Shown here: piece by piece, positions 1 through 64,000 of the stretch | How the letters are laid out: each line of letters opens with the position of its first letter | Numbering within the stretch: position 1 is the first letter of the stretch | Source of the DNA: Crocinitomicaceae bacterium | Lineage (GTDB): Bacteria; Bacteroidota; Bacteroidia; Flavobacteriales_D; Crocinitomicaceae | Assembly: GCA_029254025.1 (NCBI GenBank) | Contig: JAQWYK010000018.1 | Location: forward strand, 1-64,000 | Direction: 5' to 3' | Length of the DNA: 64,000 bases | Translations under genes and position numbers: made by a program | The notes under the pieces: model-generated | The model's database searches: none | What the model saw: only the letters and a program-made list of their open reading frames with translations | Told to the model about the DNA's origin: nothing

Positions 1-285
1 TTCGCATTACAACTTCTTACTATTTTTAAACAAGAAATGCCCAATAACTTATCACAATTAGAAGAAGCTATACACAATAACAATATTGATCAGGTCAACA
101 AGCTAGGGCATAAAGTAAAATCTTCTTTCCGTTATTTCGAAATGCATGAAGAAGCTCAAATTGCTCTCTTTTTTGAAAACTTAATCGAAATTAATGACAC
201 CAATATCCAGATAATCCAGCAAAACATAAATCACCTAAATCAATTAGTTGCTAATTCCTTAAAAGAAATTGATGAAAATAGTTAA
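1..285 (+). CDS. Hpt-domain (histidine phosphotransfer) protein, 3' end only
   Basis: The reading frame is open to the left edge, so only the last 94 codons of a longer gene are visible. The segment reads as a helical Hpt domain: a helix, then a KLGHKVKSSF stretch in which the His codon at 109-111 fits the phospho-accepting His of the family pattern AHxLKGxS, then two further amphipathic helices. Hpt domains pass phosphoryl groups between receiver domains in multistep phosphorelays, so the missing N-terminal part could be a hybrid histidine kinase or a stand-alone Hpt protein. The next gene starts inside the last codons of this one. The first Met at codon 13 is unlikely to be the real start because the Hpt-like helix begins before it. 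Confidence 0.7.
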   Translation, partial: FALQLLTIFKQEMPNNLSQLEEAIHNNNIDQVNKLGHKVKSSFRYFEMHEEAQIALFFENLIEINDTNIQIIQQNINHLNQLVANSLKEIDENS

Positions 286-964
286 TCTTAATCAGTACGA
301 GGAAATATTAGCTGTTTTTGAATCAAGTTTTCCGATTGCTATATTAGAATTCTCCTCGGTTTATGGATTAATTTCTCCAAACTCTATTATAGGTGCTGAA
401 TCAATTGATTTCGTGAAGAAACGATTACCTAATAAAGTGTATGGGAGTTTGTTCACCAATGATCTATCATTGAATGGGCTCATAGAAAACAATTACATTA
501 AATTGATTAATGACTTAACAAAAGAAAATAAAAAGTTCTTCGTTAGACTCCCTATACAGTCACCAATTAAAATTGACAAAATTGTATCGATGGATCAATC
601 TCACCAGACACTCCTTGAACATCCTAAAATTACATCAGCTTTTGAACAAATTTTGATAAAATATAAAACTAGAAACACTAAATCGGATTTCTTCGAGAAG
701 AATTACCAATCACCAATAATATCTAGCCTTAACATTAGTGGAGCACAAACTGGAGCAATTACTAATGACTCCGAGGCATTGGACTTTGGTGTTAAGCAAG
801 GTATCCCATTATTTATAAAGACTGGTTTGCTAACGCCTCCGTATGGGTCATATCCTATATATTCAGTAAATTTTAAAACACACCGCTTCTCTTGCCACCG
901 CAATGGTCCAAACTCGCAAGATATTGATCAACTGCTCTCCTCTCGATTGGCTCATTCAAAGTAA
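272..964 (+). CDS. YrdC/Sua5-like protein (divergent threonylcarbamoyl-AMP synthase family)
   Basis: A 230-residue protein that I assign to the YrdC/Sua5 fold from three motifs: SSVYGL near residue 28 (family TxTVYGL), the pair Lys49-x-Arg51 followed by a short-chain stretch like KxR...PL, and Ser152-Leu-Asn154-Ile-Ser-Gly, matching the SxNxSG signature. Family members make threonylcarbamoyl-AMP for the tRNA t6A modification. Sequence between the motifs is divergent, so this may be a paralogue rather than the main TsaC. The start is ATG at 272; a TTG three bases upstream is less likely. It overlaps the end of the Hpt gene by 14 bp, suggesting translational coupling, and converges on the OmpA gene. 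Confidence 0.55.
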   Translation: MKIVNLNQYEEILAVFESSFPIAILEFSSVYGLISPNSIIGAESIDFVKKRLPNKVYGSLFTNDLSLNGLIENNYIKLINDLTKENKKFFVRLPIQSPIKIDKIVSMDQSHQTLLEHPKITSAFEQILIKYKTRNTKSDFFEKNYQSPIISSLNISGAQTGAITNDSEALDFGVKQGIPLFIKTGLLTPPYGSYPIYSVNFKTHRFSCHRNGPNSQDIDQLLSSRLAHSK

Positions 965-995
965 GACTTCAAAAAAATGGCAGGTTAAAACACAC

Positions 996-3404
996 TTATT
1001 CCACAATAATAAATTCAGTTCTTCGGTTAAGCTCATGCATTTCTTCTTGTTCCTCAGCTGTAGCTGCGTCAATCTCCTTCTGGCTGACTTTTAATTTGCT
1101 TTCACCAAATGCTTTGGACTTAACTTTATTAGATGGTATACCATTAATAATTAAGTACTCTCGAGTTGATTGTGCTCTTCGGTCTGATAGTAACAAGTTA
1201 TAATATTCGCCACCACGAGAATCCGTATGAGAACGCACCTCAATAACGACTTCAGGGTTATTCTTCATAAAATTCACAACCTTATCCAGCTCTATTGTGG
1301 CATCAGGTCTAATGTAGGATTCATCGTAATCGAAATAAATATCTTTCAATATCACAATATTCTCGATATCCGTACCATATCCTATTTTATATAACTTGAC
1401 TGGGTTCAATGTATCACTAATTATAATGGCCGGGTTTTCAGTTAAAGGAGCATTAAAAATATATTTCTCATTTGTGAATCCCTTTTTCGAAAAAGCAACA
1501 ATATAGTCAACGTTCATGCCATATCTCAAGCTTGGTAATATCTCCGATTTAAAATCACCGTTCACATCTGAAATGAAGGTCATCAATGTATCTTGAGATT
1601 TACTAATTACATCAATCTGAGTATTAGGGAGGGGAAATATCTTATTCGGATTTTCAGGGTCAGCTCCGTAAACCATACCTTCCACATGGTAATCAATTCT
1701 AGGTGTAATTATAAAATCTACATTTTCGTACTTTGTCTTTTTAGGATCTACAGTTACTAATGAACTCTCTTCAAAATAATTATCGGCAGCAACGATAACG
1801 TTTACTTTCTGAATTTCTTCATAAATTCCGAGTTCATACTTTCCGTCTTCATCCGTACGAATAGAATCAAGAATTTTCCCATCCTCATCAACTAAATTAA
1901 GTAAAATATTACTCTTCGTTGAGCCACTCGTGACATCCTTAATTGATCCCGAAATTGTACCGTAAAACTTAAATACTTTGTTTTGTTTAAAGGCAACCAA
2001 AAATTCGTTAGCAAGGGCCGTGGTGTCGTAATTATTCGTTGACACATAACCAAAATCTTGGTTTGTATTATTAACAAAAGAAAATTCGTCCTTCGAAGAG
2101 TTAATTGGTTTACCCAAATTCAACGAACGAATTCCAATACCATCGCTATTAATAAGTCCTGCGAATAAATCATATCCACCCATAGAGCGATTACCATTAG
2201 ATGAAAAATATACAACATTATTTTCAGACTTTACGTGCGGATAAATTTCATTACTTGAAGAATTAATTTGCTTTCCAAGATTAGTGATTTCAGTAATGTC
2301 TCGACCTGAATCTAATAGTTTTGCGCGGTATATATCCATTCCACCAAATCCACCTGGTAAATTCGCACTAAAATAAATATACTTTCCATCATCAGAAATG
2401 CTCGGATATGAGCAATCCTCTACACCTTGAGTCCCAATAGGTAACTCTACAACATTAGATAATTTATTTCCATCAAAATCAGCAGAATAGATGCGCATTG
2501 GCAAAATATCATCTTCATTGGAAATAACTCTATCAATTCCGACATTCATTATGTCAGAAAAGTTATTAAAAAACAACCCTGTTTTTGAAAGGGCATTCTT
2601 TACTTTGGAGCTGTCAGAACTAGCTCTTTCTAATTCATCTTCAGGTATTACATTAAGACGACGTTTTCCAAGCTTATTTGCCGAGAAAAAGACTTTTTTG
2701 TTGGCTCTATCATAAAAAACATGGGAAACATTAAAATTAGCCGTGGTATCAATTTTTAATAAATTCAAATCTGATATTAACCCACTCGAATCTCGAACAC
2801 CCGTGAAAATATGATAATAACTACTCCTATCCTGCGCATGCTCGCGAGTGGTCAAATAACTCAACCTTTCATTTGAGATAATAATTAGGGAGTCTTCCGT
2901 GAAGTAGGACGAGCTAATTTGATTGTTTGGTGAATCACATGCTTTAAAGAGACTATCAATTTTTAAAATTTCAAAATCATCCGTGCGCTCATTATTACTT
3001 AAATCATTCAATAAATCATAATTAATGATAAACTCATTGATATCATCGTTATCACCATACTTCTCCTTGTAAAGATTGGCCATGTCAAGAGCTTTATCCA
3101 AACGACCATCCCACTTGTATAAATAGATTAGATAGGCAAAGTCCTTGTCTTTCAACAAATCTTCACTGTACATAAAGCGAAACCACTCTAACGATTTTGA
3201 ATAATTTCTTGAATAGAAATAAGAAAGTGCTAATTTCCGAGCCAATTCTGCTTCATTTACGCCTCTTTCCAAAACATCCTCATAGCCTTCAGCTGCGTAA
3301 TAATACCTTTTTTGATCAAACATTTTATCTGCATAGCTAAGCCGAGCAGATTGCGCCAAAGCGACAATTGGAAATAAAGTAAGAATAATCAATACTACTT
3401 TCAT
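996..3404 (-). CDS. PorE-like OmpA-family protein (TPR, PD40 propeller, CRD, OmpA C-terminal domain)
   Basis: An 802-residue periplasmic/outer-membrane protein with a signal peptide ending near residue 18 (no lipobox Cys). Domain order by reading: TPR-like helices about 20-135; WD40/PD40 beta-propeller blades about 150-470 with repeated YIYFSANLPGG-type strands; two carboxypeptidase-regulatory beta-sandwich segments about 485-665; and an OmpA C-terminal peptidoglycan-binding domain about 690-802 with SHTDSRG and NRRTEF. This is the architecture of PorE of Porphyromonas gingivalis, which anchors the T9SS to peptidoglycan. It is the third gene of the locus with the HYR adhesin and PorP/SprF, 17 bp after the latter, so I infer it anchors that machine. 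Whether it is the general PorE or an adhesin-specific paralogue cannot be told here. Confidence 0.85.
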   Translation of the reverse strand: MKVVLIILTLFPIVALAQSARLSYADKMFDQKRYYYAAEGYEDVLERGVNEAELARKLALSYFYSRNYSKSLEWFRFMYSEDLLKDKDFAYLIYLYKWDGRLDKALDMANLYKEKYGDNDDINEFIINYDLLNDLSNNERTDDFEILKIDSLFKACDSPNNQISSSYFTEDSLIIISNERLSYLTTREHAQDRSSYYHIFTGVRDSSGLISDLNLLKIDTTANFNVSHVFYDRANKKVFFSANKLGKRRLNVIPEDELERASSDSSKVKNALSKTGLFFNNFSDIMNVGIDRVISNEDDILPMRIYSADFDGNKLSNVVELPIGTQGVEDCSYPSISDDGKYIYFSANLPGGFGGMDIYRAKLLDSGRDITEITNLGKQINSSSNEIYPHVKSENNVVYFSSNGNRSMGGYDLFAGLINSDGIGIRSLNLGKPINSSKDEFSFVNNTNQDFGYVSTNNYDTTALANEFLVAFKQNKVFKFYGTISGSIKDVTSGSTKSNILLNLVDEDGKILDSIRTDEDGKYELGIYEEIQKVNVIVAADNYFEESSLVTVDPKKTKYENVDFIITPRIDYHVEGMVYGADPENPNKIFPLPNTQIDVISKSQDTLMTFISDVNGDFKSEILPSLRYGMNVDYIVAFSKKGFTNEKYIFNAPLTENPAIIISDTLNPVKLYKIGYGTDIENIVILKDIYFDYDESYIRPDATIELDKVVNFMKNNPEVVIEVRSHTDSRGGEYYNLLLSDRRAQSTREYLIINGIPSNKVKSKAFGESKLKVSQKEIDAATAEEQEEMHELNRRTEFIIVE

Positions 3405-3421
3405 AATCTAAGTTTTGCAAA

Positions 3422-4330
3422 TTAAAACAATCGTGGACCTGTAACTTGCCCCTTTCTAAAGTAAAAGTCATAAACTAGCACCAATTCATGTGAACCAAAG
3501 CTACTTCTTGACATTGAAGTTGTCGCCATATCATAGGAATATCCTACTCTGAAACTATTTCTCAATAAAATTTGAGCAAAAAGACCAAAGCTGTCCTGCA
3601 ATCTGTAATTCAATCCGAAAAAGAATTGGTCATAAATTATCCCAGTCGCTGTTAAATCAAATTGGAGAGGAGCATTCGCAGTCCATTTGATGAGTGTTGA
3701 AGGGCGAATTTTCCACATTCTATTCAACTCAATATATGTTCCACCTGAAAGATAAATGTGGCGTTGATCTTGAAATTCTAATTGGCCTTGATCTTTATTT
3801 TGAACTAATCTAGGGATAGAAAACCCTGCAAAATACTTTTCACTTCTGTAGTAAATACCAGCACCAACATTTGGTAAGACATTATTAGAATAATTACCTG
3901 CAAATGCAGGGTCATTATTTTGATCTAAACTAAGTGCACCAAAGTCTGCATTAAGGAAGTTCAATCCACCTTTCATTCCAAGAAATATTCTTCCTGGAAT
4001 TGCATCGAATTTCAAAGCATAAGATGCATCAATATTGATCCAATTTTGTCTTAGTGGACCTGTAACATCATTCAGCATGGAAAAACCTAGACCTAGTGAT
4101 TTATATTTAGTAGGTGTATTAGCAGTCAATAATTGAGTTCTTGGTGCTCCATCAACACCAGCCCATTTCACCCGTGAAATAAGACCGAGTGATAGCTGAT
4201 TCGACGATCCAGCATATGCCGGATTATAATAAAGCATATTATCCAAATACTGTGTGACCTGCGTCTCTTGTTGAGCAATCAATTGAATCGAAGCACAAAC
4301 TAAGCTTATAAATAATGTTATTTTTTTCAT
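3422..4330 (-). CDS. PorP/SprF family type IX secretion outer-membrane protein
   Basis: A 302-residue protein with a signal peptide (about residues 1-19, ending LIAQ) followed by the PorP/SprF family pattern: QETQVTQYLDNMLYYNPAYAGS near the N-terminus, then alternating amphipathic strands typical of a FadL-like barrel, ending in a short Lys/Arg-rich tail. Members bind the periplasmic side of the T9SS, and specific paralogues such as SprF are needed to export or attach adhesins with type B C-terminal domains. The gene lies 23 bp after the giant adhesin, which ends in such a domain, so this is probably its dedicated partner. It is followed by the OmpA-family gene in the same transcript. Confidence 0.9.
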   Translation of the reverse strand: MKKITLFISLVCASIQLIAQQETQVTQYLDNMLYYNPAYAGSSNQLSLGLISRVKWAGVDGAPRTQLLTANTPTKYKSLGLGFSMLNDVTGPLRQNWINIDASYALKFDAIPGRIFLGMKGGLNFLNADFGALSLDQNNDPAFAGNYSNNVLPNVGAGIYYRSEKYFAGFSIPRLVQNKDQGQLEFQDQRHIYLSGGTYIELNRMWKIRPSTLIKWTANAPLQFDLTATGIIYDQFFFGLNYRLQDSFGLFAQILLRNSFRVGYSYDMATTSMSRSSFGSHELVLVYDFYFRKGQVTGPRLF

Positions 4331-4353
4331 TTCTTAAATTTTAGTTAATCAAA

Positions 4354-7300
4354 CTATCTTTTTAGATAAACATAACCAGTATATAATTTTCCTTTATCTG
4401 GAGTATTGTCAAAACCTCCTAGAACAATTTGATAGTAATAAGTACCCTCTGGTAACTGATCTCCACCAACATTCATTACATTTTGAGATTGACCTGACCA
4501 CTCATTTTGATAATTATTATTCTCGTATACTTTGGCACCCCAACGATTGAATATCGTGATTTCTGTTTCCGGGTATGCTAGTATATTGTCTATTACAAAG
4601 AAGTCATTAATTCCGTCATTATTTGGTGAAATACCCTGAGGAACACTAATCTCGCAAAGATCAATTGTCACATTGAACGAACTTACATTTTGACATCCAT
4701 AATCACCAGTCACAACAACATCATAAATACCTGTTTGACTGGACTCTGCAAAGTAAACATTGTAAATAGAGTCATTTTGAAGTAAAATGTTAGTATCATA
4801 AATCCAATCATAAAAGAAATTCTCATTATAATTAGTTATCGAAACATCGAACGGATCACTTTCACATGCGATTACATCATAAATAGAGAACTCAGCAGGA
4901 GTTGGTAAAGGATGAACATACACAACAAACGAAACAGGATTTGCTAAATTGCCTGATGCATCCTCAGCGTTGTATGTTACGGTCGTGTACCCTGTAGGTA
5001 ATTCAATACCTGGATCACTCGTTGATGTTACAACTACATTAGGACATGCTTCATCTATTAATGGGAGATCCCAAGTTACAGTATCAAACTCACAGAATAC
5101 AAGTGTATCAGTTGGAAGACCTAAGATAATCGGAATTACAGTGTCTAACACGTCTATTTCGAATGAGCATTGATCCGTATTACCGCCTAGGTCAGTTACA
5201 ACATACGTCACTGTCGAGAGTCCTACAGGGAAGAACGTACCACTCGTATCACTCGATGTAACGTTAAAAGAACAATTGTCGGTAGCCACAGGTTCAGCCC
5301 AGAACACCTCCACCCCACAGTCAGTAGCTGTAGAATAAACAATTGTATCAATAAAAGGACAAATGATCACCGGCGGAACTGTATCTAAAACTGTCACTTC
5401 GAATGAACAAGTCCCTACATTTCCTTGAGCATCAACGCCTGCATATGTCACAGTATTAGTTCCACCGAAAAATACGTGCCCACTAACGTCATTGAAGCCA
5501 AAAGCAGCAGAAGTATCAACCGTAGCTCCTGAAATTGTCCATAATACAGCAATGGTTGAACAGTTATCGGATACACCAACGGTGTCTATACCAAATACAT
5601 TTGTCTCACATAACCCTGGGTCCGTGTATACCAATGTATCTGCTGGACAAATCACAACTGGAGCTTCAACATCCTCAACATTCACTTCGAATTGACAACT
5701 AGCAGTATTACCAACTGTATCAACTACGGTATAGGTTATAATACTTGTTCCCGTATTAAATAGAGTTCCACTAACATCATTGATTCCTGATATAGCCGAT
5801 GTATCTATTGTTGCTCCACCAATAACCCAAGTTTGCGAGCTGTACGAACAATTTTCAAATACAGCTAGTTCTAGTCCATTCACAATAGCAGCACACAATC
5901 CTGGGTCTGACCCTACTAATGTATCAGCAGGACAAGTAAGTACAGGAGCAACTGTATCTTGCACAATAACCTCGAAAGAACAAGAGGCTGAATTACCAGC
6001 AGTATCAACTATAACATAAGTTACTACTGTCGTATCTAAATTGAATACTTCTCCACTCGCATCGTTTATTCCTGTTAATGGACTATCATTTACAGTCGAT
6101 CCAACAAACGACCAGAATTGGTCAACAACAGTACAGTTATCATCAATAACTGGGGTTAACCCATTTACGTCAGTATCACATGTCACTAATGATGCATATA
6201 CAATGGTATCTGATGGACAAATTATTGATGGGGAGATGGTATCTTCCACAATTATTTCAAAAGAACATGAGGCAGTATTTCCTGCTGTGTCCACTACTGT
6301 ATATGTGACCAATGTAGTATCTAAATTAAAGGTTTGGCCACTTGCATCATTAATCCCATTCGAAGGACTATTTCCAGAAGTTGCACCAGAAAATGCCCAC
6401 AACTGATCAACGATTGAACAATTGTCACTTGATGAGATAACATTAATATTAGTTACGATTGCGTCACAAACAGCCAAGTCGGTTGAGACAAGGGTGTCAT
6501 TCGGACAAACTAGAATTGGAGCAATTGTATCTTGAACAATTACTTCGAAACTACATGATGCCGAATTTCCAGCGGTATCTATAATCGTATATGTAACTAA
6601 TGTGGTGTCAAGATTGAACGTCTGTCCACTTGCGTCATTGAATCCTACAACTGCACTAGAGTTTACAGTAGAACCACTAAATTCCCACAAATGAGCTACT
6701 ACAGAACAATTGTCTGTTGAACTAACAACGTTAATATCATTAACAACAGCATCACAAACTCCAATTTCCGCAGGTACAACAGTATCATTTGGACATATTA
6801 CAATTGGCGCTACAGAATCATTGACTATAACATTGAAGGAACATGAAGCCACATTACCAGCAGTATCCGTAACAACATATGTTACAAAAGTAGAGTCCAA
6901 ATTGAACGTTTCCCCGCTAGCATCATTGAAACCTACTCCAGAGCTCGAAGCAACAGTAGATCCATTAAAGGTCCATGTCAAAGAAACCGTTGAACAATTG
7001 TCATCAATTGATGGAGCAATGTCGTTAACAACAGCGTCACATGATGATAATGATGTAAACACACTTGTATCTGATGGACAAATTATTGTTGGACTTATTG
7101 TGTCTTGTATTATTACTTCGAAACTACAAGTAGCAATATTTCCAGCTGTGTCAATAATAGTATAAGTAACTAACGTCGTATCCAAATTAAATGTATTTCC
7201 ACTAGCGTCGTTAATACCATTTGACGCACTATTTCCAATAGTTGATCCACTGAAAGTCCAAAGTTGGTCAACTACTGAACAGTTATCATCAATAATCGGT

Positions 7301-10300
7301 GATAAACCATTAACAACTGCGTCACAAACTGCTAAATCAGTTGGTACAATTGTATCATTAGGACAAATTATTGTTGGACTGATTGTATCTTGAATAATTA
7401 CCTCGAAACTACAAGTTGCACTATTACCAGCTGTATCAATAATCGTGTATGTGACTATCGTTGTATCTAAATTAAATGTGTTTCCACTTGCATCATTAAT
7501 ACCTGTTGCTGCGCTATTTCCAATAGTTGATCCACTGAAAGACCATAACTGATCAACCACAGTACAATTATCATCGATTATAGGTGATATGCCGTTAACA
7601 ACTGCATCGCAAACTGCTATATCAGTAGGAACAATTGTATCACTAGGGCACGTAATCGTTGGACTAATCGTATCTTCAACAATAACCTCGAAACTACAAC
7701 TTGCACTATTACCAGCTGTATCAATAATGGTGTAGGTAACTAATGTTGTATCAAGACTGAATGTCTGTCCTGAAGCATCATTAATACCTACTGGAGGACT
7801 CGAATTAACTGAAGCTCCTGAGAAATCCCATAATTGACTTACAACAGTACAGTTATCATCAAAAGCAACAATATTAATTCCATTGACAATTGCATCACAC
7901 ACAGCAATATCAGTAGACACTGTTGTATCATTAGGACAAGTTAATGTAGGAGGAGTTGTGTCTTGCACAACTACCTGGAATGAACATGAACCAGTATTTC
8001 CTGACGTATCTACTACCGTGTAAATTACAATCGTAGTATCAAGGTTAAATGTATTACCTGATATGTCATTGAAACCAACACCAGCACTCGAAGCAACAGT
8101 AGCCACACTAGCATCCCAAAGTTGAGCTACCACCGAACAATTGTCATCAAAAACGGGAGTTAATCCATTCACTACTGCATCACACACAGCTAAATCCGTT
8201 GCAACTACTGTATCACTAGGACAAATTACTGTAGGAGAAATTGTATCTTCAACTATCACTTGGAATGAACAAGAAGAAGATAAGCCAGCTGTGTCAGTAA
8301 TAATATAGGTAACCAACGTTGTGTCTAGATTAAACGTTTGACCGCTTGCATCATTAATACCTGTTAAAGCACTTGCTCCAGAGGTAGCACCAGCAAAGGT
8401 CCAACTTTGATCGGTTACAGTACAGTTTTCAATAAATGAAGGATTGATTCCATTGACAATTGCGTCACAAACTGCTAAATCAGTTGATACAACTGTATCA
8501 TTTGGACATATTATCAAAGGAGCGGTGGTATCTTGAACAACGACTTCAAATGTACATGTCGACGTGTTTCCAGAAGAGTCAGAAACTACATATGTCACAA
8601 CTGTTGTATCCAAATTGAACGCTTGACCACTTATGTCATTGATAATAGTTGGATCAATACTTGAAGACACTGTTGCTAATGCCATTGACCAAGACAACCC
8701 TTCAACACCGCAGTTATCGTCTATAACAGGGGTAAGTCCATTTACAATAGCATCACAGACTCCTGCATCTGTTGCAACGGTAGTGTCGTTTGGACAAATT
8801 ATCGTTGGAGGAACAGTATCTTGTGTAATAACATAAAACGAACATGTTCCAACATTTCCCGCAGTATCAAGTACAGTATAAGTAACTAAAGTAGAATCTT
8901 GATTGAACAGCTGTCCACTTGCGTCATTAAATCCTGTTGGAGCTGAACTTCCAGTTGTTGCACCTGTTAAATCCCAAGTTAATGAAATTACGCTACAGTT
9001 ATCATCCAAAGAAATAGCCGCTATGTCGTTAACAATTGCAGTACAGGTGGAAGGATCAATGTTTAAAACAGTAGTATCATTAGGACAAACGACAACAGGG
9101 ACCTCAGTATCTTGCACAATTACTTCAAAAGAACAAGTCGCACTATTTCCGGCCGTATCTACTACGATATATGTAACTAACGTTGTATCTAAATTAAATG
9201 TATTTCCACTTGCATCGTTTATTCCAGTCAATGGAGACGAACCAGACGTAACTCCTGAAAAAGACCAAGTTTGCTCAATTATCGAACAGTTATCAGAAGC
9301 AATCGGAGCAATACCATTAACAATAGCATCACATACGCCTAAATCATTTGAAACAACTGTGTCATTAGGACAATCAATGATTGGGTTTTCATTGTCTTGA
9401 ACAACAACTTCAAATGAACAAGATGCAGTGTTTCCAGCATTATCAAATACCTCATAAAGCACTAGTGTAGTATCTAAGTTAAAGACTTCTCCGCTTGCAT
9501 CATTTATACCAGTTGGTGCGCTAGCGGAAATTGTTGAACCCGTAAATGTCCAAAGTTGAGCGGTAACAGCACAATTATCATCTGTGGAAACTGGTGCAAT
9601 ACCATTTACTATTGCCCCACAAGATAATGGGTCATTTGAAACAACAACATCTGCAGGACAAATTATAGTAGGAGGTTCATTATCAATTACTATCACGTTG
9701 AAAGAACATGTTCCAGTATTGCCAGCTGTATCTGTCACGGTGTACGTCACTATGGTTGTGTCACCGTTAAATATGGAATTACTTGCATCATTAAACCCTG
9801 TAGCTGGAGAATTTCCAGTTGTAGCACCTGTAAAATCCCATGTTAGAGATATTACACTACAGTTGTCAGCAGTTGAAAGAGCAGCAATTCCATTTACCGT
9901 TGCCTCACAAGTACCTGGATCAACATTCACAACAACCTCAGATGGACATGTAACAATAGGGTTTTCAGTATCCTGAACAATAACATCAAAAGAACAAGTT
10001 GCAGTATTACCAGCCGTATCTACTATTACATATGTTACTAATGTAGTATCCAAATTGAAAGTAGAACCACTTGCATCGTTAATTCCTGTTGCGAGTGAGT
10101 TTCCAGCAGTAGCTCCAGAAAACGACCATGTTTGTTCAATAACTAAACAATTATCAGTAGAAATTGGAGCTATACCATTTACTACAGCGGCACATATGCC
10201 TGGATCATTTGAAACAACCGTTTCACTTGGACAAGTAATAATTGGAGCTTCTATGTCCTGAACAATTACATTGAAAGAACAAGTTGCGGTATTACCTGAA

Positions 10301-12087
10301 GTATCGGTTACAGTATACGTTACTAACGTTGTATCGAGATTGAATAATTGACCACTAGCATCATTGAAGCCAGTAGCTGGGGAGTTTCCAATGGTAGAAC
10401 CTGAGAATGACCAAGTTTGGGAAACGACTGAACAGTTATCGTCGAAAGTAACTACATCGATACCTGTTACTGTTGCGCCACAAATTCCTGGATCATTTGG
10501 AACCACAGTCTCCGCTGGGCAAGATAGGGTAGGGTTTTCATTATCTTCAACAGTTACTGTAAAGGAACAAGTCGATTGATTACCAGAACCATCAGTTAAG
10601 GTATATGTTACCGTCGAAACACCTAAATTAAAGGTCTGATTACTCACGTCATTAAAACCGAATGATGGCGAGCTAGCGCTCGTAGCTCCTGAAATAGACC
10701 AAGTCAACGAATCAAGACTACAATTATCATTAGTTGATACTATAGTTAATCCTGTAACAACAGCATCACAAACCCCCGGATCATTTGAAACTGTAACGTC
10801 CAAAGGACATATCAAAACTGGATTCTCGTTGTCTTCAACAATCACATCAAAAGAACAAGTAGCTGAGTTTCCAGCTGCATCTTCAATAACATAGTTAACC
10901 GTAGAAGTCCCAAGATTGAAGGTTTCACCACTTGCATCATTGATTCCTGTGATTGGTGAAGTTGCAATAGTTGCTCCTGCAATCGTATATGTTTGTAGGG
11001 TAACCGCACAATTATCAGATGTCACAGGGGCGATACCAAAAACATCTGCTGTACATACACCACCATCCGTTGAAACCGTAGTTGGGTTTGCCGGACATGT
11101 TATTTCAGGTAATTCATCATCAATCACTTCCACATCGAATGAAGCACAGGTGGTGGAATTACCGTATATGTCAGAAATAGTATATTGCACAGTTGTTATT
11201 CCGACATTAAATGTTTCTCCACTTGCTGACCCAGTACCTGAGGTAGTCGTTGCACCTGTTAAAGTGTAGGTTGTATCCTGAACCGTACAATTTTCAACTA
11301 TATTAGTTGGGTCAATACCTAATACTGCGGCAGAACATAAACCTAAATCGTTTGAAATCGGGCCTTGATTTGATGGACAATCAAACGTCGGAGCTTCATT
11401 ATCAACTACAATAACGTCTTGTGTACAAGTAACAAAATTACCTGCGTCATCAGTGACAGTCCAGGTAATAGTTGTAGTTCCCACTGGATAATCGCCAACA
11501 GCAGTTGGACCTCCTGTAAAATCATTGGTTATTGTAATTGAAGTACAATTGTCAGTAGCAACAGGCACCCCTGGATCTATATTTGCAGAACACAATCCAG
11601 CATCGTTATTAACAGGCCCAACATCAGAAGGACACGACGTAATTGTTGGATTTTGATTATCTACTACCTCAACAGTTAAGGTGAAAACGGCTACATTCGA
11701 AGGAGTCGCTGCATCATAAAACCTCCATAGTACTGTAGTTATTCCCAAGTTAAAAATCGTTCCAGCCAAAGTGTTTGTAGTTGTTTCTGGCAATACAGTT
11801 GCGCCAAAAAGCTGAAGGGTTTGCTGACTAACCACTGTTGGATATGACGGACATTGATCAAAATAGGTGGGATCCCAATCCACCAATGCAAGAGAATAAT
11901 TCCAGGAACAAAAAGAGGGATCGGCATTAACTACCTGTGCAGATCCATTAGGAATCTGTGCAGATCCAGCCAGATAAATAGGTGGTGTTACGTCGGGTGC
12001 ACATTGAGAATAACTAGCATTATTCACTCCTAGAACACAAACAACAACAAAACTCAAAGAAAATTTTAATAACGTAAAATGTTTCAT
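4354..12087 (-). CDS. Giant secreted HYR-repeat adhesin with type B T9SS C-terminal domain
   Basis: A 2577-residue protein with a signal peptide (residues 1 to about 28). The body is about 24 hyalin-like (HYR) repeats, most of them 95 residues long, each starting CPxDTxV, with a central DNCS and ending TAGNxATCSFEVIVQDT. Then come a Pro-rich linker, one Ig/PKD-like domain with two Cys, and a final 95-residue gliding-motility-associated C-terminal domain (PQGISPNNDGINDFF, ITIFNRWG, PEGTYYYQIVL), the type B T9SS signal. HYR units are beta-sandwiches used in adhesion, often calcium-stabilised. Each repeat has regularly spaced Cys that may form disulfides. With PorP/SprF and OmpA genes downstream, it is most likely a cell-surface filament or gliding adhesin of the SprB type. 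Ligand unknown. Confidence 0.9.
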   Translation of the reverse strand: MKHFTLLKFSLSFVVVCVLGVNNASYSQCAPDVTPPIYLAGSAQIPNGSAQVVNADPSFCSWNYSLALVDWDPTYFDQCPSYPTVVSQQTLQLFGATVLPETTTNTLAGTIFNLGITTVLWRFYDAATPSNVAVFTLTVEVVDNQNPTITSCPSDVGPVNNDAGLCSANIDPGVPVATDNCTSITITNDFTGGPTAVGDYPVGTTTITWTVTDDAGNFVTCTQDVIVVDNEAPTFDCPSNQGPISNDLGLCSAAVLGIDPTNIVENCTVQDTTYTLTGATTTSGTGSASGETFNVGITTVQYTISDIYGNSTTCASFDVEVIDDELPEITCPANPTTVSTDGGVCTADVFGIAPVTSDNCAVTLQTYTIAGATIATSPITGINDASGETFNLGTSTVNYVIEDAAGNSATCSFDVIVEDNENPVLICPLDVTVSNDPGVCDAVVTGLTIVSTNDNCSLDSLTWSISGATSASSPSFGFNDVSNQTFNLGVSTVTYTLTDGSGNQSTCSFTVTVEDNENPTLSCPAETVVPNDPGICGATVTGIDVVTFDDNCSVVSQTWSFSGSTIGNSPATGFNDASGQLFNLDTTLVTYTVTDTSGNTATCSFNVIVQDIEAPIITCPSETVVSNDPGICAAVVNGIAPISTDNCLVIEQTWSFSGATAGNSLATGINDASGSTFNLDTTLVTYVIVDTAGNTATCSFDVIVQDTENPIVTCPSEVVVNVDPGTCEATVNGIAALSTADNCSVISLTWDFTGATTGNSPATGFNDASNSIFNGDTTIVTYTVTDTAGNTGTCSFNVIVIDNEPPTIICPADVVVSNDPLSCGAIVNGIAPVSTDDNCAVTAQLWTFTGSTISASAPTGINDASGEVFNLDTTLVLYEVFDNAGNTASCSFEVVVQDNENPIIDCPNDTVVSNDLGVCDAIVNGIAPIASDNCSIIEQTWSFSGVTSGSSPLTGINDASGNTFNLDTTLVTYIVVDTAGNSATCSFEVIVQDTEVPVVVCPNDTTVLNIDPSTCTAIVNDIAAISLDDNCSVISLTWDLTGATTGSSAPTGFNDASGQLFNQDSTLVTYTVLDTAGNVGTCSFYVITQDTVPPTIICPNDTTVATDAGVCDAIVNGLTPVIDDNCGVEGLSWSMALATVSSSIDPTIINDISGQAFNLDTTVVTYVVSDSSGNTSTCTFEVVVQDTTAPLIICPNDTVVSTDLAVCDAIVNGINPSFIENCTVTDQSWTFAGATSGASALTGINDASGQTFNLDTTLVTYIITDTAGLSSSCSFQVIVEDTISPTVICPSDTVVATDLAVCDAVVNGLTPVFDDNCSVVAQLWDASVATVASSAGVGFNDISGNTFNLDTTIVIYTVVDTSGNTGSCSFQVVVQDTTPPTLTCPNDTTVSTDIAVCDAIVNGINIVAFDDNCTVVSQLWDFSGASVNSSPPVGINDASGQTFSLDTTLVTYTIIDTAGNSASCSFEVIVEDTISPTITCPSDTIVPTDIAVCDAVVNGISPIIDDNCTVVDQLWSFSGSTIGNSAATGINDASGNTFNLDTTIVTYTIIDTAGNSATCSFEVIIQDTISPTIICPNDTIVPTDLAVCDAVVNGLSPIIDDNCSVVDQLWTFSGSTIGNSASNGINDASGNTFNLDTTLVTYTIIDTAGNIATCSFEVIIQDTISPTIICPSDTSVFTSLSSCDAVVNDIAPSIDDNCSTVSLTWTFNGSTVASSSGVGFNDASGETFNLDSTFVTYVVTDTAGNVASCSFNVIVNDSVAPIVICPNDTVVPAEIGVCDAVVNDINVVSSTDNCSVVAHLWEFSGSTVNSSAVVGFNDASGQTFNLDTTLVTYTIIDTAGNSASCSFEVIVQDTIAPILVCPNDTLVSTDLAVCDAIVTNINVISSSDNCSIVDQLWAFSGATSGNSPSNGINDASGQTFNLDTTLVTYTVVDTAGNTASCSFEIIVEDTISPSIICPSDTIVYASLVTCDTDVNGLTPVIDDNCTVVDQFWSFVGSTVNDSPLTGINDASGEVFNLDTTVVTYVIVDTAGNSASCSFEVIVQDTVAPVLTCPADTLVGSDPGLCAAIVNGLELAVFENCSYSSQTWVIGGATIDTSAISGINDVSGTLFNTGTSIITYTVVDTVGNTASCQFEVNVEDVEAPVVICPADTLVYTDPGLCETNVFGIDTVGVSDNCSTIAVLWTISGATVDTSAAFGFNDVSGHVFFGGTNTVTYAGVDAQGNVGTCSFEVTVLDTVPPVIICPFIDTIVYSTATDCGVEVFWAEPVATDNCSFNVTSSDTSGTFFPVGLSTVTYVVTDLGGNTDQCSFEIDVLDTVIPIILGLPTDTLVFCEFDTVTWDLPLIDEACPNVVVTSTSDPGIELPTGYTTVTYNAEDASGNLANPVSFVVYVHPLPTPAEFSIYDVIACESDPFDVSITNYNENFFYDWIYDTNILLQNDSIYNVYFAESSQTGIYDVVVTGDYGCQNVSSFNVTIDLCEISVPQGISPNNDGINDFFVIDNILAYPETEITIFNRWGAKVYENNNYQNEWSGQSQNVMNVGGDQLPEGTYYYQIVLGGFDNTPDKGKLYTGYVYLKR
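4910..11640 (-). repeat. Tandem coding repeats (about 24 HYR units, mostly 285 bp)
   Basis: The adhesin gene is built of in-frame tandem units; 21 consecutive units are close to 95 codons. Periodicity is visible as recurring blocks on the plus strand, for example the ATTTCCAATAGTTGATCC block at 7231 and again 285 bp later at 7516. Units at the N-terminal end and the last two are more divergent, while the central ones are most alike, as expected from internal duplication. Such an array can lose or gain units by recombination and is hard to assemble from short reads. Confidence 0.85.
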
Positions 12088-12272
12088 ATTATAGTTTTAA
12101 ATAAAAATCGAATACCGTTTATTACAGAATTCAACATGACTTGTACTTAATTTTCTAAAAAAGGTTACAACTTTTCACGAAGTAACAATTTTTTTTTAAC
12201 AATTCCGGCATTAATTATTAAAAAGTCATTGTTGATAATGGGATTCATACGATTGTAAATAGAGTCAACTAA

Positions 12273-13181
12273 TTACTTGATTTTGGCACAAAGACTCACC
12301 CAATCAATATCTTTTTTTAGCCAGGAAAGGGTTTTTTCTTCTTCAGAGTTCAAAGGTGTTTTAAAATCATACACCCATGACGCTGTCTCAGGAAGACTCA
12401 TTAAGATAGATTCGATGCGCCCCCCTGTCTTCAAACCAAATTGGGTCCCTCGATCATTTACTAGATTAAACTCAACATATCTTCCTCTTCTCAAGTTACG
12501 CCACTTTATATGTTCTTCCGAGTACTCTTTGGATACACCTATTTCATATTGGTGCTCATAGAGCCGTGCAAACACATCTCCCAGGTCAAGAGAAAACTGC
12601 AACAATTGTTCTTTAGATATTTCTTCTGTAGCTTTTTGATGGTCGTAAAAAACCCCTCCTACTCCACGTGTTTCATTGCGGTGAGGAATGAAAAAATAAT
12701 CATCCGCCCATACTTTGAATTTTTGATAGAATTCCGGGTGATATTTATCACATATCTCTTTCAGACCTTGATGAAATATCCCAGCTTGTTTGGGATTTAC
12801 ATAATGTGGTGTCATATCAATCCCACCACCAAACCAATAATCGCCTTCGTCCAATTGGAAGTACCGCACATTCATGTGCATGATAGGCACAAAAGGGTGA
12901 TGCGGATGAAGTACAATGGAAACACCTGTCGCGTAAAATGAATCTCCATCCATTTTCAACTGCTTCTTCATAAGGTCGGTCACAGGACCATATACCTCAG
13001 AAAAATTCACCCCCCCTTTTTCAAATACTCCACCATGCGAAATGATACGGGTTCGGCCTCCTCCACCCTCTTCTCTTTTCCAAAGATCTTCTTGGAACAC
13101 ACTACGCCCATCGAGCTTCTCCAAGCGAGCACAAATACGGTTTTGAAGGGCCTGAAATTCCTGTGCGATTTTATTCTTCAT
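12273..13181 (-). CDS. hemF: Oxygen-dependent coproporphyrinogen III oxidase
   Basis: A 302-residue protein matching HemF along its length: WKREEGGGGRTRI, GVNFSEVYG, ATGVSIVLHPHHPFVPIMHMNVRYF, WFGGGIDMTPHY and RGRYVEFNLVNDRGTQFGLKTGGRIESILMSLP. It converts coproporphyrinogen III to protoporphyrinogen IX with O2, so haem synthesis here has an aerobic route. The usual His and Asp metal/active-site residues in the LHPHHP and GGIDMTP motifs are present. It is the last gene of a guaA-LysM-hemF series; its start overlaps the end of the preceding gene by 11 bp. Haem synthesis is also represented by hemL at the right end of the window. Confidence 0.96.
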   Translation of the reverse strand: MKNKIAQEFQALQNRICARLEKLDGRSVFQEDLWKREEGGGGRTRIISHGGVFEKGGVNFSEVYGPVTDLMKKQLKMDGDSFYATGVSIVLHPHHPFVPIMHMNVRYFQLDEGDYWFGGGIDMTPHYVNPKQAGIFHQGLKEICDKYHPEFYQKFKVWADDYFFIPHRNETRGVGGVFYDHQKATEEISKEQLLQFSLDLGDVFARLYEHQYEIGVSKEYSEEHIKWRNLRRGRYVEFNLVNDRGTQFGLKTGGRIESILMSLPETASWVYDFKTPLNSEEEKTLSWLKKDIDWVSLCAKIK

Positions 13182-15024
13182 CCGATACTGTTACGGTTGA
13201 ACTTTTTACAATATCAACTAGTTTTAGTTGAAATTCATCCTGGCGGACAATAAAAACTGATTTATTTTCCCAACCTTGACCGGCGCCAATTTGGTCCATC
13301 TGAAAGCTATTCATTACCCCCGAGTTCAGCTCGCGTTGCAATAATAGGCTTGCTAATTGATGCAATGTTACATCGTACCCTTGGATAGAATAACGTGAAC
13401 CATCTGAATTATACTTTGCACGATATTGACGTTGAAAGGTGATATACTCAGGAGTTGCTTCATCCACTTTAGTAGTATTCGCTAAGTGTAACTTATAACG
13501 ATTCTTGTAATAACTATTTAACGGTTCAATATTTAACCATGCACGTGTACCAAAAGCAATAACGTCAGACTTCCCATGAGCCGTAGAGCTGTTGCGCGCC
13601 GCATTTAAAGTATTGATGAAGTTCATCACTGACTGTACATTATCCGTGAGGTTAACAAAAATATTTAACGTGTCTAAATCGAATGATCTCGCCAAATCTC
13701 TCCCTGAAGAAGATCCTGTAAATGTTTTTTTAATTGGTCGATTCGCGACACCCTTGGGAATATTGCGCATATATTCCGCCATAAATACTTCTAGTCGCTC
13801 TGCTTCGTCTTTTTGACCCGTTTGAACCAGAACAACGTTATCATCCCAATGATTCTGCGCTAAAAATGCCGCCATTCCACGAATTAATGTAATATCCGAA
13901 GGTACAGTAGCATGCGCATATGGATTATCTCTTAATGTTGATGTTGCAACGGCAGCAGGAAGAATAATGTGCTTTTTAGAACTGCGTGCCCAGGAACTTA
14001 CAATCTCAATATTTTTAGGGAATATAGGACCAATAACAATATCGGCATTTGCCACACGATCATTATCTAAAAGTGCTTTAGTAATTGATTCACTTGCTTC
14101 CGTATCGAAAACATTGACCTCAGCCACAAGTCCTAGTTTTTTTAATGAATCTAATGCTAGTTCGACACCCATGTAGAAGTCTAACGCAATTTCAGAGATA
14201 GAATTTAAGCGTGTATTATCATCCACAATCCCACTAATTATAGCATTATTCGAATTTATTTTAAAGGGCAAAAGTACGGCAATCGAATACGTCTCTTTTG
14301 GTTGAAGCAATTGAACAGGCGGTTGAACCAATGAACTAGTATCAATCGGTTTAACGGCCACTTGGGAAACACGTTCTTTTTTCAAAGGAATTATCAGTAC
14401 ATCGCCAGGTGCAATTTTATTACGTTGGATTTTATTGACTTCGGTGAGCACTTCAACTTCAACCATAAAGCGTTTCGAGATCGAATAAAGAGTTTCGCCT
14501 TGCTTTACGGTATATTGAACTATGCTGTCGTCAAAAGCAATCTGGTGCACTGTTGTATCCTCGCGGGAAATTTGTTGAGAAAGAGCACCCTGAGACTCTT
14601 CAACACTTGATGTAGCAGGAACAATTATTTCCTGATCAATTTTAAGTCCTTGTTCAGCCTCAGGATTCAGATCCAGTAAACGTTCTACCGTACACTTATA
14701 TGTTCTTGAAATACCAAACAAAGTCTCTCCAGGAGCCACTCGATGTATCGAAGTTGCAGATAGATCAGCCTGTTCTGTTTCAGTAGGAATGAGCAATCGT
14801 TGACCAACTTGAAGTCCCTCAGATGCCGACGGGTTAACTTCAATTATTTTTTCAACAGGAACATCATAGAGTCGCTGAAGACCAAATAACGTATTGCCAG
14901 CTTCCACGATGTGAATGCGGAATACTTTTCCGTTAACGGTCTCTCTCCCTAATTCTTGGGCAAAATTTTGGCTCCAAAAAAACAAGGCAACAACTATTCC
15001 TAATACCCCTCTCATTATTCCCAT
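13171..15024 (-). CDS. LysM triple-repeat protein with periplasmic-binding-fold domain
   Basis: A 617-residue exported protein. After a signal peptide (about 1-22) come three LysM peptidoglycan-binding repeats, about 33-70, 76-119 and 149-193, each with a G(E/N)TLFGxxRxY or [11 protein letters not shown] core and a closing LLIP/IIVP. From about residue 225 to the end the sequence follows the type I periplasmic-binding/amino-acid-receptor fold ([57 protein letters not shown]). I infer a wall-bound periplasmic sensor or amidase regulator of the LpoA-like kind, but no partner is visible. It overlaps guaA by 10 bp upstream and hemF by 11 bp downstream, so all three are translated from one message. 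Confidence 0.85.
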
Positions 15025-16547
15025 TCTATAGTTGCAGGTGGCTTAGAACTGATGTCGTATGTTACGCGATTGATCCCTTTTACCTGATTAATAATCTTAT
15101 TCGATATTTTGGCTAAAAATTCATAAGGTAAGTGACACCAATCTGCTGTCATACCATCTGTAGAAGAAACAGCTCTTAACGCTACAGCATTCTCATACGT
15201 TCTTTCGTCCCCCATCACTCCAACAGATTGAACTGGTAAGAAAATAGCACCAGCTTGCCAAACGTCATTATAAAGCCCTGCTTCTTTTAATCCATTGATA
15301 AAAATGTGATCTACTTCTTGCAGGATGCGCACGCGCTCAGCAGTAACTTCCCCTAAAATACGGATACCTAAACCAGGCCCAGGAAACGGATGGCGTCCTA
15401 AAATAGCTGGCGAAATATCCAATGATTTCCCAACTCTTCGCACCTCATCCTTAAACAACAAACGGAGTGGTTCAACCACTTGTAATTTCATGTAATCTGG
15501 TAAACCACCGACGTTATGATGTGATTTTATGGTAGCAGACGGGCCACCTGAAACAGAAACTGATTCAATCACGTCTGGGTAAATCGTACCCTGTCCTAAC
15601 CATTTTGCGTTTTCCACTTTTTTCGATTCTTCGTCGAACACGTCTACAAAGACTTTGCCAATTGCTTTTCGCTTCAATTCTGGATCGGTTAGTCCATTAA
15701 GGGCGGCGTAAAACTGCTGAGAGGCATCCACCCCTTTCACGTTCAGCCCCATGCCTTTATAACTTTCGAGTACATCATTGAATTCATTTTTACGTAACAA
15801 TCCGTTATTTACGAAAATACAATGAAGATGGTCACCAATAGCTTTGTGTAAAAGAACTGCTGCAACAGAAGAATCCACTCCTCCTGAAAGCCCTAAAATA
15901 ACTTTATCTGAACCAATTTTATTTTTTAAGTCTTCAACCGTTGTTTCCACAAACGCATCAGGAGTCCATTCTTGGTGACAACCACAAATGTCCACCACAA
16001 AATTTTGAATCAATTGCTTTCCGTCTGTCGAATGATAGACTTCAGGATGAAATTGAATTCCATAGGTTTGTTCACCCAATATTTGATATCCAGCAACGCG
16101 CACATCCTCTGTACTCGCAATACATTCAAAACTGGAAGGAATAGATTTAATCGTATCTCCATGAGACATCCATACTTGAGAATGTTGCCCAACCCCCTTT
16201 AACAATTCGTTGTCGTCATTCACGAAACTCAGGTTAGCACGACCATATTCTCGAATTTCAGAAGGAGCTACTTCTCCACCAAAGTTTTGAGCCATGAACT
16301 GAGCACCAAAACACACTCCCAATAAGGGCAAACTCCCTTTGAAAGCTGTTAAATCAGGCTTAGGTGAAGAGGAATCACGGACCGAAAACGGACTTCCGGA
16401 AAGAATTACACCTTTGATATTTGGAGTGATCTCTGGACACTTGTTCCAAGGATGGATTTCGCTGTAAACATTAAGCTCACGTATTCTTCTCGCAATCAAC
16501 TGCGTATACTGAGAACCGAAATCGAGGATTAAAATCATTTCTTGCAT
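15015..16547 (-). CDS. guaA: GMP synthase (glutamine-hydrolysing)
   Basis: A 510-residue two-domain enzyme that converts XMP to GMP. The class I glutamine amidotransferase domain has the nucleophile Cys79 (GVCFGAQ) and His166/Glu168 (FHPEV); the ATP-pyrophosphatase domain has the PP-loop SGGVDSS at 220-226; the C-terminal dimerisation domain ends in PPATIEWE. The length and the [15 protein letters not shown] start fit the flavobacterial enzymes, so I keep the first ATG. That ATG lies only 5 bp after a TATCTTTG promoter box, which suggests a leaderless transcript. It heads the guaA-LysM-hemF series, and purC is the next gene upstream on the same strand. Confidence 0.97.
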
Positions 16548-16552
16548 GGCGA

Positions 16553-16560
16553 CAAAGATA
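16553..16560 (-). promoter_or_regulatory. -7 promoter box of guaA (TATCTTTG)
   Basis: A perfect Bacteroidota -7 element TAnnTTTG on the minus strand, with its G only 5 bp before the guaA ATG. I see no clear TTG -33 element at the usual distance. Confidence 0.6.
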
Positions 16561-16676
16561 ATACAACCTGCTTTTATAGAAGGCTATATGGCACGAAAAA
16601 GAATAAACAATAAATGTTAACAGCTCTTTTCGGTCAATCCTGTTTATCAAACCACTTGAAACAACTCTAGTTTAGA

Positions 16677-17636
16677 CTATACCAGTTTATTGTCTTTCAG
16701 AAAATCAACCGTGTTTTGAAAAATACGTGCATTGATTTCTGAATTATCAACCCGCTCGAATGCATCTCCGGTAATCACCTCGTACAATTCGATGTAACGA
16801 TCCGTAACAACCTCTAAGAAATCGTCCGGCATAAAGGGCATTTGCTGACCTTCAAGTCCTTGAAAACCATTCTCAATTAACCATTGGCGCACAAATTCCT
16901 TGCTCAACTGTCGCTGCGCTTCCCCTTTCTGCTGGCGCTCTTCATAACCTTCAGCATAAAAGTAACGAGAAGAATCAGGCGTATGAATTTCATCCATTAA
17001 CATGATTTCACCATTGCGGAATCCAAATTCATATTTCGTATCTACGAGTATTAACCCTCTCTCTGCAGCCATCTCCGTACCACGTTGAAACAACGCTCGC
17101 GTAATTCGCTCCAATTCGGAGTAAGTCTGCTCATCTAAAATCTCTTTTGCAATAATGTCTTCTCTAGAAATATCTTCATCGTGACCTTCATCTGCTTTTG
17201 TGGCTGGAGTAATTATCGGCTCTGGAAATGCCTGACTCTCAACCATTCCATCTGGCATAGTTACACCACACAACACTCTTTTTCCCGCCCGATATTCTCT
17301 CCAGGCGTGACCAGTCAAGTATCCTCGAATGACCATCTCAATCCGGATTGGCTCACAGCGATAGCCAACTGCTACATTCGGATCTGGAATACCGATTAAC
17401 CAATTCGGAACAATATCGCGCGTGGCATCTAAAAATAGTGTTGCCACTTTGTTTAGCACTTGTCCCTTGTAAGGAATTCCTTTCGGGAGAATATGATCGA
17501 ACGCAGAAATTCTATCCGAGGCAATCATTACAAGGTATTCCTCGCCAATCGAGTATACATCTCTCACTTTTCCGTGATAGACATTTGTTTGGTTCGGGAA
17601 GTTAAATTCAGAGCTGGTAATACTGTTATTCTTCAT
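16677..17636 (-). CDS. purC: SAICAR synthase (phosphoribosylaminoimidazole-succinocarboxamide synthase)
   Basis: A 319-residue enzyme of the long PurC type. It joins aspartate to CAIR in purine synthesis. Recognisable parts: [28 protein letters not shown], the [19 protein letters not shown] segment, [13 protein letters not shown] and [14 protein letters not shown]. The ATG overlaps the end of phoH by 11 bp, so the two are co-transcribed, and guaA lies just downstream on the same strand, giving two purine genes side by side. Confidence 0.97.
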
Positions 17637-18573
17637 GGTCTAATTTATCAAAAGCTTCAATTATTTTCTTTACTAAGTTGTGACGAATCACATCGTTTTT
17701 ATTTAATCGCACAACGGCAATTTCCTCAATATGGGAAAGATGATCGATGGCATATGCTAATCCTGATTTCTGTTTACGGGGTAAATCAACTTGAGACATA
17801 TCCCCTGTAATGATGAAATTAGCCGACATTCCCATACGCGTTAAGAACATCCGCATTTGGGCTACTGTGGCATTTTGAGCTTCGTCTAAAATCACAAATG
17901 CTTTGTCGAGTGTTCGACCTCTCATGAATGCCAAAGGTGCAATTTCAATTACTCCTAATTCAATCAAATCTGCTAATTTTTCTGGTGGAATCATATCGCG
18001 CAGAGCATCATACAACGGCATCATGTAAGGATCCAACTTCTCTTTCATGTCTCCAGGAAGAAAACCTAAATTCTCCCCTGCTTCAACAGCCGGACGTGTT
18101 AGGATAATTCTTCTTACCTCCTTAGCTTTCAAAGCACGTACGGCACACGCCACAGCTGTATATGTTTTTCCCGTTCCTGCAGGGCCGACAGCGAAAACCA
18201 TATCAAACTTATTCACTGCAGAAACCAGTTTCCGTTGATTGAATGTTTTGGCTTTTACCTTAATCCCTCCATTTCCATGCACCAGAATTTCAGAACCATC
18301 ATCCGAGAGTATTTGAACAGCGTCCTCCACCATCAAATTATCTATATTGCTTTCTGTGAGTCCTTTGTGCTTGCGGATATGTAATACCAACGCGTCTATC
18401 TTTTGCTCGAAAGCCTCAATAATTTCAGCATCACCGTTTACGGTAATCACGCTTCCTCTAGCGACAATTTTTAGACTTGGAAAGTAATTTTTGATGAGTT
18501 TAAGCTTGGAATTGTTCACTCCAAATAACTCAATTGGGTTGATTCCCTCAATTTCTATTTTCGTTTCTTGCAA
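17626..18573 (-). CDS. phoH: PhoH-family ATPase
   Basis: A 315-residue cytoplasmic P-loop ATPase. An N-terminal KH-like segment (about 1-70) precedes the PhoH domain with Walker A GPAGTGKT (130-137), Walker B ILDEAQN (228-234) and [11 protein letters not shown] before it. The family is linked to RNA metabolism and phosphate stress, but the cellular role in Bacteroidota is not settled. It is the first gene of phoH-purC and is divergently transcribed from the SAM hydrolase gene with a shared 110-bp promoter region. Confidence 0.92.
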
Positions 18574-18613
18574 TCGAATCTGAATTAGGTTCTACTATCT
18601 AAAAAATTAACCT

Positions 18614-18633
18614 TATTTTTGAGCTCAAAATTA
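18614..18633. promoter_or_regulatory. Divergent promoter with a palindrome between phoH and SAM hydrolase
   Basis: A plus-strand box TATTTTTG (18614-18621) and a minus-strand box TAATTTTG (18626-18633) flank GAGCTC, making a perfect 14-bp palindrome TTTTGAGCTCAAAA. If both boxes work, the two start sites would cross each other by about ten bases. I find no good -33 element for either. Confidence 0.4.
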
Positions 18634-18683
18634 GAAATTATTAGCAATAATTAGTAGAACTCACCAAGGGATTTTTCCAACCT

Positions 18684-19544
18684 ATGAATATCATTACCCT
18701 TACAACAGACATGGGGCTCAAAGATCACTATGTAGCCGCGATTAAAGGGAAAATTTATTCGTTAAAAAAAGATGCCGTTATTGTTGATATTTCACATGAA
18801 GTAAAGCCCTTCAATATTCTCCAAGCTGCCTTCCTGATTAAAAACTGTTTAAAAGATTTTCCAGAAAACACCATTCACGTTTTAGGGGTGGATCCAGAAC
18901 CATTGGTGAATTTTAGTCAGCCCGAAGAAAGTATTCTCCCTGTTATCATGTACTACAAAAAGCAATATTTTGTAGGAACAGACAACGGGATATTTAGCTT
19001 GATTTTGGATAACCAGAAATGGGATGGAATCTGGGCTATGGAAGATGTCTTGTCTCAACCAGAACTTATGAAGTTCCCTACGAAAAACATCTTAATTCCT
19101 GCTGCTTGTAAATTAGCTAACGGAATGAAGCCCGAAGAATTAGGCTCTGAAAAAACAAACATTCGAAAAGCGATTCCTTTAACAGCGGTGATTGAACCAA
19201 ACGTGTTAAAAGGATCCGTAACGCATATCGATCATTATGGAAACATCGTAACGAATGTAAAAAAAGAAGACTTTCATCGTGTTGGAAAGAACATCCCTTT
19301 CACCATTTACTTCCGACAAAAAGAGTATTACATCGACACTATTTCTTTGGGGTACAATGAAGTGCCGCCAGGTGAAAAAGTAGCTATTTTCAATGACGCA
19401 GATTTATTAGAAATAGCCATCAACAAAGGAACTCCAGAAAACGGCGGTGGTGCCAATGCACTTTTTGGAATGCGTGTGGGAGATGTAGTACGCATAGAAT
19501 TCACACCAAGAGGTTCACGCAATACATTAGAATCACTTTTTTAA
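18684..19544 (+). CDS. S-adenosyl-L-methionine hydrolase / SAM hydroxide adenosyltransferase family protein
   Basis: A 286-residue protein matching the DUF62/SAM hydroxide adenosyltransferase family: the N-terminal ITLTTDMGLKDHYVAAIKG with the active-site Asp, then ISHEVKPFNILQAAF, VGTDNGIFSL, and the C-terminal beta-barrel start HIDHYGNIVTNV. Family members cleave SAM to adenosine and methionine using water or hydroxide. It is followed after 9 bp by an ABM-domain gene, forming a likely pair. The C-terminal FGMRVGDVVRIEF is typical. Confidence 0.9.
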   Translation: MNIITLTTDMGLKDHYVAAIKGKIYSLKKDAVIVDISHEVKPFNILQAAFLIKNCLKDFPENTIHVLGVDPEPLVNFSQPEESILPVIMYYKKQYFVGTDNGIFSLILDNQKWDGIWAMEDVLSQPELMKFPTKNILIPAACKLANGMKPEELGSEKTNIRKAIPLTAVIEPNVLKGSVTHIDHYGNIVTNVKKEDFHRVGKNIPFTIYFRQKEYYIDTISLGYNEVPPGEKVAIFNDADLLEIAINKGTPENGGGANALFGMRVGDVVRIEFTPRGSRNTLESLF

Positions 19545-19553
19545 ACAATTTCT

Positions 19554-19853
19554 ATGATTACCCGAATCGTTAAAATGACCTTACAACCTGAAAAGGTGAG
19601 CGAATTTCTTTCGTTTTTCGATACGATCAAACACCAAATCAATACCTTCGAAGGGTGCAAAGGAGTAAAGCTCCTGCAAGACAAAAATCAACCCAACATC
19701 TTGTTTACTTATAGCTTTTGGGAATCAGAAAAAGCACTGAATAATTACCGTCATTCTGAACTTTTCGGAAAAGTATGGCCGACTACTAAAATTCATTTTG
19801 CTGATAAACCAGAGGCCTGGAGTACAGACGAATATTTTGATGGGTTCAAATGA
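19554..19853 (+). CDS. ABM-domain (antibiotic biosynthesis monooxygenase-like) protein
   Basis: A 99-residue single-domain protein with the dimeric alpha/beta-barrel pattern: ITRIVKMTLQPEKVSEFLSFF, FEGCKGVKLLQDK, LFTYSFWESEKALNNYRHSELF. Members include haem-degrading and quinol monooxygenases and many of unknown function. No haem-binding His/Asn pair can be assigned from the sequence alone, so no substrate is claimed. It lies 9 bp after the SAM hydrolase gene. Confidence 0.85.
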   Translation: MITRIVKMTLQPEKVSEFLSFFDTIKHQINTFEGCKGVKLLQDKNQPNILFTYSFWESEKALNNYRHSELFGKVWPTTKIHFADKPEAWSTDEYFDGFK

Positions 19854-19932
19854 TATTTACCAACTTTAATCACCTTTCTTCAGAACCAAAACAGATTAAA
19901 CACCTGAAAGAAAAAAATACACCACTGCCATT

Positions 19933-19962
19933 TTGACACTCCACTAAAAAACACTAGTTTTG
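19933..19962 (+). promoter_or_regulatory. miaB promoter (TTG-N19-TAGTTTTG)
   Basis: TTG at 19933-19935 and the -7 box TAGTTTTG at 19955-19962 are separated by 19 bp, the standard Bacteroidota arrangement. The miaB ATG is 22 bp further on. This is the best-formed promoter I find in the window. Confidence 0.7.
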
Positions 19963-19984
19963 CACTTCTAATTTTTTTACAGAA

Positions 19985-21427
19985 ATGCAGGACTCAATTT
20001 TAGATTCAAGCAAGGTTATAGACGAAGGAAGACAAGGCGAAGCGTTGGAACTGAAAACACCAGTGAACAAAACCGCGAAGAAGTTATACCTTGAATCATA
20101 CGGATGCGCAATGAACTTTTCTGACAGTGAAGTAGTTGCCTCAATTTTAGTGGATCAAGGTTTCGTTACAACCCGCAATGAAGCAGAAGCAGATGTTATT
20201 TTGATTAATACATGTTCGATTAGAGATAACGCCGAACAACGTGTACGCAACAGACTTACTCAATTCAATAAAGCCAAACGCGAAAAACCAGGGATGATTA
20301 TTGGGATTTTAGGTTGTATGGCTGAACGCTTGAAAAAGAACTTGCTCGAAGAAGAGAAACTAGTAGACATCGTTGCTGGACCAGATTCTTACCGCGACTT
20401 ACCCAACTTAATTACAGAAGTAGAAGGTGGTCAAAAGGCAGTCAATGTATTGCTTTCGCGCGATGAGACGTATGCAGATATTAGTCCTATTCGTTTGGAC
20501 AACAACGGAATTTCTGCTTTTGTAAGTATCACGAGAGGTTGTGATAACATGTGTTCATTCTGTGTTGTACCTTTTACACGAGGAAGAGAGCGCAGTAGAG
20601 ATCCGCAAACCATTGTTCAAGAATGTCAAGATTTGTTTAACCGCGGATATCGCGAGGTTACGTTACTCGGTCAAAACGTGGATAGCTACCGTTGGAACAT
20701 GTCGAGCAAGGGAGAGATAAAAGATCCCAACCAACCGACAACCAACTTTGCACAATTGATGGAAATGGTAGCGCATGTTGATCCGTTGTTGCGCATTCGA
20801 TTCTCCACTTCACACCCGAAAGACATGACGGATGATGTACTGGAAGTAATGGCGAAATACGATAATATTTGTAACTATATCCACTTACCCGTTCAATCTG
20901 GAAATACGGAAATGTTGAAGCGCATGAACCGTGGTTATTCCCGCGAATGGTATATGGACCGTATCGCTGCTATCAAACGCATCGTTCCGAATTGTGGAAT
21001 TTCTACAGATACTATTAGCGGTTTCTGCGGAGAAACAGAAGAAGAACACCAAGATACACTTTCATTGATGCGCGAAGTAAAATATGATTTTGCGTATATG
21101 TATAAATATTCAGAACGACCAAAAACGCTTGCGGAACGCAAGTTTGAGGATGATGTTCCTGAAGAAATAAAGCAACGCCGTCTTCAAAAAGTCATTGATT
21201 TACAACAAGCGCATAGTTTAGAAATTATGCAGCAGCAAATTGGTAAAACTGAAATCATCTTGGTTGAAAAAGTATCGCGCAGGTCGGACGAACAAATGGT
21301 AGGAAGAACCGACCGCTACCACAAAGTCGTTTTCGACCGAGGAACAGCAAAAGTAGGAGATTACTTAAAAGTGAAAATTACGGATTGCACAAGCGCCACC
21401 CTGTTTGGAGATGTAATTTCTGAATAA
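19985..21427 (+). CDS. miaB: tRNA-2-methylthio-N6-dimethylallyladenosine synthase
   Basis: A 480-residue radical-SAM methylthiotransferase that modifies A37 of tRNAs reading UNN codons. The N-terminal UPF0004 domain carries the auxiliary-cluster cysteines Cys41, Cys77 and Cys111; the radical-SAM triad is Cys186, Cys190 and Cys193 ([13 protein letters not shown]); a TRAM domain closes the protein. An extra 30 residues precede the first domain, as in many Bacteroidota. It leads the conserved set miaB, sigma-54 regulator, lptE, TPR protein, secG, with 11 bp to the next gene. Confidence 0.97.
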
Positions 21428-21438
21428 ATCAACAATCG

Positions 21439-22701
21439 ATGAATATTCAACAAATCAAGCAACGCTTTGGAATCATCGGAAATACTCCTTTGCTGAACCG
21501 CTCGTTGGAAGTCGCGATGCAGGTTGCGCCAACGGACATCTCGGTGTTGGTAACTGGGGAAAGTGGGACAGGAAAGGAAATCGTTCCTCAAGTGATTCAC
21601 CAATTGAGCGCCCGAAAACACAACAATTACATCGCGGTAAACTGCGGAGCAATACCTGAAGGAACTATTGATTCCGAATTGTTTGGGCACGAAAAAGGGG
21701 CTTTCACCGGTGCGAGCGGGAGTCGAAAAGGATATTTTGAAGAAGCAGATGGCGGAACAATTTTCTTAGATGAAGTCGCCGAATTGCCTATGCAAACTCA
21801 AGTACGTTTGTTACGCGTTTTGGAAACTGGGGAATTTATTCGAGTGGGCTCTTCTAAAGTTATTAAAACCAACGTTCGCGTGGTTGCCGCCACCAACGAA
21901 AACATGCACCGCGCAATCCAAAAAGGGAAGTTTAGAGAGGATTTAATGTACCGTTTAAGTACTGTTCCAATTGCATTACCACCATTAAGAGACCGCAAAG
22001 AAGATGTGCATTTGTTGTTTCGCAAATTTGCACTTGATTTCGCAGAGAAATACAGAATGCCTGCTATTCGCCTTACCGATGACGCAGTCACTGTATTAGA
22101 AAACTATGGATGGCCTGGAAATATTCGTCAACTAAAAAATATTGTGGAGCAAATATCCGTTATTGAAAACGAACGCATGATTTCAGGTGAACGGTTGGCC
22201 ATTTATTTGCCGGATAATTCACAAATAGGATTACCAGCAATAGCAGGTGCTCGCAACGCAACAGATGATAATTTCTCGGACAGAGAACTGATGTACAAGT
22301 TTCTTTTTGACATGAAAAGAGATTTAAATGAGCTCAAGAAATTAGTGATTGAATTAGTAAACAATGATGGCGACGTACGTTTAACAGGGAGTCAGCGAGA
22401 TGTTCTTAACAGAGTTTATACTGACCTTTCACACGACGATAGCCGAAAATTACTAGAGGCCGGAAGTTTTTCGCGACCACAAGAAGAATACACCGAACCT
22501 GCTCAACCGACAATTGTAGATAGTGATTACCAAGAGCATTATGAAGTTGAAGAATCACTATCACTAGAAGACCAGGAGAAAGAGCTAATTGTCAAGGCAT
22601 TGGACAAGCACAACGGAAAACGCAAATACGCAGCAGCCGAATTAGGGATTTCAGAAAGAACGTTATACCGCAAGATAAAAGAATACAATTTGAACAAATA
22701 A
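21439..22701 (+). CDS. Sigma-54-dependent transcriptional regulator without receiver domain
   Basis: A 420-residue enhancer-binding protein. The AAA+ domain starts at the N-terminus: Walker A GESGTGKE (40-47), the sigma-54 contact loop GAFTGA (87-92) and Walker B GGTIFLDE (105-112). A long linker (about 270-370) leads to a Fis-type helix-turn-helix at the C-terminus (AAAELGISERTLYRKIKEY). No N-terminal sensory domain is present, so activity must be set by abundance, oligomerisation or a partner. Its conserved place between miaB and lptE suggests an envelope-related regulon, but targets cannot be seen here. Confidence 0.93.
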   Translation: MNIQQIKQRFGIIGNTPLLNRSLEVAMQVAPTDISVLVTGESGTGKEIVPQVIHQLSARKHNNYIAVNCGAIPEGTIDSELFGHEKGAFTGASGSRKGYFEEADGGTIFLDEVAELPMQTQVRLLRVLETGEFIRVGSSKVIKTNVRVVAATNENMHRAIQKGKFREDLMYRLSTVPIALPPLRDRKEDVHLLFRKFALDFAEKYRMPAIRLTDDAVTVLENYGWPGNIRQLKNIVEQISVIENERMISGERLAIYLPDNSQIGLPAIAGARNATDDNFSDRELMYKFLFDMKRDLNELKKLVIELVNNDGDVRLTGSQRDVLNRVYTDLSHDDSRKLLEAGSFSRPQEEYTEPAQPTIVDSDYQEHYEVEESLSLEDQEKELIVKALDKHNGKRKYAAAELGISERTLYRKIKEYNLNK

Positions 22702-22708
22702 ATACACC

Positions 22709-23218
22709 ATGAAAGTTGGATCGCTTTTACTTCTTGTGATGCTTTTTTCAGCCTGCTGGCCGGCTAGCCTTTCGTTTAAGGACGGAAGTGTTCCGCCCGA
22801 GTGGAAGCGATTCATGGTAGAAACATTGGGAAATGAAGCAGCCAACGCCCCGATCAGTTATGCTCCTGAACTCACAGAACTTGTAAAAGATGCGGTACAA
22901 AATAGAGTCGGACTCCAGTTGGTTTCTGGAGAAGACGACGATCCCCAAGTCATAATCATTGGAGCTGTTCAAAGCTACGATTTAGCCCCATTAGCGCTGC
23001 AAGCTAATGATGTGGCAGCAAAAAATAGGTTGACTGTTGTCGCAGACTTTCAGATTTTTATTTCAGCTCCCGAAGAAGACGTAATGGAATTGCGAACGTC
23101 TCGATTCATCGACTTTGACGCGAATGTGGATGTCGGTGCCGTTCAAGCACAATTACTGGAAGAAATCAATGATCAAATCATTCAAGACTTAATCAATAAA
23201 CTCCTTTCAAACTGGTAA
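22709..23218 (+). CDS. lptE: LptE-family LPS-assembly lipoprotein
   Basis: A 169-residue lipoprotein with a signal peptide and lipobox LFSAC (Cys16). The rest is short and strand-rich and fits the Bacteroidota LptE family: PPEWKRFMVETLGNEA, an L..LTELVKDAVQNR helix and a C-terminal amphipathic helix. LptE plugs the LptD barrel that inserts LPS into the outer membrane. Its place after the sigma-54 regulator is typical. The stop overlaps the next ATG as TAATG. Confidence 0.8.
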   Translation: MKVGSLLLLVMLFSACWPASLSFKDGSVPPEWKRFMVETLGNEAANAPISYAPELTELVKDAVQNRVGLQLVSGEDDDPQVIIIGAVQSYDLAPLALQANDVAAKNRLTVVADFQIFISAPEEDVMELRTSRFIDFDANVDVGAVQAQLLEEINDQIIQDLINKLLSNW

Positions 23219-24228
23219 TGATCAGCGTTGAACAAATAGCATCCCTTATTGCTTCCCCCGATCAAATTTCAGGGGAACATTTAGACGATTTGCTCTTACT
23301 TTCAGCAAAGCATCCCTATTCGCCGGTATTCTCTATGCTCTACCTGCGAGGGTTGGCTCAATCCAATCGGTTAGCATTTGAAAAAGAATTGCCGCAGCAT
23401 GCATATTTGCTTCCTAGTCGCTCTCGCTTGTTTGAACTTGTTCATAGTGTGGGAACACCCGAACGAGCTGCTCAGATAGAGCCGGAAGCAGTGAAAGAAG
23501 AGCTTGTGGAAACGGCACACACAAACTCTCAAAAGGAAAACCCGCTGGAGGAGGAAATCCACGAACAGGCCGCAGATAACGAAGCTGAAAGATTAGAAGA
23601 ACTGACGCTGAACGATTCCGATCAAGTGCATGAGGTTTCACTTCCAGCTGAACCTCCATTAGAAGAAGAGACGCCACGCCCGACCATCCCATTGGACGAG
23701 TTAGATAAGAACATACTTTCCTACGCTGTTGACGCAACCATCAGCTTTGAATTGGCGAAGGCGGAGAAGGAAGAAAACCTTCACTCTAGGGAAGAGTTGA
23801 ACAATGAGGAAAATGCTCCTGAAAAAATCGCCTTGGAAGAAGAAGAAGAAGCATTCATTTCAACAACTGGGGTTAAGTCGTTCACAGATTGGTTAAAGCC
23901 GTTTATTCATGACGAGGACTTACAAGACCCCTCATCAGAAGAAGCCGATCGAAAAGCGCGTTCGAAAAAAATAATGGAGGCCTTTAACCAGGGAGATTTA
24001 AAAAAATCTAGCCCAAAAAAGGAGTTCTTTAACCCTACTAAAAAAGCGAAGGAAAGTCTAGATGAATCAGGGCTTCCAGTGAGTGAAACACTCGCTAAAA
24101 TTTACGCTGCGCAAGGCAATTTCCCGAAGGCAATCAATGCTTATGAGCAATTAATGTTGAAAATTCCAGAAAAAAAGAGTTTCTTTGCACTTCAAATTGA
24201 AAAATTAAAAAAGAATTTAAACGAATAA
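23218..24228 (+). CDS. TPR-containing hypothetical protein with acidic linker
   Basis: A 336-residue protein with no signal peptide. The N-terminal 75 residues are helical. Residues about 80-240 are a low-complexity region rich in Glu, and the C-terminus (AKIYAAQGNFPKAINAYEQLMLKIPEK) is a TPR-like helix pair. No catalytic motif is visible. It is the usual gene between lptE and secG in the phylum. I infer a scaffold role only. Confidence 0.75.
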   Translation: MISVEQIASLIASPDQISGEHLDDLLLLSAKHPYSPVFSMLYLRGLAQSNRLAFEKELPQHAYLLPSRSRLFELVHSVGTPERAAQIEPEAVKEELVETAHTNSQKENPLEEEIHEQAADNEAERLEELTLNDSDQVHEVSLPAEPPLEEETPRPTIPLDELDKNILSYAVDATISFELAKAEKEENLHSREELNNEENAPEKIALEEEEEAFISTTGVKSFTDWLKPFIHDEDLQDPSSEEADRKARSKKIMEAFNQGDLKKSSPKKEFFNPTKKAKESLDESGLPVSETLAKIYAAQGNFPKAINAYEQLMLKIPEKKSFFALQIEKLKKNLNE

Positions 24229-24229
24229 C

Positions 24230-24532
24230 ATGGCAACAATAATCACTTTATTGATAGTAATCGCTAGTATTTTATTAGTATTCATCGTACTAATGCAGAA
24301 CCCAAAAGGGGGTGGTTTATCCACAGACTTTGGTGCTGCTCAACAAATCGGTGGAGTAAAGCAAACTGCAGATTTTATTGAAAAAGCAACCTGGAGTTTA
24401 GCTGGTTTTATTGCCGTGGCAAGTATTGTAATGACCTTGATGTATTCTACGTCATCTACTCCTGTAGTGGAAGAAGTGCCAACAGAACAAGTGCCAACAG
24501 AAGGTACAGGTTCTACACAAGTTACAGAATAG
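24230..24532 (+). CDS. secG: Preprotein translocase subunit SecG
   Basis: A 100-residue inner-membrane protein with two transmembrane helices (about 3-21 and 52-72) and the SecG loop LMQNPKGGGLSTDFG between them. It assists SecYEG transport. The C-terminal tail is Glu/Thr-rich with a small repeat (VPTEQVPTEG). It is the last gene of the miaB operon and is followed by a terminator at 24556-24582. Confidence 0.95.
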   Translation: MATIITLLIVIASILLVFIVLMQNPKGGGLSTDFGAAQQIGGVKQTADFIEKATWSLAGFIAVASIVMTLMYSTSSTPVVEEVPTEQVPTEGTGSTQVTE

Positions 24533-24555
24533 TTCAGTCGAATGTATTTATAGAG

Positions 24556-24582
24556 AAAACCGATGTCTTAGATGTCGGTTTT
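24556..24582 (+). terminator. Terminator after secG
   Basis: Stem AAAACCGA/TCGGTTTT with an 11-base loop, followed by a run of eight T on the plus strand. Confidence 0.8.
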
Positions 24583-24736
24583 TTTTGTTAGCTACCGCTC
24601 AACTGAATGCTAGAGCGCATATACAGCAACATATGAAAATTCCTCTCGGCAGTTCTTAGATAAGATGATTTTAATCACCTGATATTTAGGTGAAAAGAAC
24701 TTTTTTCATTAAACTTGTACCCATTAAACACACTAC

Positions 24737-27700
24737 ATGAAACAGCTATCTAACTACGTCCTACTTATGGCAAGTCTATTTTTGTCGTTTAGTAGTTACA
24801 GCCAAATTTCTTTTTCTGTTAACTACTCAGGTAATTGCGCTCCTGTAACAGTAGATTTCACAAATACGAGTTCCGTCGGAGAACACTTTGACTGGTATTT
24901 CGGAGATGGCTCGTTGGTAAGCGATGTGACTAATCCTTCTCATCTATACGTCAATTCTGGACAATATTGGGTAGACTTGTATGCCTATGATATCAATTGG
25001 AACTTTTTAGGATCTAGCTATGAATTAATCACAATTGGAGGTGGTACTAGCTCCATTAATTTCTCCAACAATCTTGATACACATTGTTCGAATGACAATG
25101 TAAACATGTATATTCCTGCGAACGGGAACTCGTTCATTTGGGATTTTGGAGACGGCAACTCAATTACTGGCGGCAACTCTGCCGAGCACAGCTATTCTTC
25201 TCCTGGACAATACATCGTAACCGTCTCTTATGAAGACCCTGATTGTGGTGCTATTATTGTCCAAGACACACTGAACATTATCTCTTCTGCGCCATACTTC
25301 TCTTCAACAGACCCTTATCCAAGTTTTTACATGGGCTCATCACAAGTTTGTCCAGGAGATAATATTTATGGAGGACCCTATGGCGGGTATTCAGATTTAC
25401 TGTGGGATTTCGGAGATGGAAACACATCTACGTCCAACAGTCCCAACTGGAATTACTCTAATTTTGGAGCCTACGAAGTCACGCTCAACATAACCAACGG
25501 ATGTGGGAATGATACAACTATTGTTGACACTGTTTTTGTAGATGCATCTACCCCTGTTTCCACACCCAACATATATTTACCAGATACCGTTTGTCCGGGT
25601 GAGCTATTCAACTTTGATATTTACACGCAAGATGGTCCAATTGATGTATTAATTTATTTTGGAGACAACGGAGATACACTGTCTACAGTAACCAATGACT
25701 GGATGGAATACACATACGCAGCACTTGGTAATTACACAATTACTTTTACACTTAGTAATTCATGTGGAAACACGCTAACTGTTACAGAACCAATTGTTGT
25801 AGATAATAATAGTCCTATTAATAACCCCTATTATGATTTTCCAGATTCGATATGTCCTGGGGAACAGTTTTATTTTTATGCAAATGCTCAAGGCGCTCAA
25901 TCGGTAGCATATTACATGGGGGATTTATCTGATACGCTAATAAATCAAGCAGGCTATACTACAAGCTACAATTATTCAACGGCAGGAACGTACTATATAT
26001 CAGCTACTATTCTAAATAGTTGTGGGAATTCAATTACGGTGTTTGATTCAATTGTTGTGAGTAACTCATCTCCGGTATTGAATCCTTACTTGAATGTATA
26101 TCCTCAAAATATTTGTCCAGGTGATCCAATTAATTTCAGTACAAACTATGAATACGATGTATATACGGACTTCGGAGATGGTTTTAGTACTATACAAGAC
26201 TATGGCTTTCATGCCTATTCAACACCAGGAACCTATGAAGTAATAACCATTATTCAAAATCAATGTGGAAGCTCTACAACACTTGCAGAGACAATTACTG
26301 TTGCGAACAACATTCCAATTGACCCGAACAACCTTTATGCGTTGAGTAACCCAAACGTAGCATGCCCTTCCACCAACATCAATCTTGAAGCCTCAGAAGG
26401 ATATCAAAATTACGCTTGGAGTTTAGGAGATGGCGCTACAGGTAGTGGTCAACAAATTAATCACGTTTTCAATACTGCAGGAATCTATACTGTGGACGTA
26501 GTTATCACCAATGGTTGTGGATTCAGCGCATCTACTTCCACTCAAGTAGAAATTCAGAATAATCTACCAATAACTAATTTTTCGCTCTCTCAACAAATTG
26601 ATTCAATCTGCCTCGGAAACACCTTGTTTTTACAAGCCCAAAACAATTCAGGATTGAATTATTCTTGGGGCATGGGAGACGGAACAACCCTTAATGGTTT
26701 TGGAATAACGCATGAATACGAAGATTTTGGAAGTTATACGGTTAGCGTTACTGCTACCAATGCTTGTGGAAATGACTCAACAATTACTTACCCTATCGTT
26801 GTTACTGACGATTACTTAATGGGGCCTAGTGATGTATTTGGTTATGTGCAACAAGAAGGTTGTGTTGGCGATGAGAACATGTTTGTCATTATCCCTTCAG
26901 GAGCGGGAGATGTGTTTTGGGACTTCGGTGACGGTAACACCTCATCACAAGTTGAGTCCGTTTACGTTCAAGGGATTGCGAACGTAGATGTTACATCACA
27001 CATTTATTCCGATCCAGGAACTTATATGGCTACTTTTACGATCACCAACGCTTGTGGGAACACTTACACTGATTCGGTACTAGTCGAGATTGGAACCAAT
27101 GGTGATAATATTCAATATGGTGTAGAAATACTCTACGATGAGACAGAAACAATTTGCCAAGGAACGCCTTTCGAATTTATGGCAATAGGTGGAGGAACAT
27201 ATATTTGGAACTTTGGAGACCAATCTGGAAACTTAGTGACAGAAACGTCATTAAGTCCGGTAGAACACATTTATGAAGATCCGGGTTACTATACAATTAC
27301 GCTTACCTCAATTAGCGGTTGTGGGCAATCAGTAACTGAAACAGAAGGTATTTATGTTCCGGAATCCAAAATTAATGTTATCACTAACACAGTAACTGAA
27401 GCTACATGTTCAGTAAATAACGGTGTTGCCGTAGTTACTGCTAACGGCGGAACTCCACCATATACATTCCAATGGTCAAATGGTGCGCAAGGCGTAATTG
27501 CAGACAGCTTGAATTCAGGTGTTTACGTAGTAACCGTAACGGATTTAAACGAATGTTCCAATGAAGGAATAGCAACGGTATCAGACGAAGAAGGTGTTGT
27601 TATTCTTGTTGACAATGTAGTTGACGTGGATTGTTATGGTGCATCCAATGGCTCCATTTCTGTTACATTATTAGGTGGGCAACCTCCCTATGATATTTCT

Positions 27701-29107
27701 TGGTCCAACGGTGATGCTACCGAAGATGTTTATGGTTTGGTAGCTGGTCCTTATGAACTATTTGTGACAGATGCTAACGGTTGTTTTTCTGTTCAAACCA
27801 TTGAAGTTTTAGAACCTTCAAAAACAAACATTTCGGTATTAGCATCTAAAGCTGACTGTGGCGGTGTTAGTGGTATCGTGGAAGCTACAATAAATAATGG
27901 TACAGGCCCTTATAACTATATCTGGCCAAACGCCTCTGGTCCAAACAGCCAAACTTCAGGACTTGCAGCTGGTTTACACAACTTACTTGTTATTGATGGC
28001 AATACTTGTTTATTAGAAAAAACTTTTGTTGTGGATGAAATCGGAGGACCAATAATCGTTCTAGATTCCATGAATACAGGAACGTGTGATGGAGATTTAT
28101 CAGATATCTACATCAAAACCATAGGAGGACAAGGACCGTTTGGGTACAACTGGTCTGATGGAAGTACGAATCAAGACTTAATCGATGTTAACCCCGGACA
28201 ATATTCAGTTGAAGTTACTTCTGCTAACGGATGCTCTTCTTATCAGTTCTATACAGTAGAAGAAACCACTCCAGATAAAGTAGAGATCTGCATGATTGAT
28301 GTTGATTCAATTACCAATACGAATTTGGTGATTTGGTCTCCATTAAATGACCTTACAATTAGTGCTTATAACATATACAAAGAAAGTTCTCAAGCCGGGT
28401 TATACTATTTTGTGGGAAGTACATCAGCAGATAGTTTAAGTGAATTTTACGATTATGAATCAGACCCTAGAATTCGTTCTTGGAAATATAAGGTTGCTGC
28501 AGTTGATAATTGTGGAAACGAGGGAGAATTATCCGATCAGCACAAAACGATACACTTAACTTCAAATTTCGGTCTTAACAATAGCATCAACCTTATTTGG
28601 GATAGTTATGTTGGGTTTAGTTACCCTTCTTACTACATTAATCGCTATCATCCTACGACAGGATGGACAATTATCGATACTGTTCCATCCAACGCATTTA
28701 CTTATACTGATTTAAATACACCTGGTGATAGCAACCTTGTGTACATGATTAGCATTCCTTCACCGAACAATTGCTTACCTTTAAAAGCGCAAGATTATAA
28801 CTCATCACGTTCCAACAAACGAGGAATTAATGTTTCCGAAGAAGAAGAAGAGCCTGTAGGAGGAATTGACGAAAACGACGTGTCGTTCTCTATTTACCCG
28901 AACCCTACCAATTCACTCATTAAAGTTATCTATTCGGAGAAAATTGAGGAAATAGAGATCAGAGACGTAACAGGGAAACTTGTACTGAAACAAAAAAATA
29001 ATTCTACCCAATTCGTAGCAGACTTATCTCCTTTCGAAAACGGTGTTTATTTCATTTCAATAAGGACCTCAGAAAATCAGCTAATTGGCAAAATAATCAA
29101 GGAGTAA
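24737..29107 (+). CDS. Secreted PKD- and SprB-repeat protein with type A T9SS C-terminal domain
   Basis: A 1456-residue exported protein with a signal peptide (about 1-22). It holds roughly ten PKD domains, recognised by repeated WDFGDGN and YxxxGxYxVxxxxxNxCGN blocks (residues about 25-880), then four SprB-type repeats (GGxxPYxxxWSNG; about 890-1180), a fibronectin-like region, and a C-terminal type A T9SS sorting domain (FSIYPNPTNS ... GKIIKE). The protein would be exported through the T9SS and attached to the surface. PKD and SprB modules suggest adhesion or polysaccharide binding; no catalytic domain is seen. It stands alone between two terminators. Confidence 0.88.
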   Translation: MKQLSNYVLLMASLFLSFSSYSQISFSVNYSGNCAPVTVDFTNTSSVGEHFDWYFGDGSLVSDVTNPSHLYVNSGQYWVDLYAYDINWNFLGSSYELITIGGGTSSINFSNNLDTHCSNDNVNMYIPANGNSFIWDFGDGNSITGGNSAEHSYSSPGQYIVTVSYEDPDCGAIIVQDTLNIISSAPYFSSTDPYPSFYMGSSQVCPGDNIYGGPYGGYSDLLWDFGDGNTSTSNSPNWNYSNFGAYEVTLNITNGCGNDTTIVDTVFVDASTPVSTPNIYLPDTVCPGELFNFDIYTQDGPIDVLIYFGDNGDTLSTVTNDWMEYTYAALGNYTITFTLSNSCGNTLTVTEPIVVDNNSPINNPYYDFPDSICPGEQFYFYANAQGAQSVAYYMGDLSDTLINQAGYTTSYNYSTAGTYYISATILNSCGNSITVFDSIVVSNSSPVLNPYLNVYPQNICPGDPINFSTNYEYDVYTDFGDGFSTIQDYGFHAYSTPGTYEVITIIQNQCGSSTTLAETITVANNIPIDPNNLYALSNPNVACPSTNINLEASEGYQNYAWSLGDGATGSGQQINHVFNTAGIYTVDVVITNGCGFSASTSTQVEIQNNLPITNFSLSQQIDSICLGNTLFLQAQNNSGLNYSWGMGDGTTLNGFGITHEYEDFGSYTVSVTATNACGNDSTITYPIVVTDDYLMGPSDVFGYVQQEGCVGDENMFVIIPSGAGDVFWDFGDGNTSSQVESVYVQGIANVDVTSHIYSDPGTYMATFTITNACGNTYTDSVLVEIGTNGDNIQYGVEILYDETETICQGTPFEFMAIGGGTYIWNFGDQSGNLVTETSLSPVEHIYEDPGYYTITLTSISGCGQSVTETEGIYVPESKINVITNTVTEATCSVNNGVAVVTANGGTPPYTFQWSNGAQGVIADSLNSGVYVVTVTDLNECSNEGIATVSDEEGVVILVDNVVDVDCYGASNGSISVTLLGGQPPYDISWSNGDATEDVYGLVAGPYELFVTDANGCFSVQTIEVLEPSKTNISVLASKADCGGVSGIVEATINNGTGPYNYIWPNASGPNSQTSGLAAGLHNLLVIDGNTCLLEKTFVVDEIGGPIIVLDSMNTGTCDGDLSDIYIKTIGGQGPFGYNWSDGSTNQDLIDVNPGQYSVEVTSANGCSSYQFYTVEETTPDKVEICMIDVDSITNTNLVIWSPLNDLTISAYNIYKESSQAGLYYFVGSTSADSLSEFYDYESDPRIRSWKYKVAAVDNCGNEGELSDQHKTIHLTSNFGLNNSINLIWDSYVGFSYPSYYINRYHPTTGWTIIDTVPSNAFTYTDLNTPGDSNLVYMISIPSPNNCLPLKAQDYNSSRSNKRGINVSEEEEEPVGGIDENDVSFSIYPNPTNSLIKVIYSEKIEEIEIRDVTGKLVLKQKNNSTQFVADLSPFENGVYFISIRTSENQLIGKIIKE

Positions 29108-29127
29108 CTCAATAAGAAACTCAATGG

Positions 29128-29151
29128 AAAACACCCTGAATAGGGTGTTTT
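29128..29151 (+). terminator. Terminator after the PKD protein
   Basis: A 10-bp stem AAAACACCCT/AGGGTGTTTT with the loop GAAT, followed by a T run. Confidence 0.85.
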
Positions 29152-29189
29152 TTTATTATTTTACTAATTTTAAAGCTCAAAATTAATCC

Positions 29190-30467
29190 ATGAACAATTA
29201 TAAAAACGACCTTTCTTTTGCACGCGAATGTGACTCAAAGGACCCACTAGCAAAGTACCGAAGTGAATTTTACTTCCCAACATTTCATGAAAAGGATGTA
29301 ATCTACTTTACGGGAAACTCTTTAGGCCTGCAACCGAAGCGAACAAAATCATTCATTGAACAGGAATTGAACGATTGGGCAAAATGGGGGGTTGAAGGAC
29401 ATTTTGAAGCGCAAAACCCATGGTTTTCATACCATGAATTATTGACCAGTAAAGCAGCAAAAATAGTTGGTGCATTGGATAAAGAAGTTGTCATTACTCA
29501 TTCCTTAACCACCAACCTGCACTTGTTAATGGTTTCATTTTATCGACCAGAAGGAAAACGATTTAAAATACTATGTGAAGGAAAAGCATTTCCGTCCGAT
29601 CAATATGCGCTTGAATCTCAGGTGAAATTTCATGGTTATGAACCGAAGGATGCTATCCTGGAAATATTCCCAAGAAAAGGTGAACATCTGATTCGCGAAG
29701 AAGACATCCTTGATACGTTAGCTCGGCATGGTGAGGAAATCGCTTTAGTAATGATTGGGGGAGTGAACTATTATACGGGACAACTTTTCGACATGAAATC
29801 CATTACCGATGCTGGACATAAAGCTGGTGCGGTGGTAGGTTTCGATTTAGCTCATGCTGCAGGAAACGTGGAACTTTACCTACACAATTGGGGCGTTGAT
29901 TTTGCGGCATGGTGTTCATACAAATATTTGAATTCTAGTCCAGGAGGCGTTTCCGGTTTGTTTGTCCACGAACGTCATGCAAACAAACCCAATTTATCGC
30001 GTTTTGCTGGTTGGTGGGGTCATGACAAGGATCTTCGTTTCAAAATGGAACCCGGATTTCGACCGATGCAAGGTGCAGAAGGTTGGCAATTGAGCAATGC
30101 CCCAATACTCGGAATGGCAGCGCATTTGGCTTCTTTAACGATTTTTGACGAAGTTGGAATGAAGGCGATTTCTGCAAAAAGAAATGACCTAACAGCTTAC
30201 CTCGAATTTATTATACACGCTATTTCTTCAAGTAGCGAGAAGGTCAATTTTGAAATCATTACACCAACTGACAAAACAAAACGTGGCGCGCAACTCTCCA
30301 TCTTGGCCCACGGCCAAGGAAAAGATTTATTTGACGCTCTTTCGGGGTCTGGAGTTGTTGCAGACTGGAGAGAACCTAATGTAATTCGCATTGCTCCAGC
30401 TCCACTCTACAATTCATATGAAGATGTATATCATTTTGGACAACGATTAAAAGCTGCTATTTGCTAG
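29190..30467 (+). CDS. kynU: Kynureninase
   Basis: A 425-residue PLP-dependent enzyme that cleaves kynurenine or 3-hydroxykynurenine to anthranilate or 3-hydroxyanthranilate. Family segments: [12 protein letters not shown] near residue 40, the FDLAHAAGN Asp of the PLP site (about 218-225) and the Schiff-base Lys245 in [13 protein letters not shown]. It starts the kyn series, with 1 bp to the next small gene. With the monooxygenase downstream it would supply 3-hydroxyanthranilate for NAD synthesis from tryptophan. I see no kynA or nbaC-type gene in the window. Confidence 0.96.
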
Positions 30468-30468
30468 T

Positions 30469-30678
30469 ATGACAATACAACAGCTCATTCAAAAGCGCTT
30501 CACGGGAACATTAAACAATGAAGCAGAATACATCGAACTACTTGTTCAAGTATTCGCTGTGCTTGTATTAGGGCTAGTACTTTGGCGTTTAATGGTGTTG
30601 TTCCACAAACGAAAAAATGCACAACGCAAAAGAAGCAGTTATTTTGATACAGAATATGGAAGAAAGTGGAGAGGCTGA
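30469..30678 (+). CDS. Small single-span membrane protein in the kyn series
   Basis: A 69-residue protein with one transmembrane helix (about 24-45, VQVFAVLVLGLVLWRLMVLF) followed by a basic tail (HKRKNAQRKRSSYF). It begins right after the kynU stop. No family recognised. I treat it as real because of its tight spacing and coherent membrane topology. Confidence 0.55.
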   Translation: MTIQQLIQKRFTGTLNNEAEYIELLVQVFAVLVLGLVLWRLMVLFHKRKNAQRKRSSYFDTEYGRKWRG

Positions 30679-30844
30679 ATAATGAAAAGAATTCTTGGTT
30701 CCATGCTCGGCAAACTCAATCCGCGAAATCTTTCTTTTGAATCATTCTATATTTCCATACATAGGCTTCCATATCGGTAAAAGCTTTATTTTTGAAAAAG
30801 TAGAACAAGCCTTTTGATCGAGTGTTTGATAAAAAAGGTAACAA

Positions 30845-32188
30845 ATGGGTAACATGAAAGTAGCAGTCATTGGCGCAGGATTAGTCGGTAGTTTACATGC
30901 CGTTCTTCTTGCTAAAAAAGGTTTTCAAGTAGATGTTTTTGAGCGCAGACCAGATTTACGAAAAGCAGATGTTATAGGTGGAAGATCTATCAATCTTGCA
31001 CTTTCAAATAGAGGCTTCAAAGCGCTTGAAATGGCTGGTATTGCGGATGAAATTCGAAAAATGTGTATTCCTATGTACGGACGTAAAATGCACGATATTG
31101 AAGGCAACCTTACCTATCAACCGTATGGAAAGGAAAATGAAGCTATTTATTCTGTTTCACGAGGTGGTTTGAATCAAACACTCATGAATTTAGCTGATAA
31201 TTATCCAAATATCACCTATCGCTTTAATCATAAATGCGAAGATTTAGACTTGGATACTAATACCATATCATTCACAGATACTGCCTCGAAGGAAACTGTC
31301 AGCTGCACATATGACCATATTTTTGGTACAGACGGGGCATTCTCGGCAGTGCGCAATCGGATGATGAAAACCCCCATGTTTAACTATTCTCAGGACTATT
31401 TATCACATGGCTACAAAGAACTTGTAATTCCTCCAAACGCGGATGGAACACATCGGATAGATAAAAACTGTTTACACATCTGGCCAAGAGGTGAGTTTAT
31501 GCTTATCGCATTACCGAATCTCGATGGTAGTTTCACAGTGACGTTGTTCTTCCCAATGAAAGGAGATACATCTTTTGAAAGTATTAATACCGGCGAGGAC
31601 GTGATGAAATTTTTCAACGCTACCTTTCCCGATGCTGTGGAGGTAATGCCTACACTCAAAACAGATTACTTCGAAAATCCAACTTCTACTTTGGTCACTG
31701 TTCGATGTAGCCCTTGGAACTATGAAGACAAAGTAATGCTGATGGGTGACGCAGCACACGCTATTGTTCCATTCTACGGCCAAGGTATGAATTCTGGGTT
31801 TGAAGATTGCTCGGTATTTTCAGAAATGTTCGACGCCAATAATGGTGACGCACTAAAATTATTTGAAGACTATTCTAACCAGCGTGTACCAGACGGAAAT
31901 TCGATTGCCGATTTAGCCTTGTACAATTATATCGAAATGCGGGATTTAGCGGGAGATACCGATTTCTTGTTGCGTAAGAAAATTGAACGAAAATTCAGTG
32001 ATTTGTATCCTTCCAAATGGTTACCGTTATATTCGCAAGTTACATTTAGTCATATTCGTTATTCAGATGCAATTGCAAACGGTGATCGTCAGCGTAAAAT
32101 AATGGATGAAGTGATGGCTATGGAAAACATTCATACTCAATGGGAGGATAATTCGGTAATGGAAAAAATATTATCTTTAGTAGAATGA
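30845..32188 (+). CDS. kmo: Kynurenine 3-monooxygenase
   Basis: A 447-residue FAD-dependent hydroxylase turning kynurenine into 3-hydroxykynurenine. It carries the FAD motif VAVIGAGLVGS, the DGAFSAVR segment and the flavin ribityl motif MGDAAHAIVPFYGQGMN. Unlike the mitochondrial enzyme no clear C-terminal membrane anchor is present. The start may be the ATG at 30845 or the one at 30854 (MKVAVIG). A possible -7 box TATTTTTG lies at 30787-30794, so it could have its own promoter in addition to read-through from kynU. Its stop overlaps the next start (ATGA). Confidence 0.95.
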   Translation: MGNMKVAVIGAGLVGSLHAVLLAKKGFQVDVFERRPDLRKADVIGGRSINLALSNRGFKALEMAGIADEIRKMCIPMYGRKMHDIEGNLTYQPYGKENEAIYSVSRGGLNQTLMNLADNYPNITYRFNHKCEDLDLDTNTISFTDTASKETVSCTYDHIFGTDGAFSAVRNRMMKTPMFNYSQDYLSHGYKELVIPPNADGTHRIDKNCLHIWPRGEFMLIALPNLDGSFTVTLFFPMKGDTSFESINTGEDVMKFFNATFPDAVEVMPTLKTDYFENPTSTLVTVRCSPWNYEDKVMLMGDAAHAIVPFYGQGMNSGFEDCSVFSEMFDANNGDALKLFEDYSNQRVPDGNSIADLALYNYIEMRDLAGDTDFLLRKKIERKFSDLYPSKWLPLYSQVTFSHIRYSDAIANGDRQRKIMDEVMAMENIHTQWEDNSVMEKILSLVE

Positions 32189-33081
32189 AGAAGCACCTAG
32201 TTGTTTTATTGGCGTTGACTTGTGCTGTTGGTTCCAGTGCAGTCGCACAAAGTGGATCATACCGAAACAAAACTAAAAAGAAACAGTTCTATGGAAACCA
32301 ACGATTACAACAGCCTTTATACAAATGGGTAACTGGACCTCATCATCGACATGGTATTCAATTATCTTTCGGACCTACTTATACGTTTACACGCATGAAT
32401 CCTGTCAAAGGCGAAATGCGGATCAATGGGGACAGTCTCTTTCGCTATAGCCATGAGGCAAAAAGTCGTATTGGAATTTTCGTAGAACTGGGCATGGTGC
32501 ACATAACCAAGCGTCCTCGAAAATTGATTCAATACTATGACTGGGGAATTGGGTACAAGCACATTGGAGGACGAGAATTTTTTGAATCTGGACTTTACGA
32601 CGATAGAGATACACTCATTAGCAACGTTTCTGGAGATGGTGAATTCTATAATGGTTACCTCTACGGTCGTTTTACAGCACACAATGTTTTCCAAATCAAT
32701 CCTTACACATTTTTAGATAACGGACTTGGTATAAACTTGGATTACACCATGGTCGGCATGAACACCAGCTATTATGGCACTTATTTACCACAAACCCAAA
32801 AGTTCCAAGGGAATTTGATGGGACAATTACACTACGATTTCGGATTTGGATTTAAACCAAAGGAAGGGTTCTTCATCATTCCAGGAGTACAATTACCCCT
32901 TTTAACTGCGTACGAATGGAATGGTGGAACACCTAGTATTCATTGGTTTTCGAGTAAATATTATCCCACGCTTTTCAAAGTCAAGTTCGTATGGTTGTTT
33001 AAAAAAGACCCCAATCGCTGTCCTCCAGTGGAAACGAATGAAGACGATCGTAAGCGTGCGAATGAATTCATGAATCGATGA
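32185..33081 (+). CDS. Predicted outer-membrane/secreted protein of unknown function
   Basis: A 298-residue protein with a signal peptide (about 1-22, ending AVAQ). The mature part is rich in aromatic amphipathic strands (HGIQLSFGPTYTF, RKLIQYYDWGIGYKHIG, LMGQLHYDFGFGFKP, FFIIPGVQLPLL), which fits a small beta-barrel or a barrel-associated protein. No family recognised. It starts inside the kmo stop (ATGA) and ends 4 bp into the next gene, so it belongs to the same transcript. Confidence 0.7.
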   Translation: MKKHLVVLLALTCAVGSSAVAQSGSYRNKTKKKQFYGNQRLQQPLYKWVTGPHHRHGIQLSFGPTYTFTRMNPVKGEMRINGDSLFRYSHEAKSRIGIFVELGMVHITKRPRKLIQYYDWGIGYKHIGGREFFESGLYDDRDTLISNVSGDGEFYNGYLYGRFTAHNVFQINPYTFLDNGLGINLDYTMVGMNTSYYGTYLPQTQKFQGNLMGQLHYDFGFGFKPKEGFFIIPGVQLPLLTAYEWNGGTPSIHWFSSKYYPTLFKVKFVWLFKKDPNRCPPVETNEDDRKRANEFMNR

Positions 33082-33911
33082 CACTTTCTTACCTAACTAG
33101 ATTAACTGCTAATTCTTGTATCGCGGTAATGTTCTTTTGGGTATCTTCATTGACATACGGACAAGGTAAAGTAGATGGATTTTACAAAGGAAAAGGAACC
33201 ATTGAAGTAGGAATAGGAGGTGGACTCCAATTCGACAAAGTTTATTTTGCCGGTACGACCAAAATAAATTTAACTCGAAACATTCGAACCGCTGCGCTCT
33301 TCATTGGAACAGGAATAACCGATAAATTTGACCTTTACCTGAATATACCTGTGGTATCCATTGGAGATGTCAAATCCGTGCAGGACGGTAGCTTATTTCT
33401 AAAGTATCGGCTTGCTCAAGCCAAACTCAAGGGAGGGGACTTAACCTTTAACCTGGCATCTGGTTTCTCAGGCAACTTAACCAATTATTCCACGAGTGGG
33501 GTTAATGCTATTGGTCAACAAGCTAAAATCGTTGATATTCGACCAGTAATTCATTACCAAATTTATGGATGGTTTGCCACACTACAATATGCCTACAATT
33601 ATAAATTTGATCCTGTTACGTCGGCATACTCGGGAAGCATTAAAGTAGGTTACGCCGCGGCTAAATACTACGTTGATCTTTGGTATGAAAACCAATATAC
33701 TCCGGGAGGCTTCGACTACTTGGGTACACCAGCACCACCTTCATTTCGCGAGTTAGGAGTGAACTATGATCGCATTGGAGGAACGATTTATGTTCCAATC
33801 GGAAAGCGATTTGGTATTTATTCAAATGTTGGTTATACACTTAGTGGAAGAAATATTGGACAAGGGCTTTACGCTGGTGCGGGATGTGTTTTAAAAAATT
33901 TATGCTATTAA
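33078..33911 (+). CDS. Predicted outer-membrane beta-barrel protein
   Basis: A 277-residue exported protein with a signal peptide (about 1-28) and alternating strands with Gly turns (IEVGIGGGLQFDKV, LYLNIPVVSIGDV, TFNLASGFSGN, GIYSNVGYTLSGRN). It resembles transporter-like or meta-pathway phenol-degradation type barrels in style, but I cannot name a family with certainty. It overlaps the previous gene by 4 bp and its last 12 bp overlap the 3' end of the opposing lycopene cyclase/dioxygenase gene. Confidence 0.65.
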   Translation: MTLSYLTRLTANSCIAVMFFWVSSLTYGQGKVDGFYKGKGTIEVGIGGGLQFDKVYFAGTTKINLTRNIRTAALFIGTGITDKFDLYLNIPVVSIGDVKSVQDGSLFLKYRLAQAKLKGGDLTFNLASGFSGNLTNYSTSGVNAIGQQAKIVDIRPVIHYQIYGWFATLQYAYNYKFDPVTSAYSGSIKVGYAAAKYYVDLWYENQYTPGGFDYLGTPAPPSFRELGVNYDRIGGTIYVPIGKRFGIYSNVGYTLSGRNIGQGLYAGAGCVLKNLCY

Positions 33912-35933
33912 ATTAGTTTTTTTGTAATAGAAGTGCATTATCACACAGTGTGGAAAACTTATACTTGATATGAACACAAATATTAAAGACCAAAAATTGC
34001 TCATTTTGAGAATTTCTCCAAAATTTAACATAAATAATGCAAATAGTAAGAACGCACCAATATTATATAGAAGTGCCTTCTGAAAAAGCTGAGATGATGA
34101 TAAGGATAAACCCTTCTTAAGATGGGACCAAGCATTGAAACTATGCTGAAATATAAAATACAGCCAAAATGCGTGAAAAAGAGGAAGGAAAAGACCAAAA
34201 ATGAGTAAAGTAAGTAATCCTAATAAATTATTTCTAGCATGATTCATCTGGGTTAATACTAGGAAAAAGATAGAAAATAGAGAAAGTGGTATTTGATAAA
34301 AAATACTTTGGGCAAAAGTGAAACCAGTAAGATCAAAAATTAAATGAACTGATTCTTCCGTATGAGTAGATAGGATAAATACCAGAATGGATATTCCTGT
34401 GAAAAATGAGTATATCTTACCTAAAACGGACTTCGTTTCACCTCCTGCTTGAATCCATTCCGACTCACCAAAATGAAAAAATGAATACCCAAGAAAAAAT
34501 ATCAAAGCCAGCGTGGGGTTAAGCCACCAAACTAACAAGTTCAGTATCATTAACAGAATATATTTCGTGAGAAACAAGTACATTCGAGTATTACTATTCT
34601 TTGAAATTAAATAGTCTATAGCACCATGAGGAATACCAATAATAAAAAATCCTGTAATTAGAGAAGCATAACTATAATACGATTCTAAATAGGGAAAGTA
34701 CGTATCAGTTAACATATATAACAACACGAATATAGTGACTACAACAAACCTCCAAGAAATATAGTTCACAAGAACCCTTAATGAAGCATTCAAAAAAGGA
34801 ATTAATGGTAATTTTGAAAATATTTTAATCTCATCAAGTAGACTGGTTTTTTCATCTAGGAAGTTAAAAATAGTAATAATTGGAATCGAGCTAAATAACT
34901 TACTAAATATTCGTTTTCCAATAATAGGCCTAAAACATAAAATGAACAATAATAACTGATCATATAGACGAAATCTCTTTTTACTAGGTAACCCTATCTC
35001 ATTAAATCTATTTAAATTATTATTTTGAATTTTGTGGGTTACTAATTCTGCAAACTGATGCATATTCTTAAAACCATAACCCGTACTGGGTTTAATTAAA
35101 TTAGCACTAGCCCCTGTCCGCAATATTTTTGAAGAATTATGATGCGGAACCCTTGCATTAGTCATCGGTATTGAACCCGTCTCTTTATGAAGCACTCTGT
35201 AAGAACCATATTTTTCAGAAATGAAACGATCAAGTTGTTCTTCTGCATACTTTTTATCCAGTTTTTCGACACCAAACCGAGTAAATTCAATTAATGCAGA
35301 TTTTTTAGAAAAAGGAATAAGGTAAACAAATTGAGTAGATCCATTTTGCTCAACGCTAAAGTTCATCATTTCAAATACTTCCACATCAAAAGAATTTGAA
35401 TTACATTCAATATGAAAACCTAAAAAACTTTGATTCAGGAAAATTTCGTTCTTGCCCGTTAAGGTGATTTTCTGAGGACGACTATCAAAAATGTAATTAG
35501 CAAGATACGAGTTGGATGTTGTATTAATTGAATTAAGATAACTATTGGGAGTTATGTCCTCTACATAATCGCACACTAATTGAATATTACTTTTTTTGCT
35601 TATTTCTTCCTTCACAAAATCATAAAGATCTATGCTTCTGATATAATGATAAGGTTGACTATCTATACTTTTTATTGAATTATCACTCAATTTTATTTTA
35701 TCGAACCGGTAAGAAATAATTGAATCGAAATCTGAGACTATTTTTTCGTTATCATTTGCCCAAAAACAATATGTTTTATCATTTTCTGTTTTAGCGTCGC
35801 CCTCACAAATTAGGATTTTCTTGTTCGACGTTAATCCACTTTGAATCAATGAAAGTAGAATTAAACTGTTACTAGCTCCAAGTCCAATAAAAGCAAAATC
35901 ATGAACAACATCAGCCTTACTCAATTGATTCAT
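33900..35933 (-). CDS. Fused lycopene beta-cyclase (CrtY) and beta-carotene 15,15'-dioxygenase (Brp/Blh)
   Basis: One uninterrupted 677-residue frame with two complete enzymes. Residues 1 to about 383 are a CrtY-type flavoprotein lycopene cyclase: FIGLGASNS (15-23), FWAN (57-60), FDSRP (149-153), FLGFHIEC (170-177), IEFTRFG (215-221) and RTGASANLIKPSTGYGF (272-288), ending in the usual SLLDEIKIFSKLPLIPFL. Residues about 395-677 are a multi-helix Brp/Blh dioxygenase with the family His residues in GIPHGAIDY (His436), FFHFGESEW (His487), FQHSFNAWSH (His597, His604) and PHCVIMH (His662, His667). The protein should cyclise lycopene and cleave beta-carotene to retinal at the membrane, for the rhodopsin encoded just upstream. 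Elsewhere these are normally separate genes. Confidence 0.93.
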   Translation of the reverse strand: MNQLSKADVVHDFAFIGLGASNSLILLSLIQSGLTSNKKILICEGDAKTENDKTYCFWANDNEKIVSDFDSIISYRFDKIKLSDNSIKSIDSQPYHYIRSIDLYDFVKEEISKKSNIQLVCDYVEDITPNSYLNSINTTSNSYLANYIFDSRPQKITLTGKNEIFLNQSFLGFHIECNSNSFDVEVFEMMNFSVEQNGSTQFVYLIPFSKKSALIEFTRFGVEKLDKKYAEEQLDRFISEKYGSYRVLHKETGSIPMTNARVPHHNSSKILRTGASANLIKPSTGYGFKNMHQFAELVTHKIQNNNLNRFNEIGLPSKKRFRLYDQLLLFILCFRPIIGKRIFSKLFSSIPIITIFNFLDEKTSLLDEIKIFSKLPLIPFLNASLRVLVNYISWRFVVVTIFVLLYMLTDTYFPYLESYYSYASLITGFFIIGIPHGAIDYLISKNSNTRMYLFLTKYILLMILNLLVWWLNPTLALIFFLGYSFFHFGESEWIQAGGETKSVLGKIYSFFTGISILVFILSTHTEESVHLIFDLTGFTFAQSIFYQIPLSLFSIFFLVLTQMNHARNNLLGLLTLLIFGLFLPLFHAFWLYFIFQHSFNAWSHLKKGLSLSSSQLFQKALLYNIGAFLLFALFMLNFGEILKMSNFWSLIFVFISSISFPHCVIMHFYYKKTNLIA

Positions 35934-35955
35934 AAACTCAAATTTGAAGAAAAAA

Positions 35956-35983
35956 AGAGGTGCATTTAAAAAAATGCACCTCT
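35956..35983 (-). terminator. Terminator/attenuator between the rhodopsin and crtY-blh genes
   Basis: A perfect 12-bp stem (AGAGGTGCATTT/AAATGCACCTCT) with an AAAA/TTTT loop, followed on the minus strand by about six T. It lies 20 bp after the rhodopsin stop and 22 bp before the crtY-blh start, so it should end most rhodopsin transcripts there. Confidence 0.85.
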
Positions 35984-36003
35984 ATAAAAAGATGTACAAT
36001 CGA

Positions 36004-36732
36004 TTAGTCTTCGCTGCCTCTGCTTAAAGCATAAATAACTAAACCAAAACCAATTTTGTTAATCGCATCGGCAATGTTGTAAACGATATCCATTGCATGA
36101 GCCGCAGCTTCCGGATTTTCAACAAGCTGAACACCGAACAATCCACCCGGAGTACCTAATATGTATCCCAACGGATAAATAGCCCATCCAACAAGAACAA
36201 ACCACGCCAACACTCTCGTGGCTTTCGCAACCTGAGGACCGGCAGTTTGTGCCAATTTTGCAACTTCTCCAAACCAGATTAAGTAAACTATATAGAAGTA
36301 AGCAGCTCCAGAGATCACACCCCACAATACACTTCCGTCTCTGTCAAGAACTTCACCAGCATACCCTGTTAAGAGCATTACTAAAGAGGCAAATATTAGT
36401 TTCCATAGAAGACCAATCTTGGCACCAGCTTTCTTGGTGATTAAATAAAACTCAACACACATTAACGGAACTGTCAAAATCCAATCAACATAACGGAAAA
36501 AAGTTGGAGATTCTCCAGTTTCTAAATTGTAACTACGCATGTAGTAATAATGCACAGCTGCAATAAAGGTAATTAAACCAGATACTAGGAGAGATGTTCT
36601 CCATTTCTTAGAGGTATTGTTCAACTCAAAAAAGAAGAACACAGAAGCGGCCATCATAGCCATCGTTCCAATAAAGAACGTGAAAGCAACATAATTGTCG
36701 CTAGCGATAGTAGACATTGTTTCTAATAACAT
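36004..36732 (-). CDS. Proteorhodopsin, light-driven proton pump (green-type)
   Basis: A 242-residue seven-helix microbial rhodopsin. Aligned on RYVDWILTVPL, it has His61, the proton acceptor Asp83, Thr87, the proton donor Glu94 and the retinal-binding Lys226 in INKIGFGLVIY; these match His75, Asp97, Thr101, Glu108 and Lys231 of green proteorhodopsin. This DTE set marks an outward proton pump. The spectral-tuning position (GPR 105) is Met91, as in green-absorbing flavobacterial pumps. Gly138 stands where GPR has Phe152 and xanthorhodopsin Gly156, so a carotenoid antenna could bind. The first Met is 5 codons before another (MLLETM), and the true start may be either. The retinal-making gene follows after 70 bp. 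Confidence 0.97.
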   Translation of the reverse strand: MLLETMSTIASDNYVAFTFFIGTMAMMAASVFFFFELNNTSKKWRTSLLVSGLITFIAAVHYYYMRSYNLETGESPTFFRYVDWILTVPLMCVEFYLITKKAGAKIGLLWKLIFASLVMLLTGYAGEVLDRDGSVLWGVISGAAYFYIVYLIWFGEVAKLAQTAGPQVAKATRVLAWFVLVGWAIYPLGYILGTPGGLFGVQLVENPEAAAHAMDIVYNIADAINKIGFGLVIYALSRGSED

Positions 36733-36774
36733 AATAAATAATTTAAAGTTTCTATTGTAACATAGAAGACTATA

Positions 36775-36810
36775 ATTTGTTTAAAATATTTTCAAAAATT
36801 TTAAACAAAT
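36775..36810. promoter_or_regulatory. Perfect 13-bp inverted repeat upstream of the rhodopsin gene
   Basis: Arms ATTTGTTTAAAAT (36775-36787) and ATTTTAAACAAAT (36798-36810) are exact inverse complements with a 10-base spacer. The site starts 43 bp before the rhodopsin ATG in the 183-bp gap after rfaE2. The position and symmetry suggest an operator for a dimeric regulator; almost pure A/T and the absence of a T run make a terminator unlikely. Confidence 0.5.
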
Positions 36811-36915
36811 AAATTGTTAGAAAATATAAAAGATTGATTATCAGTAGTTTAATAGGTCAAACTTTTTTAAACTCTATTATTTTGTTATTTAAGAGACAAT
36901 TAATTCAAGATCAAC

Positions 36916-37428
36916 CTAATATAATTTTCTCAAGATTTTGGTAGTAGAAAATCCTTCTTCTAGCTCAATAGTAAATACTTGCCCTCCAAGTGCTCTCACC
37001 TCTTTGCTCCCAACGATGTATTTCTTAGAAGAAGGATTAACTTCGGCGGCATTGTAATCAGCACCTTTTACGAGTACGTTGGGGCACAATTCATTGATAA
37101 TATCTATCGGAGTATCTTCGTCAAAAAGCACGATAAGGTCTATGCTTTCCAATCCTGCCAATACCAATGCTCTGGAAGTTTCATCGTTAATGGGGCGTTC
37201 CTCTCCTTTACCCTGACGCCTTACGCTGGCATCATTATTTAACCCAATTATCAATCGATCTCCACAACTCGCAGCTTTGGCTAAATACGTGACATGACCA
37301 CGGTGAAGAATATCGAAACATCCGTTAGTGAAAACCACGTTTTCACCGGCTTCTTTCCACGCAGAAATTAAGGTTTTTGCGAGTTCTTTAGATACGATCT
37401 TCAATTGCAGTTTGTCCCAAAGATTCAT
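36916..37428 (-). CDS. rfaE2: D-glycero-beta-D-manno-heptose-1-phosphate adenylyltransferase domain protein (RfaE2)
   Basis: A 170-residue nucleotidyltransferase with the cytidylyltransferase-like signature VFTNGCFDILHRGHVTYL, then GLNNDASVRRQGKGEERPI, VLVKGADY and the ending EGFSTTKILRKLY. It activates heptose-1-phosphate with ATP to give ADP-heptose for the LPS inner core. Only the second half of the enteric bifunctional HldE is encoded; the kinase half must be elsewhere. The start overlaps the preceding flippase-like gene by 41 bp, an unusually long overlap, but no later Met precedes the catalytic motif. Confidence 0.93.
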   Translation of the reverse strand: MNLWDKLQLKIVSKELAKTLISAWKEAGENVVFTNGCFDILHRGHVTYLAKAASCGDRLIIGLNNDASVRRQGKGEERPINDETSRALVLAGLESIDLIVLFDEDTPIDIINELCPNVLVKGADYNAAEVNPSSKKYIVGSKEVRALGGQVFTIELEEGFSTTKILRKLY

Positions 37429-38476
37429 CCTTCTCCTTTTTAAAGTTTCTAGGCAATAAAGCTAATGAAATTAACCCTAAAATAATCATACCCAACGTTT
37501 GAGACGACCAAATAATCATACCGAGAGCTTTACCCATTCCTTCGGCTGCTTCTCGTGTATCGAAAAAATCCCCAATATAGAAGGTAACTACAATCCCAAC
37601 TAAATATGGATAAGCGCCAATTCCCCCATTCGTAAACATGATTCCAAGCGTTCCGGCAATGAAACCGATTAAAACACCTCCCAACGGAAACTGAGCCGTT
37701 TCTTCAAATGCAAAAAAACAAATACCGAAAAACACGATGTATAAGGTCCACATCAATAAGGTATAAAATATAAATGCGAATGGATTTTTCGATTTAAATA
37801 TGGAAAAAACTCCGGTCATCACTTCATGGAAAAAGACCTTAAACTTGAAGCGGAACTTTTCTACCTTAAACCATAAAATGGCAAATGTTAGTATTCCAAA
37901 ACCAAAAATAATCAATATCAATAGCCCCCAAGAGAAAGAACTACCTCCGTCTTCTGTAGGTTGAGCGATTAAATCTTTAATTGTTATGATGTCGTCAAAA
38001 CTCATTACAAGTGCTAACAAAACGATTACACCCAACATCACCAAATCAAATACACGCTCTCCGATGATGGTTCCAAAACTCTTCGAAAATGGAATTTTAT
38101 CTGTACGATACAAAAGAGCTGCACGAGTAGCTTCCCCAGCTCTAGGAATAATCAAGTTGACCAAATAACCTACCATCAGCGCATGGTATCGATGCCAAAA
38201 CTTAGGACGCAAATCCATTGGTTCCAATAAATATTTCCAACGATATGCACGTACTAAGTGACTTGCCCAACCAATAATTAACGACAATGCGATCCAGAAA
38301 TAATCCGCTTCGCGTACAGCTCGGAAAAATACTTCTTTCGTAGGCGCATCCATGGCTGTATAAAAATGCCACAACAAATAGAAACCGAGAACAAGTGGTA
38401 AAACCACCTTCACAAATGGAACCAGGTATTTTTTTAGCGTGTTATTCAAACTATAACTCCTTTGGAATAGTACCAA
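37388..38476 (-). CDS. UPF0104/YbhN-type integral membrane protein (LPG-synthase TM family)
   Basis: A 362-residue inner-membrane protein with about eight hydrophobic helices and the family blocks SHLVRAYRWKYLLEP, LMVGYLVNLIIPRAGEATRAALLYR and MFTNGGIGAYPYLVGI. These are shared with the flippase-like membrane half of lysyl-phosphatidylglycerol synthases; no aminoacyl-transfer domain is present, so the lipid substrate is unknown. It sits between panD (21 bp away) and rfaE2 (overlapping). The start may be a little downstream, where AAGGAG precedes a TTG. Confidence 0.88.
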   Translation of the reverse strand: MVLFQRSYSLNNTLKKYLVPFVKVVLPLVLGFYLLWHFYTAMDAPTKEVFFRAVREADYFWIALSLIIGWASHLVRAYRWKYLLEPMDLRPKFWHRYHALMVGYLVNLIIPRAGEATRAALLYRTDKIPFSKSFGTIIGERVFDLVMLGVIVLLALVMSFDDIITIKDLIAQPTEDGGSSFSWGLLILIIFGFGILTFAILWFKVEKFRFKFKVFFHEVMTGVFSIFKSKNPFAFIFYTLLMWTLYIVFFGICFFAFEETAQFPLGGVLIGFIAGTLGIMFTNGGIGAYPYLVGIVVTFYIGDFFDTREAAEGMGKALGMIIWSSQTLGMIILGLISLALLPRNFKKEKDESLGQTAIEDRI

Positions 38477-38497
38477 AGGTAACTTTTTTAGTCCACA

Positions 38498-38848
38498 TTA
38501 ATCCAACATGTTGGTTTCTTCATTTGGAAAACACAAATAAGGCTTGAAAGACTTTGCTGCTTCAAAATCCATGAATCCATAACCAATGATGATTACGATG
38601 TCTCCAGGAGCACATCTTCTTGCTGCTGGACCATTCAAACAAATCACCCCAGATTTCCGTTCCCCTTTAATTACATAGGTTTCAAGGCGTTCACCGTTAT
38701 TGATGTTCACAATTTGAACACGCTCTCCCTCAATTAAATTAGAAGCATCCATTAAATCTTCATCAATAGTAACACTCCCGATGTAATTTAAATCGGCCTG
38801 GGTTACTTTCACCCTATGAATCTTAGATTTTACAACCTGAACTTGCAT
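38498..38848 (-). CDS. panD: Aspartate 1-decarboxylase proenzyme
   Basis: A 116-residue pyruvoyl enzyme making beta-alanine for pantothenate and CoA. Self-cleavage occurs between Gly24 and Ser25 (YIGSVTID), leaving the pyruvoyl group on Ser25. [10 protein letters not shown] with the conserved Tyr and [13 protein letters not shown] are family features. A TATCTTTG box (38868-38875, minus) lies 19 bp upstream. It probably starts the panD, flippase-like, rfaE2 transcript. CoA synthesis is also represented by coaX at 59983. Confidence 0.97.
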
Positions 38849-38867
38849 CTATTTTCGAATTTTTGCG

Positions 38868-38875
38868 CAAAGATA
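38868..38875 (-). promoter_or_regulatory. -7 promoter box of panD (TATCTTTG)
   Basis: A perfect TAnnTTTG match on the minus strand, 19 bp before the ATG. No convincing -33 TTG. Confidence 0.55.
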
Positions 38876-38934
38876 CGATTAGTTTTGAAAGTTCGAAGTT
38901 CAAAGTTTAGTTTGCGCATTGCACAAGCTTTGCC

Positions 38935-39303
38935 CTACCCGTCCAATAATCCATCATCCTTTGGTGTGTTTGTTATGCGAATAAAAAATGAAGCAAGAGC
39001 GATTATCGCACCTCCAATCATAACAGATCTATAACCCGGCCAATGCATAAATTTTATAATTAAGCCTGCATAAACACCCATAATTCCCATGTAAAAAACA
39101 AAACTACCGGCCTTATTAGTTTTTTCATTCTTCTTATCCAAAAAAATGGAAAGCATACTCATCAAAAAACCCACTAGACCCAAAATAATAAATAGGAACA
39201 TCAACGTATTGTAAGAAAAATTCAGTGGATTTATACCCGTATACATCATTCCGATGCTTAATCCAGAAATAAAAAATGCGCCAACACTTATTTTACTGTA
39301 CAT
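38935..39303 (-). CDS. Small four-helix membrane protein
   Basis: A 122-residue protein with four hydrophobic segments (about 7-27, 31-52, 68-87, 92-110). The motif LIIKFMHWPGYR resembles the FKxMHWPG element found in GldL and in many small Bacteroidota membrane proteins. No GldL cytoplasmic domain follows, so it is not GldL itself. It lies 86 bp upstream of panD in the same direction. Function unknown. Confidence 0.65.
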   Translation of the reverse strand: MYSKISVGAFFISGLSIGMMYTGINPLNFSYNTLMFLFIILGLVGFLMSMLSIFLDKKNEKTNKAGSFVFYMGIMGVYAGLIIKFMHWPGYRSVMIGGAIIALASFFIRITNTPKDDGLLDG

Positions 39304-39411
39304 GCCTTTTTAGATTCATTTTCGCTCTTTTTCAGAGCAAAATAGCCGGGAGAGACTCCTCTAAAATAAGAAGAAATCTTCAACAAAGACAAGGCAACCT
39401 AATCTATCTAC

Positions 39412-39419
39412 TATCTTTG
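39412..39419 (+). promoter_or_regulatory. -7 promoter box of the SulP gene (TATCTTTG)
   Basis: A perfect TAnnTTTG box 43 bp before the chosen ATG. Confidence 0.5.
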
Positions 39420-39462
39420 CACCTTTTTGGTTCGTTTTGAACAGTATAATGACAAATACAGC

Positions 39463-41052
39463 ATGAAAAAATACTTCAATTTGTTTGACTTAAGACAAAA
39501 AATAAACTACAAGACAGAGGTCTTATCTGGGCTAACCGTTGCCATTGCGCTAGTTCCTGAAGCAATTGCATTTGCATTATTGGCTGGACTTTCGCCGCTT
39601 ACAGGATTGTATGCTGCATTCTCAATTGGACTAGTCACCTCTATTCTTGGTGGGCGGCCAGGAATGATTTCTGGGGCTACTGGTGCCATTGCTGTTGTAT
39701 TTGTTGGTATGATTCTGGAAATTAGAGAAACTATTCCAGGATTGACTTCCGAAAGCATCGTCCAATACATTTTTGCCACCGTTATCTTAGCGGGTGTTTT
39801 GCAGATGGTCATCGGTTTTTTAAGATTAGGTAAATTTATCCGATTGGTACCTCACTCGGTAATGTTTGGATTTGTAAACGGACTAGCCATTGTCATCTTC
39901 ATGGCGCAACTCGATCAGTTTAAAATTAAACTTTCCGACGGAACGAAAGAATGGATGGTAGGAGCTCCTCTATGGATGATGTTGGGATTAGTTCTTCTTA
40001 CCATGTTGATTATTTGGGGCGTTCCCAAACTAACCAAAGCAGTTCCTAGTGGTTTAGTAGCTATTATAACTATTGCCACTATTACCCTAGGGTTTGGAAT
40101 AGATACCTCGACAGTAAAAGACACGCTCGACGGTGGAACTATCGCTGCAGGACTTCCCAACTTTGCAATACCCCAGATTCCATTTACATGGGAAACGCTG
40201 AGCATCATTTTTCCTTATGCAGTTATTGTTGCAGCAGTTGGATTAATTGAAAGTTTATTGACCTTAAACCTCATCGACGAAATCACACAAACACGTGGTC
40301 GGGGGAACAAAGAATGTGTCGCGCAAGGCACTGCCAATATCTTTACGGGATTTCTAGGAGGAATGGGAGGTTGCGCTATGATTGGACAAAGTTTGATTAA
40401 TATTTCTTCCGGTGCACGCGCACGTTTATCGGGAATTGTAGCTTCTGTTGGATTATTAATGTTCATCTTGTTTGGATCTTCATTGGTGGAACAACTGCCG
40501 ATGGCCGCTTTAACAGGACTCATGATTATGGTTTCGATTGGAACATTTGAGTGGGCAAGCCTTCGCACCTTTAACAAAATGCCGATCACGGATATCATTG
40601 TGATGTTAGTAGTGATGCTCATCACAGTAGTCTTTCATAATTTAGCACTTGCTGTATTAGCTGGGGTAATCATATCTGCACTAGCCTTTTCGTGGGAAAA
40701 TGCTACCCGAATTAGGGCGCGTAAGCATATTGATGAAAACGGTGTGAAACGATACGAAATCTATGGTCCGCTCTTCTTTGGATCTATCTCGGTCTTCAAT
40801 GAGAAATTCGATGTTGATAATGACCCTAACGATATCGTGATTGACTTCATGGAGAGTCGCGTGGTAGACATGTCAGCCATTGAAGCCCTCAACAAATTAA
40901 CGGAACTCTATGAGGCAAAAGGAAAAAAAGTGGTCTTACGCCACTTGAGTCCTGACTGTCGACAACTGCTGAAAAACGCTGAAAAAATCATTGATGTTAA
41001 CATGGATGAAGATCCTACTTATAAGGTAATGGCGGATGCGCTAAGTGATTAG
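39463..41052 (+). CDS. SulP-family anion transporter with STAS domain
   Basis: A 529-residue inner-membrane carrier. The SulP core starts with YKTEVLSGLTVAIALVPEAIAFALLAGLSPLTGLYAAF and has 12 to 14 helices; the C-terminal STAS domain (about 430-525) includes VIDFMESRVVDMSAIEALNKL. Family members carry sulfate, bicarbonate, chloride or dicarboxylates; the ion here cannot be read from sequence. I choose ATG 39463 over an upstream TTG (39427) because the TTG leaves only 7 bp after a promoter box and the extra residues are not hydrophobic or conserved in type. Confidence 0.92.
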   Translation: MKKYFNLFDLRQKINYKTEVLSGLTVAIALVPEAIAFALLAGLSPLTGLYAAFSIGLVTSILGGRPGMISGATGAIAVVFVGMILEIRETIPGLTSESIVQYIFATVILAGVLQMVIGFLRLGKFIRLVPHSVMFGFVNGLAIVIFMAQLDQFKIKLSDGTKEWMVGAPLWMMLGLVLLTMLIIWGVPKLTKAVPSGLVAIITIATITLGFGIDTSTVKDTLDGGTIAAGLPNFAIPQIPFTWETLSIIFPYAVIVAAVGLIESLLTLNLIDEITQTRGRGNKECVAQGTANIFTGFLGGMGGCAMIGQSLINISSGARARLSGIVASVGLLMFILFGSSLVEQLPMAALTGLMIMVSIGTFEWASLRTFNKMPITDIIVMLVVMLITVVFHNLALAVLAGVIISALAFSWENATRIRARKHIDENGVKRYEIYGPLFFGSISVFNEKFDVDNDPNDIVIDFMESRVVDMSAIEALNKLTELYEAKGKKVVLRHLSPDCRQLLKNAEKIIDVNMDEDPTYKVMADALSD

Positions 41053-41139
41053 TCCAGCGAATTATTGTGCTAAAAGTTGCTGGCTCTGGGAACGATTTCA
41101 ACTTGTAAACTTATGTGAACACCCTATGATTGATTTGAT

Positions 41140-41147
41140 TAATTTTG
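41140..41147 (+). promoter_or_regulatory. -7 promoter box of the TonB-dependent receptor (TAATTTTG)
   Basis: A perfect TAnnTTTG match only 4 bp before the GTG start codon; no good -33 TTG. Confidence 0.5.
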
Positions 41148-41151
41148 CACG

Positions 41152-43536
41152 GTGAAAATAAACGTCTTACTTTTCATTATAAGCCTGCTCATCTCATTTG
41201 AGGTATCCGCCCAGCTTACTCAATCCGTGCGTGGCTCCGTTGTTGATGAAGCTTCCTTAGCGCCCCTTCCTGGTGTAAAAATAATTGTGCTGGGTACAAC
41301 ACAAACACTGGGGGCTATTTCTGACTTTGATGGTTCCTTCACGATTACAAAAGTACCGATCGGCAGGCTATCTATTCAAGTTACTTTCTTTGGTTACGAA
41401 ACGAAAATAGTGGCAAACCTAGACCTAACTGCCGGTAAAGAATTGATTTTAAATATTCAGCTCTCTGAAAAATTGACCGTAGCTGAAGAGGTTGTCATCA
41501 CAGGACGTAAAAAAGGAGAAGTGGCGAATGAAATGGCAGCAGTAAGTGCACGAACCTTCTCGATTGAAGCATCGCAGCGTTATGCAGGAAGTGTAAATGA
41601 CGTGGCAAGAATGGCACAGAGCTTCGCTGGAGTCCAAGGAAATGACGATTCGCGCAACGATATCATTGTTCGTGGAAACTCTCCGATTGGTGTACTTTAC
41701 CGCTATGAAGGAGTGGATATTCCTAATCCCAATCACTTTGCACTCTTGGGAACAGCAGGTGGACCAGTTAGTATCCTTAATAATAATGTACTTGCCAACT
41801 CAGATTTTTTTACAGGCGCCTTTCCAGCTGAATATGGAAATGCGATGGCAGCGGTGTTCGACTTAAAAATGCGTAATGGAAATGACGAAAAACACGAATT
41901 CTTAGGTCAAATAGGAATTAATGGTCTGGAAGTGATGGCAGAAGGCCCTCTTTCGAAAAACAAAAAGTCATCCTATTTATTCAGCTATCGGTACTCAACC
42001 TTACAGGTATTCTCCCTCCTTGGTGTGAACTTTGGCGCTGGAACAGCTGTTCCTGATTATCAAGACATCAATTTTAAACTGAATTTCGAACAAAAGAAAG
42101 GGTCTACCTCCATTTTTGGATTGGGAGGCTTAAGCAATGTAGAATTCGAAGGTGCCGAAGCTGATGGATCTGTGAACTTGTTTTCTAATCCTTCTGAAAA
42201 TTTGTTTTTCTATTCAAAAATAGGCGTTGTCGGAATAAAAAACATTTATCGTTTAACGGATAAAGCATATCTCAAAACAACCATTTCCACCTCAGCTACA
42301 TTGAATAATATTCTTCGTGATTCCTTGTTGCCTCCCTATTTTCAAGAGCAACCTTCATATCGTAACATTTCTTTGGAAGGAAAAAACAACATAAATACCC
42401 AACTCAACTATAAATTCAACGCTCGCCATTTATTGCGCACCGGAATTGTTATGGACAGACTCTTCTTTCGCTTAGCAGACAGTATCTTTCGCGTGCAGGA
42501 CAACGAATGGAACACGCTTACGGACTTTGATGGAAGTACTTTTGTTATTCAGCCCTTTTCTCAGTGGCAGTTCAAGCTTTCAGAAAAATTCACCTTTACT
42601 GCGGGACTCCATTTTCAATACTTTATGTTCAACGGTGCCAATTCCCTAGAACCGCGCGGAGGAATTAACTATCAATTCGCGAAAAACCATCGCTTCGGAT
42701 TTGGATATGGAAAACATAGTCAGGTACCTCCAACGCGGGTGTATTTCCGCCAAGTTCAGCAACCCGATGGCACCTCTTCTAATCCAAACGAAAACCTAGG
42801 GATGACAAAAGCCGACCATTTCATCTTTACCTATGATTATAGTATTACCCGCAGTATTCGCCTCAAAACAGAACTCTACTATCAACAATTGTACAACGTG
42901 CCGATTGATGTAAAGAACAATGCCTATTCTCTGCTCAACTTTGGGGCAAATTATAGTTTTGCTTTTCCAGATAGTCTCGTGAACGGAGGTACTGGAAGAA
43001 ATTATGGAGTTGAAATCACCTTTGAACATTTCATGGACAAGGGTTTCTATTTCCTTTTCACGACTTCGCTCTATGAATCCACCTATACCGGTAGCAATGG
43101 AAAACGATTTGGAACCGCATTTAATGGAAATTATACGTTCAACTTATTGGGCGGTAAAGAATTTTTCTTCCAAAGAACCATCAAAAAAGGCAAAAAAGAA
43201 CGGGTGAAGTCCCTTTTGATCGATGCAAGGGTTACTTTGAATGGAGGTCAGCGCTACACACCTGTTCATCAAGATCTAAGCATGCAGTTAGGATTCCCAA
43301 TTTATGAAGAAGAGCGCACGAACGCATTACAATATCCCGACTATTTCAGAGCTGATGCGCGTATTGCCTTTAAGGTTAGTACTAAAAAAGTTACCCAAGA
43401 ATGGGCCGTCGACTTCAGAAACATTACTAACCATGCTAATCTTTTCACTCAAGAATTTGATGTGACAACAGGAGAATTTAAAGATACTTATCAAATTGGA
43501 TTTTTACCAATTGGACAGTGGCGCATTACCTTTTAA
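41152..43536 (+). CDS. TonB-dependent outer-membrane receptor with CarboxypepD_reg-like domain
   Basis: A 794-residue outer-membrane transporter. Signal peptide about 1-20 (ending VSAQ); a carboxypeptidase-regulatory-like domain about 24-105 (VRGSVVDEASLAPLPGVKI, DFDGSFTI); a plug domain about 125-235 (NDDSRNDIIVRGNSPIGVLYRYEGVDIPNPNHF); and a 22-strand barrel to the C-terminus (GQWRITF, with the terminal Phe). The GTG start fits the signal peptide, and no upstream alternative is possible. Substrate unknown; no SusD partner follows, which argues against a glycan receptor pair. It converges on a plug-only protein across a shared terminator. Confidence 0.92.
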   Translation: MKINVLLFIISLLISFEVSAQLTQSVRGSVVDEASLAPLPGVKIIVLGTTQTLGAISDFDGSFTITKVPIGRLSIQVTFFGYETKIVANLDLTAGKELILNIQLSEKLTVAEEVVITGRKKGEVANEMAAVSARTFSIEASQRYAGSVNDVARMAQSFAGVQGNDDSRNDIIVRGNSPIGVLYRYEGVDIPNPNHFALLGTAGGPVSILNNNVLANSDFFTGAFPAEYGNAMAAVFDLKMRNGNDEKHEFLGQIGINGLEVMAEGPLSKNKKSSYLFSYRYSTLQVFSLLGVNFGAGTAVPDYQDINFKLNFEQKKGSTSIFGLGGLSNVEFEGAEADGSVNLFSNPSENLFFYSKIGVVGIKNIYRLTDKAYLKTTISTSATLNNILRDSLLPPYFQEQPSYRNISLEGKNNINTQLNYKFNARHLLRTGIVMDRLFFRLADSIFRVQDNEWNTLTDFDGSTFVIQPFSQWQFKLSEKFTFTAGLHFQYFMFNGANSLEPRGGINYQFAKNHRFGFGYGKHSQVPPTRVYFRQVQQPDGTSSNPNENLGMTKADHFIFTYDYSITRSIRLKTELYYQQLYNVPIDVKNNAYSLLNFGANYSFAFPDSLVNGGTGRNYGVEITFEHFMDKGFYFLFTTSLYESTYTGSNGKRFGTAFNGNYTFNLLGGKEFFFQRTIKKGKKERVKSLLIDARVTLNGGQRYTPVHQDLSMQLGFPIYEEERTNALQYPDYFRADARIAFKVSTKKVTQEWAVDFRNITNHANLFTQEFDVTTGEFKDTYQIGFLPIGQWRITF

Positions 43537-43537
43537 C

Positions 43538-43569
43538 AAAAAAATCCCGAAAACGTTCGGGATTTTTTT
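43538..43569. terminator. Bidirectional terminator
   Basis: A 14-bp stem (AAAAAAATCCCGAA and its complement) with the loop AACG, and A/T runs on both sides, between two convergent genes. Confidence 0.88.
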
Positions 43570-43585
43570 GTGATTTAACTCAAAC

Positions 43586-44326
43586 TTAATTCTGACGACT
43601 CTTCATAATTTTCCAAGTCCGGTACAAATCAGTATAACTCTGCGTTTCCATAATAATTACACCTCCCGTTGTATCTCCGTAGGCTGCTGGGATGGCACTA
43701 CTGTAGACAGTGATTCCACCAATAGCTACACTTGGAATAGATTGTATTTCTTGCATTTTGACTCCATCTACAAAATATGCCATATCTCCAGCCCGCGCTC
43801 CTCTGATAATCAATTGTCCCTCATCGGTTACTTTGATATCGGAATTTTTACTCGCAATTAGATCAGCTGGACTATTTCGAACTGGACTTTGTTTGATATC
43901 CAGGACATCTATTCTTTTTTGTCCGGCATCACCGAAATTAATGAGAGGCGCAGAAATCTGTCCGCGAACAACAACGTCTTCTTCAATTTGAATATCCTCA
44001 AGAATATCAATTCTACCCACGTTGTAAATCCCATCGGGTTCCACACGGAAGGCAATGTCCTGCGTTAAAGAGTCAAGCCCATATTGCGCATACAGTCTAT
44101 ACGTTCCAGCTGGTACAGCAGGAATTCTGAAGCGACCATCCATATCGACAATAGCGCCAATCTTAGCCCCACTATTCTCCACCCAAACTTTGGCAGAAAA
44201 AGCGGGCTCATTGCCGTCCGATTTTTCGAACATTGTTCCGACTATATCCCCCATTGCCCCTTGACCAAACGATGAAAAAGTCGTTATCCATAAACTAAGA
44301 CCTAGTAAAATGTGCATTGTTTTCAT
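43586..44326 (-). CDS. Stand-alone carboxypeptidase-regulatory plus TonB-plug protein without barrel
   Basis: A 246-residue exported protein with a signal peptide (about 1-22), a carboxypeptidase-regulatory-like domain about 25-110 (MDGRFRIPAVPAGTYRLYAQY) and a plug-like domain about 125-235 (RNSPADLIASKNSDIKVTDEGQLIIRGARAGDMAYFVDGVKM, PAAYGDTTGGVI). It stops right after the plug. No barrel remnant follows, since a terminator comes 16 bp later, so it is a designed short protein rather than a fresh truncation. Role unknown; it may act as an accessory to another barrel. Confidence 0.82.
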   Translation of the reverse strand: MKTMHILLGLSLWITTFSSFGQGAMGDIVGTMFEKSDGNEPAFSAKVWVENSGAKIGAIVDMDGRFRIPAVPAGTYRLYAQYGLDSLTQDIAFRVEPDGIYNVGRIDILEDIQIEEDVVVRGQISAPLINFGDAGQKRIDVLDIKQSPVRNSPADLIASKNSDIKVTDEGQLIIRGARAGDMAYFVDGVKMQEIQSIPSVAIGGITVYSSAIPAAYGDTTGGVIIMETQSYTDLYRTWKIMKSRQN

Positions 44327-44420
44327 GTGTTCTATTTTTAAATGTTACACCTTAGGGATGCAGGAGTTGTTGAAATTCCATAAATCATTTTATATTCTCA
44401 GAAGACCACGTATTTATAAT

Positions 44421-44428
44421 TATTTTTG
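44421..44428 (+). promoter_or_regulatory. -7 promoter box of pnuC (TATTTTTG)
   Basis: A TAnnTTTG match 21 bp before the chosen ATG; it overlaps an upstream in-frame TTG, which argues against that TTG as a start. Confidence 0.5.
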
Positions 44429-44449
44429 AAGCAAGAAAAGTATATATCG

Positions 44450-45022
44450 ATGTCAATTACATATATCGCACTTTTAGAATGGATTACCTTCGTAACCGCA
44501 TTGGCGTATGTCTATTTCGCTGCTCAAAAAAAACTCATCACTTGGTTATTTGCGTTGATTTCTGTTGGACTCTCATTTTACCTTGACGTTATTGGAAAAC
44601 TATACATTGAAAGCGGATTACAAGTATTCTATTTTGCCATGGCGATTTATGGGTGGATAAATTGGAAAAAAGCAGCAAGTAGTGATTTACCAATCATACG
44701 CTGGTCATATAAGGTTCACGTCATCAATATCTTTGGGAGTGCATTACTTTCATGCGCAGTAGGATACCTATTTGATACATTCACAGCCCAATCCACTCCC
44801 TATTTAGATGCCTTTACAACTTGTTTCTCCCTCGCGGCTACATTCATGGTGGTAAAACGCATTATAGAAAATTGGCTCTACTGGATCTTCATCAATGTGG
44901 GCATGGTAGTGCTCTACATGAACAATGGGTATGAAATTCTTGCTGCTCAATATGGAATATTCGTAGTGCTTGCCTTATATGGATATTGGAGTTGGAACAA
45001 GTCATTTAAATTGCAAGCATGA
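44450..45022 (+). CDS. pnuC: Nicotinamide riboside transporter PnuC
   Basis: A 190-residue inner-membrane protein with about seven helices and the PnuC signatures FYLDVIGKLYIESGLQVFYFAMAIYGWINW and LYWIFINVGMVVLYM. It carries nicotinamide riboside into the cell by facilitated diffusion, with trapping by phosphorylation. The next gene, overlapping by 4 bp (ATGA), encodes the matching kinase, so the pair forms a salvage unit for NAD. ATG 44450 is preferred over TTG 44426, which sits inside a promoter box. Confidence 0.93.
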   Translation: MSITYIALLEWITFVTALAYVYFAAQKKLITWLFALISVGLSFYLDVIGKLYIESGLQVFYFAMAIYGWINWKKAASSDLPIIRWSYKVHVINIFGSALLSCAVGYLFDTFTAQSTPYLDAFTTCFSLAATFMVVKRIIENWLYWIFINVGMVVLYMNNGYEILAAQYGIFVVLALYGYWSWNKSFKLQA

Positions 45023-45519
45023 GAATCGCTATAACGGGCCCGGAATGCAGCGGGAAATCCACCCTAAGTGAACAACTTGCAGCGGAGTTGAACCTGCCTT
45101 GGACACCGGAACATGCGCGCGTTTATTTAGAACGACTTGGCCGACCTTACGTCCCAGAAGATGTTATCGCGATTGCAAAGGAACAGGCCGCACAATGGAT
45201 CAACACTTCATTTATTGCGGATACTGAAATGCTAGTCTGTTCCATTTGGTATGAAGAAAAAACAGGTGAAACATCCTATGAAATCGAACAACTATTGGCG
45301 CAACAGAACTTTGACCTCTACCTTTTGTGTACTCCAGATCTCCCATGGGAATTTGATGAATTACGCGAAAACCCAACAGATCGTGATAGACTATTTGAAC
45401 AGTACAAGGTACGACTTGACGAGTTATCCTTGCCCTATGTTGTGATTAGCGGAACTACAGAAAATCGCCTAGAAGTTACACTGAATGCCGTGAAGGCGTT
45501 AGTCAAAAACAACCACTGA
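45019..45519 (+). CDS. NadR-type ribosylnicotinamide kinase (AAA_28 P-loop ATPase)
   Basis: A 166-residue P-loop kinase with Walker A ITGPECSGKST at the N-terminus, PEHARVYLERLGRPY and DTEMLVCSIWYEE, typical of the C-terminal kinase domain of NadR. The N-terminal adenylyltransferase and DNA-binding domains of enteric NadR are missing. It would phosphorylate nicotinamide riboside imported by PnuC. The stop overlaps the 3' end of the opposing lipase gene by 21 bp. Confidence 0.9.
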   Translation: MRIAITGPECSGKSTLSEQLAAELNLPWTPEHARVYLERLGRPYVPEDVIAIAKEQAAQWINTSFIADTEMLVCSIWYEEKTGETSYEIEQLLAQQNFDLYLLCTPDLPWEFDELRENPTDRDRLFEQYKVRLDELSLPYVVISGTTENRLEVTLNAVKALVKNNH

Positions 45520-46740
45520 AATTCCTTCAGCACTCGGAATAGCAGGAATAACGATCTTTCTATCGTTCATGTTCAACCGAACAACTTCATCGGAAGTCTT
45601 CACCCATACATCCGCCCCCGACATGAATGGAAAATTAGCAAACTTGTGAATGGGAGACGCATCTTCCAGTTCTTTGTCACTCGCCTTATACAAAAAGAAA
45701 GCAATCGCCGTTTTCTTGTCACTGGCTAGTTCGTCCGTCGTGATTTCAATCCCATTCACGAAGAGACTATCCCTACCATGAATTAACGCTTTTGATGCTG
45801 AAAAAATAGCCAGTCCAACCTCTTCCTCATTAGTGGGAAGATCGCCCAGAATCATGCTTGCAAATCCACTACTCGGCAATGTACGCAAATAAACCAACCC
45901 ATTATCTTGTTGGAAAGGCTCTCTGAAATAATGAATCGGTTGCTTTCCTCCGACCGTAGGATATACGATAAATTCATAATATTCTGCCGGTGAAAGAGCT
46001 ATTGGCCCGAAGTTCCCAACTTCATCTGTTGTTACCGTTTGAAGAGACGAGATGAAACGCGTTCCGTTTGTAGCGTCCAACTGGTATACTTTTATCTTCG
46101 CATTGCACTCGGGTTGGTTTTTTCCTAAAGTACATGCTTTCCCAGCTACACGGATGTGTTCTACTTCTTCTGCGGCGCTGGTTGTTAATTCGGTTGCTGG
46201 GTTGAAAAATTCATACATTACACGAAAGGATGAATCGGATGTCGCTATTTCATAATGATCAAGTCCTGCAATTTTATGATTGTAAGCATATTTTATATCC
46301 TTCCCTCCTGTCACGAGGTCGTCTGGAGAATACAAATTCAACGTAGGCGTTTTGATTGTGACTGGCAGATTACCACTTGCCAAATGAACGTAGCGATCTA
46401 CTCGTTTGTAGTTTTTCTTCGTCGTTATATAAGTCGAACAAACACCTCCACCCGCCGAGTGACCTACCAAGTTGACTTTTTTAGACTTCGTAGATTTCAT
46501 CACTATTTCAACGAGGCTATCCAACTGATTTTGAGCTGCCGACCGATTAAAGTTAAGCGTATTCCAGTCGAGCACGTGAAGTTCATCGTGGGAATAACCC
46601 GCCTTACGAAACTGTTGAACTGTATTGGACCACGTATCTCCAGCAGCCAGCATACCATGTACAAAGATGATTGGCGTATGATTAACTTGGGACATGAGGC
46701 CAAAAGATGCGAAACAAAAAATAAGTAGTAAGGACTTCAT
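45499..46740 (-). CDS. Secreted alpha/beta-hydrolase (class 2 lipase-like esterase)
   Basis: A 413-residue exported enzyme with a signal peptide (about 1-18). The hydrolase domain shows the oxyanion-side FVHGM (26-30), the nucleophile Ser95 in VGHSAGG, an acidic residue in NLYSPDDLVTG and a His in GLDHYEIA. From about residue 200 a second, beta-rich domain (VRVAG-type binding folds, CTLGKNQPECNAKIKVYQLD) follows, as in some two-domain bacterial lipases. No T9SS tail is seen, so it probably stays in the periplasm or on the surface. A minus-strand box TAGATTTG lies at 46763-46770. Confidence 0.82.
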   Translation of the reverse strand: MKSLLLIFCFASFGLMSQVNHTPIIFVHGMLAAGDTWSNTVQQFRKAGYSHDELHVLDWNTLNFNRSAAQNQLDSLVEIVMKSTKSKKVNLVGHSAGGGVCSTYITTKKNYKRVDRYVHLASGNLPVTIKTPTLNLYSPDDLVTGGKDIKYAYNHKIAGLDHYEIATSDSSFRVMYEFFNPATELTTSAAEEVEHIRVAGKACTLGKNQPECNAKIKVYQLDATNGTRFISSLQTVTTDEVGNFGPIALSPAEYYEFIVYPTVGGKQPIHYFREPFQQDNGLVYLRTLPSSGFASMILGDLPTNEEEVGLAIFSASKALIHGRDSLFVNGIEITTDELASDKKTAIAFFLYKASDKELEDASPIHKFANFPFMSGADVWVKTSDEVVRLNMNDRKIVIPAIPSAEGISVVVFD

Positions 46741-46870
46741 AGTTATTTGTTTATCAATAAACCAAATCTACATTCAATTGTTAATACGATGTGCAAATAT
46801 ATGATGGAAGGCTTTTATTATCCATAAATTTAACACATCTTGATGCACGTAAATGATATAATTTAAATCT

Positions 46871-47503
46871 ATGAAATCCATAAAATTATTACCTATACTC
46901 GTCGCATTCTGTGCGTTATACGCTTGTGCAACACAACAGGCTGAAGCTGCGCCAAAACCTAAAAAATCGTTAGAAAACTATTCAGTTGCTTATTTCGCGA
47001 GCGGATGTTTTTGGTGTGTTGAAGCAGTCTTTGAGGCTGTAAATGGTGTTGAAGAAGCAGTTTCAGGATATGCAGGCGGAAGCGCAAGTGACGCAACATA
47101 CTCAAAAGTAAGTGCTGGTATCACGAATCATGCTGAATCAGTTGCGGTGTACTATGACCCAGCAGTGGTTTCATATGAAACCTTGTTGGTTGTCTTTTAT
47201 GATTCACATGATCCGAGCACGCTCAACCGACAAGGACCAGATTATGGAAGGCAATATCGCAGTGCCATTTTCTACACCTCCGTAGATGAAAAAATGGCCG
47301 CAAACGCGTATATTAATGAACAACTTGAACAAAAAAAGTTCAGTCAAATTACCACAGAAGTAGTTCCGTTCGAAGCATTTTATGAAGCAGAAAACTATCA
47401 CCAAGATTATAAATTGAAGAACCCAGACAATTCATATGTAAAAGCTGTTTCTAATCCGCGTTTTGAAGCTTTTGCTAAAAAGCATCCAGAATTATTGAAG
47501 TAA
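46871..47503 (+). CDS. msrA: Peptide-methionine (S)-S-oxide reductase, lipoprotein form
   Basis: A 210-residue enzyme that repairs oxidised methionine. A lipoprotein signal (LYAC, Cys19) places it in the periplasm or on the outer membrane. The MsrA domain has the catalytic GCFWCVEAVFE (Cys46), AVSGYAGG, ITNHAESVAVYYDP, FYDSHDP and the C-terminal AENYHQDY. Standing alone, it may protect exported proteins from oxidants. Confidence 0.95.
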   Translation: MKSIKLLPILVAFCALYACATQQAEAAPKPKKSLENYSVAYFASGCFWCVEAVFEAVNGVEEAVSGYAGGSASDATYSKVSAGITNHAESVAVYYDPAVVSYETLLVVFYDSHDPSTLNRQGPDYGRQYRSAIFYTSVDEKMAANAYINEQLEQKKFSQITTEVVPFEAFYEAENYHQDYKLKNPDNSYVKAVSNPRFEAFAKKHPELLK

Positions 47504-47608
47504 GTGTCTTTAAACTGGATAATTTGTATCTCGTTAAACTTACATCCTAGACATGTCACTTACTCTAAAAAATTTTTGTATTATTGATTAAATTTAAGGA
47601 AATAGGAG

Positions 47609-47824
47609 GTGAAAGAAAAGAATAGATTTCTACTGCTAACAGGGGTTGCAACACAAATGGGGGTAACTATTTTTCTTGGCGCCTACTTCGGACGAAAGCT
47701 AGACGAAAAATATACAACCGACAAAAAATGGTTTACAATGTTATTCACATTGCTTGCAGTTTTTATTTCTCTTTACAATATTAATAATCAATTAAAAAAA
47801 ATCAATACAGACGAAGGTGAATAA
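47609..47824 (+). CDS. atpZ: AtpZ/AtpI-like small membrane protein of the ATP synthase operon
   Basis: A 71-residue protein with two transmembrane helices and the AtpZ pattern LLTGVATQMGVTIFLGAYFGRKLDEKY. Such proteins precede F1F0 operons and are linked to assembly or Mg/Ca transport. The GTG start follows AGGAGG directly. It overlaps the next gene by 8 bp. Confidence 0.8.
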   Translation: MKEKNRFLLLTGVATQMGVTIFLGAYFGRKLDEKYTTDKKWFTMLFTLLAVFISLYNINNQLKKINTDEGE

Positions 47825-48212
47825 TTTTGTTTTAAAGTTTGCACTTATATCCTTCATTTTATTAGGTGTTTCCTTGTGTGTGCATTATGAAATAATATCA
47901 AGATTAGAATTGGTCTTCAATATTTCAACTTTTTTTATTTGCTACGCTGTTAACTATTTTTTGGCGCTGGCCATATTTATTGTAATTGATAAAATCAGGG
48001 TTAATCAAACAGAATTGGTCGGCTATATCTTTTTGTTTGGCAGTCTTTTAAAATTCCTAGTATACTTTACTTTAATATATCCGATATTCTTAGCTGAAGG
48101 CCCGCTGACTAAATTTAAGTTTCTTTTCTTCTTTATCCCTTATGCAATCTGCCTGATATCAGAGGTCACCTTTCTAGTAAAGTTATTGAATATGAATGAG
48201 AAAAATAGATAG
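47817..48212 (+). CDS. Four-helix membrane protein between atpZ and atpB
   Basis: A 131-residue protein with four hydrophobic helices (about 5-24, 30-56, 66-90, 100-123). Its place between atpZ and atpB is the usual place of a poorly known membrane protein in Bacteroidota ATP synthase operons, with a likely assembly role (AtpI-like). No motif confirms this. It starts at GTG, overlapping atpZ by 8 bp. Confidence 0.7.
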   Translation: MNNFVLKFALISFILLGVSLCVHYEIISRLELVFNISTFFICYAVNYFLALAIFIVIDKIRVNQTELVGYIFLFGSLLKFLVYFTLIYPIFLAEGPLTKFKFLFFFIPYAICLISEVTFLVKLLNMNEKNR

Positions 48213-48270
48213 CTTTCATCAATCATAAAATAAAATCAAAAAATTTCCTTCTTGGAAAGGATTTTAATTG

Positions 48271-48278
48271 TAAATTTG
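48271..48278 (+). promoter_or_regulatory. -7 promoter box of atpB (TAAATTTG)
   Basis: A perfect TAnnTTTG box 29 bp before the atpB ATG, with a TTG 16 bp upstream of it. It suggests that the main ATP synthase transcript starts here rather than at atpZ. Confidence 0.5.
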
Positions 48279-48307
48279 CACCAATTTTTAAAGATTTTAG
48301 CGTAGCA

Positions 48308-49396
48308 ATGGTAAAGGCGATACGATTTTTTTTCAGTGTGTTGTTGATGATGATTTACAGTTCAGCGTTCGGAAGCGAACCTGAATATGACACCATAAAT
48401 CATACTCAAACTGAGTCATTAGATCTAAAAAGTAGCATTAAAGAACAAATAAATCATCACCTACAGGATTCTCATGACTTTCATTTATTTAGTGATGAAA
48501 CTACTGGGAAACATTATGGATTTCCGCTGCCAGTAATCTTGTGGGATGATGGATTACATGTGTTCATGTCATCTGAGTTTCACCATGGTGAAACTGTAGT
48601 TCAATCTGATGAAAAGTTCTACACCTTAAATCATGGGAAAATTTACAAAACAGATGCCGAAGGAACAGTCAATTATGATGCAGAACACCACCATGTTATT
48701 AACGAAAAACCACTAGATTTTTCAATAACGAAGAATGTTTTCATGATTTTCTTTGTTGGACTTCTATTATTTTTAATGTTGCGTTCAACTGCTCGTTCTT
48801 ACAAAAAACGAGGAGATTTACCGAGTGGAATAGGTAGGTTCTTAGAACCAATAATTGTATTTGTTCGAGAAGATATAGCTAAACCAAATATTGGTGCAAA
48901 ACACTATAAAAAATACATGAGTTTCTTGTTGACGGTATTTTTCTTCATTTGGTTAGTTAATTTATTCGGATTAACGCCAATTGGTGTAAATATTACTAAC
49001 AACATTGCTGTAACATTTGCATTGGCAGTAATGACCTACTTAATTACAACTTTTACTGCTAAAAAAGATTATTGGAAACATATTTTTTGGATGCCGGGTG
49101 TCCCAGTTCCTATGAAAGTAGTATTAGCACCTATAGAATTGTTAGGAACAATAATAAAGCCCTTCTCTTTAATGATTCGATTGTATGCAAATATTACTGC
49201 TGGGCATATAGTGATCATGAGCATCATAGGAATGATGTTCGTATTTCAAAACTGGATCGGAAGTTCACTTTCATTTATTTTAGCTCTGGTTCTAGGGATA
49301 TTAGAGTTGTTAGTTGCAGCGCTTCAGGCATATATATTCACTATGCTTTCAGCCCTATATTTTGGTTCTGCTGTGGAAGAGCACGACCATCATTAA
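48308..49396 (+). CDS. atpB: ATP synthase F0 subunit a
   Basis: A 362-residue membrane subunit that forms the proton half-channels. After a signal peptide-like segment (about 1-22) comes a His-rich periplasmic extension to about residue 135, as in other Bacteroidota, then the a-subunit core with the essential Arg in SLMIRLYANITAGHIV. The C-terminus is acidic and His-rich (EEHDHH). The length exceeds the 270-residue enteric type because of the N-terminal domain. Confidence 0.96.
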   Translation: MVKAIRFFFSVLLMMIYSSAFGSEPEYDTINHTQTESLDLKSSIKEQINHHLQDSHDFHLFSDETTGKHYGFPLPVILWDDGLHVFMSSEFHHGETVVQSDEKFYTLNHGKIYKTDAEGTVNYDAEHHHVINEKPLDFSITKNVFMIFFVGLLLFLMLRSTARSYKKRGDLPSGIGRFLEPIIVFVREDIAKPNIGAKHYKKYMSFLLTVFFFIWLVNLFGLTPIGVNITNNIAVTFALAVMTYLITTFTAKKDYWKHIFWMPGVPVPMKVVLAPIELLGTIIKPFSLMIRLYANITAGHIVIMSIIGMMFVFQNWIGSSLSFILALVLGILELLVAALQAYIFTMLSALYFGSAVEEHDHH

Positions 49397-49427
49397 TTAT
49401 GGATTTATTAACCAAAAAATACAATAA

Positions 49428-49625
<198 letters not shown>

Positions 49626-49631
49626 TCTTTA

Positions 49632-49668
49632 TTAAAAGGGTCTTAGCGGTTGGCTAAGACTCTTTTAA
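49632..49668 (+). terminator. Intra-operon hairpin after atpE
   Basis: A 16-bp stem with one G-T pair (TTAAAAGGGTCTTAGC and its partner) and the loop GGTTG, directly after the atpE stop, with no long T run. It may shield the c-subunit message or partly end transcription. The c subunit is needed in large excess over the others. Confidence 0.6.
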
Positions 49669-49693
49669 AAAACAGAATTAATTAAACTAGATT

Positions 49694-50194
49694 ATGGAAA
49701 AGTTATTAAGTGAATTTTCAGTGGGATTGTTTTTTTGGCAATCATTATTGTTTATTGCATTGGTTTTCCTTCTGAGAAGATTTGCATGGAAACCAATTCT
49801 AAATGCTGTGAATCAACGTGAAGAAAAAATTCACGAGGCATTAGAGTTGGCTGATAAGACGAAGGCAGAAATGAAAATGTTACAAGCTCAAAACGAAAAC
49901 TTACTAAAAGAAGCAAGAGCTGAGCGTGACAGCATGATAAAAGATGCGAAAGAAACAGCATCTAAAATGGTGGGAGACGCCAAAAACAAAGCAAAAGAAG
50001 AAGCAGACAAAGTATTAACCAATGCTCAATTAGCTATCGCTGCAGAGAAAAACGCAGCATTAACTGAATTGAAAACACAAGTCGCTTCGATGGCTTTGGA
50101 GATAGCCGAGAAGATTGTTAGAGATGAACTTTCTGCAGGAGACAAGCAAAAGAAAATGGCTTCTCAATTAGCGGAGGAAATCAGTTTAAACTAA
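49694..50194 (+). CDS. atpF: ATP synthase F0 subunit b
   Basis: A 166-residue stator protein: one N-terminal transmembrane helix (about 9-28, FFWQSLLFIALVFLL) and then a long charged coiled coil (KPILNAVNQREEKIHEALE...). It joins F0 to F1. It is separated from atpH by 4 bp. Confidence 0.95.
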   Translation: MEKLLSEFSVGLFFWQSLLFIALVFLLRRFAWKPILNAVNQREEKIHEALELADKTKAEMKMLQAQNENLLKEARAERDSMIKDAKETASKMVGDAKNKAKEEADKVLTNAQLAIAAEKNAALTELKTQVASMALEIAEKIVRDELSAGDKQKKMASQLAEEISLN

Positions 50195-50198
50195 GAAA

Positions 50199-50732
50199 AT
50201 GAAAGGTTCAAAAGTACCAGCAAGATACGCTCAGGCCTTATTGGAAATTACTGAGGAGCAACAGAAAACAGATGCAGCGGTAAGCAACATGCGTGATTTG
50301 TCTGTTACTGCTAGCGATAACCGAGAGTTTGAGTTGTTCCTAAAAAATCCAATTATTAAGTCGGACAAAAAGATTGCAGTACTCGAAAAAATATTCAATC
50401 ATTTTGACGAAGTTTCTATGGCGTTCATTCGTTTAATAACCAAAAATGGACGTGAAGCACTTTTGCCGGCAATTGCTCATGAGTTTGACGCACGGGTAAA
50501 AAATGCTAGAGGTATAGTACCAATTACTTTGACATCAGCTGTAGCGTTAGATAAATCTGTAAAAGATACTGTTGTGAAAAAGTTAAGCGCCCAGGTAGAG
50601 GGGAAACTCGAAATTGAAGAAAAACTGGACGATAAACTAATCGGAGGTTTTATGGTGCGTATGGGAGATGTTCAAATTGATGCGAGCATACTGCGCCAGT
50701 TTAAAGAAATGAGAAAAAATTTAATGCGTTAA
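50199..50732 (+). CDS. atpH: ATP synthase F1 subunit delta
   Basis: A 177-residue OSCP/delta subunit: RYAQALLEITEEQ at the N-terminus, FLKNPIIKSDKKIAVLEKIF, and the C-terminal domain DDKLIGGFMVRMGDVQIDASI. It links the b stalk to the alpha3beta3 head. Confidence 0.94.
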   Translation: MKGSKVPARYAQALLEITEEQQKTDAAVSNMRDLSVTASDNREFELFLKNPIIKSDKKIAVLEKIFNHFDEVSMAFIRLITKNGREALLPAIAHEFDARVKNARGIVPITLTSAVALDKSVKDTVVKKLSAQVEGKLEIEEKLDDKLIGGFMVRMGDVQIDASILRQFKEMRKNLMR

Positions 50733-50768
50733 TTTGGCATAGCCAAGGTCAAATAAAAATTAGAAGAG

Positions 50769-52343
50769 ATGGCAGATGTAAAACCAGCAGAAGTTTCTGC
50801 AATATTAAGAGAACAGCTTTCAGGATTTAAATCAGAAGCTGAATTACAAGAAGTAGGTACAGTACTCCAGATTGGAGACGGTATCGCTCGTGTTTACGGA
50901 CTTGGTGGAGTTCAATACGGAGAACTAGTTGAATTTGAGGGAGATTTAAGAGGTATAGCTCTTAACTTGGAAGAAGACAACGTAGGGGTCGTATTACTTG
51001 GACGTTCTTCAGCGGTAAAAGAGGGAGATACAGTAAAACGTTTAGGACGTATTGCTTCTATTAAAGTTGGTGAAGGTATGGTTGGCCGTGTAGTCGATAC
51101 ATTGGGTATGCCTATCGATGGTAAAGGACCAATTGCTGGTGAACTTTACGAAATGCCGATCGAAAGAAAAGCTCCTGGAGTTGTTTTCCGTCAGCCGGTA
51201 ACTGAACCTCTTCAGACAGGTATCAAAGCGATTGATGCGATGATTCCTATTGGACGTGGACAGCGTGAGTTGATTATTGGTGACCGTCAAACAGGTAAAA
51301 CTTCTGTTGCTGTTGACGCGATTATCAATCAAAAAGAATTTTACGATGCTGGAAAACCAGTATATTGTATATATGTAGCAGTAGGACAAAAAGGATCAAC
51401 TGTTGCTGGTATCGTTAAGCGACTGACTGATGCAGGAGCGATGGCTTATACGACCGTTGTTGCATCTAATGCATCTGACCCTGCGCCAATGCAGTTTTAC
51501 GCTCCGATGACGGGTGCTGCGATTGGAGAGTTCTTTAGAGATACTGGTCGTCCTGCATTAATTGTATATGATGATTTATCGAAGCAAGCGGTTGCTTACC
51601 GTGAGGTTTCTTTGTTATTACGCCGTCCACCGGGTCGTGAGGCTTACCCAGGTGATGTGTTCTATCTTCACTCGCGTTTATTAGAGCGCGCTGCGAAAGT
51701 AATTAACGATGATACCATTGCAGCTACTATGAATGACTTACCTGAATCCTTAAAGCCATTGGTTAAAGGAGGAGGTTCATTAACAGCGCTTCCAATTATT
51801 GAAACTCAAGCGGGTGATGTTTCTGCATACATTCCAACAAACGTAATTTCGATTACTGATGGACAGATTTTCTTGGAAACTGACTTATTTAACTCAGGTA
51901 TTCGTCCGGCGATTAACGTAGGTATCTCGGTATCTCGTGTAGGTGGATCGGCTCAAATTAAGTCGATGAAGAAAGTAGCTGGTACTTTAAAATTAGACCA
52001 AGCTCAATACCGTGAACTTGAAGCATTTGCTAAGTTTGGTTCTGACCTTGACGCAGCTACTAAGTCTGTATTGAATAAAGGAGCACGTAACGTGGAAATC
52101 TTGAAGCAAAACGAAGGAGACCCATTTACTGTTGAGCGTCAAATTGCTATTATTTACCTAGGGACTAAAGGATTGATCCAAAATGTACCTGTTGAGAAAG
52201 TAAAAGCATTTGAAATTGAATTCCTTGATTTCTTGGAAGCGAAACACAAAGATGTATTGGACGCATTAAAAGCTGGTAAATTGGATGATAACATAACCAA
52301 TACACTCGCTACTGTTGCCAAAGAAATTGCTTCAAAGTACTAG
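50769..52343 (+). CDS. atpA: ATP synthase F1 subunit alpha
   Basis: A 524-residue subunit. It has the P-loop [58 protein letters not shown], and the ATPase signature [10 protein letters not shown]. Complete at both ends. Codon choice is cleaner than in neighbouring genes, as expected for a highly expressed gene. Confidence 0.97.
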
Positions 52344-52377
52344 GAGAAAAGATAAACAAGACTGATAGAACAGAAGA

Positions 52378-53262
52378 ATGGGAAATCTTAAAGAAATAAA
52401 GGCGCGGATTACCTCTATCTCATCGACGATGCAAATTACATCGGCAATGAAAATGGTTTCTGCGGCTAAACTGAGAAGAGCGCAAGATGCCATCACGCAA
52501 ATGCGTCCGTACTCACAAAAACTGCAAGAAATTCTTACGAACGTTAGCGGAACATTAGATTTATCTGAAAATGCGTATGCTGATGCACGTGCGGTTAATC
52601 GTGTCTTGATCATTGCGATCTCTTCGAATCGCGGATTATGTGGTGGTTTCAACAACAACATAACGAAACGGGTCAATCATTTAATTAAAAATGAGTACCC
52701 CATGACAGATGTTCACGTATTAAGTGTTGGAAAGAAAGTAAATGATGCCTTTAAGAACACGAAATACAACGTTCGTCCAGATCAAATTGGTGGTGCAGAA
52801 GAAATGTTCAACGATTTGTCGTTTGAACGTGCAGCTGAAGTAGCTCAATTTGCGATGGATTCATTCGTGAATAAAACATATGATGAAGTATTGGTGATAT
52901 ACAACCAATTTAAAAATGCAGCGGTTCAAGAGGTGATGACCGAGCAGTTATTACCAATTGCTGCAACTGAAGTTGAAGGAGAAGTACAAACATCAAACGG
53001 AGATTACATTTTCGAGCCTTCGAAGGAAGAAATCATCACAGATTTAATTCCGAAAACATTGAAACTGCAGTTTTACAAATCTGTTCTTGATTCAAATGCA
53101 TCAGAGCATGGAGCACGTATGACAGCTATGCATAAGGCAACAGATAACGCTTCTTCGTTGCAGAAAGACTTAAAACTAGAATACAACAAAGCGCGTCAAG
53201 CTGCAATTACCAACGAAATATTAGAGATTGTGGGTGGAGCTGAAGCGTTGAAGGGAGGCTAG
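52378..53262 (+). CDS. atpG: ATP synthase F1 subunit gamma
   Basis: A 294-residue central rotor: MGNLKEIKARITSISSTMQITSAMKMVSAAKLRRAQ at the start, ISSNRGLCGGFNN, and the C-terminal helix SEHGARMTAMHKATDNA. It is the last gene of the operon and is followed by a strong terminator; atpD and atpC are not here and are expected elsewhere, as usual in the phylum. Confidence 0.96.
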   Translation: MGNLKEIKARITSISSTMQITSAMKMVSAAKLRRAQDAITQMRPYSQKLQEILTNVSGTLDLSENAYADARAVNRVLIIAISSNRGLCGGFNNNITKRVNHLIKNEYPMTDVHVLSVGKKVNDAFKNTKYNVRPDQIGGAEEMFNDLSFERAAEVAQFAMDSFVNKTYDEVLVIYNQFKNAAVQEVMTEQLLPIAATEVEGEVQTSNGDYIFEPSKEEIITDLIPKTLKLQFYKSVLDSNASEHGARMTAMHKATDNASSLQKDLKLEYNKARQAAITNEILEIVGGAEALKGG

Positions 53263-53282
53263 AAAAACATTTTCTTAAATGG

Positions 53283-53310
53283 AAAGGAGGCTTTTTTCAA
53301 AGCCTCCTTT
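53283..53310 (+). terminator. Terminator after atpG
   Basis: A perfect 12-bp stem AAAGGAGGCTTT/AAAGCCTCCTTT with the loop TTTC and a T tail. Confidence 0.9.
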
Positions 53311-53507
53311 TTTGTTGAACACAAATTTCTCTATTCTGCGACTAGTTCTGATAATCATCAATGGATTCCACCACATTATTCAAGATTTACCAGAATATTC
53401 TATTGTATGTAAATCCGTATTTTTAAAAGCATTAATTTGGAAGCACAAAAAAGCTTCGTTGCACATAAGAATATCACGGTAAACACCACACACTTCAACA
53501 AAATCAG

Positions 53508-53515
53508 TAAATTTG
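53508..53515 (+). promoter_or_regulatory. -7 promoter box of yicC (TAAATTTG)
   Basis: A TAnnTTTG match 16 bp before the ATG, in the 220-bp gap after the atpG terminator. Nothing else is apparent in that gap. Confidence 0.5.
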
Positions 53516-53531
53516 CCCAAAATTACTGTCG

Positions 53532-54398
53532 ATGTTAAAATCAATGACCGGTTTTGGAAAAGCAACGGGCTCCAAACATGGAAAAAAAATCGTTGTGGAG
53601 TTGCGCGCTTTGAATAGTAAAAGCCTCGATTTATACCTGAAGGTTCCCTCTTATTTCAAAGAAAAAGAAATCGAGCTCCGCAAGATCATTACGCAAGAAC
53701 TTGACAGGGGAAAAGTAGAAGCCATTATCACTATTGAAAATATTGGTGAGCAAGGAACATATGCCATCAACAGAAATTTAGCGAAAGCCTATTATACCGA
53801 AATCAAATCGTTAGCCGAAGAAGTAGGCGCTGAGAATGACCAACTCTTTTCAAATATCTTTCGACTACCAGACATTCTCGTGCAGCAAAACAACGAACTC
53901 GCAGAAGATGACTGGAACTACCTACAGGAATTATTAAAAGTGGCTATTGCGCATTTAAATGCATTCAGAGGGCAAGAAGGTGAATCACTTAAAAATGATT
54001 TTAATACGTGCATCTCTAAAATTGAACATGCATTAGCCGAAGTGGTTCACTATGAACAAGAACGCATTGACGTTGTTAGAGACCGTATGACTAAAGGACT
54101 CGAAGAACTCGCGCAAAAGGTTGATGAGAATCGTTTAGAACAAGAATTGATCTTTTACATAGAGAAATTGGATGTTTCAGAAGAAAAAGTGCGCCTAAAA
54201 AATCATCTATCATACTTTAAGGAGACGATGAACTCCGAAGATGGAGTAGGTAAAAAACTCGGTTTCATTGCACAAGAAATGGGAAGAGAAATTAACACCC
54301 TAGGTAGTAAGGCTAATCATGCTGAGATTCAAAAGCTTGTCGTTGAAATGAAAGACAACCTAGAGCGAATTAAAGAACAAGTATTAAATACACTATAA
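53532..54398 (+). CDS. YicC-family protein (endoribonuclease-like)
   Basis: A 288-residue YicC/YloC protein: MLKSMTGFGKATG at the start, VELRALNSKSLDLYLKVPSYF, and the C-terminal DUF1732 block KKLGFIAQEMGREINTLGSKANHAEIQKLVVEMKDNLERIKEQVLN. Members act in RNA turnover in E. coli. It stands first in the conserved trio with gmk and nadD, 8 bp before gmk. Confidence 0.94.
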   Translation: MLKSMTGFGKATGSKHGKKIVVELRALNSKSLDLYLKVPSYFKEKEIELRKIITQELDRGKVEAIITIENIGEQGTYAINRNLAKAYYTEIKSLAEEVGAENDQLFSNIFRLPDILVQQNNELAEDDWNYLQELLKVAIAHLNAFRGQEGESLKNDFNTCISKIEHALAEVVHYEQERIDVVRDRMTKGLEELAQKVDENRLEQELIFYIEKLDVSEEKVRLKNHLSYFKETMNSEDGVGKKLGFIAQEMGREINTLGSKANHAEIQKLVVEMKDNLERIKEQVLNTL

Positions 54399-54406
54399 GG
54401 TAACGT

Positions 54407-54979
54407 ATGCAGCACACTGGTAAATGCCTCATCTTTTCAGCGCCTTCTGGAGCAGGTAAAACGACCATCGTCCGTGCCTTGCTGGAACGATTTGAGGAGA
54501 TTTCCTTTTCTGTTTCTGCTGCTTCTCGTGCGCCACGTCCTAATGAAGTAGATGGCGTAGATTATCATTTTTATTCGGTGGAAGAATTTAAGCAACTTAT
54601 AAAAGAAGATGCGTTTGTGGAATGGGAAGAAGTATACACCGATCATTATTACGGAACACTGAAATCGGAGGTTGAACGTATTTGGAAAGAGGGGAAAGTG
54701 GTCATTTTCGATGTGGATGTTTATGGTGGAATCAACCTAAAAAAGTTTTTTGGGAAACAAGCGCTTAGCATATTTGTAATGCCCCCTACTCTTGACGCGC
54801 TCGAGCAACGTTTACGAAGCAGAAGCACCGAAACAGAGGATCGAATACAAACGCGTCTTAGAAAAGCAGAAGAAGAACTTGAGCTGGACAAACAATTCAA
54901 CAAAATTGTGGTAAATGATCAACTTGACAAAGCAATCGTTGAAGCAAGTCGTTTAGTACAAGACTTCATAAAGGCATGA
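54407..54979 (+). CDS. gmk: Guanylate kinase
   Basis: A 190-residue kinase phosphorylating GMP to GDP: P-loop FSAPSGAGKTTIV, the GMP-binding segment SVSAASRAPRPNEVDGVDYHF, and VIFDVDVYGGINLKK. It follows guaA in the pathway, although not in the operon. It overlaps nadD by 4 bp (ATGA). Confidence 0.97.
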   Translation: MQHTGKCLIFSAPSGAGKTTIVRALLERFEEISFSVSAASRAPRPNEVDGVDYHFYSVEEFKQLIKEDAFVEWEEVYTDHYYGTLKSEVERIWKEGKVVIFDVDVYGGINLKKFFGKQALSIFVMPPTLDALEQRLRSRSTETEDRIQTRLRKAEEELELDKQFNKIVVNDQLDKAIVEASRLVQDFIKA

Positions 54980-55590
54980 AAGTAGGACTCTATTTCGGTA
55001 CATTCAACCCTATTCACATCGGGCATTTAGTCATTTCTAATTACATGGCTGAGTATACCGATCTAGATCAAGTTTGGCTTGTGGTAACCCCTCAGAATCC
55101 CTTAAAAAAGAAAAAATCTCTGTTAGAGGATTACCATCGGCTTGCAGTCGTGAAAGTCGCAATTGATGATAATATCAAATTGCGTGCAAGCGATATTGAA
55201 TTTAAGCTCCCACGACCCTCATACACAACGGCTACATTGGCCTATATCAAAGAAAAGTATCAAGAACATGAATTTCACCTCATCATGGGAGAGGACAACT
55301 TGCGTACCTTCCACAAATGGCGGAACTATAAATATATTTTGGAAAACCACAAAATTTATGTTTATCCGAGAACTCTGACTATTCAAGAAGAGGAAGAAGT
55401 GCGCGAAATTGGCTCAGTACCTGACAATGAATTATCTCAACATCCCAATGTAATGGTGTGCGAAGACGCTCCTGTTATGAAGGTAAGTTCGAGCTTTATA
55501 CGACAGGCAATCAAAGATGGTAAAGATGTAAGATACCTCCTAACTGATCCTGTCTATAAGTACATAGATGAAATGAATTTTTACCGGTAA
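54976..55590 (+). CDS. nadD: Nicotinate-nucleotide adenylyltransferase
   Basis: A 204-residue enzyme converting NaMN to deamido-NAD. The N-terminal YFGTFNPIHIGHLVISNYM has the (T/H)xGH signature, RPSYTTATLAYI binds NaMN, and the late SSSFIRQAIKDGKDVRYL is the ISTxxxR-like site. It completes the NAD-related genes of this window. Its stop is 6 bp from the end of the opposing BASS gene. Confidence 0.95.
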   Translation: MKVGLYFGTFNPIHIGHLVISNYMAEYTDLDQVWLVVTPQNPLKKKKSLLEDYHRLAVVKVAIDDNIKLRASDIEFKLPRPSYTTATLAYIKEKYQEHEFHLIMGEDNLRTFHKWRNYKYILENHKIYVYPRTLTIQEEEEVREIGSVPDNELSQHPNVMVCEDAPVMKVSSSFIRQAIKDGKDVRYLLTDPVYKYIDEMNFYR

Positions 55591-55596
55591 CCGAAG

Positions 55597-56469
55597 TTAT
55601 CTTTTTGCATTTCTCTTTCCAAAAATATATACCGAAATTCCACCCGTAAAGAACATAATGATTGAATACACCGCGGGTGCAATGGCAATCTCAGGATTAT
55701 TCAACAAAGTTGCACCCATGGCTATAGTGATTGCCAAGGTGCCATTTTGAATTCCTGATTCAATGGAAATAGTACTCGATTGCTTAAAGGATAAACCTAC
55801 TAATCTCCCTGTAATTATACCAAAAGAAAGGGATATCAAATTTAACAGCAATGCTGCTAAACCTACTGATTGAAATGCCGGAAGAATAATTGCTTTGTTT
55901 TTCAATACTACACCTAAAATGATCACGACAATAAGCACCGCAGAGGCGATTTTCACAGGGCGCTCTGCACGTTCAGCCAATTGTGCGCGCTTCGACTTGA
56001 TATACATGCCTAGCGCTACTGGGATAACCGTAATGACCATCACTTGGAGAATCGTTTGAAAAACTGGTAGCGCAACATATTGCTCTTTTCCCATGTGGAG
56101 TTGCATACCATAATTCACAATAACGGGTATCGTAAAAATCGTGATAAAACTCGAAAACGCAGTCAATGAGATAGACAACGCGCTATCCCCTTTACCAAGA
56201 TAAGCCAACAAATTGGAAGTGGCTCCTCCAGGACAAGCCGCTAACAAAATAATCCCGACAGCATACTCAGGTTGCATGTCCCAATAAGCCATAAGCAAAA
56301 AACCAACCAGTGGCAAAAGCACCAATTGATTGAGTAACCCAACAATCATTGCCTTAGGGTAAAGTAGAATATGCCTGAAGTCATTCAACGTTAATGACAG
56401 TCCCATCCCCAACATAATAATCCCAAGGACTAAGGGTAAAAAAAGTTCTGTAAGCAGGCTCCCTTCCAT
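55597..56469 (-). CDS. Bile acid:sodium symporter (BASS) family transporter
   Basis: A 290-residue membrane protein with about nine helices. It has the BASS signature blocks ILLAACPGGATSNLLAYLGKGDSALSISLTAFSS and SIESGIQNGTLAITIA. Bacterial members carry small organic anions with sodium; the substrate is unknown here. It is a single gene, with a TAACTTTG box on its strand at 56567-56574. Confidence 0.92.
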   Translation of the reverse strand: MEGSLLTELFLPLVLGIIMLGMGLSLTLNDFRHILLYPKAMIVGLLNQLVLLPLVGFLLMAYWDMQPEYAVGIILLAACPGGATSNLLAYLGKGDSALSISLTAFSSFITIFTIPVIVNYGMQLHMGKEQYVALPVFQTILQVMVITVIPVALGMYIKSKRAQLAERAERPVKIASAVLIVVIILGVVLKNKAIILPAFQSVGLAALLLNLISLSFGIITGRLVGLSFKQSSTISIESGIQNGTLAITIAMGATLLNNPEIAIAPAVYSIIMFFTGGISVYIFGKRNAKR

Positions 56470-56585
56470 AATCTAGTGTTTATGTTTTCAGTGTTTTGAG
56501 GAGTACATTAACACCTTACCAACGAATGTACACTTTTTTTGCATTCAAAGGTTGCCCTTCGCTGTGCAAAGTTAGTGCGAAGATG

Positions 56586-56807
56586 CTACTTCTTACTTTG
56601 TTGGTTATTCAGAAACTCTTGATGCTTTTTCATACGTTTCATCATATATCTTCGAATGAAGTATACAAACAACGCTAATAAAGCAAAAACGTAGTTGAAA
56701 CTCCATTTATCAAATCCCTCAGTAATACCCATATAAGTAACGCTTACTATGATTACGGTGGCCATAGCCAACCAAAACAACTGCATGATTTTATTGTACG
56801 TTTCCAT
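56586..56807 (-). CDS. Small two-helix membrane protein after lptC
   Basis: A 73-residue protein with two hydrophobic helices (about 8-27 and 35-51) and a basic tail (RRYMMKRMKKHQEFLNNQQSKK). It starts 2 bp after lptC. No family recognised. The spacing suggests that it belongs to the lptC transcript. Confidence 0.7.
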   Translation of the reverse strand: METYNKIMQLFWLAMATVIIVSVTYMGITEGFDKWSFNYVFALLALFVYFIRRYMMKRMKKHQEFLNNQQSKK

Positions 56808-56809
56808 AT

Positions 56810-57373
56810 CTATTTGTGGCTATAAATGACTGCCTGTGGTTTATACACGACCAAGGTATCCATTAAATGATTTGTTCGAGCACCGATTCCTGTAATTACT
56901 TTATCAGGAGCTTTCAGCACTACAGGCTTATCCGTATAAATGGAATCGGCTATCTTATTCCAGTATAGTACTTCTGTTTTTAATAATTCTTGTGTCGACT
57001 GATTTAAAAACTCCACGCTATCGCGCACCTCTATATTACCTGTTTCCTCATCAACCTCACCATACACCGAAGTGAGTAGAGACGTAACATTTCCTTGATC
57101 ATCAAAAAAAAGCACTTTCAACCCATTCTTAAATTGTGTTACTCGCTTGGGTTCTACGTAAGTTTCTGCAATTCCCGCAAATAATTCGAAGCTGGCATAA
57201 CCTGAATCCGTAAAGATTACATGAAACTGCTCTGATGTTTCCTCAGGGCTATTGGGACTCATCGTAATGCGCTTAACCTGCTCTAAATCGTTGGAGCATG
57301 AAAAAAACATTCCTGCCACCACAAGGATGACAGGAAATAAAAATAATGTATGAAGTTGATTCCTATTCTTCAC
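56810..57373 (-). CDS. lptC: LptC-family LPS export protein (lipoprotein)
   Basis: A 187-residue periplasmic protein with an N-terminal membrane or lipoprotein segment (MFFSCSN, Cys26) and the beta-jellyroll pattern of LptC: SEQFHVIFTDSGYASFELFAGIAETY, LKVLFFDDQGNVTSLLTS, TGNIEVRDSVEFLNQSTQELLKTEVLYWNKIADSIYTDKPV. It passes LPS from LptB2FG to LptA. Its start overlaps the TPR gene stop by 1 bp. Confidence 0.88.
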   Translation of the reverse strand: MKNRNQLHTLFLFPVILVVAGMFFSCSNDLEQVKRITMSPNSPEETSEQFHVIFTDSGYASFELFAGIAETYVEPKRVTQFKNGLKVLFFDDQGNVTSLLTSVYGEVDEETGNIEVRDSVEFLNQSTQELLKTEVLYWNKIADSIYTDKPVVLKAPDKVITGIGARTNHLMDTLVVYKPQAVIYSHK

Positions 57374-58626
57374 TAGAACAGTTTAATCGTAACTGTTTTG
57401 CCCCAACATTCCAAGCTAACTGTTTCTCCAACATCTTTACCTACGTTGAATAAGTCAGAAGAGGAAGGACATTGAGATTTATAAGCTTCCACTAATTTAC
57501 TATCCCCAGATTTCTCAGCCAATTCTACAGCATAATAGTTGTTCGCTTTGCGTTCAAACGTAGAGGCGCCACATTCATTCATCATGGCATTTACAGATTT
57601 CGCCGCAATTCCATATCCTTTCGCCGAATTAGCACCGCTCACTCGTAAACCAGCATTGTGAGCTGCTTTGTAGCTTCTAGCTTTAGAATAAGCATCAGCA
57701 ATGGACAATTCAATATCACTTTTCTGAGCAGCATCTGTTGTCATTTCCAAAGCTGATTCAAACGTTTTTACAGCCTCAGAAACCTTTCCTTGAGCAATCA
57801 ACAACTCTGCTTTTGCCAACACCGCTCCAACGGAAGGATCAATTTTAATGATCGTATCTACTAACATTGCGAATTCTTTACTTGAAGTACATTCTTTACT
57901 TTTTAACAACGCCATGAAGTTATTCACCATCGCTTTTTTAGATTCGACATCTTGTGGAAGTTCGCTTAAGAACTTGTTGATTTCTGGCGCAATCACGGAA
58001 CAATCGTTCGCTACCTTGTCCATGTAGATGGATAAGAAGTCCGAAACCTCTGCTTTCATTCCTCCTTTAGATACATATTCATTCAACTTAAAGTACTCAG
58101 TGATAATACGCTTCTTGTATTGCGACTTTACGTCCTCATCCGAAGTTTGAGCCCACAAGTTATAGATGTTCGCATAGTACTGCTTAATCATACCTTCATT
58201 CGCTTTTGCACCATCGTGATGGATACCGATTTGGTAAGCAGCATCTGCTTTTTCCATAGCTTCCGGCTTTCCTTGGGTTAAATAATAATATGCCAAATAT
58301 GATTGCCATTCTTTCTGAATACCGTGTTGCTTTTGAGCTGTTTCATAAACATAAATCAACGTATCTAAATAAGCCACTTTAGATGCAGCATCGGGTGCCT
58401 TACTCATCGCCTGTTTCACGGAATAAATATATGGGTTAAAGAACTTCATTTCCAAACCTCCACATTCAACCAAAGCCTTGTTATAGGCCATGGTAACCTT
58501 CTCATAATTTTTCACCTGATAAGCGTTCCCTGCGATTGCTTGATAACGTGTACATTCATCTTCTTGGGCAATTGCCGCTGTTCCTAAAAATAATGCTGCT
58601 CCTAAAAGTAATTTTGCCAATTTCAT
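57373..58626 (-). CDS. Periplasmic TPR-like helical protein
   Basis: A 417-residue exported protein (signal peptide about 1-20) made of helical repeats with tetratricopeptide-like spacing (AYNKALVECGG, AELLIAQGKVSEAVKTFESALE, SIADAYSKARSYKAAHNAG). It is the standard gene between an outer-membrane protein and lptC in Bacteroidota. It may be an envelope-assembly factor; no catalytic motif is seen. Confidence 0.8.
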   Translation of the reverse strand: MKLAKLLLGAALFLGTAAIAQEDECTRYQAIAGNAYQVKNYEKVTMAYNKALVECGGLEMKFFNPYIYSVKQAMSKAPDAASKVAYLDTLIYVYETAQKQHGIQKEWQSYLAYYYLTQGKPEAMEKADAAYQIGIHHDGAKANEGMIKQYYANIYNLWAQTSDEDVKSQYKKRIITEYFKLNEYVSKGGMKAEVSDFLSIYMDKVANDCSVIAPEINKFLSELPQDVESKKAMVNNFMALLKSKECTSSKEFAMLVDTIIKIDPSVGAVLAKAELLIAQGKVSEAVKTFESALEMTTDAAQKSDIELSIADAYSKARSYKAAHNAGLRVSGANSAKGYGIAAKSVNAMMNECGASTFERKANNYYAVELAEKSGDSKLVEAYKSQCPSSSDLFNVGKDVGETVSLECWGKTVTIKLF

Positions 58627-58637
58627 TTTATTCGTCT

Positions 58638-59990
58638 TTAATCTAATTGATATTTTCTAAACCATCTGTCGTAACTCGGTGCGATATTAAATCCTAATCC
58701 CACTCCAAAATACTGTTCATTTATCCCGTTCGTTGCTTCTGTTCCTCTGTTACCGTAGTTCAAGGAGAAGTTGATAGAAGAAACGGCTCTGTTCAATACA
58801 ACTGGCAAACCTATTCCAAAAGTTATGCCAACATCTTGCGCCTGAAAGTTATCTTGCATGTACGGTAAAGCCACAGAATATGCCGATAGGCGATAACTCA
58901 TTCTGTCATAGAATTTTATATAAGTTGACCGATCATTTGCGAATCGATGAGGCGTGTATTGAAAGGCAACGCGCAAAGAAGTCATGTCGCTTAACGCTTC
59001 TCCAGGAGTAGACCCAGGAATTGATTCCGAATAGCTCGACCAATTCGCAGCACCGTACTCGGCTGAAACTAAATAACTAGCTAGTTTGTTTCTCTTCTTA
59101 ATAGAGTCATTGACTTGTTTAAACTCATATGTTAATCCTACGTTAAATCGCTGTGGCAATACAACCGACCCCTCATTTCGAACATAGGGAACAAGCGTAT
59201 CATACCCGGCAACATTTCCTAAATTTCCGAAGTAAACGCGCGTAAATCCTTTTGCAGCATTCAAACTATACTGTGGTTGGAAAGTCCCCCCAACAGTGAG
59301 TTCCGATTTTTCCGAAGGCCGCCACTTATAGGTTAACCCAAGATCATAACCTTGGCTACTCACACTAAGGTAATCATCTTGAAAACTGCCTATTACAATT
59401 TGATTGGACTTTTGATAAGCCATTCGACGGTTACTCATTCTTCCAAAATAATGTTTTCCATTGGCACCGACACTCAATGTATGACCTGGTTTTTTAATCA
59501 ATACCACTGAAAAACCCAGGTTGAACTCTTGTAATTCACCTTTCCCTGAATAGTCATAAAAAATACTATCTCCATTGACTACCTGGTGTGTATTAATTTC
59601 ATAACCCGTTCGACTAAATGGCTTCAAACCAAACGCCAAACCAAAACGAGTTGCAAAAGGGATTGCTAAAGCCATATGTGTTATGCTTGCAGATCGGGCA
59701 TTCGAATTGACACCATTTTGAGAATACATTGATTGTTGCGCACTCACCCCCATAGAAAATAATGGGAGACCTTTTGCTAGAAGCGCATAGGAAGAAGGAT
59801 TGTATAGGTTCGTCTGCGTTGAATCCACTAGCGCTGTAGTAATACCTCCCATTCCTTGAAAGTAAGCATCTCCAAAAAAAGAGACGTCACCTACTCCTTG
59901 AGAAGAAAAAGGATTGGTAGTAGAAATTTGCGCCTGAGCGATTCCGAAGCAGGAAAGTAAGAACGCAACTAATAATTTATAGCTATACAT
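58638..59990 (-). CDS. FadL-like outer-membrane porin
   Basis: A 450-residue beta-barrel with a signal peptide (about 1-20, ending AQAQ). It has a plug-like start (GVGDVSFFGDAYFQGMGGITTAL, NLYNPSSYALL) and repeated amphipathic strands to the final KYQLD. It resembles the OmpP1/FadL type. It follows coaX (8-bp overlap) and precedes the TPR protein by 11 bp. Its cargo is unknown. Confidence 0.8.
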   Translation of the reverse strand: MYSYKLLVAFLLSCFGIAQAQISTTNPFSSQGVGDVSFFGDAYFQGMGGITTALVDSTQTNLYNPSSYALLAKGLPLFSMGVSAQQSMYSQNGVNSNARSASITHMALAIPFATRFGLAFGLKPFSRTGYEINTHQVVNGDSIFYDYSGKGELQEFNLGFSVVLIKKPGHTLSVGANGKHYFGRMSNRRMAYQKSNQIVIGSFQDDYLSVSSQGYDLGLTYKWRPSEKSELTVGGTFQPQYSLNAAKGFTRVYFGNLGNVAGYDTLVPYVRNEGSVVLPQRFNVGLTYEFKQVNDSIKKRNKLASYLVSAEYGAANWSSYSESIPGSTPGEALSDMTSLRVAFQYTPHRFANDRSTYIKFYDRMSYRLSAYSVALPYMQDNFQAQDVGITFGIGLPVVLNRAVSSINFSLNYGNRGTEATNGINEQYFGVGLGFNIAPSYDRWFRKYQLD

Positions 59991-60720
59991 TATGTTTCAA
60001 AATTAAAAACAATCCCTTCAAGGTAAAGTTTCGGTCGACAAATATGCTACTTTTTAACGCCTTATCAAACAAAATAGCATCTCCACCTGTCAAAAAAATT
60101 GTTAACTGTGGGAATTGTTGCCTGTATTGTTCAATAAAACCATTTATTTCTGCCGTCATTCCATTAATCACTCCAGAAGTAAGACTCGTTTTAGTAGCAT
60201 CACCAATTAAGGGAGTCGACGAATAATCATCAATGAGGGGTAAATTCGCGGTATAATCATTCATCGCTTTAAAACGCAACCTTACACCAGGAGCAATGGA
60301 TCCACCTAAATAATTACCGTCTGCGTCTACAAAATCAAACTTCAAGCAAGTTCCAGCATCAATGATAAGCGCAGGTTTCCCATTTGCATAATGATGTCCT
60401 GCAACCGCATTGGCAATTCGATCGACACCCAACGTCTCCTTGGTAAGGTATTTTTCAAGTGAAATAGGAAGAGAAGTAGAACTGGACAAAACAAGTGTTG
60501 GAGTCCAGTTCTCTGCCAAATGAGTCAAATAGTCCGATGATACTACCCCTGAGAAAAGAGAATTATCACTTTTTATCTTTGACAAATACGCTAGAAGTTC
60601 CTCTTTTTGTGATACTTCAAAAACGTGAACATTAACAAGTGCATCACTTTGGAATTCAGCAATCTTCACTCGGGTATTGCCCGCATCAAGCACATAAAAA
60701 GAAGTTGTTTGCTGAACCAT
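59983..60720 (-). CDS. coaX: Type III pantothenate kinase
   Basis: A 245-residue acetate-kinase-fold enzyme phosphorylating pantothenate, the first step of CoA synthesis. It has the phosphate-1-type motif VLDAGNTRVKIAEF, LGVDRIANAVAGHHY, the catalytic-site DAGTCLKFDFV, and GGSIAPGVRLRFKAMNDYTANLPL. It opens the cluster coaX, porin, TPR, lptC, small membrane protein. The ATG lies 5 bp after a TATCTTTG promoter box, so the mRNA may be leaderless. Confidence 0.94.
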   Translation of the reverse strand: MVQQTTSFYVLDAGNTRVKIAEFQSDALVNVHVFEVSQKEELLAYLSKIKSDNSLFSGVVSSDYLTHLAENWTPTLVLSSSTSLPISLEKYLTKETLGVDRIANAVAGHHYANGKPALIIDAGTCLKFDFVDADGNYLGGSIAPGVRLRFKAMNDYTANLPLIDDYSSTPLIGDATKTSLTSGVINGMTAEINGFIEQYRQQFPQLTIFLTGGDAILFDKALKSSIFVDRNFTLKGLFLILKHNV

Positions 60721-60725
60721 TTGGA

Positions 60726-60733
60726 CAAAGATA
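60726..60733 (-). promoter_or_regulatory. -7 promoter box of coaX (TATCTTTG)
   Basis: Identical to the guaA box, and exactly 5 bp from the ATG as at guaA. No -33 TTG at the usual distance. Confidence 0.6.
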
Positions 60734-60814
60734 GCAGAAGAAAATCAAAAAAAACTGATTAAAGGTAGTTCGGAATTAAAAATAGTTTATACATTTGCCC
60801 CCACAAATAAGGCT

Positions 60815-60887
60815 GGTGCCTTAGCTCAGTTGGTAGAGCAAAGGACTGAAAATCCTTGTGTCCCTGGTTCGATTCCTGGAGGCACCA
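60815..60887 (+). tRNA. tRNA-Phe (GAA)
   Basis: A 73-base cloverleaf. Acceptor GGTGCCT/AGGCACC; D arm GCTC/GAGC; anticodon stem AAGGA/TCCTT with the loop CTGAAAA (anticodon GAA); T loop TTCGATT; discriminator A. CCA is not encoded in full (the next bases are CAA). The T stem has one T-T mismatch in the middle (CCTGG opposite CCTGG). A strong terminator follows. Confidence 0.95.
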
Positions 60888-60891
60888 CAAT

Positions 60892-60920
60892 AAAACCTCG
60901 ATAATGATTATCGAGGTTTT
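60892..60920. terminator. Terminator after tRNA-Phe
   Basis: A 13-bp stem AAAACCTCGATAA/TTATCGAGGTTTT with the loop TGA and a T run on the plus strand; it may also serve the convergent hemL gene. Confidence 0.88.
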
Positions 60921-60936
60921 TTGTTTTTACTTCCTA

Positions 60937-62223
60937 TCAAAAGACTTCATCCATCGCCATGCAAAACTGTTCTGCTGCTTGAGCTAGAATTTCCTTCGTA
61001 TGCGCATACGATACAAAACCGACTTCATACCCACTCGGCCCTAGGTAGATTCCTCTTTCCAAAAGTGCTTTATGCAGATTTTTAAATGGGGTCATATCGC
61101 TATTTATTTCGTCTGCTCTTCTAATCGCAGACATATTTGAAAAGGCCAACCAAAAAATCGACCCAACCATAAAAATTTCAAATTCGTACGCATTGTTCTT
61201 TGCGTGTGCATTGATAGCGTCAACAAACACTTTCGTTCGCGCCTCCTGATCTTTATAAAATCCTTCCTGCGCACAAATAGAAAGCTGGGCAATTCCAGCT
61301 GACATTGCAACCGGATTACCACTCAATGTTCCCGCCTGATAAACGGGACCATCCGGTGATACCTTCTGCATTATTTCTGCCCTAGCACCATAAGCTCCAA
61401 CAGGCAATCCACCACCGATAATTTTTCCGTAGGAAACAATATCTGGGGTTATTTCATATAACTCGGCAGCACCGGCGAATGCAACCCTGAATCCTGAAAT
61501 AACTTCATCAAAAAACAACAATACTCCATGCTCTGTGCATAAGTCACGTAAAGCCTGTAAATAAGATTTCTCTTGCAAAAGGAGACCGTTATTTGCAGGA
61601 ATCGGCTCAATAATGGCACACGCTAAATCATCTTTGTGTTTTGAAAAACATTCGTTTAACGCCTCCAAATCGTTGAGTGGAATCACCATGGTATCTTCTG
61701 CCACTTTTGAAGGAACACCTGCACTTGAACTTTCCCCAAAAGTAGCCAAACCTGATCCTGCCTTAACAAGAAGTGAGTCTACATGACCGTGATAGCAACC
61801 ATCAAACTTTATAACCTTATTTTTTCCTGTATATCCTCTTGCTAAGCGGATTCCCGACATTACTGCCTCTGTACCCGAGCTAACAAAACGAATTTTATCA
61901 ATAAATGGATTTCTAGCTATGATTAACTCAGCTAATTCATTCTCCAATTTAGTTGGAGCACCATAACTTGTTCCATTTTGCAATGCACCAACAATTTTCT
62001 CATATACTTGAGGGTGGTTATGACCTAAAATCAACGGTCCGAAGCTACAACAGAAATCAATGAATTTATTCCCGTCTTCATCCCAAACATAGGCCCCATC
62101 CCCTTTTTTGATAAACAAGGGAGAACCTTCCACTGCTTTGAATGCGCGTACAGGTGAATTTACTCCTCCTGGAAAATAATTTAATGCTGTCTTGTAGAGT
62201 GCTTCAGATGCTGTCTTGTTCAT
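60937..62223 (-). CDS. hemL: Glutamate-1-semialdehyde 2,1-aminomutase
   Basis: A 428-residue PLP enzyme making 5-aminolevulinate for haem in the C5 pathway. It has NYFPGGVNSPVRAFKAV, FVSSGTEAVMSGIRLARGYTG, FDEVISGFRV and the PLP Lys in SYGKIIGGGLPVGAYG. I use ATG 62223: the longer in-frame start (TTG 62244) overlaps a TATCTTTG promoter box at 62242-62249. With hemF at 12273, early and late haem steps are both represented. Confidence 0.97.
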   Translation of the reverse strand: MNKTASEALYKTALNYFPGGVNSPVRAFKAVEGSPLFIKKGDGAYVWDEDGNKFIDFCCSFGPLILGHNHPQVYEKIVGALQNGTSYGAPTKLENELAELIIARNPFIDKIRFVSSGTEAVMSGIRLARGYTGKNKVIKFDGCYHGHVDSLLVKAGSGLATFGESSSAGVPSKVAEDTMVIPLNDLEALNECFSKHKDDLACAIIEPIPANNGLLLQEKSYLQALRDLCTEHGVLLFFDEVISGFRVAFAGAAELYEITPDIVSYGKIIGGGLPVGAYGARAEIMQKVSPDGPVYQAGTLSGNPVAMSAGIAQLSICAQEGFYKDQEARTKVFVDAINAHAKNNAYEFEIFMVGSIFWLAFSNMSAIRRADEINSDMTPFKNLHKALLERGIYLGPSGYEVGFVSYAHTKEILAQAAEQFCMAMDEVF

Positions 62224-62241
62224 GCTGTATTTTTTATGCAG

Positions 62242-62249
62242 CAAAGATA
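62242..62249 (-). promoter_or_regulatory. -7 promoter box of hemL (TATCTTTG)
   Basis: A perfect TAnnTTTG on the minus strand, 18 bp before the ATG at 62223; it decides the start choice. Confidence 0.55.
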
Positions 62250-62353
62250 GTGAAAAGACATTAAGGTGTTAAGATGTATGAATTCCATTACGAAAAGATA
62301 ATAAAATGTAAGACGTTAGACGTTGCAACATTTTTCGGAAACGAAGGGCAAAC

Positions 62354-62361
62354 TATCTTTG
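62354..62361 (+). promoter_or_regulatory. -7 promoter box of the DUF3817 gene (TATCTTTG)
   Basis: A perfect TAnnTTTG, 34 bp before the ATG. Confidence 0.5.
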
Positions 62362-62395
62362 TCTGATTTTAACTAGTTTTACGGAAATTTATAAA

Positions 62396-62701
62396 ATGAA
62401 AGAGAAATATTCCATACTCAAGAAAGTCGGATATGCCGAGGCGGCTTCATACATAATCCTATTATTAATAGCGATGCCATTGAAATACATCTGGGAAATA
62501 GATGAGGCGGTAAAATACACTGGTTGGGCTCACGGTATACTTTTCATCGCTTATTTGTTTTTCCTTTTGACAGATGGTATTCAGTATAAATGGAAGTTTT
62601 CGTGGTATTTACTAGGATTTATTGCTGCTTTACTGCCATTTGGTCCACTTGTATTCGATAAAAAAATACTCGAAAAAGAGAATGGAACAGAACAATCTTG
62701 A
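62396..62701 (+). CDS. DUF3817 family membrane protein
   Basis: A 101-residue protein with three hydrophobic helices and the DUF3817 pattern: KKVGYAEAASYIILLLIAMPLKYIW, GWAHGILFIAYLFFLL, and a final segment LLPFGPLVFDKKILEK. Function unknown in the family. It stands alone between hemL and trxA. Confidence 0.88.
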   Translation: MKEKYSILKKVGYAEAASYIILLLIAMPLKYIWEIDEAVKYTGWAHGILFIAYLFFLLTDGIQYKWKFSWYLLGFIAALLPFGPLVFDKKILEKENGTEQS

Positions 62702-62766
62702 CAAATGAATGTACAGACGGTATTCCTTTCATGTCAATATGTCAACAGAATCAGTTTGGCAAAAAG

Positions 62767-62797
62767 TTTGACAAAACGGAAATTGAAATTATCTTTA
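62767..62797 (+). promoter_or_regulatory. Likely trxA promoter (TTTG-N19-TATCTTTA)
   Basis: TTTG at 62767-62770 and TATCTTTA at 62790-62797 are 19 bp apart. The last base of the -7 box differs from the consensus. Confidence 0.5.
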
Positions 62798-62839
62798 GCT
62801 TTTAATTAGCGAAGAACAGTAAAAAAATAAATAAAAATC

Positions 62840-63157
62840 ATGGCAGTAGAAATCACAGATGCAAACTTTGACGAAGTAGTATTAAAATCAGATAAGCCAG
62901 TTGTAGTGGACTTTTGGGCCGCTTGGTGTGGACCTTGTCGAATGGTAGGACCAATCATTGAGGAAATGGCTGGTGAATATGACGGGAAAGCTGTAATTGG
63001 TAAAGTTGACGTTGATCAAAACCCTGGAGTATCCGCAAAATTTGGAATCCGCAACATTCCTACAATTATTTTTGTGAAGAATGGAGAGATTGTAGACAAA
63101 TCGGTTGGTGCAGTTCCTAAAGCACAATTGACTTCAAAATTAGATGCGATTTTGTAA
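62840..63157 (+). CDS. trxA: Thioredoxin
   Basis: A 105-residue thioredoxin with the active site WCGPC (29-33), PVVVDFWAAWCGPC, the cis-Pro segment IRNIPTIIFVKNGE and a normal C-terminus. Cytosolic, no signal peptide. It supplies reducing power, for example to ribonucleotide reductase and methionine sulfoxide reductases. A bidirectional terminator follows. Confidence 0.97.
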   Translation: MAVEITDANFDEVVLKSDKPVVVDFWAAWCGPCRMVGPIIEEMAGEYDGKAVIGKVDVDQNPGVSAKFGIRNIPTIIFVKNGEIVDKSVGAVPKAQLTSKLDAIL

Positions 63158-63180
63158 TCAACTAAAGTATTGATAATAAG

Positions 63181-63211
63181 AAAAGTCCTCCAATTCCTTG
63201 CGAGGACTTTT
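63181..63211. terminator. Bidirectional terminator between trxA and the lipoprotein gene
   Basis: A 10-bp stem AAAAGTCCTC/GAGGACTTTT with an 11-base loop and a T run on the plus strand; it starts right at the end of the opposing gene. Confidence 0.85.
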
Positions 63212-63814
63212 TTATTGCGTTACAAAATACCATTTCATTCCTTTTCTCCTTTGCTGAGAAAATCCGTAAATCCACTTTTCTTCTGGATATAAAAAAGAAA
63301 CCACGCGAGACCGCCAAGTTGTGATATCATAATTTTCTGGACACTCGATATGTATAAGATGAGCGGTGCTAACAGTTGTAAAAACACACTTCTCAGTAAC
63401 ATTCTTGATGTCACCGATTCGAACTTCTGAACAATCTTCTCCGTAGCAATCTAACCAATTATAAAATGCATTTACAGTTGTTAAACTATCCACAAACTGC
63501 CAACTTGTGTACACCAATGTGTCATCACCAGCCCGAATAAATGACTGTTCTCGAGAAATTGAAGTCAACCGATCTGGCAAATATTTTTGTTGCGAAACAC
63601 CCTCTAAGAATACCAATAAACTGTCTGAATATGCAGCTTGTAAAGCATTTCTATATACAGTGTTGGAATCTTTTTCTAAGGGCGATTCAACATCGTTTGT
63701 CTTTGTGTACTCAATAGATTGAGGAAGTATCTCATCTAGGCTGACAGTTTCAACTTCTAGATTATCGCCACATGATATTAGGAACAATACAGTAATGAAT
63801 GTATATCTTTTCAT
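63212..63814 (-). CDS. Lipoprotein of unknown function
   Basis: A 200-residue lipoprotein (lipobox LISC, Cys15). The mature part has four Cys in the central/C-terminal region (DCYGEDCSEV, EKCVFTT, IECPENY), suggesting disulfides, and a Trp-rich end (EEKWIYGFSQQRRKGMKWYF). No family recognised. Its start overlaps the stop of the upstream threonine aldolase gene as TAATG, so the two are co-translated. Confidence 0.72.
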   Translation of the reverse strand: MKRYTFITVLFLISCGDNLEVETVSLDEILPQSIEYTKTNDVESPLEKDSNTVYRNALQAAYSDSLLVFLEGVSQQKYLPDRLTSISREQSFIRAGDDTLVYTSWQFVDSLTTVNAFYNWLDCYGEDCSEVRIGDIKNVTEKCVFTTVSTAHLIHIECPENYDITTWRSRVVSFLYPEEKWIYGFSQQRRKGMKWYFVTQ

Positions 63815-64000
63815 TAATTCAGTGAATTTATCGCTGTTATAACTTGTTCAAGTTGGACATTATTGACATCAAGGTGAGTTACCATTCGAATGGATTGACC
63901 ACCAAACGGCATAACTAAGATTCCTTTCTGAGCGAGTTGTTCGACTTTATTATCTACTCTTACCTCTGGATTCAAGGTCGCTACCACTATATTGGTTTGG
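63814..64000 (-). CDS. Low-specificity L-threonine aldolase, C-terminal part (5' end beyond window)
   Basis: The frame is open to the right edge and gives 61 residues: QTNIVVATLNPEVRVDNKVEQLAQKGILVMPFGGQSIRMVTHLDV..., matching the end of PLP-dependent threonine aldolases (pattern GxLxxPFG..VRxVTHLDV). The enzyme splits threonine to glycine and acetaldehyde. Only the small C-terminal domain is visible; the PLP Lys is not in the window. The stop overlaps the lipoprotein ATG by 1 bp. Confidence 0.8.
   Translation of the reverse strand, partial: QTNIVVATLNPEVRVDNKVEQLAQKGILVMPFGGQSIRMVTHLDVNNVQLEQVITAINSLN

Follow-up and report, generated by a model that had tools for sequence, protein, structure and literature searches.

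Does the reading frame that follows the rhodopsin gene in the window (the whole 64,000-nucleotide stretch of Crocinitomicaceae DNA analysed here) encode one protein that takes lycopene to retinal, and is such a protein reserved for supplying the rhodopsin? Judging from sequence comparison, we consider it likely, with a probability of roughly 80%, that the gene encodes a bifunctional, membrane-anchored and retinal-dedicated enzyme that arose from one fusion event, with other carotenoids being made through a separate cyclase.

The preliminary description had claimed a 677-residue frame carrying a CrtY-type cyclase followed by a full Blh dioxygenase with its His set, and had proposed a domain search of the protein. 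The open reading frame, which starts at an ATG and runs without an internal stop, and the Pfam and NCBIfam matches bear out this claim (Table 1). The CrtY half aligned with positions 1-378 of the 380 in the Lycopene_cycl profile (PF05834; E = 1e-37), and the Blh half matched BCD (PF15461; 95.2 bits, E = 7e-27), both above the Pfam cut-offs (23.4 and 28 bits, respectively); the Blh half also scored above the cut-off of the NCBIfam Blh model TIGR03753 (118.8 bits; cut-off 95.25). The CrtY half failed the NCBI CrtY equivalog TIGR01789 (56.8 against a cut-off of 215.2), and stand-alone Bacteroidota CrtY proteins lie likewise far under that cut-off (47.4 and 44.0). Because these stand-alone proteins fail the model too, the CrtY assignment is based on PF05834 and makes no use of TIGR01789. 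Both Pfam families were matched in all 70 relatives scanned, and a PDB sequence search with the fusion protein returned no relative. At its 3' end the gene overlaps by 12 bases the 3' end of a convergent, membrane-protein-like gene (33078-33911, + strand); adjoining kynureninase-like and kynurenine 3-monooxygenase-like genes, as read from the sequence, occupy 29190-30467 and 30845-32188 (+ strand) of the window.

Table 1. Features of the fusion locus and of the second cyclase operon; positions refer to the window unless a locus is named.
Feature	Position	Strand	Basis or remark
Fusion CDS, CrtY-type lycopene cyclase + Brp/Blh beta-carotene 15,15'-dioxygenase	33900..35933	-	677 aa
Lycopene cyclase half, residues 12-383	34785..35900	-	PF05834, 130.6 bits
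Junction, residues 384-393	34755..34784	-	AF2 secondary structure
Brp/Blh dioxygenase half, residues 430-668, all-helical membrane domain	33930..34646	-	PF15461, TIGR03753
E216, Glu of E-x-T motif, candidate catalytic acid	35286..35288	-	invariant
H436 (PHGAxD), candidate metal ligand	34626..34628	-	invariant
H487 (HFG), candidate metal ligand	34473..34475	-	invariant
H597 (QHS), candidate metal ligand	34143..34145	-	invariant
H662 (PH near C-terminus), candidate metal ligand	33948..33950	-	invariant
Microbial rhodopsin, retinal-binding partner	36004..36732	-	PF01036, 150.1 bits
Terminator-like hairpin, 12-pair stem + T run	35956..35983	-	between rhodopsin and fusion
cruF-crtZ-crtYcd operon	L191 5326-7140		contig C22 of the same genome

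An AlphaFold2 model built on 70 fusions is confidently two-domain (mean pLDDT 92.2, pTM 0.84). In this model the last helix of the CrtY half (residues 377-391) and the first helix of the Blh half (394-412) are separated by a two-residue break, which leaves almost no room for a linker. The fold of the CrtY half is that of a geranylgeranyl-reductase-like FAD protein (348 residues aligned with 3oz2, Z = 24.2, rmsd 3.7), and the dinucleotide-binding glycines of this half, G17 and G19, are conserved. Across 100 fusion and 45 stand-alone CrtY sequences, E216, T218, E251 and D325 were invariant and the two glycines nearly so; K281 was also invariant across the 100 fusions. We take E216 to be the Glu of the FLEET motif, and we presume, from general knowledge of both families, that it is the catalytic acid and that the conserved histidines of the Blh half are metal ligands. 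These four histidines, together with D440, were present in 99 of 99 fusions and in 18 of 18 stand-alone Blh proteins. The CrtY half is like stand-alone CrtY (PF05834) in family, in being full length and in its invariant candidate catalytic positions; it differs in its C-terminal Blh, in a clade signature (K53, Q201, R219 and G221) and in that it would serve the rhodopsin locus instead of the carotenoid cluster. The Blh half, for its part, has the same four histidines as stand-alone Brp/Blh (PF15461, TIGR03753), but it lacks a free N-terminus and shows extra conserved residues in the fusion clade (H524, W602 and H604), the last of these, seven residues past H597, being nearly invariant in fusions and missing from most stand-alone Blh.

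The rhodopsin gene, which carries a D-T-E pump motif in RYVDWILTVPLMCVEF as read from the sequence, is found 70 bases upstream of the fusion on the same strand. Of the 69 informative named loci, 54 have a rhodopsin gene next to the fusion and in the same orientation, and 15 of the 80 named loci have full flanks yet no rhodopsin near the fusion. Rhodopsin occurred in 65 of the 71 fusion genomes of the family versus 20 of its 169 other genomes (p = 2e-33, Fisher, a value that overstates independence, the family genomes being related); some of the 6/71 fusion genomes without any rhodopsin are incomplete. The loci and genomes that lack rhodopsin count against the proposed role. The neighbouring gene, the loci and the genome counts all support the rhodopsin linkage, and hence the role in retinal supply, that had been proposed for this gene. 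The two genes can be described as one operon only with a qualifier, because a terminator-like hairpin stands between them, ending 22 nt ahead of the ATG of the fusion. Folding of the 51 different spacers between a rhodopsin and a fusion gene gave a mean z of -4.9 against mononucleotide shuffles, with z <= -2 and a T run in 43; similar hairpins are present in some operons with separate genes. This pattern of sequence suggests that the hairpin is likely an attenuator. Rhodopsin would then likely be made in excess and the fusion enzyme from read-through, with internal promoters also possible.

How the cell makes its other carotenoids bears directly on the dedication of the fused enzyme. In the genome from which the window comes, crtB, crtI and idi form a cluster, and contig C22 carries a CrtYcd cyclase (PF18916, TIGR03462), non-homologous to CrtY, directly beside crtZ and a cruF-like gene; searches of this genome for another CrtY or Blh, and for an RPE65-type oxygenase, found none. 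A second cyclase was located in the carotenoid cluster of every fusion genome inspected (37/37). All 30 inspected fusion genomes of the family, picked because crtZ had been located in them, have cruF-crtZ-crtYcd or crtZ-crtYcd (crtZ was found in 207 of 240 family genomes), and in seven fusion genomes of two other families the second cyclase is a stand-alone CrtY. It is mainly because the fused cyclase is extra to a xanthophyll pathway that has its own cyclase that we call it retinal-dedicated. With cruF next to it, the CrtYcd branch may be monocyclic. A PF04116 search of this genome had returned only proteins of 260-300 aa, which suggested a lack of crtZ and hence retinal as the sole cyclic product; this idea was dropped once a CrtZ query had located crtZ on contig C22. 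The idi-crtB-crtI cluster (L052, 5184-11919, on contig C36) is accompanied by a photolyase, an ECF sigma factor and a LitR/CarH-like MerR regulator with a B12-binding domain, and for this reason the carotenoid genes may be light-regulated.

In the mechanism that we propose, the N-terminal flavoprotein half would convert lycopene to beta-carotene, the C-terminal helical half would cleave beta-carotene at the 15,15' bond to give retinal, and the retinal would load the rhodopsin encoded just upstream, with expression of the fusion attenuated relative to that of rhodopsin and the carotenoids for the rest of the cell made with the separate cyclase of the carotenoid cluster. We infer both enzyme activities as well as the dedication to retinal. 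Whether the protein also channels its substrate is a more tentative matter: lycopene might enter the flavin half and leave only as retinal, creating two insulated pools. It is a possibility, on balance a doubtful one, that such pools, retinal through CrtY-Blh and xanthophyll through CrtYcd-CrtZ, exist in a large fraction of aquatic Bacteroidota.

The history of the fusion can be followed in its CrtY half. In a quick tree that compared 38 fusions, after thinning, with 24 other CrtY sequences, the CrtY halves of the fusions made up one side of a branch (SH-aLRT 99), and a larger FastTree recovered the same split between fusions and other CrtY with a support of 0.75. The CrtY sequences nearest to the fusions belong to two loci, L137 and L184, in each of which crtY is followed by blh, the pair at L137 standing behind a rhodopsin gene; at both, the stop codon of crtY runs into the start codon of blh in the string TGATG, an arrangement that usually signals translational coupling. 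The CrtY sequences of L137 and L184 have the motif TQF...E-x-TRFG in common with the fusions, whereas most CrtY proteins of carotenoid clusters have TRF...E-x-TLFS. Separate-gene loci of this type (the rhodopsin-crtY-blh operons at L137 and L170 and the crtY-blh pair at L184) have the same functions in the same order as the fusion locus, but encode two polypeptides in overlapping genes where the fusion encodes one. Because the fusions form one CrtY branch whose nearest relatives are crtY/blh pairs with the TGATG overlap, the comparison points to the fusion having most likely arisen once, from a coupled rhodopsin-crtY-blh operon, in which loss of the crtY stop between overlapping genes would have left a single crtY-blh frame.

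Trees of the Blh halves broadly agree with a single origin, except for the solitary Blh of one genus (g53; L177-L183), which share the motif QHSxxxWxHL and, in the free tree, sit among the fusions on a long branch. A single fusion clade for the Blh halves was not rejected (AU p = 0.71), and the solitary genes could possibly reflect fission or loss of the CrtY half. These solitary genes (for example L185, 5637-6512) are flanked on both sides by a large surface-protein-like gene and have neither rhodopsin nor CrtY in their vicinity. Another locus, L151, was considered as a second, independent fusion and rejected, as it contains two genes with a TGA between them: at 2300-2520, crtY and blh are in the same frame and are parted only by this TGA and a single codon, so that one more step would make an independent fusion of them.

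The ancestral-type overlap can also be read differently, with the halves as ordinary enzymes that are merely tethered and undedicated, beta-carotene being released and shared with CrtZ, and the fusion being a neutral outcome of the overlap. A pair that already overlaps by TGATG requires only a small change for fusion, and the position of the solitary g53 Blh within the fusion clade on free trees looks as if the halves can part. We nevertheless find this reading somewhat unlikely, given that the fusion has been kept, with both active-site sets intact, in four or more families of the order as well as in other Bacteroidota, and that every inspected genome possesses a separate cyclase for the xanthophyll branch, so that sharing is unneeded. 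It is more improbable still that the CrtY half is inactive and acts as a membrane-side scaffold or carotenoid-binding domain, with CrtYcd making all the beta-carotene and only Blh being active. The second cyclase would make a loss of activity tolerable, and clade-specific residues (R219, G221 and Q201) occur beside the conserved Glu in fusions, but this R/G/Q signature is already present in the unfused sister CrtY, and a domain that had lost its activity should decay, whereas E216, E251, K281 and D325 show no variation among 100 fusions and the FAD-binding glycines hardly any; the possibly monocyclic CrtYcd branch, suggested by its cruF neighbour, also speaks against this explanation. Finally, adjacent crtY-blh pairs do exist in Bacteroidota, but the chance that annotation, or an assembly in which a sequencing error joined two such genes, created the frame is negligible, because about 100 independent single-frame homologues, with 31-53% identity, occur in many genomes from unrelated assemblies.

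The preferred reading, a fused and retinal-dedicated enzyme, concerns a gene that is far from confined to this genome. Relatives with a full-length single frame were found in many genomes. The count of genomes with this architecture, which had been suggested at the outset, gave 63 of the 240 genomes of the family with the full single-frame fusion, 8 more having pieces or a broken copy, and 89 of the 399 genomes of the order, in four families, when counted by hand. A whole-genome search of relatives yielded full-length single-frame homologues at 36-38% identity in several genera, and a phylum-wide draw of 395 genomes revealed fusions outside the class as well, in three genomes of family f34. 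In a public scan of about 85,000 species genomes, from which the best 80 loci were kept, both halves were present in all 80 and nearly all were in one frame; at one of them (L089) a frameshift near the end interrupts the fusion. These 80 loci come from metagenome-assembled genomes (MAGs) of aquatic Bacteroidota, with Flavobacteriales, Chitinophagaceae, Sediminibacterium, Ferruginibacter, Lewinellaceae, Cytophagaceae and Crocinitomicaceae among the titles, and the few titles that read otherwise (Streptomyces, Parcubacteria) are probably wrong names. Searches of viral contigs and of phages found no relative of the fusion, and a plasmid search returned relatives of the CrtY half only. The rarity implied by the preliminary description is not supported, since a large share of aquatic Bacteroidota normally carry the two enzymes as this fusion.

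We found no description of a CrtY-Blh fusion in the open-access literature, which was the part searched. Bacterial crtY and blh have been analysed as separate genes (PMC5877348). The closest parallel is a four-domain CrtI-CrtB-CrtYcd-Blh protein of Thecamonas trahens, proposed as a direct route to retinal (PMC10016063), which likewise joins a cyclase and Blh in one polypeptide; it differs from the fusion in being eukaryotic, in using the unrelated CrtYcd cyclase, in including two further enzymes and in its independent origin. CrtYcd fusion-type cyclases of Algoriphagus and Sulfolobus (cited in PMC2889829, in which no mention of a CrtY-Blh fusion was found) belong to the same reaction class, and the second cyclase found in this genome is of that kind; CrtYcd, however, is a small membrane protein, non-homologous to CrtY and unlinked to Blh here.

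Both halves of the protein belong to known families and the fusion is widespread rather than unique; what this analysis adds is the probable origin from one event, the presence of a second cyclase and a question of channelling that can be tested. Retinal autonomy can be misjudged in genome counts that look for crtY and blh as two genes, and the fusion enzyme would offer a ready-made part for retinal production as well as a means of testing carotenoid channelling with one protein. Many rhodopsin-bearing Bacteroidota must split lycopene between retinal and xanthophylls, and a fused, rhodopsin-linked cyclase-dioxygenase combined with an unrelated cyclase for xanthophylls would be a simple natural design to separate the two branches.

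Follow-up and report, generated by a model that had tools for sequence, protein, structure and literature searches.

The opsin gene in the 64,000-nucleotide stretch of Crocinitomicaceae DNA analyzed here (the window) very probably encodes a light-driven outward H+ pump with a xanthophyll slotted at Gly138, a proteorhodopsin of Bacteroidota that belongs with NM-R1 and KR1 to the carotenoid-binding type. Opsins of this type are known; the part of the locus that deserves more attention is a two-cyclase arrangement that includes a fusion of the lycopene cyclase CrtY with the oxygenase Blh. Features are listed in Table 1.

Table 1. Features of the opsin locus, numbered along the window
Feature	Position	Strand	Basis and remarks
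Proteorhodopsin-type H+ pump gene	36004..36732	(-)	242 aa, start at residue 1 or M6; PF01036, 150 bits
Gly138 codon, fenestration residue (XR G156, Kin4B8 G153, GPR F152)	36319..36321	(-)	Alignment and ungapped register
Tyr190 codon (XR Y207, Kin4B8 Y204), conserved in carotenoid-binding rhodopsins	36163..36165	(-)	Alignment
Thr194 codon (aligned with Kin4B8 S208 and with the Thr of KR1 and EinA29G6), likely to contact the 3-OH	36151..36153	(-)	Alignment
12-bp hairpin and T run, likely (partial) terminator	35956..35983	(-)	Sequence, between the opsin gene and the fusion gene
Fused FAD-type lycopene cyclase (CrtY) and Blh oxygenase, putative retinal supply	33900..35933	(-)	PF05834 (131 bits) and PF15461 (95 bits) in one ORF

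Identity and family of the opsin

A preliminary description of the window had placed a rhodopsin with H61, D83, T87, E94, and G138 at this locus. All five residues were found, together with the retinal lysine K226 and the complete D/T/E motif. The reading frame is encoded by the minus strand; read on the plus strand, positions 36004 to 36732 contain many stops. PF01036 matched this ORF only, in the window and throughout the 2.7-Mb genome. Outward, light-driven H+ transport is predicted from the family and the motif. The gene for ATP synthase subunit a (PF00119) lies at 48308 to 49396, some 12 kb away from the pump gene, and kynureninase-like and kynurenine 3-monooxygenase-like genes of a tryptophan-to-NAD type route, judged by eye, occupy 29190 to 32188 near the opsin.

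An AlphaFold2 model built from 26 sequences (mean pLDDT, 81.6) contained seven TM helices. The top match of the model in the PDB was 9jou (E, 2.2e-17; TMq, 0.86; 62% identity), and green proteorhodopsin (GPR) ranked behind it. 9jou is NM-R1, a proton pump with zeaxanthin bound, and is the nearest solved structure to the opsin. At the sequence level, phmmer returned an E value of 1e-87 for 9jov, 1.7e-27 for xanthorhodopsin (XR; 3ddl), and 2.7e-23 for Kin4B8 (8i2z). Membership in the xanthorhodopsin family was rejected on this basis, the sequence being closest to the proteorhodopsins.

NM-R1 (9jou/9jov), about 62% identical to the opsin, is its best match in both fold and sequence and shares with it the Gly, the TM6 Tyr/Thr/Pro, and the DTE motif. 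The xanthorhodopsin of Salinibacter ruber and Kin4B8 have the window Gly and the Tyr in common with the opsin but belong to a different family, and XR has the hydrophobic residues Met/Ala at the positions of the opsin Thr/Pro. The pigment of xanthorhodopsin is a 4-keto carotenoid.

Opsins 85 to 92% identical to this one were also seen in metagenome-assembled genomes titled Methylotenera, Polynucleobacter, Myxococcales, and Bdellovibrio (L077, L136, L142, and L151), which may represent mislabeled bins, contamination, or transfer.

Register and conservation of Gly138

The preliminary description had also claimed a constant offset of 14 to GPR on the anchor residues, which places Gly138 at GPR Phe152 and makes it the equivalent of XR Gly156. 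The offset was indeed 14 at FRY and at GWAIYP, on both sides of TM5, and was the best ungapped register within that helix (score, 29; next best, 9). MAFFT opened a 2-residue gap in GPR within TM5, and the pairing of G138 with GPR F152 is therefore taken from the ungapped register; the GPR sequence used was verified at its key residues. In the multiple alignment, G138 fell in the column of XR G156 and of the Gly of Kin4B8, Gloeobacter rhodopsin (GR), and 9jov. The XR sequence used for this alignment matched the 3ddl chain over its full length, and the stretches of Kin4B8, GR, and 9jov were taken from computed alignments. XR F157 and T160 correspond to V139 and G142 in the opsin, with no small residue exchanged for a bulkier one at the positions compared around the opening. 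Both equivalences held, and a bulky side chain closing the opening, one of the findings named as speaking against the proposal, was not seen at these positions.

Gly was found at this position in 14/14 opsins of the same order (56 to 91% identity; from 59 genomes, mostly of the same family and order) and in 80/80 close relatives (genome_contigs; 83 to 92% identity), or in all 94 related opsins if the sets, which may have a few genomes in common, are combined. Such recurrence shows that the residue is not there by chance. The agreement of the 80 relatives is partly kinship, given their 83 to 92% identity; the set of 14 extends the comparison to 56%. A diagnostic Gly is present in all Bacteroidota proteorhodopsins of subtree I according to a 2026 paper (PMC13043013). 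The Gly is thus the norm of the clade and not a distinguishing mark of this opsin, and the idea that it is something special here was not supported, since it is general in Bacteroidota proteorhodopsins. The observation of Gly138 is correct, typical of Bacteroidota pumps, and already published.

A second opsin group of the order (L009 to L011, L013 to L015, and L017), 56 to 60% identical, keeps the Gly and has GYMC-MP or similar in place of GYxxGTP. These opsins are without the Thr, so that the contact to the 3-hydroxyl may differ there.

A candidate carotenoid-binding site

The pocket for the pigment ring in Kin4B8 is made up of Gly153, Tyr204, Ser208, and Tyr209; an S208A substitution lowered zeaxanthin binding to 2%, and Y209F retained binding with lower energy transfer (PMC12308411). 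The equivalent residues in the opsin are G138, Y190, T194, and P195, with the TM6 correspondence read ungapped as Y-x-x-G-[S/T]. Two members of the proteorhodopsin family, KR1 of Dokdonia eikasta and EinA29G6, share the binding-site Tyr and Thr with the opsin, the Thr standing at the position of Kin4B8 Ser208, and both bind lutein/zeaxanthin (PMC12308411). Compared at the binding-site residues, TM6 has Y190, I191, and T194 in the opsin, Y, M, and T in KR1, and Y, I, and T in EinA29G6. Y190 and T194 were invariant in 81/81 close homologues. A counterpoint to binding comes from the site of Kin4B8 Tyr209, which is Pro195 in the opsin, whereas KR1 and EinA29G6 have Asp or Glu there. Of the polar pair at Kin4B8 208/209, then, T194 is polar and P195 is not; 9jov likewise has Pro.

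In the proposed arrangement, the small Gly138 would leave a side opening beside the retinal ring, a xanthophyll, either zeaxanthin or a saproxanthin-like pigment with a single ring, would insert its 3-hydroxylated beta-ring into this opening, and the slotted ring would be gripped by Tyr190 and Thr194. The proposal of the preliminary description that the window Gly could admit a hydroxylated carotenoid gains support from Gly138, Tyr190, and Thr194, from NM-R1 as the nearest structure, and from the CrtZ gene of the host (see below). The case that such a carotenoid could bind is well supported, and the opsin probably has this capacity.

Xanthophyll genes of the host

In the host genome, the genes for CrtB and CrtI are clustered with one for an IPP isomerase (the last judged by eye). 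The genome further encodes CrtD, which scored above its NCBIfam cutoff, and, side by side, CruF (carotenoid hydratase), CrtZ (β-carotene hydroxylase), and a CrtYcd-type lycopene cyclase. No CrtZ was seen beside the CrtB/CrtI cluster. A PF04116 search of the genome yielded three lipid-hydroxylase-like genes, and a query with the CrtZ-like protein of a relative found the gene beside CruF; the possibility that the host lacks CrtZ was therefore rejected. With 162 aa, the CrtZ of the host shares 49% identity with the query, and it matched PF04116 by hmmscan. Either zeaxanthin or a monocyclic pigment resembling saproxanthin could be the product of these genes. In Nonlabens, myxol and zeaxanthin are made by a similar gene set that also includes CrtA-OH (PMC11855829).

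Possible role of a bound carotenoid

We infer for this opsin carotenoid binding, an effect by way of energy transfer or on the photocycle, and the identity of the pigment. Within this explanation there is close to an even chance that the bound carotenoid chiefly speeds the photocycle or stabilizes the protein, with light harvesting a minor matter. The closest structure, NM-R1, is a zeaxanthin-bound pump, and a 2025 Nature Microbiology paper on marine Bacteroidota (Fujiwara et al.) names photocycle acceleration in its title; the structure and the paper appear to come from the same study. Because work on marine Bacteroidota pumps is titled in this way, "antenna" may be the wrong term. On the other hand, the title of the preprint of the Fujiwara work names light harvesting as well, and measurements on Kin4B8, a xanthorhodopsin, showed energy transfer (PMC12308411).

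Since the Gly occurs throughout the clade, it may persist without pigment bound, and the opening could be a clade heritage that is lipid filled or empty in this host. The invariance of the Gly even in the opsins of 56 to 60% identity that have GYMC-MP and no Thr fits such a history; it is nonetheless unlikely here, as the genome retains CrtZ and the xanthophyll route, and both TM6 residues are unchanged in all of the close homologues. It is likewise improbable, and slightly more so, that the pump uses xanthophylls from other organisms, such as algae, instead of self-made ones: pumps of this kind bind lutein as well as zeaxanthin (PMC12308411), but this host has a hydroxylase of its own. A xanthophyll made by the host and bound at Gly138 is the reading that we prefer.

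A CrtY-Blh fusion next to the opsin

The next gene downstream of the opsin, 70 bases away, encodes the CrtY-Blh fusion of 677 aa. It scored above the cutoff of TIGR03753 and below those of TIGR01789/01790, and no other gene of the host genome matched PF05834. Five residues that look catalytic were invariant across 24 fusions: E216 in the CrtY domain and, in Blh, H436, H487, H597, and H662. The strong, terminator-like hairpin with its T run lies between the two genes, and much of the opsin transcript may stop there, which would leave less message for the enzyme.

Of 299 genomes sampled across the order, 67, belonging to four families, had the single-frame fusion. It was near the opsin in 48/80 loci, and several of the remaining loci stop at a contig edge. 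In three loci (L096, 6772 to 8893; L108, titled Sediminibacterium sp., 6767 to 8889; and L149, 6742 to 8818), crtY and blh are separate but overlapping, directly after the opsin, which possibly represents the state before fusion. The fused enzyme is 30 to 53% identical among hosts with opsins that are 83 to 92% identical (L074 to L152), which suggests different rates of evolution or transfer for opsin and enzyme.

No description of a two-domain CrtY-Blh fusion was found in the literature searched, the coverage of which was incomplete. A CrtI-CrtB-CrtYcd-Blh fusion of Thecamonas trahens, proposed to make retinal directly, likewise unites Blh with a lycopene cyclase (PMC10016063). That protein is eukaryotic, CrtYcd type, and of four domains, whereas the fusion described here has an FAD-type CrtY and two domains.

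Two cyclases and two proposed supply lines

The second cyclase (PF18916), which is of the CrtYcd type and unrelated to CrtY, was present in 21/21 tested genomes with the fusion, compared with 6/18 genomes with a free-standing CrtY (Fisher P, 5e-6, uncorrected for kinship). A rhodopsin was present in all 21 of the former and in 10 of the 18 latter genomes.

These gene contents suggest that a retinal line (CrtY-Blh) is separate from a xanthophyll line (CrtYcd, CrtZ, and CruF). Retinal would come from the fusion downstream of the opsin, and the xanthophyll would arise by the separate route of CrtB-CrtI, CrtYcd, CrtZ, CruF, and CrtD. We offer tentatively, at somewhat less than even confidence, the proposal that each of the two pigments of a single pump in these Bacteroidota has its own cyclase: the fusion would make beta-carotene and cleave it on the spot to retinal, and CrtYcd, CrtZ, and CruF would make the hydroxylated partner. 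Beta-carotene destined for retinal would be shielded from hydroxylation by CrtZ through the fusion, so that retinal and xanthophyll would not compete for one pool.

The opsin is another lineage of a widespread type with an antenna window, here with xanthophyll genes in the same genome, and the CrtY-Blh fusion beside it is less familiar. Co-occurrence of the fusion with the second cyclase makes it possible to test directly whether retinal and its companion xanthophyll may be supplied from unmixed pools.
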